64,000 bases of DNA, from NCBI GenBank assembly GCA_914767715.1, contig OU612067.1:22170162-22234161 (forward strand), read 5' to 3'. Below, piece after piece: positions 1 through 64,000 of the stretch. Source of the DNA: Membranipora membranacea (Eukaryota > Bryozoa > Gymnolaemata > Cheilostomatida > Membraniporidae). Made by a program: the position numbers and the translations under genes. The notes under the pieces were generated by a model. The model saw nothing but the letters and a program-made list of their open reading frames with translations. It was not told the origin of the DNA and ran no database searches. Numbering within the stretch: position 1 is the stretch's first letter; the number at the start of each line of letters is the position of its first letter.

Positions 1-2041
<2,041 letters not shown>

Positions 2042-2509
2042 AAAATACCCCCCCCCAAAAACTAAATTTTATTTGCTTAGTCAAACTTACTATGCTGTAG
2101 GTGTAGCATATAGTGCTAGGTAACTCAGTAGTGCGTCCATTTCTCAAGATCGTTTTGGCCAACAAAGTATATTTATGTACATGTCATACTGCTATTATAT
2201 AACCTACATATTTGTGTGTAAAACTTTGATAAAATGATTCATTGGTCGAATGATTGATCGATATTGATTGATTGATTAGCTACCACAAAGATTAACTGTT
2301 GCAAGTAAAGGATGCATATACTTTATCATAAAAGGAGCTTGCTACTGGAGTATTGAACTTGCATTTTAAAAAGTATCTCATTGACCATAATGCACATTTA
2401 CCTCATGATCCATATTCGCCTTAGGAAACAGTCTACTCAAGAAATCTACTCGTACACTTCTCGTTTGTTTGCTAACTTACCTATATATTGATGTATTTTT
2501 TTTTTGTAG

Positions 2510-5500
2510 TTTCACAGCTGTACATAAGACAGAAGTGATTAAGAACACACTGGACCCCACATGGAGGGAGATGATGGTCAGTGTAGACACTTTCTGTAAT
2601 GTAGATAAAGCTAGGACACTCAAAGTAGAATGTTATGACTGGGATAGTGACGGAAGGTGCGTTTGTTTCTTATTACTTTATATTTGTCGACCAAGATACA
2701 TTTAAAATGTATCATGTGAGGTCGGAAGGTACAGAAAAGTGTTCCAATGCTGCAATATATCGTATAGCATCATCATAGTAAATCACAAAATCACGGTATT
2801 TGAAAAAAAAAGAGACTTCATGTACATTATCATTATTATTGAGATTATAAAAGAGACATGTCTACTAACATCAGTTTTGATCTACCGGCCATATTTGAAG
2901 ATGAGGTTTTTTAATCTCTACACTTTGGTCAGGTATTTGTTTATTCCTCTTCCAGATTATAGTAATTCAATCACAATTGATGGTTTGCCAATATGGTGAA
3001 CTGAAGTATGTTGCCTTGAAAGATTTCAGCGTCAACTTTAGATTTGATATTGTTTTTTTTTCAAATACCTGACCGGATAACTTCTTCCTACTTGTTGTTT
3101 GCGTCACAGAGCACTATTGGTAAATACTCAGTGAAAAATCCGTCATTACAACACCCTCCAGTTAAAGTGCAAATAAACCGCTAATTCACTGTTTCTGAGC
3201 GTAAATTTTAGCCTACTTTCGGAGCTGTCCTCTCTCCATTTAGCTGATCAATTGTTTTCCTTGCTTTATAAATTCTTAGTATGATAATTTTAGTCATTGT
3301 ATTCCGCTCAGTGTTTTGTATGTGGTTTTCTTATCAAATTTGCAGCAGGTAATAGCATCTTATCATTTACTCTTGATAAGTTCAACCTGTATGTATAGGC
3401 CTCATTAAGTGCGAAGAATCAGTAAGTCTAGTATGCTACTGCCATCGTTCTGCACTCTGCAGTTTCAACTGATTGACCCTCATAATAATATCTTAATACA
3501 ATAAGACGAGAGACTGATAACCTGGTCGCAAAACTCGAATAGAGTATACCTTGAACTGATTGTAGGTGCTGCGTGTAGTTTGGTTTTATGTTTGAATTAA
3601 GATTGGCTCTTGATGCCCTACATTTAGTTGCCTCTCTTAGGGCAAAGCACAGTACAAACTAGTAGTATTACAGTAGGACCATTGCCCCGGCTGGGGGGGA
3701 GGGGGTCGGGGGGTGGGCAAGAGTCTGGGGGGCTCAGACTACCATTGAGTATAAGCAATAGCAAAATATCAAATATGGCTACATGTTATTAATTCCCTTC
3801 CTGTGTGTAACTTTTGATGGATCTACAATTCCACATATTGTGAGACACTGGACTTCTCTATAATAAGTTGACTTGTAGCTCCATCCTCCTGTATTACTCA
3901 ATATGTATCACTAATCTATGTATTGTATTTATCTCCTTCAGCCACGACTTGATAGGCGTTTTCCTCACCAACATCAAGGAGTTAGCGAAGCACAGTGTAA
4001 ACTTTGAACTTGTGAACCCGAAGAAGACTAAGAAGAAGAGATATGTCAACTCCGGTGTGGTAAAATTTCAGCATCCATATTAGTCTAAAAACTGGCAGCA
4101 TAAGGTCATCAGTTCTACAAATCATATACAAACTGGTTCAGGAATATTTAATTCACGAGCACGCATAATGGTCAGCTACAATCTTAACAGATATGACTAT
4201 ATGGATGAAGGCTCAAGTGCTCAGACAGCTCCATTGGGAGTTAGCGGCATTACATTGTCAACCACCCAATTGGCCTCGAGAGTTGTCCCCTCCTTGTATT
4301 GGGTGGTTGATAATGAAATGCCACTAACTAGCAACGGAGCAGTTAGCAAAGAGTTAGCAAAGCGTCAACAGTTAGCAAAGCACAGTGTGAATTTGTGAAC
4401 CAAAAGAAGACCAAGAAGAAGAAATATGTCAACTCTGGTGTGGTAAGATTTCAGCGTCCATATCAGTCTACGTGCTCAGAAGTCTCCATTGCGAGTAAGT
4501 GGCATTACATCAACAACCACCCAATTGGCCTCAAGAGTTGTCCGCTCCTTGTTTTGCGTGGTTGATAATGTAATGCCACTAACTCGCAACGGAGCCGTCT
4601 GAGCACTTAGACTACATCCATATAGTCATGTCTGTTTAAGATTGTAGCTGATCATTATGCGTGCTCCTGAAATAAATATTCCTGAACTAGTTGGTATAGG
4701 ATTTGTAGAACTGTTGAGCTGATGCTGTCAGTTTGGTGTTGATTTTCATACACGCCTGCAGACGATGTCCCCTCTTGCTCGCTATTTTCCGACGTTTACC
4801 CGGGATAAAGTTTTAAAATGATTGCTAAGTCTTCTTCCGGTTCAACCAACTACTCGGTTTGACTTTGACACAACAAGATGACACAAAAATGCCTATTCGA
4901 TGCCATCAGTAAATCTTACATAATATGTTTGATATGGAGTATGGGCCTTACTGACTAAACCAAGTATGGGCCTTACTGACTATTACCGTCAGCTCACTCT
5001 TTCCCCAATAACATGGGCATATTATGTCCATGTCATTGAGGATGCAGCAACCTGACGGTAATATTAAAGATATTGAACTAACACTGGTTGTGTGGCCGTG
5101 GCCGTCGGGCGAGGGGCAAAGGTCTGGGGGGCTCAGACTAGTTGTGTAACATTGAGAGAGTTTTTGATATTTGTCAGTGAAATTTTCATCACCAACCTCT
5201 ATTTTCTCTTCCATTCTGCTTGTAGATACATGTAGACCATGCCAGGGTAGAGAAAAGTTACACATTTTTAGACTACATACAATCTGGGTAAGATAATCAT
5301 ACTACCGGCTCCATCTCAACATCAAATATATAATCATTGTGGTGTACCCAAAGACCAAAACATGTTACAGTCAGGTAGTAACTTTTGATAAAGTTGTGTC
5401 AGATTTGCATGGTAAAAATATGCTCTACTTGACATGAATTACTGATGGTGGAAAAAGTGCCTCCCATAAGGGAAGGTAACTCTCATTCTCTGCATTATGA

Positions 5501-6448
5501 TCAGGATATGCAATACAAGAGTGGATCATCATTTTACATAATTTGTTATAAAATGCGTTGTTATATGGAGATTTGTAATAATCCATCATATGCGTTAAAC
5601 AAGTTGGAGTTATGCACTCAGTTGGAATTATTTCTGTTGCTCAAACCTGAGGGTCTGTTTTACCAAGAATTTTTACATGTGTAATTCACACAAGCTTGTT
5701 TTTCGGATACACGGGCTTGTCAACCAAGAAACCAAATTATACCTAGGGTGGTTAGGTAACCCTCCTGTCTTCTGTACAATAGATGGGAAGATATTTTTTT
5801 CATATCTATGTGGTGATCGCAATTAAATATCATCTTTCTTACTTACAAAATAATTGTGGCGAATATTATGTCATATTTTTCAAAAGGCTCCAAAGGAGCT
5901 CAAAACGCTGAAGTTTCATTATAACCGTTGAGCTTCGCTTTGAAGCCACGAGTCGGCTTTGATATAACCGCCCTCCCGTATATAATAAATAGAGAATTCG
6001 CAAACTCTTGAAGTTGTCCTCTCCCAACATATGAAATCTTCACGTTTTACGTTGTTTGTCACTTTGGACACCATCTTGATTCGGAGTAGCATCCTCCTGA
6101 CAATGGGAAAGGCGACCTCATACGGATGGTTTCCCGGAATCAAGAATTTGTTGCTTTTTGAATCCTGTGACATCCCTGGGGAGATTTCGAAACCTCTCTG
6201 CTTAATTGAGATTGACCCTTCTGAAACACAAGGACAACATCTGTAGTTCAGCAGATAATCATTGCTATTATACTCATCACTTGTTTTACATTTTCAGAGT
6301 TCAGCTCAATTTCACAGTGGCGATAGATTTCACCGGCTCTAACGGTAAACCACCGAGCCCTCAGTCGTTACATTACCTCGGTGCTCAGATGAACCAGTAT
6401 GTTACGGCCCTGAGCTCGGTTGGTACGATAGTACAAGATTATTTACAG
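2510..6448 (+). CDS. Copine, C2B domain and start of vWA domain
   Basis: Exons in order: ~2510-2656 ([15 protein letters not shown] then [11 protein letters not shown]), 3942-4059 (SHDLIGVF to [10 protein letters not shown]), 5226-5287 (TFLDYIQSG) and 6298-6448 ([15 protein letters not shown] to VGTIVQDY). The first three junctions are in phase, and the residues are the conserved second C2 domain of copines followed by the vWA start. The family binds phospholipid through Ca2+ at C2 aspartates and partners through vWA. Oddities: the last exon is one nucleotide longer than its twin at 1550-1699 (ending DYLQ rather than DYDR), which changes the exit phase. No downstream vWA exons were found before the hairpin cluster at 6.8 kb. 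C2A exons were not found either. It may be a pseudogene or a broken tandem copy. Confidence 0.72.
4134..4692. mobile_element. Foldback element enclosing a broken copine exon
   Basis: The outer arms (from about 4134 and ending about 4692) are inverted copies sharing gagcacgcataatg, cagctacaatctta and gtgctcagac. Inside are two smaller palindromes, about 4230-4342 and 4482-4597, each with arms built on gttagcggcattacat and caaccaccca. Between them, 4350-4470 is a copy of copine exon 3942-4059 and its donor. That copy has lost 7 nt in the middle (…gtgaatttgtgaacc…), which brings a TGA into frame, so it is a pseudo-exon. Confidence 0.7.
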
Positions 6449-6797
6449 GTATGAATCCAACATGACTTATTGTCTTATTGGTATGAGCTGACTAGCTGCT
6501 TGGGAGTGATATCCCTTCTGTTTCATCCCACCCGATCTTGTGTTATTTTTATTGTATGAGTTGGATAGCTGGTTGGTCAACCATCTAGCTGACTGATGTT
6601 GATATCCCGTCAATAACTCATCACCCGTCGCACTTTGGAAACCACAGTTTTTTAAAGAGTTGTTTTAGCTTGCTCGTGTTGCTAACAGTGGCTTTCTGTT
6701 ATGGGGTCGATAAAGAAATGCTGATAACAACAACCCTGGCAAAGTTTATGCACTATGACTAGAATTATCCAATGAACCACCTGAAAAAGTGAAAATA
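4687..6797 (+). repeat. Downstream copy of the ~2-kb direct duplication
   Basis: Partner of 1-2041, carrying the copine exons 5226-5287 and 6298-6448. It contains an extra G-rich insertion at about 5092-5145 (…ggcaaaggtctggggggctcagactag…) that is absent from the upstream copy and resembles G-rich tracts at 3690-3745 and 57900-57975. Confidence 0.85.
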
Positions 6798-6799
6798 CT

Positions 6800-7085
6800 A
6801 TTATTGAGTGTAAATCATAGACTTAATAATAATTATTATTAAGTCTATGGTGTAAATATGTCACGTTGTGAGGAAGTGGCCCTCATTTTAAGCTCAACAT
6901 CATTTATGACTATGACTATAATTCTATCCCTCTCTGATTGACTCGGAGTTGTCTGTCTATGGAAGACGAGCAATGACAAACAATTATTTTTATTTTTCCC
7001 GAGAAAAAATGTTGGTTGTGATCACACCAAGTGAACTATAACCATGGTTATAGTTCACTCGGTGAGATCACAACCAACATAGGCT
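6800..7085. repeat. Short hairpins
   Basis: Two perfect or near-perfect palindromes. At about 6822-6849, catagacttaataataattattattaagtctatg. At about 7010-7077, two arms built on ggttgtgatcaca and gtgaactataaccat fold on each other. They look like foldback or MITE debris; no gene is seen. Confidence 0.7.
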
Positions 7086-7549
7086 GTCAACAATGAAGGG
7101 AGTTCTTTGCTGTCAATATTTATTTATTAAGCCTGAGCAGGATAAGCCAAGAAGATGAGGAACTGGGAGTTCTATGGAATATGCAAACCAAATATGAGTA
7201 TGATACTATATGGCTATCTATATGTGCTTGAAAGTAATGATCTGATCTGATGATTGCAATGAACTCCTTAATAATGTAAGTACATGAGAGGTGCAAATCA
7301 CCAATCCTCATGTGGACATGAAAATATCCATTTTGTGATGTGAGTAGTCAGTAATAATTGTAACTACAGTAAATTCACCGGGCTTAGTCACATACATGTG
7401 ACCAACCTTGGTGTTTTGTATTGGCCATATCAAGGATGAACCTGTTACTCCTTAGTCATATGTATGTGACTACACACATAGATTACATGATGATGATGAT
7501 CAGAGTGAGTCACTGGAGCGATAATAATGTTCAATGTTGTGATTGACAA

Positions 7550-7662
7550 TGATATTTATCCACCGGACTGTTGCAGAGGGTCACCTCCTTTGGAGCATAA
7601 CTATAATATAGTTATGCTCCAAAGGAGGTGACCCTCTGCAACAGTCCGGTGGATAAATATCA
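7550..7662. repeat. Perfect 55-bp-arm inverted repeat
   Basis: Arms 7550-7604 and 7608-7662 are exact reverse complements with a 3-nt spacer (aat). Left arm starts tgatatttatccaccggact and the right arm mirrors it. No open reading frame or promoter is recognisable, so this is most likely a young hairpin-forming MITE-like element. Confidence 0.9.
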
Positions 7663-7670
7663 CTGTCATT

Positions 7671-8117
7671 GAAAGAAATCAGACAGTGGCAGTGACACAT
7701 CACCACCAAAATAAGAATACATATTATGTATTCTTATTTTGGTGGTGATGTGTCACTGCCATTGTCTGATTTCTTTCTTTGTAACCAAAAGGCACCTTTT
7801 TCTCATCTAACCTACAAATCTACCTACGTTGAGATATTGACAACCTACATTACCAGACATCATCACTCTAATCTGCTTATCATCTGCCGTTTGGTTACAA
7901 AGAAAGAAATCAGACAGTGGCAGTGACACATCACCACCAAAAAAGAATACATATTATGTATTCTTATTTTGGTGGTGATGTGTCACTGCCACTGTCTGAT
8001 TTCTTTCTTTGTAACCAAACGGCACCTTTTTCTCATCTAACCTACAAATCTACCTACGTTGAGATATTGACAACCTACATTACCAGACATCATCACTCTA
8101 ATCTGCTTATCATCTGC
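7671..8117. mobile_element. Pair of hairpin elements with repeated tail
   Basis: Two palindromes with the same arm sequence (cagtgacacatcaccacc): 7671-7780 and about 7888-8022. The ~155-bp segment following the first (7741-7895) is repeated after the second (7963-8118, ending cttatcatctgcc). The second hairpin has longer arms including ttggttacaaagaaag. This looks like a palindromic element duplicated with its flank, perhaps by slipped replication. Confidence 0.8.
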
Positions 8118-8350
8118 CTCATGCTCTCCCCGAAAAGCGCGTCAGAGTATCCTAAAGTTAGTTAGAGTGCCCTGAAGCCATCAGCATGCGCCCCAACCAT
8201 TAGCTACTCTGGCTGGCTAACCAACATGAACTTGATCAGCTTACATCATGGTCTCGATTATCAACAGCTAATTGCTTGATCGTAACCAAACTTTTCGTGA
8301 AACACAAGCATAAAAATTTAATAGACAGTTTTTTTATGTGAATCTTTCAG

Positions 8351-8477
8351 GTGGAACTTGGGACTTGTAAAGATGGCAATGGTAATGACTGCCCTGGTTT
8401 CCAGTCGACAGATGACATCTCTCAATACTATCATTGCCTCCATGAGGCCGCTGCTCTCTCATCAGCAGCGGACAATG
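8351..8477 (+). CDS. Possible isolated exon, unrecognised
   Basis: A 127-bp stretch is bounded by a good acceptor (atctttcag) and a GT donor (acaatg/gtaaca). Two frames are open across it. One gives a cysteine-containing segment (ELGTCKDGNGNDCPGFQ), the other a Met/Leu-rich segment (MTALVSSRQMTSLNTIIAS). I recognise no domain in either. It may be an exon of a gene whose other exons I could not find, or chance. Confidence 0.25.
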
Positions 8478-8817
8478 GTAACAGGTTATTTTACTTATCT
8501 AGTTTTCAATGTATTGTTATGATACAAAATTGCAAAGCATGTATAGGTGTAGGCTTGATGTCATCATGGATTGGATTAGTACGAAAATCCATGCTGTCAT
8601 CTTGCAGATCATTTACTAAATAACACCTCTGCAAACATTTATCTGTAAAGTGACCTCAGAGTGAATACAAGGAGTAAGTAAAATCTATCCTGTTAGCTGG
8701 TCAATCATTATTCCTGTCACTGCTACAGTCCAAACTCTCACACCCTCTCATCCTCGCTGTTGCATTGGTTAACTTGATTTTTTGTATATAGGCATAGCTG
8801 TTAAATCCATATTCTCG

Positions 8818-9045
8818 ACAGCATGGTGTAGTGGTTAGAATTTGAGAGTTGCAAGTTCGAGTCCCAGTCACTACTCATGCTGCTAAAGGAGGTGAGCTCT
8901 CCGGGCAATAGCCTAGCTTGCCCACCCTAACTTTGTACAAGTGTGCGCTGATTAAATGAGTTGTATCATTGATCTTATTTAAGCATATCTCATTGGCCCC
9001 CCCGAAAGGGGCAATGAATTGCAAATAAAGTGAATATTATATATT
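8818..9045 (+). mobile_element. tRNA-derived SINE
   Basis: The head is tRNA-like: agcatggtgtagtggttag resembles a polymerase III box A and gcaagttcgagtccc a box B. A non-tRNA body and an AT-rich end near gaatattatatattt follow. The acceptor stem is not maintained, so this is a SINE rather than a functional tRNA gene. Confidence 0.65.
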
Positions 9046-9049
9046 TGAC

Positions 9050-12000
9050 AGCTCTGATTTTCACACACATGTGTCTCACAGCTGAAGACTAGATTAGATC
9101 TAATTTATAACAAGCGAAATGATTATAAAAACTTGAAAACTGTTGAAGAGGCTGAATATGATGCAGATTTATTACATGAAAAGCGACACCCCACTCCCCC
9201 AACATGACAATCTCGATAAGACCTTTAGTCTGCTTATACTCTGTATGAGACATTTAAGAACATCTCACCCACCAGAATCAGACTATGTACAGTCCAACAT
9301 ACATTGTCAAGGCCCCAATAAGAGGCACATGGTGTCTGAATCTCCCTGCTTAGTTCATTGTTTAGGTCTTTGTTCTTATCTCAATTATCTTTCTTTGAAA
9401 AAATCCTTCCGCATATGTCAACAGTCTAATCAATCAACTTTTCCTGTGTTTTTTGATCATCGTATTTGTTGAATACCTCCATACGCTCATTTAGCTGTGT
9501 ATAATCCAATATCAATTAGTTTTCTTTCACTAGAAACCTGCGAAAATAAGGAGCAAGGAGAAACCTTTCCATCCATGCAAGCTCTTACCCTGCTGCCTCT
9601 TGTCCAGCAGCACCAGGAAACACCAAACAGGAACTGAAAGCAACCAGAGACTTAATCAGCTGAAGAAAGAGAACTCCTTACAAATTTCCACATCAGCAAT
9701 CAATGTTTGCAGAGGGTAAGGATACTGAACTGATAATATTATATGGGAGACTAATTTGTGGGCTCAAACTTTGCTTGGGTCACTGAAATGGAAATTCTAT
9801 TTTCATTACCCTAACCGAACCAGTGTTGGGTTAGGTCAGGGTTTCAATTATGGAATGACATTTCCAGCAACCCAAGCAAACTATGAATTGAGCAATCAAA
9901 CTAGTATGTACTGTATACTCTCTGAAACCTTATCATAATTCTTACTTTGCGATGTTTTATTATCAGGGTACAATGTGGTGTGTAGTGGTGAAATAGTTCG
10001 ACAGTGATTATTCAAGGTTTCAAGAAGTATGATATACACTTATTTGAAGCATATTATACTGTTCTTTGAACCTGGAGCAAACAGGCCCACAAAAACAGCT
10101 GGAGAACAAGTTTATCAAAGGGTTTGAGCAAGACAAAGCAGGTTAGTAATAGTATGATGAGTGTGCAATGATTGCGTATTGAAGCACCTTTTGAAAATAG
10201 AAACAATTCTTAGCCCTGATGTAACCATGCTATAACCATACCACTCCTGTTTTTACACTATTCAGTCAATTCATTAGGACTTGGCAAAAAGTCAAAACTT
10301 GGGAATTTGTCTTTGGTACTAGTACTACCCCTTTATCATTTACAGATAAAATCTTGGGGACTTGAGCCTTCAGGTATTCTCTAAACACATAGCTAATCAT
10401 AGAGATACTTACGTTTGTTTGCGATATTAATTAATTATATTAGCAAACTCAATCAGGGTGCTTGGTCACTGGGTGCAGGCCCCAGAGAACTGAGAAAAAG
10501 GTTCATTGCGTAAGGCAGCCCTCGCACCCTGTATTGATATGCCAAATCCTGCATATGGTCCCAAGATTGTCATTCTGTGAGAGTGCCATGAAATGGGGAC
10601 AGACTTGGGTTTTTTTTGTGAGAAGAGTAATGTATTGGGATTATTTTTCCACATTTTATTTTGAAAAATGACCACTGTGTGGAAGTTAACCTGATGTTGA
10701 ACAGTGATGGTGAACTGAGGGTAATTCATCAATAGCTTGTAAATAGACTTGTATTTTCCTGTACTGTAACAATGTTTGTATGTGGCTCCATTTCAAAAAG
10801 TTCACAAATCAACAACCAGATTTATGAAACCTAAATTTGTTACAGTTAGAAAACACAGCAAGAACTCAATACTGTACTGTACTTATCTAAAGCAACGTCA
10901 AGCTTGGAGTTTCTGTGTCTGAAATTTGCCATTGTTCAGCCATGATTTCATGAGTTTTATCATGTTGCACGTATTTATTGTTTCAGGCAGCACGGAAAAA
11001 GACATTGGAATGTGATTGCTGGTGATTGCAGTCCCTAAAGAATGTTACCTGCACCTTTGCATTTTCACTAACAGGCCTTGTCCATGAAGGGTGCATCTAT
11101 TTTCTGAGCATATGTCACACTCTGCCAATGTATGTTTTGGATAAAATAAGTTTTAAAAAAGACAATTATTGGATGGCACTGCAATAAAATTTATATACAG
11201 AAGTTCATCAATATTGGTTCCTTGTCTTCTATTTATGGCCATGTTTGTGGGTAGTAATTATACAAGGCCTTTAGTATAAGGCATACAGTCTGACTACAAT
11301 GATGTATATCGATCAATTGTTTTTGTCAGGTTTTCACGACTTATGTACGACTACTCATTCAAGTTCCACCTTAAGTTTTACTACCTGAAGACATGACAAT
11401 GGGTCCCTCTCACTCCTTGGATGCACTACCAAGTAGCAAATGGCGCTTTAACTTAACTTAATCTCTTTTGATTGAAATGGGGATGTAGCGGTATATCCCA
11501 TGTCTCTGCTAATAGTTGCATGACTATGAGCCTTGAAGAAAAATCTTGTTTTGGCTTTGGATCTCTCATGTTTTTACTATTTTGAAGACTGAGTATTATG
11601 TATTATATTTAGCAAAAGGTCTCTGTCTGTGCATGTTTTTGCTTCCATTGGCAGTTGGAGATCTCCATTCCTGTAAATTGTAAATAGTATCCTGCTATAT
11701 TTGAATCAGGCACCCTATTCAGTTTGGTAACAGCTGCAGAATAATACACTCTTGTTGAACTGTACATGGATTGGATTTTCCAAAAAAAGGGGAGATATGA
11801 TGGCATCAGATCAGAAAAAAGGGTATGATACACCATTCCATTGGTCCAGACAAGGGTTGCTATATATATGACCAAGCCAAAGGACTGAAATTGACTAATT
11901 CCTTGCTGTCACTGCTGAGGTGTGTACTACTCATCAAAAGTCATTGGATTGCACCTGTCAGTGTCCAGTTTAAAATCTTGAAGGCTGTTATGCGGTTGAT

Positions 12001-13140
12001 TTAAATGTCTGCATGACAAAAGCAAGATGTAATCTGAGAACAACAAAAAGATAAGTTACATATTACGCTTCACATTTAAGCCACACCCACAGTAATTACA
12101 TTATTCCGATTGAGTATTACTCATATGACAGTCTATGAATTAGAGTTGTCCCCTCGTTGTGTGTAGACGAGGTGAGACATGTGAATTATTTTACCTGCAG
12201 GTATTCAAAATTTTATATGTCATAGTCCGGGCAAATACCGAAGGCGAGGGATGACACAGAAATTTTTTTCCTGTGTAGAAAATAAAAAATTCTTTATGTC
12301 ATCGTTCGCCAAAACATCAAAATCTGAGGTTTTTAAAATTTTATAAAATGGTCAAATTTGTGACATTCCTGTACCAACTCATCATTTTAAAGCCCTCTTG
12401 TTTTGATTGGCTGCCTTGTGTTGCTTACATTACAACCAATTTCTGAGAGCAGCTTGGCACAGTCATCGCATCACCAAATTTTTTGCTGTACATTCCTGAA
12501 AAGTGATAATAAGAACTTCTGCCATTGAAGAAATTAAAAACTAAGCTTTATATTAAACAGAATCGCACCTGAATGTTGGACCTTATTCTGGATGGAGTTA
12601 TACTCTTTGGTATCACGACTACACCTCTCTGTATATTCCATCTCAGAACAACCTGGTGTAGAATAAGAGCAGCGAGATCATAAATACATGTCAGTGAAAC
12701 ATTTAGACTCAACGCCGGACAAATACTTGCGTAACTTGTCAGCGTCGTGCACAGTTCTGTTGTTATTGTAAAGCAAGAACTTATGACACATACACGTACA
12801 GTGTTGGTTTCTCAGAGAACTTATATTGGTATTCACACTGGTACTTGTGCGGGTTTTAGCGATGGAGGGTAGAATTGCAGTCAATTATTTCTGCAAGTTT
12901 TGCATGAATATAACAGTCAGATGTGATATTAGACTGTCTTGACAAACACCCACCGAACACGATATAAATAAGCAATGACGTGGCTTCACCCTTGCATGGG
13001 TTAGTAACTGTCCGCAAGCCCGATATTTTGTTTAAGTGTTCTTTAGTGACAATGAGAGAATAGCATTTTATTGTGGTCCGCAGCGGAAAAACACAAATCA
13101 AATACAAATACCATACAAATGAGAATGCAGTGCTGTGATC
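9050..13140. other. No recognisable gene
   Basis: Both strands were read. Short open frames lack recognisable domains or good splice signals. Long AT-rich stretches and a few microsatellite-like runs only. The aldo-keto reductase C-terminal exons expected on the minus strand here were not found. Confidence 0.5.
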
Positions 13141-13153
13141 TTTTTGTAATTAC

Positions 13154-16100
13154 CTGACCAGGAGTTTTCCCCCCACTTCTCAGCGATGGAATACACGACT
13201 GGATCCCGAAGTATGTAAGGATGGTCTGGTATATCAAAGGTTATGTCTCAAAACATATGTCATGCGGACTTGTTATAATGTACCTTAGTTTCCTCATCGG
13301 CTGTATTATCTGAGGTAAAGTTCATCGGCCAGAGGACAGGGGACAACAAACGTATCGAGATCAGAGGTTAAAAGTGTTTGATCAATTTTTTATGCTGTTG
13401 GTCACATGTTACTGGTGAACTGCCGGCTCAAACTCCAATTAAATTGGATCGTATTTGATCTATAACTCAGTGATATCATGATGCTTGAACCACAGTCAGC
13501 TCTTATTGTTTGGGAAGGCAATCAAGGCTTTAGAGGATTGTCATTAACCGCCTATGGATGTGGTCGTCTTACTGGACACTCTCAGAGTAGTAACGGAAAA
13601 AATGAGGAAAAGGAAATATGAAAGCTTGAGAATGAAAATAAGTAAATATGAAGATTATTTGTATAACCAAGGTGTAACAGCATTGTAAAGGGCAGCCTCG
13701 AGTTAGACATTGCTAACGCAGCTATAGTGGAGTAGCATTGATGACATGGGCCATATTATGATGAGTTGATCTGGGGCGTATTGTAACCTCTTTTGAAGTA
13801 CAGAACAAATCGACAATCAGGCATAGCGAGAACAATTTCGTGTGATCTTTACTAGCAGGCTGATGTAAGTATATAAGGGAAATTAATGTAAACTTATTCC
13901 AAAAATAGACCAATTCAGGGCGCCTCTGGAAGTGAAGTAGATATTTAATTCATCCCCATCACAAAATAGAGTATCAAGCCTTACCTGTTGGGATACAGGT
14001 TTGATTCTTGCGTATCCTAACAACTCCTCAATTTGTAGGTGGTTGAAGTTTGATATTCCGAGAGCCCTTGCTTTACCTTTATCAAACTCATCCTCCATCC
14101 CCTACAAGACAGACAAAGTATTATACATGGACAATGGTAGGGTCACTTCAATTGTCAAAAATGGAACTGTCTCCTGTATTTCTATTGCCAGCGTTGGCAA
14201 AGAATGTTATCTTTTGTCACGTTATTAATTCTGGTGGGGATATATAGCCAATGAACATATTTCACTCTATAGGTACATGCCCTCGTGACCGGGCATTGGC
14301 TCTCCTTCCACCCGACAGCCAATCATATCAGAGCCCACACATTGGCTAGGGGAATCAGCAAGCTTAAAAACGTCAAGTCAGTGTCATGTCAACGACCGGT
14401 CCTAGTGTCAACAAATCAAATATGAATGTGAATAACAAAGATTTCATTTGTTGATGTGTCATTTTATTGGGGTAATTAGGGGTACCTCCTAGTTTTATCA
14501 AGACAGTTGAGTTGACAGCATCAAAGTCATTTCTAGAATTTTTTTGACAGGTAAAATGTTGTTTTTAGAGATTGAGTTCATCATATTCTTCTATGAAATG
14601 ACACAATGCATAATTTTGCTGACCCATTGGCATTCATTGGCTCAGGTCAGCTATTTGATGAATTTTGGTATCTGTATCAGTCATGGACACTAACAAAGCA
14701 GAGCAAAAAGACGCAGGGACTTATTTTAGGGAGTTGCCAAACTTTGATGGTGTGAATTGGCCCCAGGTTGGATAGTTATTGTTAGCCTCTCCTGTTGAGT
14801 CCTGTCGAGTCTGGGGCCTTTAAAGCGTTTTAATGATATAAATAGCAAAAGTCCCAAACGAGCTGATTCTGACATGGAATATTCAGTTAAGCATTTTTAG
14901 GCCAATCTATTGAGCATTCTAGGGGAGGCAAAGCGTCCCTGCCTCCCCTAGAACTACGGGCCTGAAACATAATAGCTGTGATATTGGATCGAAAATTTCA
15001 TAAACACCCACCTTCCATGTATCCTCTGTCGGTCCATCAGAGTATAGAAAGTTGTCGTTCTCATCCTTTGGGAATCGCTCTGGCCCCTCCTGCAATTATG
15101 AGCTACATTGAAATGACAGATCACAAATGTTATGCTAATATGTGACTTACAAGATAACAACTGTGTGCCTGGTCTAGCTGAGGCAGGTTTTTTGTTTTAG
15201 CATAGACACAGATAATGGAAAATAATGTCAAACCTTTTTTTGAATAGTTGACATTTTGGCTATTTTTCTTCGTATGTAGTATAAACATCACATGGTCTGA
15301 AGTGGTAAAAGTTTAATCAAAATTTGAGGCTAGTGATAGTTTTAGCGCTTAAAGAGGTAGGAATCGAAGGGGGTGCACGGGGATTAATCATGTGAAGTGA
15401 CAGGCAAGACCATTGGCTGATCAATGTAATTAGAGGCGGAGAATGGCCGTGGTCTCCGCCTCTAACAGCCAGTCCACGTTGCGTTCTCAAGTGGTCAAGT
15501 GTGTTATATAAGAAATTGTGATTCGCAGACACCCATAAATAAAGTTGAATAGAAGCTTTGATATAGCTATTGTTGTGTTGGCTCATCACACTTGGGATTA
15601 TAGGGTTTAATTACAACGGTCAATTTCAATCTTGACAACGGTATCTAGGCAACCTCTAAAACCATAAATCATAACGTCAAAATTGACCAATAAGAGCTCG
15701 TATATTTTGAAGCGGATGATTTGAAATCATCGGAACTGGGCAATTTCGTATGACATCAGTCATATTTTCACCACTTTCCAATGCCATTATTGGAATGAAA
15801 ATTTATTGGGCATGTGTATCACACAATTCCGCATCAGCTTGTCTGATTCCCATTAAAAATAATTCACTGCTTCTCCTCTTAATTCCGAAAAAGCAGGAGG
15901 AATTTGAATGCTGCTAACCCCATTTGAATTTGATATGGCTGGGTGATCGCTTTACATTGACTGGCCCTTATATACCGGTCGAGGCACTTTAAGCAATGCC
16001 TGGATGGATGGTATTAGCCTTTCGTTACCAACCAAAATCTAAGCAATGGTAACATCATCCTGGGGGGTCTTTCAATTAGAAAGAGATATGCTTTACTAAA

Positions 16101-17806
16101 GCAAGTTATCACTATCACATCGCTCAAAATTATCGCTCACGTGGTCTTTCAATTAGACAAAATCGTGTCCAGATCGCTCACTCAGAATGTATATAGTTCC
16201 ATCAATGAGTGAGCGATCTAAGAGCGAGACCCCTAGCAGATTGCGATTCTGGCTGTTTCTAATTGAAAGATGCACCCCTTATTGTTTGAGCACTTACACC
16301 ATCACCAGTGATAGAGTTTGTCTGTAGTAAGTATATCTACCTTGTAAGCAGTAGGCCAATGCATGAGAAACAAATCTAGGTAATCTGTTTGCAGATCATC
16401 AAGTGTCGCCTGCAGCCCCTTGGTCACTAGATGTCGTCTGTGGTATGTGTTCCATAGCTACAATATTCAAGGGTTCACCACTCGTTAGCTAACCAGAAAA
16501 TGTGAAACACTCAGTAAATACAGAATTAGGTTCAGTCAGTATTTTGTTCCATTTGATGGACGAGCAGCTGGAAAAAAATATGATAGTTCATCTGTCATAC
16601 CAGTTTTGAAAACATGTACATTTTATTGGGACAACCAACTGTCTTTGTTTACAGCTGTTTACAAACTAGTGTCACCCTCAGCCAGTCTGATGCCCAGCTG
16701 TAAATCTACTGTAGCACATGTGTTTGAGGAATGCAATGACTTGCTATGAGCTATTGCTACTGCCAGAAATCTGAATCCCTTATATTTGAAACTCAAGCTG
16801 TGAGAATGATATAAGGTCATGGGTAATGTTAGGTAAGATTTGTGTATCTCCAGGGTTAATTGTAGTGCCTGGATTATTTTCCCAATTTGATGATGCAAGT
16901 ATTTTTGACTATTTACTCAACAATTTTAAAAGACCACAACTGCTTATATAGTTTAATTGCTTTGTCAGTGGGATTAAATAAACCACAATAATCCAACCAA
17001 TTAAACTCTGGTCAATAAAATATGAAAGTACCTAGGATAGCTATAATTTGTGTGTATAACGGCAATTATAAAGTTATAGTCAGCAAGTTGTTTTCAGAGA
17101 AACATCAATGCCAGCCCCGCAAAAGGGGAGGCAGGGATGTTATGCCCCTAGATTGTTTAATAGAGTGGCCTAAATGCTATTATTGACTACACCATGCCAG
17201 AATCAGGTCATTTGGGACTTCCAACTGCTATTTGAAATAGCATTGAGATCCTTTCCAGAAACTTAACGTTATCAGCTCAATCATGTTTACCCACCTTGCC
17301 TGTTATGAAGAGATCCTCTCTCCTTACAGTACCATCATCTATTTTAGACTTGATCGCGTCTCCCACCTCCTTCTCATTTCCATAACAATGAGCCGCGTCG
17401 ATATGTCTGTATCCCGCCTCTATCGCATGCTTTGTCCCCGCATACGCATCCTCGGGTTTGGTCTATACAATCAAGAAGAAAATCTCAATCCATTGTAGAT
17501 GAACTTAGCTTGGCCTCGCTCGGCTATACCTATTGGAGTGAGGGTAGTGATAGGGCCCCCCTTCCTGGATCTACGCAAACCTATCTAGAGAGAGTCTAAT
17601 ATCCCACAACGCAGTTCATACTCAGCTCAGCATGATGATGATGTCACTCAACAGTGTTTCATGCAGGTAGAGTTATGAGATATAACAACAATTAGAACCT
17701 ATCTTACCTTCCAAGTCCCGTATCCTAAGATAGGCATTGTGACTCCATTACCCAACGTAACATGGGGCATCTCCATGCCAAGCTGTTGGATTGCTCTTCG
17801 AATCAT
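13154..17806 (-). CDS. Aldo-keto reductase (broken or incomplete gene)
   Basis: Minus-strand exons with GT-AG sites: 17708-17806 (ATG at 17804-17806; [19 protein letters not shown]), 17295-17462 ([19 protein letters not shown], with the family's catalytic Asp and Tyr), 16341-16457 ([11 protein letters not shown]), 15012-15089, 13985-14101 ([10 protein letters not shown]) and 13154-13225 ([14 protein letters not shown]…KTPGQ). The first five join in phase 0. The family reduces carbonyls with NADPH in a TIM barrel. The exon that should follow KPVSQQ (the HPY motif and AYSPLG strand) is missing, as are the C-terminal exons. The last exon has one extra base in a six-C run (13169-13174) that breaks its frame. 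It is a pseudogene or has an assembly/base-call error. Confidence 0.8.
14835..17243. repeat. Inverted copies of a short dispersed repeat in AKR introns
   Basis: 14835-14952 and 17117-17243 match each other as reverse complements over about 120 bp. They share aagtcccaaa, gattctg-catgg, catttaggcca and a G/C-rich end reading aggggaggca. Both lie in introns of the aldo-keto reductase and are probably copies of one short non-autonomous element. Confidence 0.6.
16062..16278 (+). mobile_element. MITE with GGGGTCTTTCAATTAGAAA ends
   Basis: The left end reads gggggtctttcaattagaaa and the right end is its inverse (tttctaattgaaagatgcacccc). The interior contains gctcactca and atcgctcac motifs in both orientations. 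A second copy in the opposite orientation lies at 50432-50699. No coding capacity, and no certain target-site duplication. Confidence 0.8.
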
Positions 17807-17999
17807 TATTTATAATTGGAGGAACTAATCTAAAGAAAACTTCACCCAGCCTTGCCTCAAAATTGAGTGAGGCTGAAAATCCAGGTTAGGCGCAATAGCA
17901 GATTCACCTCTGCTGGGAGTTTGACAGAGCTTGTTATTACAGTATAACTATCAGTGAATTGTTATTGTGGTGACCTGTCATATTAATTTTTAACCAGCC

Positions 18000-18850
18000 C
18001 CTATATAAATAAACAAAGGTACTCCCAATATACCTGCTGCACTTGAGATCTGTCTCTTCTCAGCCAACAATAACGAAAGTATCAAATCCAACAAGTTCAA
18101 GATTAAAGAATATCCGTATCTTAGCTCTCAGCCTATGATGTCAAACTACTCATGCTACATATAATACCAACAACCTGCAATCTCTGCACAGGTTGTTTAT
18201 ATAGAGAAATCTCATTAAACATGTCTTCTGTTCCAGATAGGTAAAAGCATAGAATTAGAATTAGACTAGTTCCAAATGACAGGCTTTAAACGGACATTTG
18301 TAATTACAAGTGAAATTGAAAATTTTTTCGTCAAATGAAGGTAGGATAATTTTACCGCATCTAGCCTGAAAATAATATATAAAAGATAAAATAAGATAAG
18401 ATAAGACTTTATTGAAACTCTGCAAGAAACCATGGGATAGACTTACAAGGAAATTACAGATGGCAAGTAAATTATCACATGACTACTTCTATCCGGGCAA
18501 ATTATCTAAGGCCGATGGTAAACAATAAACATATCTGAACTGATACCCTCCACCCTCCCCTCTGTAACTATTACAAAAAACACCTAAGAAATCCACAGTC
18601 TAAGGAGTTATATTCTCTCTAAGAAAGAGAGGATAAGTGCCATAACAATAACTAGTAAAAAGGAGGCAATACAATATATATTATTCTGATAATTATGGCG
18701 ATTCAGCCTATCGCCATACACACTAGTCCCTTACTATTTAACATAAGTTGACACTATTCTGCCATTATTAACTATGAGAGGAGAAATTAATTTTCATACA
18801 GTACAAGTTAGTAATCAATCGGCAAAGCCATTCAAGTTATGTAGTATTCT
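18000..18850. other. Intergenic, simple repeats only
   Basis: Contains a (gataa) microsatellite-like run near 18375-18402 followed by gactttattgaaactctgcaag, a common look for the end of a short retroelement. No gene seen. Confidence 0.5.
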
Positions 18851-19431
18851 TTCCAGATAAATTATGTGTGAGACTGTTATATTGATTATTAGCCAAATTC
18901 TATCAGGGACACCCTCCCTGATGTTAATAGCCATCATATATCACTTACCCCACCTCACATAAAGTGAAGGCAACTCATATTGTACATGTAGTTGAAGAAC
19001 AAAGGTATAAATAATATGACTCAGTCAGAAACCAGACAGTCACATAGCAGCAAACAGATAGTGCAGACTATCATCATAATTCATACTGAGTAATCATTAT
19101 CATACCTTTGTTCAGACTACAATACATATTTAACCTACCATATTTTGGATCCAAAAATAAATAAACAAAAATTAGGACACTACAACAACAAAAATAAACC
19201 ATAAACGCAAAAAAAAAGAAGGCAAGATTGAGAAAGGGACTCTGACTGTTCACTGTATAACCTATATACTCATGAGGACAGCTAGATTAATCATATGAGG
19301 GCCATGTTAGTACCGTAGAGTCACCCCAAAGGCTGGAGGCTAGTAGAGAGAACACTCCGCAGACAGCTTTGTCCTGAGAGGATTTTGTTTGAGCAAATCA
19401 GATGTTAGTGATTTGAGGTGAGTCTGTTCTA

Positions 19432-19437
19432 TTTATT
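19432..19437 (-). promoter_or_regulatory. Polyadenylation signal AATAAA, copy A gene
   Basis: Minus-strand AATAAA about 70 nt downstream of the stop codon at 19507. The same hexamer is kept at the matching place after copy B (38435-38440), fitting a short 3' UTR. Confidence 0.5.
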
Positions 19438-19506
19438 GTAACGAGTTGAGTAAGTTTGGTCATCCTAAAACCCCTAGTTTCAGATAAATAACAAGACAGT
19501 CAGCGT

Positions 19507-22500
19507 TTATGTTGCCTGTGGGTAGCCAAGCTTTCCCATTAGACTCTCCTTAGTATGCTTGGATCTTTGTAGAGAACCTGTACTGCTCAAAACAGGAGGA
19601 AGAACAAGGTTCTTCTGAAGTGTATTTCGTGATTCTGGAGACTGATCATACTGGTCTCCTTCATTCTTCTTCATGTCAATGACAGCATTTGTAACCATAT
19701 CAAGTATGGTTGTCTTCCCATCAGCTTTAGCAAACTGTCTGGCCATGCCTCCCGTAAAAGCTCCTCTGATAGCCATCTTTCCGATCACTGTTGACATCAG
19801 TAGCAGTGTATGAGGCCTCTTAAGTACAACGTGGATCATCTCATTAGGAATAGCTGCCTTTGCATCAACATGGCTTTTGGAAGGTCCAGCTGCTTGTTGA
19901 GGGTTGTAATTTTGGCAGGCCTGAATTATGGCAATCTACAATGTGTAATATTATATTGACTGACTACTAGTATTTTGAAAGTATGATTTAGTGTGCAACC
20001 ATAGTTACAATTTTATTTTGTTTGATAGTTGTAGTGATAGAACATCACGTGATTGTGTATGAGGTCATCATAAGAAGGTGAAGGACAAATATGGAAGGAA
20101 GGCAGTCTATGTGCAGAGCCTGAAGGTGCAACTTGTAACTGGAGATTACCTGAGAAGTACAGCTGAACTAGGATCAAGCCTACTCTTACTAAGGTAATAC
20201 CATTACTCACATAGTACTCTACATGGTGCCAGAAGTCAAAGTCATTCTGGAAATACTTGAATAGATACAGAGGCCAATTACTCTTAGAAAAATTTGGCGG
20301 GAAAATTTTCTTTCATGAGAAAAAGTGACCGTAACTCAGTTTATGATTAGAAGAACATTGATCCCTATCTACAAGGTATAGATTGACTAATAGAGAATGG
20401 CAGAAGGATTGAAAGACGACAAATTCTGTAAGAGAATAGACTTTTCCAGTGGTAATTTATCCGCTGCCTGGAAGACATTCAAGATGCAATTTGACATTTA
20501 TAAGATTGCTAAGAAATATGCTGCTATGTCTGAGCCTGAACAAATATCTAACATGCTGGTGCAAATGGGTAATGAGAGTGTGCCAATTTATGCTCAGTTT
20601 GAATATGATGAGTCAGTAGAGAATAAGAAGGAAACATTAGCAAACACTATCCGTATGTTTGATAACTATTTTGAACCAGTCAAGAACGTTATATACGAAA
20701 GAGCGAAGTTCAACACGATGAAACAAGGCGAGAAAAGCATTCATCAATATATCGTGGAGCTGCAGAACCAAGCAGATCAGTGTGAATATGGTACGGTCAA
20801 AGGCGACTTGGTGAGGGATCGAATTGTAGTAGGAGTGCGTGATAGTAAACTACGTGAATACCTGATCGACTTAGATGATTTGGATCTCCACAAGTGCATA
20901 CAAAAGGCCAAACAATGGGTCAGCAACCATCAGCAGACATCAAAATTCAGTGAAGGGAATGATGAGAACATCGACTATGTTAGTAGCAGACAAGACTACA
21001 AGAAGAAAGCAGAATATTCATCAGCAGCATATCCTTCAGCAGATAGTCCATGTAAATTCTGTCTGAAATCATTTCACAGAGGAAAGAACTGTCCAGCCAA
21101 ACACACAATGTGCAAAGTCTGCAGTGAGAAAGGACACTGGGCGAAGTCAGTAGTGTGTAAAAAGAAGGGTAAATCGATAAGTGAACTCAATTCAAGAATG
21201 ACGGATCACTTGGTCGAGGAAACTGACTGCCTATTTCTAGCAGATGATTTATGACTAGATACAGTTACAGAGACAGATTCAGCATGGTTCTCAGAAATAA
21301 CAGTCAACAATAACAAGAAAATAAATTTTAAAGTAGATTCAGGAGCAGCAGTTACAGCAATACCGGCCGAACTTAATAGGGAGCTGAGGATGAAACTGAC
21401 CCCTACAAACAAGAAGTTGAGGGCAGCTGGGAATCAACTCTTGCAAGTGGCTGGAAAAGCTATAGTGTCCTTGAAGACTAAACACAGTGAAGTGGAGGAA
21501 ACTATATTCTTTGTCAACGGCTTAGTAACTCCTCTCCTAGGAAAGCCTACAATAAAGAAGCTGAATCTCATAAAGTTCATAAACTCAGTCAGTGAGAATA
21601 CTTGGGTGGATAGGTTTCCAAAACTGTTCACGGGACTTGGATCAATGAAAACATCAGTGAATATAACACTAAGAGAGGACGCAATTCCGTTTGCACAGGC
21701 TGTACCTAGAAGAATAGCAGCAGCAAGACGTGGACCTCTAAAGAAGGAACTTGACAGGATGGAGTCATTGGGAGTTATTCAGAAAATAAAAGCTCCAACA
21801 AAATGGTGTGCGCCCTGTATAGTCGTGCCCAAGAAAAATCAAAGTATCCGCGTATGCATTGATTTTACCCGACTTAACCAGGCAGTGTTGAGAGAATACT
21901 ACCCATTACCAACTACAGAAGAGACGCTAAGTGCCCTGGGAAGTGCGAAAATATTTAGTCAACTGGATGCAAACTCAGGTTATTGGCAGCTAAGACTAAG
22001 CGAGCAAGCCCAGAAACTGACAACGTTTATCACACCGTTCGGGAAGTATTTTTGTCGACGATTACCATTTGGAATATCATCTGCTCCAGAAATCTTTCAG
22101 CGTGAAATGCTAAAAGTATTGGAAGGGTTGGAAGGTGTGATCTGTCAGATTGATGACATACTTATCTGTGGTGAAACACAAGAAGAACATGATGCTAGGT
22201 CAGAAGCAGTGATACAGAGATTGAGTACAGCAGGTATTACGTTGAATCCAGATAAGTGTGTATTTAGCAAGCCAGAAGTGAAGTTCTTGGGACACATTAT
22301 CAACAATGAAGGAATTCACGTAGATCCAGAGAAGACTAAAGCAATCACAGAATTCGCTGCACCAAAGAACAGGAAGGAATTACGTAGATTCTTTGGAATT
22401 GTGAATTACATTGGCAAGTTCACAGCAACATTGGCAGAAGACACTTCAGCGTTGAGACAACTGTTACAGAAAGACAGAGAGTGGATATGGAACGCTGAAC

Positions 22501-25500
22501 AACAAAGTCAATTTGAAGAGTTAAAGCGGAAACTGGCCAGAGCTCCAACGCTCACTCCCTACCAGTTGGAAGCAGAGACGTTGCTAAGTACAAACGCTAG
22601 CTCATATGGTCTGGGAGCTGCTATATTGCAAAAAGTGGAAGGCAGTTGGGAACCTGTGGCGTTCGCTTCAAGATCGATGAATCCGGCTGAAACGAGATAC
22701 GCACAAATAGTAAAGGAGGCTCTAGCAATTTGTTGGGGATGTGAGAAGTTTCATTACTATCTAGCAGGAAAAAAATTCAGGATAGAGACAGATCACAAAC
22801 CATTGATATCGGTGTTAGGAGATAAAGAATTGGCTAGGCTACCTATTAGAGTGCAGAGATTTCGATTACGGATGATGGCATATACTTACTCGATATCATA
22901 CACGCCAGGAGAGAAATTAGTATTAGCAGATGCGTTATCCAGAGCTCCATTACCTGGTGGAATGGATTCAGAAAGCACTAACGAGCTGGTAGTAAGCGAA
23001 ATAGCAGATTCCCTGCCCATATCACAGAGAAGAAGAGATAGAATCAAAGCAGCAATACTAGCAGACGAAGAGTCAACTATACTCCTACAGTATATACGTG
23101 AGGGATGGCCAGTGTATGTCAAAGTCAACCCAATGGTGCAGAAGTATTTTACGTTCAAGGACTTTCTCACGGAGATTGATGGAGTTATATACTATTGGGA
23201 TAGAGTGTACATACCTAGAATGGAACAGGATAAAGTGTTAGAGGACATCCACAAAGGTCACCAAGGAGCAACAGAGTTGGTATGGTGGCCAGGGATGACA
23301 GCGGAAATACGAGAGTTGGTGAAAATGTGTACTAGCTGTATTCCATTCAGGAATGTAGCAAGAGAACCGATTGCTCAGACTCCTCTTCCAGATAGGACAT
23401 GGTGGCGTCTGGCAGCGGATGTGTGCGAAAAAGATTCTATCCAATATTTAGTGCTAGTAGATTTTTATAGCAGATATATAGTGGCAAGACGCATTGAAGA
23501 TTGTGAGGCCAAGACCATAATCAGACAGCTAGAAGACGTGTTTTGTATGTTGGGCATCCCTCACTCACTCGTAACTGACAATGCTACATATTTCAAAGGA
23601 GAAATATTCCAGAAGTTTCTTACTAAATGGGATGTAGTTCACATTACTTCAGCCCCGCATAGAGGACAAAGTAATGGCGAAGCTGAACGAGCAGTACAAA
23701 CAGTTAAAGGATTTTTGAACAAAAACATCAATTTACAGGCAGCGCTCTGCAGTTATCGCGACACACCATTAGAAAATGGTTACTCACCAGCAATGCTCAA
23801 TTCTATGGGAATTAACAACTTCAGATCTGTAGATGTGAATCGATTCAAATCCAAAGATACTGCAATCAAGTCACGTCTAGCAACTAATTATAACAAAAGA
23901 TTCGCTGTGAGGGAAAGAAGTCCTTTGAGATTGTTGCAGCAAGTCAGAGTTGTTGACGGTACGAAGAGAAAACCCCAGATAGCTATAGTTGTGGGAACGA
24001 ATGGACGAGAAGTGTTATTAGAGCACAAATCACCAAGGTCCCTGATCCCACAACACTTATAGTATCTGAAAACAGAAGAGAAGGTCAAGAGCTCATACCT
24101 CCACCATCGGCAGTACAGGTAGCAGTCGCGTCCGATAATTTGGCGGGAGCTTATGCTTCCCCACCAGTCACAGAGGCTGTGGCCTCTGAACGATACGAGC
24201 ATCAAAGTCCGGTTGGTACTGTTGCACCAACACCAGTCACTGGTGCTCTTGCACCGGAACAAGTCGCAGGTGCCGTTGCGCCTCTACAGTCAAAAGGTGC
24301 TGTTGCGCCTTTACAACAGGTTTACGGGGCTGTTGCCTCGCCACCAGTTACGGAGGCCGTTGCCTCAAGTTCGTTGGGTGCTAGTGCACCTGAAGTAGGG
24401 CGTAAATGTAAGGTAGCTATTGCCGCCAACCAGTCCAAAGTGGCCATTGCCACTAAACAGTCTAAGGTAGCTTTTGCTGCCAACCAATATGCAGGTGCCA
24501 TTGCACCTATCAAACGTAGTCGCAGTAACAGACCCATCAGAGCTCCCAAACGCTATGATGAAGAATACTAGCTAAGTCTACCTGTTTATGTTCAAATTTT
24601 TTGTTCCTTTTTTCTATCGGTGCACACAATCAATCACGTATTCATTTATATTTACAGATGAACTCTAGGACATTTATTGTATTGGGTAACTCTCTAGTGA
24701 GGCGTCTCACGATACCAGATGTTGAAGTAATATCTATAAATGGTCTCGATTGGGAGGGGGCCAGGAAGTACATGATTGACAATAGACGCTTGTTCATTGA
24801 TAAGCACGTGTATATTCTAGTTGGACCATTGAGGTTTACCTCTCTCCATAGAAGTAGAAGGGAAGTTGCTTTTTGTGGTCACAACTTACACACAGTACAT
24901 CAACTATTTGCACCATTTTATAACGAGCTGTCATTTCTACACATTTCTCCAGTTGTCTGTCCGCTATTCCCCATGAACTTTACGATGTATAATGGACTAA
25001 CAGCTCGACGCCCAATAATGACATCGTTTTATAACGATTGGAATGCTAAGATTAGAGGTCAAGTTGCGACAGAGAATCGCCACATCATGAGATTCAATAC
25101 AAAGTACAATGTGCTTGCACCTTGCCTTAATAATAGGATTTTCCATAGAAAGAAACAGCACTATGCATTCCGGGACCGGTACCTAAGAGACGGACTACAT
25201 GTTACGCAGCAGATATTAGACGAATGGGCTGTGGAATTTCAGCGAGTTATCCTGAAATACACCACGTAACAATAGAGAGAAAAGACAATTTCTTATTAAG
25301 GTTCGTCCACTGTTCGTCCAAATGTAAATATTGTTCTGTTCATTTTTGTTAGTTTTCCCATATACTTATTGTACATACATTGTTAGCATGGACATTTATA
25401 TGACATACAAAGATACTGATGCGTGGTGTGAAGATTGATTGTTCGAGTTTGATGGTGCCGTTGCACCTGTCGGGGATTTACTATATGGTGAAAACTAAAG

Positions 25501-28500
25501 GGGAGATGTAGTGATAGAACATCACGTGATTGTGTATGAGGTCATCATAAGAAGGTGAAGGACAAATACGGAAGGAAGGCAGTCTATGTGCAGAGCCTGA
25601 AGGTGCAACTTGTAACTGGAGATTACCTGAGAAGTACAGCTGAACTAGGATCAAGCCTACTCTTACTAAGGTAATACCATTACTCACATAGTACTCTACA
25701 ATAGTCAACAGATGGTGGTTCTTCGAATGAGAAGTTATCACATCATCAGCACATGCCACATATTAAACCATTTTTTTGATCTCAGCTCGTTTGCTGCCGT
25801 TGAGTATTGAAGAATGAATACATACCATTGGGACTTGTTCAGACAACTTATTATCTAGTATCTGTAGAACATCAGTGATGGGCATATAGGAGCCATTGCA
25901 GCCATACAGCATTCCGGCTTTTCCATGGGTCATGATGGAGATGACAAGAAGGGAGATTCCTTGGGATGGAAGCTCATCGATTCTGTGACGCAGATCTAAT
26001 GCACTTTTCCATTCTATCTTCTGAGTCTTGCATCCTGCTGTGACTAGGCTTTCAGCCATCTTATTAGCTTCATCTTCAGCATCAGGTCTATTCTCGGTGT
26101 TGAAAAGCACAAGGCCGTACCTCTTCATGTGATCTTGATGATATGGTATGATGTACTGGTCACTCTGAACAAATAGTCGATTGATGTTATTAGCGCCTAG
26201 TGGATGCTTCTCTATGAGCTCCTTCAGTATCTGTGACTTGTCACCTGTGTAAAATTAAAATTCAAGTCAAAGAAATATAGACAACCTGCAGCTTTGCATT
26301 CTAGTGTATATATAGCATTTTACAATAGTAGATTTTAATATTTAAATGAGATATATATATGATTGTGACATATAAACTCATATTTAAGACGAGTGGTTGT
26401 CATCATAAGTATGCATTGATTGATGTACCCAAAAAATATCTCTGCTAGCTGTGTAATTTGGATACACATTAGAGTCATGTCAGTTTGTACAGAAGATTAT
26501 AGTTGTAGCACATGACCACTGAAATCAGATATAATGATAATCATAGCACATATATCACTTGAATCAAATTAGCAGACTTTTGTTAGAGGGCCATAGTTTG
26601 CTAGATCAAATTTTGTTCATTTGCTTGATTTTCAAGGTTCTCCCAATTATGGTCACACTGAGATGCTCACACATAATATGTATAATGTAATATATAAATG
26701 TAATACAACAAACTTTTAATGGATAAAAACTGATTAAACATGTATTTAGTTTTATAATTTTTAATTAAAATCAATTCGGAAACTTACTTGATAAGACAAG
26801 CTTTGATATGTAGTCTTGAAGCTCAGTATGACCAGCCTCTGTTATGCTTGAACCTAAAATATTCGCAAAATTTCATTGATGATAAAAATGAGTTTTCCAT
26901 GCACACAAAAAGCAGTGTCTGGGAGGGCTGCTGAAGAGAGGGTTCAAGGTAGGTAAGCAGCCGTAGTGCTTGGAACACAGGGAGATGGTGCTTCAAGTTC
27001 ATTTTATTAAAGCAATTTGCCTTTTCCATGTCAATAAAGATACTTTACACTATGATAATACATATTTTTATGACTTTAACATACATGGTTTCATGAGTGG
27101 TTGTGGAACAAGTCGGTTCTCTTTGTTCTGCACTTCCTTTCTGCAGACAAACTTCTCATATCCAGTATAGCTGGGAGCTAGTTCTCTAGAACTATCTGGA
27201 ACATCCAACTGGTACCAATCAGGATCAACAGCTGTTTGTGGGTCTAGGTTGTTAGTTAGTAGGCAGTGAGAACAGTAGAAGACAGTCTCATAACGAACTC
27301 CTTTCCAGACAGATTTGAGTTCGGTGGTGAGCTTTTTCAGGGTCAAAATCTGCTCTTCTCTTGCTTCACAGATTCTTTTCAGAGGTGTCAGAGTGATGAG
27401 AGTGACACGCTTTTCACCTGCATTGTGAAGGAGGTGTTCGATTATCCCATTACTCTTGGTCACAGTAGCACCATTCCCGCCTGCCTCTGGAAAGTTTGAA
27501 GGATTAGAGTTCATGTCTAGATAGGCGGCAGTGATGAGGGAGAAGATGTAGCTGGGTATGGGTAGACCGCGTAAATGAAGATCGACCTTCAACGGCATCA
27601 GTTGATTGTACACTTCAGGGGCTGTTATTGTTCGGCTGGCAAAATACGGTACAATGTATTTCTGATTGCTTATTGCAGCATTTGAACCGCATAGATGCAC
27701 AAGATGAAATGTTCTTAGGATTTCAATGGACACATCGGCAGGGAGTCGGGATTCTTGCTCTAAGAGGTGTAGAAGCAGAGGTGCATCCATCACTCCTGTG
27801 TCATTGAATGTGTCTATCATCTCTTTGTATCTGCTCTTTTCTATGGTTTTTCCGTCAACAAGAGAGAATGGAATAAATTTATCTAGCCTTTTGTACCAGG
27901 ATTCCTCCAGTGTGTGGTTGTATAGGACTTCTATCACACTTGTTATGACTTTTGAGCGATGGAATATAAAGTTTGATAGCTTGTCTAGTCTCCTGAACCA
28001 CATTATTTGACTTATTTCATGAAGATACTCGAGAGTGACATGTCCTTCATCATCAGGAAATTCTTTCTCTATTTCAGACAGGGTGAGCATGGGCTTGTCA
28101 GAGTGTTGGACTAGCTTCTGTAGTATTCGATACCAGCTACCGGGAATCTCAGTGATTAATCCTGCACCAGCTGCTATGATAGCATTTTTCAGCTTGTCGA
28201 TTTCAGGCTGTCCGGATGTCTTCGAGAAGTGATGGATGTCACAAGACCTTATCAGGACTTCTGAGGTGTTGGCGAAGCTGGTCATGGTAAAGATCGGGTT
28301 AGTGTCATTTTTCAAGTTCTGATTGACATTATTTTCTGCTTGGATTATACCTTGGCGCAATTTCTCAGTGACATTGAGCAGTTGTTGAGTTGTCTGCTCA
28401 ACCTTATCAGGTATACTGTCACAGTGAGTGAGGACTACTACAGGTCTCTTCAGTTGAGGACACGCAATGTAGAGGTGGGATAACCACTCAATACAAAGCT

Positions 28501-31500
28501 CTTGACAAGCAGATTTCTCACCTTTCTCTGAAGCTAATCTATCAAACTCAGCAATGTCTATCACTAGCAGCGGCACACATTTTCTCTTAAAAGTCAGTCT
28601 ATAGGAAAAGTGATGGATCTTCTGGCCTCCGAAGTCAGTAAAGAGTATTTTTGAATTCTCATCAGTCTCCACCTCGCTCATTTCAAAGACTTTAGTGGCA
28701 GCATCCAATTTCCCCTCATCAGAATCGCGTTGTGTCAGCACCCTTTTGTTTGCTTGCACACTGTTAACAAGGCTTGTTTTACCAGCTCTGCTTTTCCCTA
28801 TGACTGTGACAGGTATAAGTCTCTGATTACTGGCTTTCTCAATATGGAGGTCATGAATGTACTTTCTCACAGCTTTTACACCTTGCTTACAGACACCTAG
28901 TGGTGGAGACGTTAGAGAATCACAGTTATCACACTTTACTTTTTCTAATGTTGGGATACTGAACAAGCTCTCGGGGATGGTTGTGAGAGATCTGTTATAC
29001 TCGATATCCAAAGACTCCAGATTAATCAGCTGGCTGATGCTGCAAAAGAACAGAAGATAAAATGTATTGTGTGAGAAGGTAAAAGTGGTCATCTGGTAAT
29101 CATCTCATTCAGAGGGGATAATGCTGGGAAGAGAGGGATGTGGCAAAGTATGCTGAAATGTTGGCCAAGTAGAACCTTCATACAACTTATCAATAGTTAT
29201 GAAGTTGAAATGGACATAAGATCCTTTTAACTAACAAAATGAAAATGCTCCAATTCAATTTCAATGGCAATCGAGAATAATATTGATGAATGCATACGAA
29301 TGTTTATATACGTGTTTCTGTAATATTCATCAAGACTAGACGATATTAGACTTCATTAACTTCAACCTCAAAAACATTTCTGAGATAAACTCATCCTTGA
29401 CTTAATATTATCTTTTTTTTTTCTTTTTTTTAGCTTTTATTGCACTAAAATAATATACTAAGATGGTTATTTAAAAAATATAAATGGTTATAAAAGGCAA
29501 AGGGACAGTCAGATAGCCAGTCAAAGGCTAGCGTGAAGGCTGCCCAGCTCAAGATTTCCTCCCCTACCGCAGGACCCCACCGAAAAGGCGGGGAAGCATG
29601 CCAAACCGGAGCCGGCCTAGGCCGCTGCCCACAGCCGTCCAGCAAGACCTGCCGCGGCAACAGGCAGAGAAGCGGCCTCCCATCCCAATAGGTACCTGTT
29701 GTATAGTTCTATACCACTACACAACAAGGACCTTCCACCTCTATTGTTGTTGGTTTTAATTGGTTTGAGTTTAGTTGATCGCGTATGATAATTGTGAGAT
29801 TTTGAAAATTCATCTAGTTTTTCAGGACTATAAGTTTTTAAAAGCAATTTTAGTATAGAATATTTGAATAGCATATCGATCGGCATAATTTTCAATTTTT
29901 TAAAATATGTTGTGACATGAGAATTTGGTTTAATTTTGAGTATGACCATTAGGCTTGCTTTTTGAATGATTAAAACACGTTTTAAATCTGTTTTGTTTCC
30001 ATGTCCCAAAATCTCTAGACCATATAATAAATGAGGATAAAAGAATGTATAATATATGTCAATAAGAGTTTTTTGGTCTAGGTAAGGCTATGGCACGCAT
30101 CATGAACAAACACAAATTCAGTTTTCTAACAAGTTCAGCTATGTGTTTGGAGAATGAGATATTGCTGTCTAAAGTTATTCAAAGAAATTGTGTATCCGGT
30201 TTAATTTGAAGAGGAATGTTGTTTAAATTGAGGGAAAAATCATTAAAATTAAGTTTTTTGTTTGATGCTCTAAAAATTATCTGAATAGTTTTATCATAAT
30301 TTATAATCAACTTATTTGCAAGACACCAGTTTTTTATGTTAGTAAGTTCAATTTTCATTTTGGATGGCTCTGTGAAGAATATGTTTGTATCATCAGCAAA
30401 TAAAATGTATTTCAAGCTTGGTGATGCCTTCAACAGATCATTGATAAAAATTAAAAATAGCAGAGGGCCTAAGACCGATCCTTGGGGTACACCATTTTTT
30501 AGGGTTAAAAAAGAGGATTTTGCATCATTGATTTGAACAAATTGTTTTCTGTTTGATATATAACACTTCATGAAGTCTTTTGAATTTTCTGTAAAATTGC
30601 AAAGAGTAAGTTTTTGTATTAAAATATCATGGTCAATGGTGTCAAAAGCTTTAGAAAAGTCTAAAAATATACCCTGAGTGATTTTGCTAGAATTAAAATT
30701 TATATATAAATCTTCCATCAACTTATATATGGCACCCGTAGCATTTCTTCCTTTCCTAAAACCGAATTGGCTGTCAGTAAAAATGTGATTTGTTTAAAAA
30801 AATTCATTAATCTGTGCAGCTAAAATCTTCTCCAAAATCTTGGATATGACACTGAGTATTGAAATAGGACGGTAGTTTGAGCAATTTGTTGGATGACCTT
30901 TTTTATGAAGTGGTTTAACACAGGCAACTTTAAGTAGGTCTGAGAAACAAGAGTTTTGAATTGATAGATTTACTAAATAGGCTAGTACTGGAGCAAGGCT
31001 ATATTTGTTGTCTTTTAAAGCTTGGATGGGTATTTTGTCATACCCAGCTGATTTTTAATGGAAAGGCTTTTTAAAATATCAATTATTTCTTGAACCCCAA
31101 TTAGGTGAAAATTTTGGATGTAGGGGATTTGGATGGTCAAAATACTGTCTAAAATCTGTTTTAGAAGCAGGCAGTGCCACTGACTAGTTAGAACCAATAT
31201 TTGTGAATAAGTTATTAAATATTTCTGAAACTGCTTTTGGGTCATCAATTAATTGTTGGTGGTCATCTTTAAGAGCTATACAACTAGTCTCTGTCTTTTT
31301 GCTTTGATTAAGCAGACTTATGATAAAACGCCATTTTTCATTTTGGTTGCCCTTACATTTTGAAAACTGTAATTTAAAATAATTGCGCTTGGCTTCTTTG
31401 ATACATGATGTTACGAAATTGCGGAAATTTATATAATGTTCTTGCACATTTTTGTTAAAAGGCTGATATTTTGCTTTATCATGTAGTTCAGTGCGCTTTT

Positions 31501-33650
31501 TGGTCAAATGAAATAGCTCAGGTGTCATCCATTCTTTTTGGAAGGCTTTTCTTGATGATTTACCGCTTTTAATTTTAAAGCTTTTACTTGAACTTTCAAT
31601 AGCCTGGGTCATAGTGTTTTGAAATTTATTCAAAGCTAGATTTGTATCAGTTCAATGTAAACAGACTCCCACTCACAATTTTCTAAATTATCTCTTAAAA
31701 GCTGGTAATCGATCTTTTGAAATGTAGCATTACTGCTAGCAATTTTATTGTTTTCAGAATGTTGCATATATGAGAAAGCCAAACACACAGGCAGATGGTC
31801 TGCAATCCGGTAATTCATGGTGAAAGACCTAATGTTTTGTTTAAAATTTTTTATTAAGATGTGGCCGAGGATACTTGTCTTGTGTTTGCCAAAGCGAGCC
31901 GGAGTAGAAATAGTATTAAAATGACCATTTTTTCCAATCAAATCAAGATAATTGTAGGAAAATTTATCCAAAGGGTTTTCATAGTTAATATCAATATTAA
32001 TATCCCCAACAACAACAGGGCTAGATGGGAGGGAAGGCAGCAGCTCTGCCAAATCACCAACTGTAAGTATTTAAATAATTATAGTGCATGGATTCGAGGA
32101 AGAGACAGTGAATATCAACTTTCTGTACACTGCTGGAATGCTGCATAGCTACTGATCAGTAACAGCTCATAAAAATGTGATTGGATGACGTTGTGTCATT
32201 TCATCGAAGAAATGAGGCCAAAAAGGCTGTTGTTACCAAAGTAGGTGGCTGAGCTGATATGATTGCTGTATATTTCAAAACAGGTTATATTTATCTTAGA
32301 GATATAGTTTATCCTAAATCTAGGTTGAAAATAATATGTGATGGGCCTAAAGTGGTGTTTTATGTCACGTAGTTATGCGAGTGTTCTTTTAAATTTGATG
32401 ATTTAATGTGAAATTTTTATGCTACGATTTGAGACAGATCGGATAATTTTTGCTGTTTCCCACAGAAGTGCTGTTTGAATGATGCGTAACAATAAATTAT
32501 CAAGATCATCAAGAGTAGATAAATTTTGCCTCATTTTTACATAAAGCCAAACATGCTGTCAAAAGGGCCATTACAAAGTCTAGACATTTTTCAAAAAAGA
32601 AATTTGTCTGGCCTAAATAATGGTCCTTTTGACAGGATGTTTTGCACTATGGAAAAATGACGCCAAATATATCTACATTCGATAGTCTGTGCTGATCTTG
32701 AATATTTACACTGCCAAACTTGGAAGAGCATCAATTTAACGGTGAAGATTGTTGTCAATAAATGTTAAGAAAAAATCGTTATACTGCTGAAAATTTGTGT
32801 GTGGGTCATTCAAACAGCGCTACAGTCGATAATAGCGAAAAATTGGCTCTTACTTATTCGGTCTGTCTCAAATTGTTGCTTAAAATTTCACATTATTGAT
32901 CATCAAATTTCAAAAACCGTGTGATGAAAAATGCCGCATTAGGCTCATCATATATTATTTTCAACCAAAAATTGGGATGGACTATATCACTTAGAAAAAA
33001 TATGACCTGTTTTGAATTTTTTTTTTAAGCTCAGCCATCCACATTGCTAAAATCACCGTTTACAACTTCATATTTTCGTAATGAATAGTAAGACTAATAA
33101 TGAGAAGAAAACTCACTGTCGCAACTTAAAATAAATCATGGTGGTAATGACTTATTCAAACTTATATTCCAATTTTATCATAAATAAGCTGCATACTTAT
33201 AATGGATAAAAACCCACCTTTCTGGTAATGCTGATAGATCACAGTGCCACGCCCTTATCACCTTCAATGACCTCATCATACCTATACTATCAGGTAATGT
33301 GTGTAGGTTCTTATTAGCTGACACACTTAACTCCTCTAGAGCATTCAGTGTGCCGATACTATAATATATAAAGATAAGTAAGACTAACAATGAGAAGAAA
33401 ACTCACTGTCGCAACTTAAAATAAATCATGATGGTCAAGATTTATTTTAAACTTATATTCCAATTTTATCATAAATAAGCTGCATACTTATAATGTATAA
33501 ATTACCCACCTTTCTGGTAATGTTGATAGATCACAGTCTGACACAACTAAGACCTTCAGTGACCTCATCATACCAATACTATCAGGTAATGTGTGTAGAT
33601 TCTTATTACCTGACACATTTAACGTCTCTAGAGCAGTCAGTGAGCCAATA
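19507..33650 (-). CDS. LRR-ROC-COR-caspase protein, copy A
   Basis: Exons from the 5' side: LRR exons 33510-33650 and 33218-33358 (141 bp each), ROCO exon 27085-29039, 26788-26853, 25826-26244 and 19507-19935 (stop). All junctions keep frame. The large exon ends a leucine-rich repeat and then encodes a ROC GTPase (P-loop [19 protein letters not shown]) and a COR domain with [11 protein letters not shown]. The last two exons form a caspase fold: His in SIMTHGKAG (codon 25925-25927) and Cys in IIQACQN (codon 19915-19917), then a p10-like segment. A third LRR exon is cut off at 33803-33826 by another element, so the 5' end is missing. The intron 19936-25825 is swollen by an LTR element. Probably a 5'-truncated paralogue of copy B; whether it is expressed cannot be judged. 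Confidence 0.85.
20025..20029. repeat. Target-site duplication ATAGT (left)
   Basis: The five bases atagt flank the left LTR here and recur directly after the right LTR at 25701-25705. The duplicate gene copy has a single atagt at 39022-39026. Confidence 0.95.
20030..20223 (+). repeat. 5' LTR (194 bp)
   Basis: Begins TGTAGTGATAG and ends ACTCTACA, the usual TG…CA ends. It is identical to the 3' LTR at 25507-25700 except for one base by eye (aaatatgg here, aaatacgg there). One difference in 194 bp indicates a young insertion. Confidence 0.95.
20224..20241 (+). promoter_or_regulatory. Primer-binding site
   Basis: TGGTGCCAGAAGTC begins immediately after the 5' LTR, as expected for annealing to the CCA end of a tRNA. 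It most resembles a tRNA-Leu 3' end (TGGTGTCAG…), but the assignment is tentative. Confidence 0.7.
20397..21254 (+). CDS. Gag of LTR retrotransposon
   Basis: 285 residues. The N-terminal two thirds are a helical capsid-like region with the retrotransposon-gag pattern (ARAKF-like segment near YERAKFNTMKQGEKSIHQY, about residues 100-120, and VGVRDSKLREYL near 150). The C-terminus has two zinc knuckles: C-x2-C-x4-H-x4-C at PCKFCLKSFHRGKNC and a variant C-x2-C-x4-H-x6-C after it. It packages element RNA. The stop is TGA at 21252-21254, followed by CTAG. Pol continues in the same frame with no further stop, so readthrough probably makes a Gag-Pol fusion. Confidence 0.92.
   Translation: MAEGLKDDKFCKRIDFSSGNLSAAWKTFKMQFDIYKIAKKYAAMSEPEQISNMLVQMGNESVPIYAQFEYDESVENKKETLANTIRMFDNYFEPVKNVIYERAKFNTMKQGEKSIHQYIVELQNQADQCEYGTVKGDLVRDRIVVGVRDSKLREYLIDLDDLDLHKCIQKAKQWVSNHQQTSKFSEGNDENIDYVSSRQDYKKKAEYSSAAYPSADSPCKFCLKSFHRGKNCPAKHTMCKVCSEKGHWAKSVVCKKKGKSISELNSRMTDHLVEETDCLFLADDL
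21255..24062 (+). CDS. Pol of LTR retrotransposon (protease, RT, RNase H, integrase)
   Basis: Open from the codon after the gag TGA. The first methionine is only at 21390, inside the protease domain, so translation by readthrough fits better than independent initiation. Protease: VDSGAAVTAIP just before 21390. Reverse transcriptase: LPFGISSAPEIFQR and QIDDILICG (the catalytic Asp pair). RNase H: TNASSYGLGA, where the family's first catalytic Asp is Asn; ETDHKPL follows. Integrase: an HHCC finger (HKGH…CTSC) with about seven fewer residues between its halves than usual, then Asp, Asp and Glu in AADVC, VTDNATYF and NGEAERAV. The ORF stops at 24060-24062, where another frame carries on. Confidence 0.93.
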   Translation, partial: LDTVTETDSAWFSEITVNNNKKINFKVDSGAAVTAIPAELNRELRMKLTPTNKKLRAAGNQLLQVAGKAIVSLKTKHSEVEETIFFVNGLVTPLLGKPTIKKLNLIKFINSVSENTWVDRFPKLFTGLGSMKTSVNITLREDAIPFAQAVPRRIAAARRGPLKKELDRMESLGVIQKIKAPTKWCAPCIVVPKKNQSIRVCIDFTRLNQAVLREYYPLPTTEETLSALGSAKIFSQLDANSGYWQLRLSEQAQKLTTFITPFGKYFCRRLPFGISSAPEIFQREMLKVLEGLEGVICQIDDILICGETQEEHDARSEAVIQRLSTAGITLNPDKCVFSKPEVKFLGHIINNEGIHVDPEKTKAITEFAAPKNRKELRRFFGIVNYIGKFTATLAEDTSALRQLLQKDREWIWNAEQQSQFEELKRKLARAPTLTPYQLEAETLLSTNASSYGLGAAILQKVEGSWEPVAFASRSMNPAETRYAQIVKEALAICWGCEKFHYYLAGKKFRIETDHKPLISVLGDKELARLPIRVQRFRLRMMAYTYSISYTPGEKLVLADALSRAPLPGGMDSESTNELVVSEIADSLPISQRRRDRIKAAILADEESTILLQYIREGWPVYVKVNPMVQKYFTFKDFLTEIDGVIYYWDRVYIPRMEQDKVLEDIHKGHQGATELVWWPGMTAEIRELVKMCTSCIPFRNVAREPIAQTPLPDRTWWRLAADVCEKDSIQYLVLVDFYSRYIVARRIEDCEAKTIIRQLEDVFCMLGIPHSLVTDNATYFKGEIFQKFLTKWDVVHITSAPHRGQSNGEAERAVQTVKGFLNKNINLQAALCSYRDTPLENGYSPAMLNSMGINNFRSVDVNRFKSKDTAIKSRLATNYNKRFAVRERSPLRLLQQVRVVDGTKRKPQIAIVVGTNGREVLLEHKSPRSLIPQHL
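24029..24571 (+). CDS. C-terminal tail of Pol in another frame (Ala-Val-Pro repeats)
   Basis: Open without a stop from before the end of pol to TAG at 24569-24571. The upstream part (KVPDPTTLIVSENRREG) reads like a natural continuation of pol, so a one-base indel near 24028 or programmed frameshifting separates them. The rest is low-complexity, with repeated GAVAP and AVAS blocks, then KVAIA-type repeats with Gln/Ser, and a basic end (RSRSNRPIRAPKRYDEEY). Function unknown; it could be a nucleic-acid-binding or targeting tail. Confidence 0.65.
   Translation: MTKVPDPTTLIVSENRREGQELIPPPSAVQVAVASDNLAGAYASPPVTEAVASERYEHQSPVGTVAPTPVTGALAPEQVAGAVAPLQSKGAVAPLQQVYGAVASPPVTEAVASSSLGASAPEVGRKCKVAIAANQSKVAIATKQSKVAFAANQYAGAIAPIKRSRSNRPIRAPKRYDEEY
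24658..25269 (+). CDS. SGNH/GDSL-hydrolase-like ORF in the env position
   Basis: About 203 residues from ATG at 24658. The N-terminus FIVLGNSLVRRL resembles block I of SGNH hydrolases (G-D-S-L) with Asp replaced by Asn and the candidate nucleophile Ser kept. Near the C-terminus LRDGLHVTQQ matches block V, where the catalytic Asp and His lie two residues apart. An Asn-bearing middle block was not clearly placed. The ATG directly follows tttacag, a good splice acceptor, so the ORF may be made from a spliced RNA as env genes are. No signal peptide or membrane segment. It could have esterase activity or be a DNA/RNA-binding relic of that fold. Confidence 0.6.
   Translation: MNSRTFIVLGNSLVRRLTIPDVEVISINGLDWEGARKYMIDNRRLFIDKHVYILVGPLRFTSLHRSRREVAFCGHNLHTVHQLFAPFYNELSFLHISPVVCPLFPMNFTMYNGLTARRPIMTSFYNDWNAKIRGQVATENRHIMRFNTKYNVLAPCLNNRIFHRKKQHYAFRDRYLRDGLHVTQQILDEWAVEFQRVILKYTT
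25497..25506 (+). promoter_or_regulatory. Polypurine tract
   Basis: The purine run aaaggggaga lies immediately before the 3' LTR, the expected primer site for plus-strand synthesis. Confidence 0.9.
25507..25700 (+). repeat. 3' LTR (194 bp)
   Basis: Same length and ends as the 5' LTR, one mismatch. Followed directly by the atagt target duplication (25701-25705). Confidence 0.95.
29410..32058 (-). mobile_element. Decayed, 5'-truncated LINE
   Basis: Minus strand. 31636-32058 encodes the end of an APE-type endonuclease (VVVGDINIDI and the ADHLPV catalytic His motif). 31184-31633 is the linker. 30179-30721 is reverse transcriptase (LDFSKAFDTIDHDIL, NGVPQGSVLGPLLF, FADDTN). 29617-30009 is the C-terminal region. 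Stops and frame changes separate the blocks, so it is dead. An A-rich tail shows as a T run at 29410-29430. The motifs are those of CR1/Jockey-like non-LTR elements. It lies in the intron between the ROCO exon and the LRR exons of copy A and is absent from copy B. Confidence 0.85.
32215..33060. mobile_element. Large foldback element
   Basis: The left arm (from about 32240, ggtggctgagct) and right arm (to about 33050, agctcagccatcc) are diverged reverse complements over roughly 350-400 bp each. They share aaaacaggt, ttgaaaataatat, atttgatgat, gtgaaattt and gagacaga. The centre near 32,600-32,640 has an inner hairpin (ctgtcaaaagggccatta / taatggtccttttgacag). No protein coding capacity. Confidence 0.75.
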
Positions 33651-33826
33651 CTATAATATGTATAAAGATAGGTGAGACTAACAATGAGAAGAAAACTCAC
33701 TGTCGCAACTTAAAATAAATCATGGTGGTAATGACTTATTCAAACTTATATTCAAATTTTACCATAAATAAGCTGCATACTTATTATGGCTAAATTACCC
33801 ACCTTTCTGGTAATGTTGATAGATCA
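33063..33826 (-). repeat. LRR exon array, copy A (two full units and one cut)
   Basis: Three ~293-bp units. Exons at 33218-33358 and 33510-33650, plus the 3' end of a third at 33803-33826. Each exon gives two LRRs built on [16 protein letters not shown] and DLSALPER. The third stops after 24 bp where the sequence switches to aggagttaaagacaagg, the start of an unrelated element also present at 47361. Confidence 0.9.
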
Positions 33827-36732
33827 AGGAGTTAAAGACAAGGAGATGCAACAAAGACAGCCTCCTGATTTTGATGAACTACCCTAATTTAAACAACTAT
33901 AAAGCTTAACTTCAGAGTTTTCTCCCCCTGTAAGGAGGAGAGACAACTACCGACAGTGTGAAATTATGACATGAATATTACTGCCGGATACATTGTGAGA
34001 GTTTATCTCACTATTTGGAATTTTGTGTTGATAAAACAGCAAGTGGAAAATTGGTCAAGAGTGAGGCGATGTAATGGCTCAGTGACTTCAAGACACAGCG
34101 GTCAGATCTGCAACCATGGAGGCTCGCACCAAATGTCAGATTCTAGCCAAAGACTCCTATAAAACTCACATGTGACATAATACAAAGAAGCATGAACATG
34201 TCTAACAAAATGACGGTATCACTTTGACTAACATTATGGAGTGTATTATTCACTATGAGAAAGTAGATGAAGCAGCCGAGAGTGTTGTTTTGTCAGCCTC
34301 AAAGCTTGCTGAACTCAAATATGTGGCTAAAGAGTGGGGGAAACTGGGAAAGAGCCGGAATGCTTCATTGCCAAAAATCTATTGACAATGACAATGGATG
34401 AATGTAGTACCTATAAATACCATTGTCTTTGTATGTTCAGATTTTCTAAATCCAAGCTAGAAAGAGCCCAAGAAAGTGCCATGAAGAGAAAGGTATGTAT
34501 AGAACATGCTCATGATTCAGGATTTACTCTCAAGATATTAATTGATGACCACGGTGCTGTATGGAAGACCACCTTGTGTTGCTTTGTTTGAACCGATATG
34601 AAACTTTGTGTGACGTTGCTCTCAGTCAGAGATAGTGTTTGGGCCAAGAAGATCATTCTGTGATAAATAAGAGAGTTTTATCAAGGAGTAAAAGACTTTT
34701 ACTCCTTGATAGAACTCTATTATTTATCACAGAATGATCACAACACTGAATTAAATCATCATGGTTGGAAAATCTGAGATGCCTTCAATTTTTTCAGTCT
34801 TGATTGATTGACCCTTGTAATTGCTACTCATTAACCCTGCTCTAATAATATCCTGTTTTTAAGAATGAGGATGGAGCCAATTTGCCGAGCCCAATGAAAC
34901 TCAGGTCTTCAGAACCGAATACTAGTAAGCCTCAGACATTCTCTTCTACCTGTGTCATATGTAATAAGGAGAAGTACAAAAACCGCAAGAAACTACCGAC
35001 CTCTAGAGCTGAGACTTTAGATGCTGGTAAGTACAATAAACTGCTACACCATAATCTCAGGTTTTATTCTGCCTTCTGCAGACTCTGTAGGGTTGAATTG
35101 TTGATTAATTGAGGGAACTTTTGCAATTACATGTGTTGTATGATCTAAGCTGCATCAATCATAACTATTTGGAGACGAATGATATATCAGTGAGAGAGCC
35201 AGCTTTCAAAAATATTATCCTTCTATTTTGGGGGTTTACTTCCTGCCGCAGAAGCCAAGAATGACACAAAGCTGTTGTCAAGTTTTCAGTTAGGAGATCC
35301 TGTTGCCCGTGAAATGAGATATCATCGTGCATGCCACAAGAATTATATCACAACTGTTACGAACCAGCTCAGGTAAAAACTATAAAATCTGTTTGCCACT
35401 TATCATTGTCATTTGTCTGGCTCAACATTATGTGTGTTACATTCCTATGCTGTCCCTCTTTGAAAATTGTTAACAAGTTCACTTGTGCGTAGGGATGAGT
35501 TCATATGTAGTGCTGTAAAATTGTTATACCAATTGTTTTAGATCTAAATCAAAAGCTCGCTTTGTGAGATCTGCATCATGGCGACAACTTGAGGACCTGG
35601 TTAGCCCAAAGATAGAGCGCGAGAAGGGTTCTTACACCGTATCTGATTTACTTGGCTTATATAATAAACTACGTAGAGATAACAGAGATGATGAGACCAG
35701 GTAAGACTATGATATATATTTATATATACTAGTATCCCACAATGCAATTTCCTGGAATTCCCAGTGAGATCAGGGCGATAAAATCTTGCGAGACTGGGGT
35801 CCCCAGGTTGAAGTTGCATTGTGCAAGCATTATCAACCTGCCGTTTTGAGAACACTCAAATGCATTGATCAAACTTTGGCCTTGTTAGATTAGGATTAAT
35901 TAAAAAAATATGAAAAGTTATGTCAAAATCTTTTTCTTCCTCGGACTAACATGTATTGTGCTTTCAAACAAAACTATCATCTTTTTACAGCTGAAAAGCT
36001 TTTGTCTACCGCCTGAAGAGAGAGTTTAAAGGCCGCCTTAGTTTTCATCAAGCCTCTGATCCCTCTCATGGTGATGTAGTGACGAGCAGCAATGCAGTTT
36101 TGACTGATTTAGTGACTGATACATCAGTACTCACAAACACATCCAGCCTCTTGAGCGAGGTCGACACTGCCAGCTCATGTGATGAGGAAATCCCTTTCAA
36201 TAGTGTGACCCAATCCAATCAATATCGACTCAATCAGGCAGCAATTTCACTCCGTTTGTATATAGATCAAACCAAAAAAGTCGACATCCCCTGGCCAACT
36301 ACTGCAGACAACCTTAACGCTGAGGCCTGTGTCGAATTTGTTCCGCCACCACTATTTAATTTTCTAGCTATGATGACAGGTCATGCTGATGTGGTCTGTG
36401 ACTGGAACACCTACTATAATTTGGATGCCTCTGTTTGCCTAAAAATTCTCAGCTTAGCCCAAGACATTGTACAGCTAAGCTCCAAAGGTGCTGCTGTTAC
36501 TCCTAAGTCTTTAGCCATCGGCCTAACAGTCAGGCATATGACTGGGTCTAAATTGCTAGCCAAACTGTTTCATGGATTTGGTCATTCTTGCAGCTATGAC
36601 TCAATTATTAGGCTCGAAACAGCACTTGCTTTGAAGCAAGCTGCAATTACAGCTTTCAGAGAGCACAGTCTTGATGAGGAGGAGGAGGAGGCTGGCAGAG
36701 ACGAGGATGATGAGGATGAGGAAAATGAGTGA
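33826..36732 (+). pseudogene. Decayed multi-exon mobile-element-like gene with zinc knuckle
   Basis: Plus-strand exons: about 34868-35026 (TCVICNKEKYKNRKKLP), 35252-35372 (FQLGDPVAREMRYHRACHK), 35542-35700 (SASWRQLEDLV) and 35991-36732 (LAIGLTVRHMTGSKLLAKLF, then an acidic Glu/Asp-rich end). This combination resembles a repetitive family of uncharacterised, probably transposon-derived proteins in invertebrate genomes; I cannot name it. The join 35700/35991 places TGA directly after the junction, so it is probably dead. The 5' end (33826-34160) is repeated at 47361-47690. A palindrome at about 34645-34742 is inserted between exons. Confidence 0.5.
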
Positions 36733-36739
36733 CCAAATA

Positions 36740-37790
36740 ATAAAAGTTCTTGTTGACTGTAACAAATACTACAATTTTCACTAACTAAAAGTGATTTTGT
36801 GAAAAATTTGTGAGATGCTGCCGCTGACAATGACTGATACATCCGGGTACACCCTTATTTGTTATTTCAGCACCCTTTTTTATCCTAGAAACATTTATAT
36901 TCTCGTTCTCTGTTGGCTGTATCGAACACTAAAATCTTCACTAACTTGAAGCTCTTTATTGAATAATTTGGGATATGCTGTCATATACTGCCTCGCTGCC
37001 GCTGATGATGACCCCTACAACCAGGTACACCCTCATTTTTGGATTCAGCACACTTTTTTACACTAGAAACATATTAATCTTGTTCCCTGTTGACCGTTGA
37101 CTGTATCAAATGCCACAATTTTCACTAAGTAGAAGCAAATTTGTAAAAAAAAAGTCGGATTGCTGCCGAGCTGCCGCTGACAATGACTGATACAACCGGG
37201 TACACCCTCATTTTTGAATTCAGCACCCTTTTTCACCCTAGAAACATATATATTCTTGTTCTCTGTTGGCTGTATCAAACACTAAAATATTCACTAACTA
37301 AACGCGCTTTGTTGAAAATTTTGGGACATGCTGCCATATACTGCCGCGCTGCCGCTGATGATGACCCCTACAACCAGGTACATGCTCATTTTTGGATTCA
37401 GCACACTTTTTTACCCTAGAAACATATTATTCTTGTTCTCTGTTGACCGTTGACTGTATCAAACACTACAATTTTAACTAACTAAATGAGAATTTGTAAA
37501 AGATGTGGCATATGCTGCCGCGCTGCCGCTGGCAATGACCAATACAACCGGGTACACCCTCATTTTTGGATTCAGCACACTTTTTTACCCTAGAAACATA
37601 TATATTCTTGTTCTCTGTTGACCGTAACAAACACTACAATCTTTACTAACTAAATGCGATTTATTGAAAATTTGTGATATGCTGCCATATACTGCCACGC
37701 TGCCGCTGACGATGACCGCTACAACCGGGTACACCCTCATTTTTGGATTCAGCACACTTTTTTACCCTAGAAACACTTGTTTTTTTCCTG
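36740..37790. repeat. Satellite-like tandem repeat, ~176-bp unit, 352-bp dimer
   Basis: Units are marked by gggtacaccctcattttt at about 36845, 37023, 37197, 37375, 37549 and 37726, spaced 178, 174, 178, 174 and 177 bp. Alternate units are more alike (for example the gttgaccgttgactg variant), so the higher-order unit is about 352 bp. Each also contains tgctgccgctga. It begins just after the stop codon at 36732. Confidence 0.88.
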
Positions 37791-37854
37791 CCATCAAAAA
37801 TTGTCCGTGCCATTTTTTTTTAGAACACTTAGAGCTAGGCTGTTTCTGGCCTAT

Positions 37855-40800
37855 TTCCAGATAAATTTTGTGTGAGACTGTTATATTGATTATTCGCCAA
37901 ATTCTAACGGGACACCCTCCCTGAATCTAATAGCCATCATATATCACTTACCCCACCTAACATAAAGTGAAGGCAACTCATATTGTACATGTAGTTGAAG
38001 AACAAAGGTATAAATAATATGACTCAGTCAGAAACCAGTCAGTCATATAGCAGCAAACAGATAGTGCAGACTATCATCATAATTCATACTGAGTAATCAT
38101 TATCAGACCTTTGTTCGGACTACAATATATATTTAACCTACCATATTATGGATCCAAAGAAAATAAACAAAAATTAGGACACTACAACAACAAAAATAAA
38201 CCATAAACGCAAAACAAAAAGAAGGCGAGATTGAGAAAGGGACTCCGACTGTTAACTTTATAACCTATATACTCATGAGGACAGATAGATTAATCATATG
38301 AGGGTTATGTTAGTATCGTAGAGTCACCCCAAAGGCTGGAGGCTAGTAGAGAGGACACTCCTCAGACAGCTTTGTCCTGAGAGGATTTTGTTTGAGCAAA
38401 TCAGATATTAGTGATTTGAGGTGAGTCTGTTCTATTTATTGTAACGAGTTTGGTCATCCTAAAACCCCTAGTTTCAGATAAATAACAAGACAGTCAGGGT
38501 TTATGTTGCCTGTGGGTAGCCAAGCTTTCCCATTAGACTCTCCTTAGTATGCTTGGATCTTTGTAGAGAACCTGTAAGGCTCAAAACAGGAGGAAGAACA
38601 AGGTTCTTCTGAAGTGTATTTCGTTCTTCTGGAGACTGATCATGCGGGTCTCCTTCATTCTTCTTCATGTCAATGACAGCATTTGTCCACATTTCATAAA
38701 TTGATGTCTTCCCATCAGCTTTAGCAAACTGTCTGGCTATGGCTCCAGTAAAAGCTCCTCTGACAGCCATCTTTCCGATCACTGTTGACATCAGTAGCAG
38801 TGTATGAGGCCTCTTTAATACAACGTGGTTCATCTCATTAGGATTAGCTGCCTTTGCATCAAAATGGCTTGTGGAAGGTCCAGCTGCTTGTGGAGGGCTG
38901 TAATTTTGGCAGGCCTGAATTATGGCAATCTACAACAATGTGTAATATTATATTGACTGACTACAAGTATTTTTAAAGTATGATTTAGTGTGCAACCATA
39001 GTTACAACTTTATTTTGTTTGATAGTCAACTGATGGTGGTTTTTCGAATGAGAAATTATTACATCATCAGCACATGCCACATATTAAACCATTTTTTTTA
39101 TCTCAGCTCGATTGCTGCCGTTGAGTATTGAAGAATGAATACATACCATTGGGACTCGTTCAGACAATTTATTATCTAGTATCTGTAGAACATCAGTGAT
39201 GGGCATATAAGAGCCATTGCAGCCATACAGCATTCCGGCTTTTCCATGGGTCATGATGGAGATGACAAGAAGGGAGATTCCTTGGGATGGAAGCTCATCA
39301 ATTCTGTGACGCAGGTCTAATGCACTTTTCCATTCTTTCAGCTCAGTCTCGCATCCTGCTGTGACTAGGCTGTCAGCCATCTTATTAGCTTCATCTTCAG
39401 CATCAGGCCTATTCTCGGTGTTGAAAAGCACCAGACCGTATCTCTTCATGTGATCTTGATGATGTGGTATGATGTACTGGTCACTCTGAACAAACAGTTG
39501 ATTGATGTCGTTTGCGTCTAGTGGATGTTTCTCTATGAGCTCCTTCAGTATCTGTGACTTGTCACCTGAGTAAAATTAGAATTCAAGTCAAAGAAATAAA
39601 AACAACCTGCAGCTTTGCATTATGTTGTATATATTGCATTATACTAATGTGACTTGTGAGATTGTCACACATTGAGTGGTATTTTAGCTGGCGTGGCTGA
39701 TTGGCTATCATCATAAATATGAATTGATGTACCCACAAAATATCTCTGCTAGCTGTGCCACTCGGTGACACATTACAGACTAAAATGTGAGTTTATACAG
39801 AAGATTATAGTTGTAGCACATGACTGCGGACATCGGTTAAAATGTTAATCGTAGCACGTATATCACTAGCATCAAATTAGCAGACTTTAAATAAAAAGTC
39901 ATTGGTCATTGGTTCGTTTGCTTGGTTTTCGAGTAGCTCCCTTTGTACGGTCACACTATGATGATCAAAATTTCTCTAGTTTTATAAGTTTGAATCTGAA
40001 ATTCATTTGGAAACTTACTTGATAAGACAAGCGTTGATATGTAGTCTTGTAGTTCAGTATGACCAGCCTCTGTTATGCTTGAACCTAAAATATTCGCAAA
40101 ATTTCATTGATAATAAAAAAAGTTATCCATGCACACTAAAAGCAGTGTCTGGGAGGGCTGCTGAAGATGGGTTCAAAGTAGGTTAGCAGCAACCATAGTG
40201 GCTGCAGCACAGGGATATTGTGCTTAAAGTTCAGCTTACAATAGCATTTGCCTTTTCCATGTCACTAAAAACACTTTACACTATGATAATACAATTATTT
40301 ATGAGTTTTACATACATGGATACATGAGTGGTCGTGGAACAAGTCGGTTCTCTTTTTTCTCCACTTCCTTTCTGCAGACAAACTTCTCATATCCAGTATA
40401 GCTGGGAGCTAGTTCTCTAGAACTATCTGGAACATCCAACAGGTACCAATCAGGATCAACAGCTGTTTGTGGGTCTAGGTTGTTAGTTAGTAGGCAGTGA
40501 GAACAGTAGAAGACAGTCTCATAACGAACTCCTTTCCAGACAGATTTGAGTTCGGTGGTGAGCTTTTTCAGGGTCGAAATCTGCTCTTCTCTTGCTTCAC
40601 AGAGTCTTTTCAGAGGTGTCAGTTTGATGAGAGTGACACGCTTTTCACCTGCATTGTGAAGGAGGTGTTCGATTATCCCATTACTCTTGGTCACAGTAGC
40701 ACCATTCCCACCTGCCTCTGGAAAGTTTGATGGACTAGAATTCATGTCTAGATAGGCGGCAGTGATGAGGGAGAAGATGTAGCTGGGTATGGGTAGACCG

Positions 40801-42450
40801 CGTAAATGAAGATCGACCTTCAACGGCATCAGTTGATTGTACACTTCAGGTGCTGTTATTGTTCGGCTGGCAAAATACGGTACAATGTATTTCTGATTGC
40901 CTATTGCAGCATTTGAACCGCATAGATGCACAAGATGAAATGTTCTTAGGATTTCGATGGACACATTGGCAGGGAGTTGGGATTCTTGCTCTAAGAGGTG
41001 TAGAAGCAGAGGTGCATCCATCACTCCTGTTTCGTTGAATGTGTCTATCATCTCTTTGTATCTGCTCTTTTCTATGGTTTTTCCGTCAACAAGAGAGAAT
41101 GGAATAAATTTATCTAGCCTTTTGTACCAGGATTCCTCCAGTGTGTGGTTGTATAGGACTTCTATCACACTTGTTATGACTTTTGAGCGATGGAATATAA
41201 AGTTTGATAGCTTGTCTAGTCTCCTGAACCACATTATTTGACTTATTTCATGAAGATACTCGAGAGTGACATGACCTTTATCATCAGGAAATTCTTTCTC
41301 TATTTCAGACAGGGTGAGCATGGGCTTGTCAGAGTGTTGGACTAGCTTCTGTAGTATTTGATACCAGCTACCGGGAATCTCAGTGATTAATCCTGCACCA
41401 GCTGCTATGATAGCATTTTTCAGCTTGTTGATTTCAGGCTGTCCGGATGTCTTCGAGAAGTGATGGATGTCACAAGACCTTATCAGGACTTCTGAGGTGT
41501 TGGCGAAGCTGGTCATGGTAAAGATCGGGTTAGTGTCATTTTTCAAGTTCTGATTGACATTATTTTCTGCTTGGATTATACGTTGGCGCAATTTCTCAGT
41601 GACTTTGAGTAGTTGATGAGTCGTCTGTTCAACCTTACCAGGTATACTGTCACAGTGAGTGAGGACTACTACAGGTCTCTTCAGTTGAGGACACGCAATG
41701 TAGAGGTGGGATAACCACTCAATACAAAGCTCTTGACAAGCAGATTCCTCACCTTTTTCTGAAGCTAATCTATCAAACTCAGCAATGTCTATCACTAGCA
41801 GCGGCACACATTTTCTCTTAAAAGTCAGTCTATAGGAAAAGTGATGGATCTTCTGGCCTCCGAAGTCAGTAAAGAGTATTTTTGAATTCTCATCAGTCTC
41901 CACCTCGCTCATTTCAAAGACTTTAGTGGCAGCATCCAATTTCCCCTCATCAGAATCGCGTTGTGTCAGCACCCTTTTGTTTGCTTGCACACTGTTAACA
42001 AGGCTTGTTTTACCAGCTCTGCTTTTCCCTATAACTGTGACAGGTATAAGTCTCTGATTACTGGCTTTCTCAATATGGAGGTCATGAATGTACTTTCTCA
42101 CAGCTTCTACACCTTGCGTACAGACACCTAGTGGTGGAGATGTTAGAGAGTCACAGTTATCACACTGTACTTTTTTTAATGTTGTGATACTGAATAAGCT
42201 CTCGGGGATGGTTGTGAGAGATCTATTAGACGCGATAACCAAAGACCTCAGATTAATCAGCTGGCTGATGCTGCAAAAGAACAGAAGATAAAGTGTATTG
42301 TGTGAGAAGGTAAAAGTGGTCATCTGGTAAGTATCTTCTTCAGAGGGGATAATGCTGGGAAGAGAGGGATTTGGCAAAGTATGCTGAATCGTTGGCCAAG
42401 TAGAACCTTCCTACAACTTCTTTATAGAAATAAAGGTGAATTGGATATAA
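37855..42450 (-). repeat. Segmental duplication, copy B
   Basis: Partner of 18850-29215. It holds the ROCO exon, the caspase exons and the 3' flank, and lacks the LTR element. The last intron is 217 bp (38930-39146) and preserves the unoccupied insertion site. Confidence 0.92.
38435..38440 (-). promoter_or_regulatory. Polyadenylation signal AATAAA, copy B gene
   Basis: Minus-strand AATAAA about 60 nt beyond the stop codon of copy B, at the place matching the one after copy A. Confidence 0.5.
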
Positions 42451-45400
42451 GGTCCTTGAGTAAGACTAACAATGAGACGAAAACTCACTGTCGCGACTTA
42501 AAATAAATCATGGTGGTAATGACTTATTCAAACTTATATTCAAATTTTATCATAAATAAGCTGCATACTTGTAATGTATGAATTACCCACCTTTCTGGTA
42601 ATGTTGATAGATCACAGTATGACACATCTAAGACCTTCAATGACCTCATCATACCAATACTATCAGGTAATGTGTGTAGATTCTTATTACCTGATACATT
42701 TAACTTCTCTAGACCTGTCAGTGAGCCGATACTATAATATATATAAAGATAAGTAAGACTAACAATGAGAAGAAAACTCACTGTCACCATAGGCGTATTT
42801 AATCTGTCTGGTCAACTCTCTAACAAAAATAGCCCCGCGCAGCGGAAAAATTTTTTTCATGAGACAAGCATCTGTTAGAGACTCTAACAAATTTGTTAGA
42901 GTCTCTAACAAATTGTTAGAGTAGAGAATATTGACTTTGTTTCTAGAGCATCTGAGGCCTAAACCACCATCCATTCACAAATCTTTAGCAGTGGGCCTGC
43001 TGGGATTGTGATTGGATCTTTGGCTTGAGGTGGTGGTGGTTTGGACCTCATCTATTCTCAAGAATATCTAACCACCCCAAGCCTCAGATCCACTCAAGGA
43101 TTTTTCAGTGAAGCTTGTGAGTGGATCGGAGGCTTGTGGTGGTGGTTTTGGCCTCAGCTATTTCAGCATGTGATTGGATCTTTGGCTTGAGTTGAGGTGG
43201 TGGTCTGGCTCGGCCACAGCTACGCTTTAGAATGTCTGACTTGACTTGAGGCCCTAAGGCTGCCAACAAGCTTCAGGTTCACTCACAAATCTTTTGCAGA
43301 ATTCAGTCGTGGGTATCTGGGAGATCAGACATAGTACACATTTCAAAAGCCCATTATCAACTCATTGGTTGGGTGGTTGATAAGAATCCGTGACAACTCG
43401 GAAATGCAATTTCAAAAATCAAACCACAAACACCATTTTTGAAATGAACATTTTCGAAGTGTCCGTATACCGGTTGAAAGTAGACTTTTGCAATATGTTG
43501 TGTACTATGTCTGATCCAGCAGGTGCCCATGATGACTGCAGTGGGTCTGACTCTGAGGCTGTGTTGTGACCATGATTGATAGCTATGACTATGATGGCCA
43601 AGTGGTGGTTCTGTGGGGTTCTGTTGACAGTCTCAATCAATCAACACAACAATAAAAATCAATGAATCAACAACAAGCAATCAATCAACCACCAACCATC
43701 ATCATCAATAATGAAATGATGATCATGATGATGATGATGAAAAAAAGACAGGTGTGCTTGCTTTGCTTTGTTGCTAAATATGCATATTGATGAGAGGATT
43801 GGAGGGATGAAAGTTAAGGGACTTTCTGGGTAACATGAGGAAGTTTTTAGGGAGAAAAGATTTGCTCTATCTGCATTTTCCTGTAACTTCGTTGCATCCC
43901 AAAGTATTAATTAAGATGACCTTGGAATGTCAATAGACAACAAAAAGTCTACTGGTTTCATATCAAAATTTTACTTCTATGTCCAGTGACAAAGAGAGGA
44001 CAACTAATAATAATAACAGAAAAAGAAGACAATTCCTCATTACTTGATTCGAGGGTGGAACATTTTTCCCAACACTCTAACCATCCTTGCCTCTAACATT
44101 CGAGAGTTCGAGATAGTTAAATACGCCTATGCTGTCACAACATAAATAAGCTGCATACTTATAATGGATAAATTACCCACCTTTCTGGTAATGCTGATAG
44201 ATCACAGTATGACACATCTAAGACCTTCAATGACCTCATCATACCTATACTATCTGGTAATGTGTGTAGATTCTTATTACCGTACACATTTAACGTCTCT
44301 AGAGCTGTCAGTGAGCCGATACTATAATATATATAAAGATAAGTAAGACTAACAATGAGAAGATAACTCATTGTCACATATTAAAATAAATCATGGTGGT
44401 AATGACTTATTCAAACTTATATTCCAATTTTATCATAAATAAGCTGCATACTTATAATGTATAAATTACCCACCTCTCTGGTAATGCTGATAGATCACAG
44501 TACCGTACAGTTAAACTCTTTAATGACCTCATCATACCTATACTATCAGGTAATGTGTGTATATTCTTATTCTCTGACACATCTAACGTCTCTAGAGCAG
44601 TCAGTGAGCCGATACTATAATATATATAAAGATAAGTAAGACTAACAATGAGACGAAAACTCACTGTCGCAACTTAAAATAAATCATGGTGGTAATGACT
44701 TATTCAAACTTATATTCCAATTTTATCATAAATAAGCTGCATACTTATAATGTATAAATTACCCACCTTTCTGGTAATGCTGATAGATCACAGCCTGACA
44801 CATTTAGGGTCTTCAATGACCTCATCATACCAATACTATCAGGTAATGTGTGTAGATTCTGATTACCGTACACATTTAACGTCTCTAGAGCTGTCAGTGA
44901 GCCGATACTATAATATATATAAAGATAAGTAAGACTTACAATGAGAAGATAACTCATTGTCACATATTAAAATAAATCATGGTGGTAATGACTTATTCAA
45001 ACTTATATTCCAATTTTATCATAAATAAGCTGCATACTTATAATGGATAAATTACCCACCTCTCTGGTAATGCTGATAGATTACAGTTTGACACAACTAA
45101 GACCTTCAATGACCTCATCATACCAATACTATCAGGTAATGTGTGTAGATTCTTATTACCTAACACATCTAACGTCTCTAGAGCAGTCAGTGAGCCGATA
45201 CTATAATATATATAAAGATAAGTAAGACTAACAATGAGAAGATAACTCATTGTCACATATTAAAATAAATCATGGTGGTAATGACTTATTCAAACTTATA
45301 TTCCAATTTTATCATAAATAAGCTGCATACTTATAATGGATAAATTACCCACCTTTCTGGTAATGCTGATAGATCACAGTATGACACATCTAAGACCTTC

Positions 45401-48178
45401 AATGACCTCATCATACCTATACTATCTGGTAATGTGTGTAGATTCTTATTACCGTACACATTTAACGTCTCTAGAGCTGTCAGTGAGCCGATACTATAAT
45501 ATATATAAAGATAAGTAAGACTAACAATGAGAAGATAACTCATTGTCACATATTAAAATAAATCATGGTGGTAATGACTTATTCAAACTTATATTCCAAT
45601 TTTATCATAAATAAGCTGCATACTTATAATGGATAAATTACCCACCTTTCTGGTAATGCTGATAGATCACAGTATGACACATCTAAGACCTTCAATGACC
45701 TCATCATACCTATACTATCTGGTAATGTGTGTAGATTCTTATTACCGTACACATTTAACGTCTCTAGAGCTGTCAGTGAGCCGATACTATAATATATATA
45801 AAGATAAGTAAGACTAACAATGAGAAGATAACTCATTGTCACATATTAAAATAAATCATGGTGGTAATGACTTATTCAAACTTATATTCCAATTTTATCA
45901 TAAATAAGCTGCATACTTATAATGGATAAATTACCCACCTTTCTGGTAATGCTGATAGATCACAGTATGACACAACTAAGACCTTCAATGACCTCATCAT
46001 ACCAATACTATCAGGTAATGTGTGTAGATTCTTATTATCTGACACATTTAACTCCTCTAGAGCAGTCAGTGAGCCGATACTATAATAATAAAGATAAGTA
46101 AGACTAACAATGAGAAGATAACTCACTGTCGCAACTTAAAATAAATCATGGTGGTAATGACTTATTCAAACTTATATTCCAATTTTATCATAAATAAGCT
46201 GCATACTTATAATGTATAAATTACCCACCTTTCTGGTAATGCTGATAGATCACAGTATGACACACCTAAGACCTTCAATGACCTCATCATACATATACCA
46301 TCTGGTAATGTGTGTAGATTCTTATTATCTGACACATTTAACGTCTCTAGAGCAGTCAGTGAGCCGATACTGTAATATATATAAAGATAAGTAAGACTAA
46401 CAATGAGAAGATAACTCACTGTCGCAACTTAAAATAAATCATGGTGGTAATGACTTATTCAAACTTATATTCCAATTTTATCATAAATAAGCTGCATACT
46501 TATAATGGATAAATTACCCACCTTTCTGGTAATGCTGATAGATCACAGCGCCCCACAGTTAAACTCTTCAATGACCTCATCATACCTATACTATCAGGTA
46601 ATGTGTGTAGATTCTTATTACCTGATACATTTAACTTCTCTAGATCTGTCAGTGAGCCGATACTATAATATATAATAAAGATAAGTAAGACTAACAATGA
46701 GAAGATAACTCACTGTCGCAACTTAAAATAAATCATGGTGGTAATGACTTATTCAAACTTATATTCCAATTTTATCATAAATAAGCTGCATACATATAAT
46801 GTATAAATTACCCACCTTTCTGGTAATGCTGACAGATCACAGTATGACACACCTAAGACCTTCAATGACCTCATCATACATATACTATCAGGTAATGTGT
46901 GTAGATTCTTACTATTTGACACATTTAACTTCTCTAGAGCTGTCAGTGAGCAAAGACTGTAATATACAAAAATAAAGGTGAGGGTAACTATTAGAATATA
47001 TCTCATAATCACAATTTATATTAAATTATCCCTTCTTCATTTACGGTGTGTAGAAAAAATGCAAAGCTTAGAGGCCAGAGAGCAGTGCGCATTCTATGAA
47101 ATCAATACACAAAACAAATATCGCACCACGAGTAGTGTGCTCATGTCAGAGCACAGCAGCACTTTGTGAAAACAAAGCGAACGTTGAGTAAGTGTGGTCA
47201 TGTCAGTGAGTGCAGAGTTAATTTTGGAAAATAAGCTTTATAAATATCTACAAGATATTATCTTATAATGGGAATAATCACTTGTCAGTGCCGGGCGAAA
47301 GAAATATAAATATCGATATTCATTTCCCGAATGAAGTATCTGCATTGTGTACATCGAACCAAGGAGTTAAAGACAAGGAGATGCAACAAAGACAGCCTCC
47401 TTGATTTTGATGAACTACCCTAATTTAAACAACTATAAAGCTTTACTTCAGAGGAGAGACAACTACCGACAGTGTGAAATTATGACATAAATATTACTGC
47501 CGGATACATTGTGAGAGATTATCTCAGTATTTGGAGTTTTGTGTTGATAAAACAGCTAGAGGAAAATTGGTCAAGAGTGAGGCGGTGTAATGGCTCAGTG
47601 GCTTCAAGACACAGCTGTCAGATCTGCAACCATGGAGGCTCGCACAAAATGTCAGATTTTAGCCAAAGACTCTTATAAAACTCGAACACTGTATCACACA
47701 ATACTTATGCAAGGCATAATAAGTTTGTCATTGACGGTATCCATACATTTTCCAAATTTCAATTTCCCACCAAGCCCTCCTCTCATCTCCTGTTATCCCA
47801 GCAAGACATTTCCCATCAGGATGTTGCTTGCTATTTCAACAAGACATTTTCCCACTAACCCTTATCGCCTTCAACTCAATGCTGGTAGCCTTTCTAATTT
47901 TATGGTTATGTTTGATGTGAGACTTCCCCACAAACAAAATGCTTACAAAAAAACATACCTCTGTAGCTGATGTTTGTCGGAGATCCTCTCGAGCCTGAGA
48001 GCTGTCAGATGAGGTACCAGCTGATCTAGATTAGGAGGGATATCACCGCGAATAACCATGTGTGAGATCTGACGGTCACAGGTAGCCGCTTCAAGTTCTG
48101 ATAAGGTCATGGATCTGAACTCTTCATCTTTTATGTTATCAATTCCAGGCATTGCCATACCGTACCATACTCTGTAAC
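38501..48178 (-). CDS. LRR-ROC-COR-caspase protein, copy B
   Basis: In-phase minus-strand exons: 47959-48178 (N-terminal, unrecognised fold, [18 protein letters not shown]), eleven 141-bp LRR exons from 46816-46956 to 42591-42731, ROCO exon 40316-42270, 40019-40084, 39147-39565 and 38501-38929 (stop). That gives about 22 LRRs, two more at the start of the ROCO exon, a ROC GTPase (P-loop [19 protein letters not shown]), COR, a short linker and a caspase domain. The caspase has beta-strand [16 protein letters not shown] (His codon 39246-39248), IIQACQN (Cys codon 38909-38911) and a p10-like part ([11 protein letters not shown]…, [14 protein letters not shown]). QACRG is altered to QACQN, and the usual p20 Arg of the S1 pocket is not obvious. 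ROCO proteins are LRR-coupled GTPase switches; a caspase effector is my domain call. Exons upstream of 48178 were not found. Confidence 0.85.
42470..47012 (-). repeat. LRR exon array, copy B: eleven ~293-bp units
   Basis: Exons (all 141 bp): 46816-46956, 46522-46662, 46229-46369, 45939-46079, 45646-45786, 45353-45493, 45060-45200, 44767-44907, 44474-44614, 44181-44321 and 42591-42731. Each begins with the third base of a Ser codon after ttatag and ends AG before gtgggt. Every unit therefore has the same phase at both ends and can be added or skipped without a frameshift. Units at 44159, 45331 and 45624 appear identical in exon and intron. The most divergent is the first (46816-46956). One unit spacing is broken by the element at 42788-44131. 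Confidence 0.93.
42788..44131. mobile_element. Non-autonomous DNA transposon with 15-bp TIRs
   Basis: Ends are CATAGGCGTATTTAA and its exact inverse (44117-44131). It is flanked by a 7-bp direct duplication ctgtcac (42781-42787 and 44132-44138) derived from the LRR-array intron. The interior has repeats of ggatctttggcttgagg and a (atgatg) run near 43720-43740, with no transposase ORF. The superfamily is not clear from a 7-bp duplication. Confidence 0.9.
47361..47690 (+). repeat. Second copy of the 33826-34160 sequence
   Basis: Starts aaggagttaaagacaaggag and matches 33826-34160 at high identity through gacagctgtcagatctgcaaccatgg. It is probably the 5' end of the mobile-element-like gene at 33.8-36.7 kb. 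An open frame ([17 protein letters not shown]…) runs from 47590 but is not recognised. Confidence 0.75.
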
Positions 48179-48179
48179 C

Positions 48180-49860
48180 TAGAGAAAGGGAAACAGAAAA
48201 TATAAACTAAACCGAATAATATATTTATTTTGAGAGATCTTCAGCTCTCACAGCTTGGACCAGGATGAGCCAGGAGCCTCAATAGAATAAGGGGGGGGGG
48301 GGAAAGCTATGAGATCTCAAGTCCTCACAGCTCATACTCAGGCAGAGATTGACAGCAGATGCTATCAAGACTAAGACACCCAACTAAGACTCTTGAGAAA
48401 TCACCACCCTCGTCTAATCGCCTTTATATTCTAAAAATCCTACATGAAAAACTCCTTTGTTTTGGTTTTTCGCTGTTAAATTATCTTGATTGAGTGATAA
48501 GCAAAATCCTATCTCCGCTTTTTGAGAGAAACGAGGGTTTAACACAATTGATGTAAAATTACATTATTTAAATTGGACGATAAGTCGAAATCCACTTTCC
48601 GTTTTTTCAAGAGTTTTTGCAAGAGTTTTTGCAGTCTTATTTTTAAATTAAATTGATTCTTGAGCAAACGCATTTTCCGTTTTTATGCCCATGCCTACCC
48701 ACAGTGATGAAACCGGGTAAACATCAAGCTTGGGCAGTTCTGGTTGGAGAGCTGTAGTATGGCAAAGATTGCTTTTTTTTGGTAAATTACTGTTTAGTGT
48801 TTAATTTAATTTACTATTCAAGAATAAAATTCATTTGAATATGGAAAACTCATCTAAACCATGTGTTATTAGTAATTTGAGTATGCACCTTTACGTAACA
48901 AAATTCGAAAAACAAATGTCCTGGATAAATTTAAGTAGCTAAACAAAACACCTTTTGTACCGAGTTGCATCCTTGTTGAACCCACAAACGTCGCAAACAT
49001 CACAACGTCGCAATCTAGCGTTCCACTAACGTCGCAATCCCAAAAACGTTGCAACGAAAGGTTTTTATAACGTCGCAAACCCAGTAATGTCAATACTCAT
49101 ACTTGATGAACTAAATGTTCATTTCCAGATCTCCAGATGTTTCCGTTTAGCTAGAGTTTCCCCATGCCGACCTTTTCTTGTTTAAGACCATCAATCATTT
49201 AATATAACTACCCTACTTGATAACAATATTTTTAAGGAATTCACCTGATACATTATGATATTTGTTTTATGCACGATCTTATATTTTAATTGTCTTGATC
49301 AGCAAATAAATCGAGATTAATATTATTATCATAAATATCAAGAAACAACTGAGGCAGATATCAGCAAACATGCCTAGCTTGAAATATACCATCATGTTTG
49401 ATATAGGCTATGCTGAAAGTTTTCAAGATGTAGTACACTGCTTGCAATATTTATAATGGAAAAATTGTTACACCAGTTATGCATGAACCACTTCATCTTC
49501 ACTTTCCACCATAACATTGGGAAGTAGACAACAGTAAAAATATGAGTTATCCTATTTTATTTTGTGAGGGAACAACTCTCATAAGTGAAAATGGTTTCCT
49601 TATCCGAGCATCATCAATTGCTACAATGTAACAGATCAGATTTTTTTCATGGGTAGAGGCAGGACACATGGTGACCATATCGTGATCCAGGCACTTGCAG
49701 ACATGCTGAGTATGCAAATACTCATTTAAACGTCTACTAAAAACTCAGATATTTTGATTCGACCTGATGGTCCAGGCTTATTAGACTTAGACCCAAGTGA
49801 GCCATATATCGTCCTCCCTAAATTACCAAAAATGGAGAACACTATGTAGCACTTGGACAA
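48180..49860. other. Unassigned upstream region of copy B
   Basis: Should hold the promoter and first exon(s) of the copy B gene, but I could not fix a start codon. Contains a 13-G run near 48288-48302 and a stretch at 48975-49085 in which acgtcgcaa recurs several times. Confidence 0.4.
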
Positions 49861-49863
49861 GAT

Positions 49864-50361
49864 TTGTCCGATGTTGTTATTGTCATTACAAGGTCACCGC
49901 AGATGAGACTTCAGACAGAGAGTAAAATTCATGTGACTCCTTTAACAAGGGTGCAGTCAACAGAATCACCCCGAAGCTCCTTTGCAGCTATGGTTACATC
50001 ACCCGTACAGGCCTCAGAAGACATGACAGAAAACTTGTTTGACCTTCCAGTGGAAATTTTACCAGTGATATTTACTATGGTTGTCAACAATAACTTAAAA
50101 CATACAAAAACAAAAATATATCAGATGTTCCTGGACATACAAGAATTGCATGGGTTTGTGTTAGCGTATGTAACAAGACCTGTCCCATCCTTATTATCAT
50201 TACCAATTCATTGTTCGACCGTGTCTTTCTGGAGATATAATCACTTTCTATATGTTAAGGAAATTGGGTGGGGTAAACTATTTGACCTCAAGTGGGTCGA
50301 ATATCTGACAATTTGTTGCATCACACCCTCAAGCAAGAAAGTACTTCAAGTGTGCACATAA
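49864..50361 (+). CDS. Hypothetical ORF, 165 residues
   Basis: Open frame with a Ser/Thr-rich start (TPLTRVQSTESPRSSFAAM) and then a hydrophobic/aromatic part beginning NLFDLPVEILPVIFTMVV, faintly like an F-box opening but not convincing. No splice partners or homologues recognised. It may be a mobile-element remnant or chance. Confidence 0.25.
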   Translation: MSDVVIVITRSPQMRLQTESKIHVTPLTRVQSTESPRSSFAAMVTSPVQASEDMTENLFDLPVEILPVIFTMVVNNNLKHTKTKIYQMFLDIQELHGFVLAYVTRPVPSLLSLPIHCSTVSFWRYNHFLYVKEIGWGKLFDLKWVEYLTICCITPSSKKVLQVCT

Positions 50362-50431
50362 ATAAAGGTGAGTTGAGGTGGGAGGGGGGATGACAAGACA
50401 CAATGAAATCAGTTTTGTGAAGAAGGAGACA

Positions 50432-50699
50432 GGGGGTCTTTTAATTAGAAACAGCCAAAATTGCAATCTGATTGCTCACTCACTGAGTGAGTTTCACTCA
50501 CTGAGTGAGTGAGCTCTTAGCTCTTAGCTCTGAGCTCTTAGATCGCTCACTCATTGATGGAACTATATCCATTCTGAGTGAGCGATATGGGAACGATCTT
50601 GTCTAATTGAAACACCAAGTGAGCGATAATTTTGAGCAATGTGATAGTGATGACTTGCTTTATAGTAAAGCATCGCTCTTTCTAATTGAAAGACTCCCC
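50432..50699 (-). mobile_element. MITE, second copy, opposite orientation
   Basis: Ends gggggtcttttaattagaaa and tctaattgaaagactcccc match the element at 16062-16278. The interior gctcactca/tgagtgagc array is expanded here (50480-50560). Confidence 0.8.
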
Positions 50700-50831
50700 A
50701 GGATTATAGGGAGCATAAGTACCAGTCTTTAGAATTTTACTGATAAATTATATCAAACCCACAGAACTGATGGTTTAAAAAATAGATGTACATTTATTGT
50801 TAATTCTGGAGGTCAAACTGAGTGAAGAAAA

Positions 50832-50980
50832 CTAATCTCTAAACTCACGCTTCTCTGTATCTGACTCTGTATCATTGTCTGAGTCTTTAGCATGGCGCTT
50901 AGCAACTTTCCTGTCTGCCATCGAACCGGAATCATCTCCCTCTGCTTTACCTTTTTGAGCTCTCTTCATTGTGTTTCTGT
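50832..50980 (-). CDS. Putative last exon of a nuclear-type protein
   Basis: Minus-strand open stretch after the acceptor tcttttacag, ending in TAG at 50832-50834. It encodes about 49 residues, rich in Lys/Arg then Asp/Glu/Ser (KRAQKGKAEGDDSGS, DSDNDTESDTEKREF), typical of a nuclear protein tail. The family is not recognised and upstream exons are uncertain; exon-like repeats on the same strand at 53538 and 56413 are candidates. Confidence 0.4.
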
Positions 50981-51344
50981 CTGTAAAAGATTTAACCTCT
51001 GTTAGTTCTAGTACTTGCCGTAAAGCTGTTACAAACTGAGTGTTTGTTGCTATAATTCAGCACCAACTATTTTACTCACCCTTTGAACTCACTAATAGAT
51101 CAGCCAGTTGAAATGCCTAAGCAACTGTAAGCAACGCTTTACTAATAATATTAAACTCTCAAAACTGCTTTACTTCTCTCTACCATCTCCCTGCAACAAC
51201 GTAAAACAATACTGTAACGACTAATGCAAAACATCTCTCAACCACTCGGAGTTAGCCTGAGTTACTCAGGCTTTTAGGTTCAACTCAGGCAACTCAGGGG
51301 ATTTTAAAATAGGAGCTAAAAACTCAGACTTTGCCACATATTCA

Positions 51345-52105
51345 TATAAGATGGACAAAAAGTCCCAGTGTGGTCTTGATGTGTTGTTATATCTGAAACT
51401 GAGAGTTTTAGGATACCCAATTCAACTAGACTCGATACAATCGATAGAACAGGCTCACCTCAAATCACTGTTACAAATATCTGATTTCTCAGGCAAGATC
51501 CTCTCAGTACAGAGCTATCAGTGGAGTGTCCTCTCTACTAGCCGTCAGCCTCATGGGGTGACTCTACAAGTAATATAATCCTTAAATGAGTAGCCTAAAC
51601 TAGCTGTCCTCGTGAGTGTACATGCTGTACAGTAAACAGTCATAAGTAGAGTTCCTTTCCCAATCTCGCCTTCATTTTATTTTGCTTTTTCGGTTTACTT
51701 TCTTCTTAGTGTTTTGATTGTAGCGTCCTACTTTTTGTTTGGATCCATAATATTGTAGGTTAAATGTATATTGTTAGTTGGTACAAAGGTGTAATATGAT
51801 TCCTCAGTGCGAAATATGATAGTAGTCTGCACTGCATCTGTTTGCTGCTATGTGACTGACTGATTTCTGGCTGAGTCACATTATTTATACATTTGCACTC
51901 AACTACATTCAAAAGTGGGAGTTGCGTTCACTGTATGTATGGCGTGGCAACTCCAAAGTAATATATGATGGCTATATGATATCAGGGAGGGTGGGAGGGA
52001 GGGTGGTATATCCCACCCTCCCTGATGATATATGATGGCTATTAGAGTTTGGCTAATAAATATTATCCAAATTCTAATAGGCATCATATTATATTCCTTT
52101 GGAGT
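51345..52105 (+). repeat. Inverted fragment of the ROCO-caspase 3' region
   Basis: The reverse complement matches 18870-19460 (and 37880-38470): tagagtcacccc, ggctagtagagag, acactcc, ctgagaggat, gatttgaggtgag and catcctaaaac recur in order, then the gatggctatta/cctccctgat part. Divergence is much higher than between copies A and B. It implies an older third gene copy on the plus strand of which only the 3' end survives. No caspase codons were found upstream. Confidence 0.75.
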
Positions 52106-52114
52106 TGCCCGACC

Positions 52115-52930
52115 ACACATGAATTCAATATAACAGTATGATAATAATAATAAGTAAATAAGTTTTATCCTCCTAGATACCCTAGTATACTATCAACACA
52201 GAAAAAAAAAACAATTCTATGGAAGCACACATCTCCACTAGACAGAAGAAAAAACTTGAACAGAGGACTTTCTTTAATCGGCAGCTGAACGTTAGATACA
52301 ATAGAAGCTGAGCCAAGCTGCCTAACTGCGACACTACCTCTCCGCTCTCACATTATCTGAGCTTAATACCCGTCAACAATTATAAGACATTCTCATTTTG
52401 TTTCAAGCGTTACAACTTGATAATCACATATTCTATTTTGATTGGATGCTATCATACTATCCCTATATTTTTATATTCACCATCACTCCAGCCTGGGCAG
52501 GCTGTCGGCGATGGGTGTGGGGGGAGGTAACAGGCTGGGTAACTATATTTGACAAGAGAGGACAACTCCATAAAAAGATTGCAATAGTTGTGGGTTACAT
52601 ACCCACCCACCACCGACAGTGTGCCCTAGCTTCTGCTATACCGATGTCTAAGGTCTGCCTTTAATACTGTAAATAATCTCAGACTGCAGTATGAATACTT
52701 ACAATATTACAATTAATTAATTTTGAAGAGCATTGTGCAATTTTGCCTGTCGGTCCAAGGTCAAATAAAGTGCAACAATACCATTTGTAAAGAAAATCTG
52801 GTAAAATTGACGCAATGCTGCAATAATATAATATGAATGGTCAAGTTTATGCTAAGAAATATGAAAAAGGAAGGCCGAATTAAAAAAAAAATGTTTGTTA
52901 AAATCGCAAGAATGAGTACTCAAAATAGTT
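52115..52930. other. No recognisable gene
   Basis: AT-rich sequence with taataataataag and short open frames lacking recognisable domains. Confidence 0.45.
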
Positions 52931-52935
52931 TGTGC

Positions 52936-53133
52936 CTGAAGGGGAACCCTCTGGGCAAGGCCCCATTGTTTGCGCCCATTTGCTCTCAGTTTGTAGGCAG
53001 GTTGGAGCACACCTGGGGAACCAACAGGTCCCAATAGTCAGTGGGCTGCAGTGGGACTCAAGCCCATGACCTTCAACATTTGCGTGCTGAAGTCCGGCGC
53101 CCAACTGAGCCACCTCCTATAACTGCACTGCGA
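52936..53133 (-). mobile_element. tRNA-derived SINE, copy 1
   Basis: On the minus strand it starts aggaggtggctcagttgggcgcc (box A like) with ggtcatgggcttgagtccc (box B like), and the body runs into gcctacaaactgagagcaaatgggc. A related copy is at 55373-55562. Confidence 0.75.
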
Positions 53134-53509
53134 GACGCAGAGTGGTACTCCGGGTTGGAAATTCGCCGGCAGAGACCTTCTGATTGTCATGTATGATCTT
53201 CACAAATTAAAACCAATGCACAATATACAAGAAGAAAATCTGTTATGAAATAAACTTTATCTGTGCTTCAATCCTGAAAGTCAGTGGGTTATAACTCCTT
53301 GGTTATATTGTATGACTGTTAACCAATAATGGATCATCATAACGACTAAGGCTTGCAGGCGCTGTCGCGCAAATATTGCCACACCTTACTAGCTGTGCGA
53401 GCAAACCTGTTTATAATGCAAGCATTTTTCAGTGTTGTTTATCATGAAGTTATTAAATTAAATGTTGGCTTCTCAATCTCAACAAAAAAACCTATGTTTG
53501 CATGAGTCA

Positions 53510-53960
53510 TCAATATACCTAGTATAAGCTTACTTACATATAACATCTGCGATGAGCTTTGCCGTAAGACTGCAGCCTCACCAACAGTTTGTCTATCAAT
53601 GGCTTGATACCAAAGTGCAGGGCAATGAAACGTACTGTGATCCGGCTAACTGTCAATACAATGACTCTTATCTATAGAGCGGAGTTGGTTGAATATAACA
53701 TCTATTTGATATCAGTGTATTTGAGAGGCTTGCATTGCCACTTGTTGCTGGCTTTTACAACATGAATGCAAATTTCTTATCAGTAAAAGCACTTACTGAT
53801 AACATACCAGGTAACTGTCATCCTTTTGATAAAACTGTGAAATGAGTATATGAACTGTCAATCAACGAAATCATTACTATCATTATATTATATTGTATCC
53901 GAGAAAAATAGTAAATTGTAAATTGTAAATTGTAAATTGTATCCGAGAAAAATAGTAAAA
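53510..53960. repeat. Dispersed repeat, copy 1
   Basis: Matches 56390-56745 plus 57126-57190 in the same orientation. Shared blocks include cttacatataacatctgc, tgatatcagtgtatttgag and cttttgataaaactgtgaaatg. The second copy is split by a ~380-bp insertion. A weaker third match lies at about 54490-54720. It ends with short aaattgt tandem repeats (53911-53940). Confidence 0.75.
53538..53634 (-). pseudogene. Exon-like module, copy 1
   Basis: Minus strand: acceptor cacag at 53635-53639, donor gtaagt at 53532-53537. The internal reading CPALWYQAIDRQTVGEAA parallels the copy at 56413-56511, but the length is 97 bp, two fewer than that copy, so the phase is not kept. Identity unknown. Confidence 0.3.
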
Positions 53961-55372
53961 TCAGTCAAACTAAGTCTTTAAGAATGTCAGAGCTGTGAAT
54001 TTCTATCGAGCATGGTTAATCAGAAACAATATTAGTCTTGTCTAATGGAGTATATTTGCTCACCAGAATTTCACTGATTTTTATCGACAATTGGAGTGCG
54101 TTGTCTCACATTTCTCGCATACCGGGCTGAAAGCACTTTTTAAATTGACTTAAATATAAAAAACGTGGTCTTTCAAAATGTTTCTAACACCTTTTTTTCA
54201 GGGAAAATTACTCAACATCAATGAAGATACATGATTCAGAAAAAAATTTCATTGTTACAATGACAATGTATATCCAGCAAGAGACAAACTGTGTGGAGAG
54301 TTACATCGCAGTATTCTAATAATGTCAGGTAAACGAGTATTGGAGCAGTCATTTAGATGTTAAAACTTTTATGAAACTTTCTCAAACACCATGGAGAAGT
54401 TGAGTTATTTGAAACGATGACTTGTACCAATCTTAACTCTACCTGGCGGTGTTTGGCCATATATCACAATAGGTCAGTGATAGATAACATGTGAGGCTAC
54501 TTACATATTATAACAGTTGCACTGTGCCCCACAATTCGTCGGCGGTTCCGTCAATTGCTTGTTTTATCAGTGATAAATAGCGGGACGCTGTAATGAAGAG
54601 TAGCTTTATACTTGAAATTATGAGTCTTATCTAAGGGAGTGTTGGCTAACCTGAAATTTGCAACCATTGTTATCAGTCTTAGAAGTGCCTGGTGTCACAT
54701 TTACTGGCATACTAAACTGAAATCACTTTACAAATAGACTTCGTCATAAAAAAACGTGGTCCTCCACAATAAATTGCTAAGCATTGTACAATGTGTACTG
54801 CAGGAGCCAAGTGTGTCAGAAGTTACATTGAAGTTTTCTTAATATTAGACAGACACATAAAGTACAGATTAGACCAGTTACAAATTGATCTGATTCGGTT
54901 TTTAAAACTTTGCTGAAGCCCAATTCAATTCGGACCAATAATTGGTACCAAACGTCACTACAGTTTTCTCAAACTCTTTTCAACCATAGTGTAAGTGGAG
55001 CAGAGAATATCGGTTACTGCTATAAACAGAATATAATTCAGGTCTTACGATAAATTTTGCTGCAACGGTTTTCAATTGAGTGGTGAGAAACTTGTGTCCC
55101 TATCACAGTTTTTTTCTTCCTGAAAACCTTGTTGTGGATCATCGATGAACTGATTATGGTTCACCATGCTTGACATACAAGGAATATACCAAAGACCCAA
55201 TAAATTCTACACCAGCTCCCCACCCCCTAGAACTCTCAGAACTTGAGGGGGCCAACCTAGAAGTGCTCACCATTTGACCAAATATTCACTTGTACTCAGG
55301 AGAGGGTAGATTAAAAACAGGGGGTCATATCACACGCCACATCTCGGAGTATGGGCGACTAAATATTGGTTG

Positions 55373-55562
55373 CCTTAAGGGCGAGGCAACAATTTCTGCG
55401 TCAGGTTGTTCTCTGTACACAGGCAGGTCGGAGCACACCTGCGGGCTAAACAAACCTCAGAAGTCAAAGGACTGCAGTGGAATTCAAACCCACGACCATC
55501 AACATTTTGCATGTTGAAAGACCGGCAATCTAACCAACTGAGCCACCTCCTACTCCTTGTGG
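55373..55562 (-). mobile_element. tRNA-derived SINE, copy 2
   Basis: Minus-strand head aggaggtggctcagttggtta with ggtcgtgggtttgaattcc, and a body resembling the 52936-53133 copy (gcaggtgtgctccgacctgcct). The better-preserved tRNA part suggests the two copies are of different age. Confidence 0.75.
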
Positions 55563-55730
55563 TGGTCGGATACCATTCCCTCCACACCAAGAAATCAACA
55601 ACAGTGATACCGTACATCATGAACAAAAATATGTATTAGGGGGTACTGTATCCTTCCTCTTGTGTGGTCATGAGCAAAGCCTCAGCCAAGCAGTGGCGTA
55701 TATTAGCACTCACGGCCCCCAAGTTCCCGT

Positions 55731-55813
55731 GATTGGCTGAATAGCTCAGTGTGTAGAGCGTCTGCCTAATAATCACTGGTAACAAAATTGTTGTGGGTTC
55801 GAATCCCATCAAG
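55731..55813 (+). other. tRNA-like sequence (SINE head or tRNA pseudogene)
   Basis: ggctgaatagctcagtgtg resembles a D-arm and box A, and tgtgggttcgaatcccatc is a good T-arm and box B. The acceptor ends do not pair well, so it is not a credible functional tRNA. Confidence 0.55.
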
Positions 55814-56412
55814 GTCAGTTTTTTTCAATTGGGTGCTTTATAACTGGAGCATTTTTACCGTAATCTTCTACTGCTATTGAGTTGTATTCTGAAAGTACCC
55901 AACAGCTCAGTGCTCACCTCTCTGCTTGCACTATTTTGCTACCGGTATGCAAAAATTTCCGTGGTGGGAGGGAGCTTAAGCGCCCCTCCCACACCCTCCC
56001 CGCCACGCTTACGGCGTGTGGATCGGGCTGCGCCCGTTCATTATGCTCATCTCTAAAAAGTCAGTGAGTGAAATTTTTTAGAATATACGCCCCTGCAGCC
56101 AAGCAAGTCTGTCAACACTATATAATTGTGAATAATGAAATAGTGTTGGCCACTTTTATTTAAGATTCGCGCCCAGGAAATACGGGGCTGGGAGTGACAA
56201 AAGCACAGCGCGTCTTATATCATGATGGAGTTGAAACAAAAGAAGCAACATGGCTGTCAGTGACAATCAAGCAAAGTTAGGACGAACATAGTAACAAACT
56301 ACAAATAGTGTAATTAACATTTCCAGGTAAAATTTAAATTTGGCCTCTCCATCATAACCAACAATTTTACAAATACAGAGGTCAAATATATACCTAATAT
56401 AATGTCACTTAC

Positions 56413-56511
56413 ATATAACATCTGCACTGAGCTTCGCCGTATGTCTGCAGCCTCACCAAGAGTCTGTCTATCAATGAGTTGATACCAATGTGCAGGGCAA
56501 CGAAATATATA
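56413..56511 (-). CDS. Exon-like module, copy 2 (33 codons)
   Basis: Minus strand, 99 bp between a cacag acceptor and a gtaagt donor, fully open (FRCPAHWYQLIDRQTLGEAA…). I do not recognise a domain. Related degenerate versions are at 53538-53634 and about 54530-54610. It may be an exon of the same gene as 50832-50980, but the phases do not prove it. Confidence 0.3.
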
Positions 56512-56799
56512 CTGTGATCCGGCAATCTTTCAATACAATGACTCTTATCTATAGAGTGACGCTGGTTGAATAGAGCATCTATTTGATATCAGTGTATTTG
56601 AGAGGCATGCATTGCCGCTTGTTGCTGGCTTTTACACTGTATATGCAAATTCTTATCAGTAAAAGCACTTACTTATAAAATACCAGGCAACTGTCATTCT
56701 TTTGATAAAACTGTGAAATGAGTATATGAACTGTCAATCACTGAAAATCTAAACTGTATTTGTAAAAGCTCCCTGTCTGTTATAAGAGAGAGATGCAGA

Positions 56800-57020
56800 A
56801 CAAACATACTAACCTCGACACTTTGAACTTTAAAGACCAATGCATGTTTAGTCAGGTAGTTACTTCTGATAAAATTTTGTCAGATTGTTATGGTAAAAAA
56901 ATTCAATGCTCTACTTGGCATGAATTATTGATGGTGGGAAGAGAGCCTCCCATAAAGGAAGGTAACTCTCATTCTCTGCTTTATGATGTCACAGTCTTGG
57001 TCTTTGGGTAATATTAAATT
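56800..57020 (+). repeat. Copy of a repeat also found in the copine region
   Basis: Shares gatggtgg-aa-g-gcctcccataa-ggaaggtaactctcattct with 684-736 and 5443-5494. It lies in the insertion that splits the repeat at 56390-57190. Confidence 0.65.
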
Positions 57021-57198
57021 GTTGTGCGCGAAATAAACACCAACAGGAAAGAGACATGAGAAAAACTTCTGTACAGTATTATTTCATTATGCTTATTAGT
57101 ATGTTATATTTATAAGTATTTGAAATCATTACTATCATTATATTATATATTGTATCTGCGAGCAAAATAGTAAAATCAGTCAGCGTAAAATGTAAATC

Positions 57199-60100
57199 TC
57201 AAGTTCCCTGTTTGGCTGCTTTTCTAGCTAGATACCTCTCTCTAGCGCTCATCATAGAATCTGCATCATTCCTTTTGCCAAAGCGATCCTTCTTTTCAGC
57301 AGATTCATTAATGTCCATTTTATCTTCTGCGGTAGATTTGGCTGTGTCAGTAAGAGGCGCTTCAGAACTTTCAGGTTTAGGTGACCGAGATCGTCGACGC
57401 TTACCATCTACATTAAAAAGATGAAATTCCACCAATGTATTCTTGGTTATACAAAACTTGGAGCTTTCACTTCTGATATAAAGGCATCGGCTACAAGAAA
57501 TTCAATTGTGTGCCGCCTTGACGAAATAGACCTAGATGGGGTACCTTCTCAGAGTCTTGGCCATTTGATTGCTACATGATTTTAAATGGATGCAAGATTT
57601 AGCACTAAGGTAATCCTGAATGCGTTAAATGAAGAAAAATACAGGCCTTGCAGTTTGAATGATATTATGCCATCAAATTGAATTAAAGTTAACCATTAAT
57701 AGTAGGATAATGTTAGACCTACCTAGACCTAAGTAATATATGCGCTTCCGCCCACACAAATTCCTTTTATATAATGATGGATGTAGAATAAAGGCGCCAA
57801 GTTGATAAGCCACGCATTCCATAGTTGGGTGTGGACTATGCTATGTCCACCCCCGAGTGCTAAAGGGAGTTTTAACAATCCCAAAACAACATAACACAGA
57901 CACTGCCGCTGGGGGGGGGGGGCTGCCGGGCGATAGAGGGGGGGGGGCAAGAGTTTGGGGGGGATCATACTACATCTAAACTAACCTTTGTGTTTCTTCT
58001 CGTATCTATCTGTGTCCTGATGTCTGTCCTTTTCTTTATCGTCACTCTCAGTTCTGTAAACGAATAAGGTTAAAGGTTAGATTTGTCAACAAACAAGGGT
58101 CAGGATATCACTAGAGCTGTCAGTACACTAATATTATATCTTTATACACCATAAGTAAAAAATCATACAGCTGTTTCTTTGCAAATGGAACAAAAGTTGC
58201 AACCAGAATAATTTGTCGCACTTGAAGGAACATAAAGCCAAGAAACACAACAGCAAACATGGTTCAATCACACCCTGGTTTTTCGAACGGTTTGGTTAAA
58301 ATTCTCGGAAGTATGTTTTGGGTCTTCAGAAAAGGAGAGAAAGTAGCAGGCAAGGTTGGCGGTTTTGCTGTGATACTCTGTTTTCCTGCACAATTATTGT
58401 GGACAAGTCACGAGAAGGGGAGAAGGGAGGGGGTGTGTATCATATAAGTACAGTCATCCATCTGGTTAAGTTTCTTTATCTGGTCTTGTCCAATCATGAG
58501 GTTGAGTATTTATATCAGGAAAAGTCTCTAAGCTAGCGTCTGCAATCACACGGCTCCATCATCTTAAACTCAACAATGCTCTACCTAATTTTGCATCCAC
58601 ACTTAAAGTCTTGACCATCAATGCACTCCATATTGATGTATATAAATAGGCCTACCTGTGTCTATCTGATCTATGTTTGTCATGAGATTTTTGTCGATGT
58701 GATTGTCTGTCTTTATCTTCCCTTCTCTCTCCATCCCTGTGAGATTTCAAACTATTTTTCACCCTGTCACGACTATGTGACCTAGACCGAGATCTTGGTC
58801 GACTTATTTTGTCTTTGGCCGGACTATCTTCTTCTGAATTACGTCGCCTGTACTGCCTACAAAGATATATAATTGCAGGCTAAGTAGACTAATAATATTA
58901 CAGTCATACAAGTATTTGATGATTATAGTGATCCATGAGTGAGTGAAGTCTGTCTGACAAACTTTATTGGTGGAGGGGGGAGGGGGGGGAGGGAACACCT
59001 CGAATCGACAACATAAAGTGAGTGATACATATTGACATTCATCAGATTTACTCTTATCCCAATTCTTTTTGACATTTGGTCTTTGAGTAGTCTGAGCTCC
59101 GCCCGACGGCCCCCTGATGACAGGAAAGTCTGAGAACAATGCATGATTTTTCTGGAGTTGCCAGCTCTTAGATAATCTAAGTTAGAACAGGGATCTATTG
59201 AATTCTATTCATGCCACCTATTATATTGCTCCAGGTATGAGAGTTTTCCAGTCAGACTTTGGGAAGAGTAGCCTCATGTTTGGGCAATACCCATGAGCAG
59301 AGATATCCACTGCTAAGTACTGAAAAAAAATCTCAGCCAGAAATCATTTTATTTTGAATAAGGGCAGTCATTCATGACATTGACAAAAGGTCATACAATG
59401 TTATATTATTCGACCCTTAGGCTATTGAAGTAACACTAATGTAGAAGTAATGAGAGGAAAACTCGAAGCAAATCCTTCAAAGTGCATAGGCTAATCTTTG
59501 GGTAGTCTTCAACCTTACCTTTTTGTATCTTTTTTAGGACTGTCAGCCTCTTTTTCTTGTTTGACCTTTATCTCCACCTGATTTTTGTCTTCTGTAGCCA
59601 ATTTTGCATCAGGCTCTGAACCCTAAGTCTGTTTATAGAGATTACGATAAAATCCAGACATATCCGACTGCTTCGTAACGTCTAAAGCATCTACAACAAA
59701 GTGATGATATATTAAAATAAATCTTGCTGCTAAATGGCAACTTAAATTGGGTAAGTATTGCAGTATGTAATTTCATTTATTTTTGTTTATTATGTTTTGA
59801 GGCAGATGAGAAATCTGGAGGAGATTAAGAGCCAAACATCTAACACTAGGGTCTGTAATAATGGGCGAACACCCAGCTTTATTTATGTAAAATGACATAA
59901 TTTTTCTCAACATATCCACAGGGGTATGTACAGTTTTTTTCAAAATGTAAAGATTTTTACTTGACCTGGGCACAGCCCATCTCTACTCTTTACTCAAGTC
60001 GTTGTTAGTTTAGTATGTTTTTGACAAGTCTAAGTGCTCAGACTGCTGTGATTGAGATTTGATTGATTATTGAATGCCACAAACTCTGAACTTGCTGCCA

Positions 60101-63100
60101 ACTGAAACTTAGAACTTAAGGCTACATAAAGAACAGCGAGGCCTTACCTTCCAATGCCTCCTTTCGTTTCTCCTCCTCTTCTAAAGCTTGCATTTCAGCC
60201 ATCTTCTGTTTATACGCTGATGTCACAAATTTCTCTTTGTCTTCAAATTCATCACCCTCCGCTTCACGTTCCTGTGAGAGAAAATATTGAAATAAATATA
60301 TATAGTGTGGGACTGTCAAGGTTCTTATTTTATCAGCCTGATGTTGATAATGGCGTCATGTCATGGGCAGCTTCATCATAACAATTTGACAGAAAGCTAC
60401 CTCCTCAGTAGACTATATTCCAATGAGTAAATTTCCCTGAAAATATCATCGTAATCTTGACTGGGCATGTAGTTCACTGATAAACTAGGCTATCTTTACC
60501 ACATAGGAGATGTAGTAACGCTGAGTATCTTTCATGGGTGACTTTGATTTGCACATGTGCAAGAACAATGAGTATCGCTGGGGTTCTGATAGCAATATTG
60601 GTCAGGAAGAATGAGACACCCCCATGTATGAATTGGTAATCAAAATTAGCAAATAGTAACAGCAGACGACGCCATTTCTACATGTATTGGAAAGAGCAGC
60701 CACCAGAGAGGGTGGCTAATCGAATGGCTTTGGAATTACGAGACTCAATTTTGCAGTGATCAGCTCATGCCTCAGAGCTGCGCATGCGCAGAATGTGAAA
60801 AAAAGTAGCGGGCATGTTAATCATTTTTTGTTAGCAGCTTTTCAGCTGAATACACTTGGTTGTGTCATTGAGCTACACAATTTTTTACATACAACATATG
60901 TGGTAGGGTGCCCGATGGCACTGGGTAGTACTCAAAATTTAATTATAACCACAACATCAAGACCAGCGCTGTTAGTGGCATAATAACACGACAAGAGTTC
61001 AAAAACCCTAAACTAGGACATCCGTCTGTAGAACACAGGTTGTGAATCTACAAGAATAATCTGATTTTCTGAATAGGGAGACCCGTAATGCTCAGTAACT
61101 TGAAAAAAAGCAGACAGCTATGGACATTGACCTTCATATAAACAGGAGTTATAAAGTATGAGATAATCTTGAACACCTTCTGTACTTGCTGATAAGTAGG
61201 GCTTCCACTGTTATAGTGCTGGGATAGCGTTAATATTATCAAACATAGAGAGTGGTTTGAAACAGACTTACAGATAAGGATACCTACAGCATAGACCTTA
61301 ATTATATTATATAATCATTCAGTCATTATGTGCCAGCCTCATACCTTTTGTACTTTCTTCTCTGATCTTCTTTCATGCTCCTTCTGTCTCTTTTCAGCTG
61401 CCTTCATCAGCCCTCCAATGTATCTAGACTGTCAATATAACCATAAGTCATATTCAATTATTGCTGCATGCCTCAATTGTGCTGCGTTGACTTTTCTCGG
61501 AAATCATAGCAATGTGACTCTTCGTGTACGATCAATGAAATCTTAATTGATTCCAAGAGCTGATATATTGCTAGAGTGTATGGATCAATTTGGGAAATTG
61601 TTTTTTCTATGTGCATCACTGCAAGGTGCTTGGCGTTTCCTGGTCACTATATACGAAAAATCACATGCTATTTAGGAGTTATTCTCTCTTTGACATGCAA
61701 GTTCAGAGAGTTGACAACTCCATAGAGCAATTAAAATATAGAGCAGTTGTGTCCAAACTTCAGCCCCTTGTATGAAGTGTTAAGTCAGGTAGTGATTTTT
61801 ATTCAAAATCTTGGGTTCATCATGATATCTGATTAAGTAAAAAGAGTGATTAGTTTATTTTGATATTTCTTTGGTTCAACTCCCTCATTTGTTCAACTAT
61901 ACTTGTCATTATCTCTTGGTAGAAGATGTCGGGCTAAAAGCAGAGGGTTACATCATTCAAATGTTTAGGCATCCTTGAGTAGCGTAATGCGCCTACACTG
62001 TCTACATGGCACATACATACTGTGATTTCAGGACGGCCAACTATCCCGAATGTTGCCTGGAATCTAGAGTCTGGCCTCATTGTATTTCAGGACAAGAAGA
62101 CAGTTTCATTTCCTATGATTTTTTTTCAACAGGTTTCGGATACCTACCTTCTTTTCCACGGGATCTTTAGAATGGTTGAGTTTTTGTTTGTATTGTTCCT
62201 TTTCTGCGTTCTTCATGTCATCGTACAATTCATCGTAACAATAGACATTTGGGTCATCAGCCAGCGCTTTATCAATCTCCATTTGTGTCTAAATGAAGAG
62301 AAATTATGTCATTATCTAATGCTGTCATTAAAAATAAGTTGTCTTATGATTGCAATATCACCGAACTTCGTTAAGCTTATATGCTGATCTTATAATCACA
62401 GCAAACATTGAGGTAAGGTTAAGTATGACTCATTAATGTAATTGTGTAATAATCTGGTTTCTCAGTCTAATTTAGGGTACTACCCTAGACTCATTAACAG
62501 CCTTTGACCCAGTAAATCAACCAGTTGATTCACCATGTTGGGGTCCAATAAAATTGACCAGAAATGGTATCTGAGAGTTTGCTGCAGACATGAACAAGAC
62601 CTGCCTCAAGTCTCTCACCAAATTCGCACACTGATTGGCTAAATGAATGACTAAAAAAGCAAGAGATTTGAGCCAAGTGAATGTGAGTAGTTTGTCAGAA
62701 AAGGCATCTTGCTCATTCTCATTCAAAAACTTGCTGGTCATTATATTTGATTGTGAAGATATTTTCTTACTGTAGGGAAACTGATGATCATCTTTAGTTT
62801 ACCTGTCATTTGGTTTTATTTTTCTGTGAGGTGAGATTAATTTCTTTGTTGACAGCCGCCATCCCATCCTACATAAGACAAGATAACTGGTTGTGGTAAT
62901 ATACAAATACTACAAAGCTGAAGGGTGAGCGGGGGGGGGGGGGTGGAGTCTCAGTGATTCTGAAAACAGATAGAAGATAGATTAGGCCTATCTCTCCCCA
63001 TGTCCTATATTTTTAATTGGAACCTGTGATCAGAACGTCAAAATTGCATATAGGTTTTCAATTTTTTATGAGGCATGTGTTGTATCAGTTTCAATACTTC

Positions 63101-63322
63101 GAAATCCTGCAGCACATTTAGACATAAAAATAATCATTATCAAGTCTAGGGCCGACGATCGCCTTTACTAAGTACAGTCTAATATTAAAATATGAGGGGG
63201 GGGGTCAAGTCGGGTAGGGTGAGATGAGGTTTACCTCTTCACTATCACTGTCGAATATACTGGCTTTCTTGAGGGGAACTGCTGCATCTTTGCTCTTCTT
63301 AGGAAGCCTAATAAGACCATAT
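57199..63322 (-). CDS. NSRP1: NSRP1-like nuclear speckle splicing regulator (with in-frame stops)
   Basis: Minus-strand exons: 63235-63322 (YGLIRLPKKSKDAAVPLKK), 62803-62868 (AAVNKEINLTSQKNKTK), 62148-62288 (QMEIDKALADDPNVYCYDEL), 61345-61428 (SRYIGGLMKAAEKRQKEHE), 60148-60271 (DEFEDKEKFVTSAYKQK), 59519-59690 (ALDVTKQSDMSGFYRNLYKQ), 58656-58856 (SR/RE-rich), 57986-58053 and 57199-57407 (RNDADSMMSARERYLARKAA, stop). All phases agree, and the motifs match the NSRP1/CCDC55 family: N-terminal YGLI-PKK, coiled DUF2040 region, SGFYR block, basic Arg/Ser/Asp tail, C-terminal MSAR-RYLAR. The protein acts in alternative splicing in nuclear speckles. Two sense positions are stops: TGA at 62806-62808 and TAG at 59623-59625. 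The first exon with ATG was not fixed. Confidence 0.88.
57900..57975. repeat. G-rich tract, third copy of a dispersed motif
   Basis: Contains two runs of 9-12 G followed by ggggcaagagtttggggggg-tcatactac. The same order occurs at 3690-3745 and, more degenerate, at 5092-5145. It lies just beyond the donor of NSRP1 exon 57986-58053. Confidence 0.6.
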
Positions 63323-64000
63323 CTACAAAGAGGGAGAGAATAAATATAATAGAATAACAGAATGAATAATAATAATATACAAATGCTGCATCCCTCAGCC
63401 TCAAGTCAATAAATTTAATAACACAAACTTACTTGCCTCCCAATTGATCCTAGGAGCCAGTTCGAGGCAGAACAAAACAGCTAATGTGTTTCTAGCTCAC
63501 TGTTTATGTAGCACTATTAAAATATTATTAAAATATTATTTATTGTAAGAATATATATAGGGATACTCACTCACTGTTAGTGTTACTCTTTGATTGATGA
63601 TATGATCAGCAATCAGCATACATAGGTTGCTTTTAAAGAGCTATATTATATAAACCATTGTATAATGAATTAAAAAGCATATCAGCTAATATCTCCTCCC
63701 TGAAGAGGGAGCTCATTGATCATTTGAATGAAAAAAGTGTTGGGGAGCTTGCAAATCATGAAACAACTTAGGAAATTTACTTTTTTGAGGGGGCTGCCAT
63801 CTTTTTGCATTGATAACCAAAGTTCTACTTCAAGACTTATCTTTAGTTGCATCATTTACTTAAAAATAGATCAGTAGTAGAAAGAGCAATAGTTGAAAAG
63901 AAAAAACACAGACATCTCACAATTATGAACGTGAATTCTTTACAAATTATCATCATTAGATGATTGGTTATCATTGCTCTGAACAGATCAGTTGTGTTAT
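63323..64000. other. Upstream flank of NSRP1-like gene
   Basis: A possible tiny exon on the minus strand (about 63436-63452) could splice in phase to 63322 (GGC AA before gtaag), but an in-frame TAG lies directly upstream and no ATG was placed. The remainder is AT-rich with taataat repeats and no recognisable gene. Confidence 0.35.

What the first reader, a model, noticed from the sequence alone, without database searches (positions are those of the whole stretch)
38501..48178. One gene model joining an LRR array, ROC-COR GTPase and a caspase-type peptidase
Every exon from 47959-48178 to the stop at 38501 joins in frame. The order is N-terminal segment, about 24 LRRs, ROC GTPase with P-loop, DFGGQ and THCD, COR, then a caspase-like domain with a His (SIMTHGKAG) and a Cys (IIQACQN). 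ROCO proteins are known with kinase (LRRK) or death domains (DAPK1). A C-terminal caspase in the same chain is an architecture I do not know. It would link recognition, GTPase switching and proteolysis in one molecule, by analogy with NLR-type defence proteins. The family calls rest on motifs and the function is inference.
Basis: partly seen in the sequence, partly recalled or inferred. Interest (0 to 1): 0.92.

Follow-up and report, generated by a model that had tools for sequence, protein, structure and literature searches.

The report
LRR receptor-GTPase fused to a caspase
This animal gene appears to join a pathogen-sensor-like repeat region, a GTPase switch and a cell-death protease in a single protein, and the same genome holds dozens of such genes, which would make sensing and killing one molecule.

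Summary
Minus-strand exons 48178-38501 join in one frame into 1545 residues: 11 two-LRR exons of 141 bp, a Roc GTPase, a COR region, and a C-terminal caspase (Pfam C14 48.5 bits, cut-off 21.4, E 1.2e-12). The caspase keeps its His-Cys pair and the residues predicted to bind Asp substrates.

It is not a one-off. 67 of 68 scored Roc-COR exons in this genome have a caspase exon 459-3072 bp downstream on the same strand; none was found upstream or on the opposite strand within 5 kb. Exon order, splice phases and a short linker exon recur in paralogs. Asp-Ala sits in an otherwise variable p20/p10 loop in 16 of 17 sequences, a likely self-cleavage site. LRR differences cluster on ligand-facing positions.

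Best reading: an expanded family of single-chain ROCO-caspase receptors, most likely immune or cell-death. The listings I saw held no published report of this chain.

The parts
47959..48178 (-). N-terminal exon (may be the first; first in-frame ATG at 48158-48156)
   Evidence: in frame with all later exons, donor GTATGT; only one match in the window at E <= 1e-3
46816..46956 (-). LRR exon 1 (141 bp, two LRRs, phase 1)
46522..46662 (-). LRR exon 2
46229..46369 (-). LRR exon 3
45939..46079 (-). LRR exon 4
45646..45786 (-). LRR exon 5
45353..45493 (-). LRR exon 6
45060..45200 (-). LRR exon 7
44767..44907 (-). LRR exon 8
44474..44614 (-). LRR exon 9
44181..44321 (-). LRR exon 10
42591..42731 (-). 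LRR exon 11
40316..42270 (-). large exon: last LRRs, Roc GTPase, COR; ends in PLMYP before a phase-1 donor
   Evidence: Roc 28.1 bits over cut-off 27; C. tepidum Roco 3dpu E 2.2e-10, profile E 8.9e-15
42003..42029 (-). P-loop GKSRAGKTS
   Evidence: GxxxAGKT in 21 of 21 aligned sequences, the window and 20 relatives
40019..40084 (-). 66-bp linker exon ([21 protein letters not shown])
   Evidence: in frame; related exon in 16 of 21 paralog loci at 10 bits or more
39147..39565 (-). caspase exon 1: p20 part with S1 Arg and catalytic His
   Evidence: Pfam C14 alone 23.5 bits
39246..39248 (-). catalytic His codon (THG)
   Evidence: invariant in the 10 sequences
39408..39410 (-). Arg aligned with the caspase S1-pocket Arg of p20
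   Evidence: invariant in 10; aligned with an Arg of insect caspase-1
38501..38929 (-). caspase exon 2: catalytic Cys, intersubunit loop, p10 part, stop
   Evidence: Pfam C14 alone 22.2 bits
38909..38911 (-). catalytic Cys codon (QAC)
   Evidence: invariant in 10
38855..38860 (-). Asp-Ala of the p20/p10 loop, proposed self-cleavage site
   Evidence: Asp-Ala present in 16 of 17 loops of 16-76 residues
38759..38761 (-). Arg aligned with the caspase S1-pocket Arg of p10
   Evidence: invariant in 10; aligned with the Arg of SYR in caspase-8
19507..29039 (-). tandem paralog (copy B): Roc-COR exon 29039-27085, linker 26853-26788, caspase exons 26244-25826 and 19935-19507; LRR matches at 33652-33512 and 33360-33220
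   Evidence: 95% identity in Roc-COR; same splice sites

Best explanation
The gene encodes a single-chain ROCO-caspase: an LRR sensor, a Roc-COR GTPase and dimerisation switch, and a C-terminal caspase. It belongs to a large family in this animal. Most likely mechanism: the LRR face binds a microbial, self or danger ligand; Roc-COR changes its GTP and dimer state; this brings two C-terminal caspase domains together; they cut themselves at the conserved Asp-Ala in the p20/p10 loop and then cut targets after Asp, giving cell death or an inflammation-like response without a separate adaptor. Shown here by sequence: the joined frame, the domain matches, the linkage across paralogs, constraint on the caspase, and intact motifs. 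Inferred: one mRNA, GTP-driven dimerisation (from other ROCO proteins), Asp specificity, self-cleavage, ligand binding and an immune role.
For: One frame over 16 exons. Pfam C14 E 1.2e-12, and Roc over cut-off on the exon. A profile of 8 caspase regions finds 21 PDB sequences at E <= 0.001, all caspases, best caspase-8 at 2.6e-8 over p20 and p10. 67 of 68 scored Roc-COR exons (of 393 candidates) have a downstream same-strand caspase exon, median 742 bp; controls within 5 kb: 0 upstream on the same strand, 0 on the opposite strand (hits). In 8 of 8 loci extracted, caspase exon 1 ends at IPL/VPM before a GT donor and exon 2 opens after an AG at (I/V)xx(I/V)QACQ, both phase 0. A related linker exon lies between Roc-COR and both caspase types, 16 of 21 loci at 10 bits or more. 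In L029 LRRs and Roc-COR lie in one open frame of 2442 codons, followed by both caspase exons. Dyad and S1 positions invariant in 10 sequences. Asp-Ala in 16 of 17 loops. dN/dS 0.17-0.59 in the 7 of 45 pairs with dS below 1. Canonical caspases beside Roc-COR in other clades: C14 at 98-105 bits in 2 of 2 joined examples, CED-3 E 3.2e-12 for one. LRR amino-acid differences: 234 of 351 in 10 of 47 codons, reached by 1 of 100000 random sets.
Against: No RNA, no protein and no structure: structure prediction was busy at all 14 tries. The window's COR match is below Pfam's cut-off, and its Roc match is below it in the full chain. No full-length relative with a caspase among 7997 candidates scored. 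One of 68 Roc exons, C3:26116824 (L036), has no caspase exon in the 3.5 kb read nor among scored hits within 10 kb, although it has a weak linker match. Of 20 top caspase loci 7 have no Roc exon in the 10 kb fetched, and 48 of 143 compact-type caspase hits are not near a scored Roc exon. Copies A and B differ at more nonsynonymous than synonymous sites in caspase exon 2 (22.5 against 4.5, ratio 1.55). Synonymous differences among the LRR exons (pS 0.12) also exceed intron differences (0.026), so amino-acid selection alone does not explain the LRR pattern. 38 of 45 caspase pairs are saturated at synonymous sites (dS above 1). All copies come from one genome or from unnamed metagenome contigs, some perhaps of the same species.
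Confidence: 0.68

Rival explanations
1. Two neighbouring genes, a ROCO gene and a caspase gene, that were always duplicated together and are transcribed apart, or joined only in some splice forms.
For: No RNA was available. The caspase exons could in principle have a promoter of their own. 48 of 143 compact-type caspase exon hits are not near a scored Roc exon, so the caspase may also exist alone, although the Roc search scored only 68 of 393 candidates.
Against: In the window the Roc exon has no stop before a phase-1 donor; 20 of 21 aligned exons carry the P-C end at this place (alignment; the pattern catches 19, and P0019 lacks it). The linker and caspase exons begin at acceptors in matching phase, and caspase exon 1 does not begin with Met. 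A related linker exon occurs beside both caspase types.
Confidence: 0.1
2. The compact caspase of the window's clade is a dead or regulatory pseudo-protease that only binds or scaffolds.
For: It scores lower (48.5-53.2 bits) than two canonical caspases of other clades (98-105 bits). Copies A and B differ in exon 2 at more nonsynonymous than synonymous sites.
Against: His, Cys, Gln and both S1 Arg positions are invariant in 10 of 10. Ratios below 1 in all 7 unsaturated pairs. An Asp-Ala cleavage-like site is kept in 16 of 17 variable loops.
Confidence: 0.14
3. The family works in development, tissue turnover or self/non-self (graft) recognition rather than in defence against microbes.
For: No expression data. 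ROCO proteins in other animals have non-immune roles (recalled). Sponges and other colonial animals show allorecognition (passage seen in PMC8195603).
Against: High copy number, tandem clusters and variable LRR faces resemble immune receptors, but they would also fit allorecognition.
Confidence: 0.2
4. The copies are mostly decaying duplicates and the frame is an accident of recent duplication.
For: Copy B carries an LTR element in an intron and a reverse-transcriptase fragment upstream, and its N-terminal exon was not found in the window. Two of 68 Roc hits have an internal stop, and in L024 the Roc match is split over two frames.
Against: 66 of 68 Roc-COR hits have no internal stop. dN/dS is below 1 in the 7 unsaturated pairs. 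The arrangement is kept at 47-60% Roc identity.
Confidence: 0.04

Closest known systems
ROCO proteins with immune adaptor domains (Trichoplax, PMC4104024 Fig. 1 legend; Aplysia, PMC9334734 passages)
   Same: Roc-COR core joined to signalling domains linked to immunity: the Trichoplax legend lists CARD, TIR and LRRs among domains drawn; the Aplysia paper describes TIR proteins and a MyD88-like protein with ROC-COR
   Different: Those carry adaptor domains; here the C-terminal domain is the protease itself
Brown algal LRR-ROC-COR genes with shuffled LRR exons (PMC11378527, passages)
   Same: LRRs on exons of equal size and phase upstream of Roc-COR, proposed immune receptors
   Different: [quoted passage not shown] here 141-bp exons with two LRRs, and a caspase
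DAPK1, LRRK1/2, MASL1 (human ROCO proteins; PMC6337361 passages, and recalled)
   Same: Roc-COR GTPase module; DAPK1 acts in cell death (recalled)
   Different: Kinase or death domain in place of a caspase
Initiator caspases and CED-3 (biology recalled)
   Same: p20/p10 match by sequence, His-Cys pair, Arg-Gln-Arg pocket, Asp in the subunit linker
   Different: They are recruited by CARD or DED to a separate receptor complex; here the receptor is in the same chain
Sponge NLRs (Dysidea avara, PMC12909245)
   Same: Expanded LRR receptor genes; the Fig. 2 legend lists CASc and COR among domains drawn
   Different: Built on NACHT; the text I read does not describe an LRR-ROC-COR-caspase chain

Membership tests
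ROCO (Roc-COR) proteins | Roc GTPase domain with G1, G3, G4 motifs | tested here: met
   Pfam Roc 28.1 bits over cut-off 27 on the exon (26.6, just below, in the full chain); GxxxAGKT, DxxG(Q/H/N/D) and T(H/Q)xD each in 21 of 21 aligned sequences
ROCO (Roc-COR) proteins | COR domain directly after Roc | tested here: inconclusive
   COR-A 13.1 bits, below cut-off 35.3, in the window; 19 of 21 aligned sequences match COR-A and 2 of 21 COR-B at E <= 0.1; C. tepidum Roc-COR aligned over Roc, with a weak second segment over COR (4.9 bits); no fold model
ROCO (Roc-COR) proteins | GTP-dependent dimer cycle | not testable with these tools
   needs biochemistry
Caspase (C14, metazoan type) | Significant match over p20 and p10 | tested here: met
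   48.5 bits, cut-off 21.4; 8 of 8 members scanned; 8 of the 10 sequences; caspase-8, E 2.6e-8
Caspase (C14, metazoan type) | Catalytic His and Cys | tested here: met
   HG and QAC invariant in 10 of 10
Caspase (C14, metazoan type) | Arg-Gln-Arg S1 pocket for Asp (residue roles recalled) | tested here: met
   positions invariant in 10 and aligned with Arg, Gln and Arg of caspases; by sequence only
Caspase (C14, metazoan type) | Closer to caspases than to metacaspases | tested here: met
   21 of 21 PDB matches at E <= 0.001 are caspases
Caspase (C14, metazoan type) | Cleavage after Asp | not testable with these tools
   Asp-Ala in 16 of 17 loops is suggestive only
NLR (NACHT/NB-ARC-LRR) | NACHT or NB-ARC STAND ATPase | tested here: not met
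   no NACHT or NB-ARC match listed for the window protein at E <= 10, though HMMER filters drop most matches above 0.1; the GTPase is Roc. One of 21 aligned sequences has a weak NACHT match, E 0.023

The most novel reading that the evidence does not exclude
A self-contained 'one-protein inflammasome' repertoire: dozens of receptors in one animal, each carrying its own sensor, GTPase switch and self-activating caspase, with LRR cassettes diversified by recombination between near-identical introns, giving an invertebrate a large, changeable set of recognition-triggered proteases without adaptors.
Probability: 0.35. Interest if true: 0.93.

Novelty: new variant of a known kind. Interest (0 to 1): 0.84.

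Why it matters
In the animal cell-death pathways I know of (recalled), the sensor and the caspase are separate proteins joined by CARD, DED or death-domain contacts. Here they appear to be one chain, with a Roc-COR GTPase between them. That would give a direct way to test how ROCO proteins, the class that includes the Parkinson's kinase LRRK2, pass a GTP signal to an effector: a protease readout in place of a kinase. It would also add a large receptor family to early animal immunity beside NLRs, with an exon layout that could generate diversity quickly.

Tried and rejected
Chance or pseudogene join: rejected after the tandem copy and the genome-wide linkage. Relatives in other collections: none confirmed in GTDB genome contigs, IMG/VR or phage records. 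Full-length relatives: the 1545-residue query returned one protein among 7997 scored, with Roc and COR but no C14 listed. Metagenome linkage: P0007 with P0039, and P0010 with P0044, show the same source and longest-contig length, which suggests one contig each; I could not see the contigs. P0007's last 30 residues equal L031's Roc end, so the first pair is probably from the same or a near species and was not counted as independent. The Roc alignment A1 holds 20 of the 36 hits; five near ones (P0013, P0015, P0020-P0022) and the distant P0026-P0036 were left out. A regex first picked up an LRR exon of copy B (33650-33510) in the model; it was removed. A first LRR test used 8 codons that left out two invariant positions of the motif; it was replaced by a fixed set of 10 xxLxLxx codons. 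A census of ROCO-caspases is incomplete: the Roc search scored 68 of 393 candidates, the compact caspase search 130 of 533, Pfam C14 140 of 515. Of 20 top caspase loci fetched, 12 had a Roc-COR exon covering nearly the whole profile on the same strand (in L024 split over two frames), L025 only a fragment, and 7 none. Papers: searches showed nothing on a ROCO-caspase chain in the rows listed (25 of 327, 25 of 48, 15 of 47; all hits); only open-licence PMC papers are held. PMC8195603, PMC11378527, PMC4104024, PMC6337361, PMC7159879 and PMC9334734 were seen as passages, PMC12909245 as passages and part 1 of section 16, and the three 18-chromosome sponge notes as listing abstracts.

Full report
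What is there. The window is C3:22170162-22234161 of an unnamed 339-Mb genome in 18 contigs. On the minus strand, 16 exons from 48178 to 38501 join in one frame into 1545 codons and a stop. Every join has AG and GT borders. The order is an N-terminal exon, 11 exons of 141 bp with two LRRs each, a 1955-bp exon with the last LRRs, Roc and COR, a 66-bp linker exon, and two caspase exons of 419 and 429 bp. Pfam gives Peptidase_C14 at 48.5 bits (cut-off 21.4, E 1.2e-12) over residues 1312-1513, and each caspase exon passes alone (23.5 and 22.2 bits). Roc passes narrowly on the exon alone (28.1 against 27) and falls just short in the full chain (26.6). COR-A does not pass here (13.1 against 35.3), but 19 of 21 aligned sequences, the window among them at E 0.091, match it at E <= 0.1. 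The closest solved Roc-COR is the C. tepidum Roco protein (E 2.2e-10; profile E 8.9e-15).

The caspase. A profile of eight related caspase regions finds 21 PDB sequences at E <= 0.001, all caspases, best caspase-8 at 2.6e-8 over both subunits. The catalytic His and Cys, the Gln before the Cys, and two Arg positions that align with the Asp-binding pocket are invariant in ten sequences; the pocket roles are recalled from caspase structures. Between Cys and p10 lies a loop of 16 to 76 residues with little other conservation, yet Asp-Ala is kept in 16 of 17 loops, the exception being the shortest loop. I read this as a self-cleavage site. Purifying selection can be judged only where dS is measurable: 7 of 45 pairs have dS below 1, with ratios of 0.17 to 0.59; the other 38 are saturated. 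The closest pair, copies A and B of the window, is the least clear: Roc-COR 0.59, caspase 0.585, with exon 2 alone at 1.55.

Not a one-off. A second copy lies in tandem, with its Roc-COR exon at 29039-27085 and the same linker and caspase exons, 95% identical in Roc-COR. Genome searches gave 68 Roc-COR exon matches (68 of 393 candidates scored), 143 matches of the window's caspase exons (130 of 533 scored) and 145 of Pfam C14 (140 of 515 scored). By coordinates, using both caspase lists, 67 of 68 Roc-COR exons have a caspase exon downstream on the same strand at 459-3072 bp, median 742. None has one upstream on the same strand or on the opposite strand within 5 kb. The exception is C3:26116824; the 3.5 kb read beyond it (L036) holds no caspase exon. 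In a direct reading of eight sampled loci, seven carry both caspase exons. In eight loci, those seven plus L029, the splice sites and phases match. In L029 the LRR array and Roc-COR lie in one open frame of 2442 codons, followed by the linker and both caspase exons.

Two caspase types, one arrangement. Twenty 10-kb loci around the best Pfam C14 hits were fetched. Twelve have a Roc-COR exon upstream on the same strand that covers nearly the whole profile (in L024 split over two frames), L025 has a fragment of it, and seven have none. The Roc-linked caspases that I looked at are canonical and spread over several exons. Two joined approximately by eye score 98-105 bits to C14, and one of them matches CED-3 at 3.2e-12. 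His and Cys motifs are seen by pattern in 12 of these 13 loci (not found in L023). In a Roc-COR tree the compact caspase type of the window falls in one clade (support 0.99, 14 tips, of which only three, the two window copies and L029, have their caspase read in full here), nested among genes with the canonical type. The tree has one outgroup and unnamed tips. A short linker exon of the form G-x-x-x-(T/S)-(E/D)-x-G-x-x-x-L-x-x-Y lies between Roc-COR and caspase in both types: with a permissive profile scan 16 of 21 loci score 10 bits or more (L011, L027 and L029 among them had been used to build the profile), L036, L023 and L014 score 4-9 bits, the L012 hit lies elsewhere, and L017 has none. 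L012 has a matching stretch by eye. This fits one ancient join, with the compact caspase derived later. That is an inference.

The LRR part. Nine introns between the first ten LRR exons are on average 97.4% identical, while the eleven LRR exons are 91.1% identical. Amino-acid differences pile up at the ligand-facing xxLxLxx positions: 234 of 351 in 10 of 47 codons, reached by 1 of 100000 random sets. This suggests diversifying selection on the binding face, with unequal crossing over in near-identical introns. Against a simple reading, synonymous differences (pS 0.12) also exceed the intron level (0.026), and over all codons pN (0.077) is below pS, so exchange of exon pieces between arrays may be part of it.

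How it most likely works. Step one, LRR binding of a ligand, is inferred from LRR biology and the clustered variability. Step two, a GTP-linked change of dimer state in Roc-COR, is inferred from known ROCO proteins. Step three, caspase dimerisation and self-cleavage at Asp-Ala, is inferred from the intact motifs and the conserved site. Step four, cell death or a pyroptosis-like response, is inferred from caspase biology. Shown by sequence only: the joined frame, domains, linkage, conserved splice layout and constraint. Defence, allorecognition and tissue turnover are not separated by these data.

What is known. In print are ROCO proteins of Trichoplax drawn with domains that include CARD and TIR (PMC4104024 legend), Aplysia TIR proteins and a MyD88-like protein with ROC-COR (PMC9334734 passages), and shuffled LRR exons upstream of ROC-COR in brown algae (PMC11378527 passages). 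A sponge NLR paper lists CASc and COR among domains drawn in its NLR figure (PMC12909245), but the text I read does not describe this chain. Searches showed no ROCO-caspase report in the rows listed; they cover open-licence PMC papers only, and searches listed only part of their hits. A protein search found no full-length relative with a caspase among 7997 scored candidates.

Limits. No RNA, no fold model (14 attempts met a busy machine), an incomplete census, one genome, and unnamed sources. I take the organism to be an animal from its metazoan-type caspases. A demosponge is my guess, resting only on the 18 contigs, a count reported for three demosponges (listing abstracts).

Noticed in passing
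window 25700-20030: LTR element in the intron between the caspase exons of copy B; its two 194-bp LTRs differ at 1 of 194 bases, with matching ACTAT flanks, so the insertion is recent and leaves the splice sites intact.
   Followed up: partly
G000 C3:21727721-21734490: Another paralog has its two caspase exons about 5.9 kb apart like copy B, which suggests that the element-bearing copy was itself duplicated.
   Followed up: no
window 30182-30793: Reverse transcriptase of a non-LTR-like element (Pfam RVT_1, 104.5 bits) lies between the LRR matches and the Roc exon of copy B, whose N-terminal exon was not found in the window.
   Followed up: no
L029 1-7327: A paralog with an LRR array of dozens of similar 23-residue repeats and Roc-COR in a single open frame of 2442 codons without introns.
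   Followed up: partly
G000, 48 of 143 hits (e.g. clusters at C9:9.51-9.56 Mb, C11:0.15-0.21 Mb, C8:14.5-15.0 Mb): Compact-type caspase exons not near a scored Roc exon; two of them are the exon 2 of copy B and of its C3:21.73 Mb twin, which lie more than 5 kb away. The rest may be stand-alone caspases or lie beside Roc exons that were not scored.
   Followed up: no
L036 (G000 C3:26113400-26116900): The one scored Roc-COR exon without a caspase exon nearby, though with a weak linker match; it may have lost the caspase or use another C-terminal domain.
   Followed up: partly
L009, L010, L013, L015, L016, L021, L028: Strong caspase loci of the same genome without a Roc-COR exon in the 10 kb fetched; they may be ordinary caspases.
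   Followed up: no
window LRR exons 46956-42591: Synonymous differences among LRR exons (pS 0.12) are about five times the intron differences (0.026), which amino-acid selection alone does not explain.
   Followed up: no
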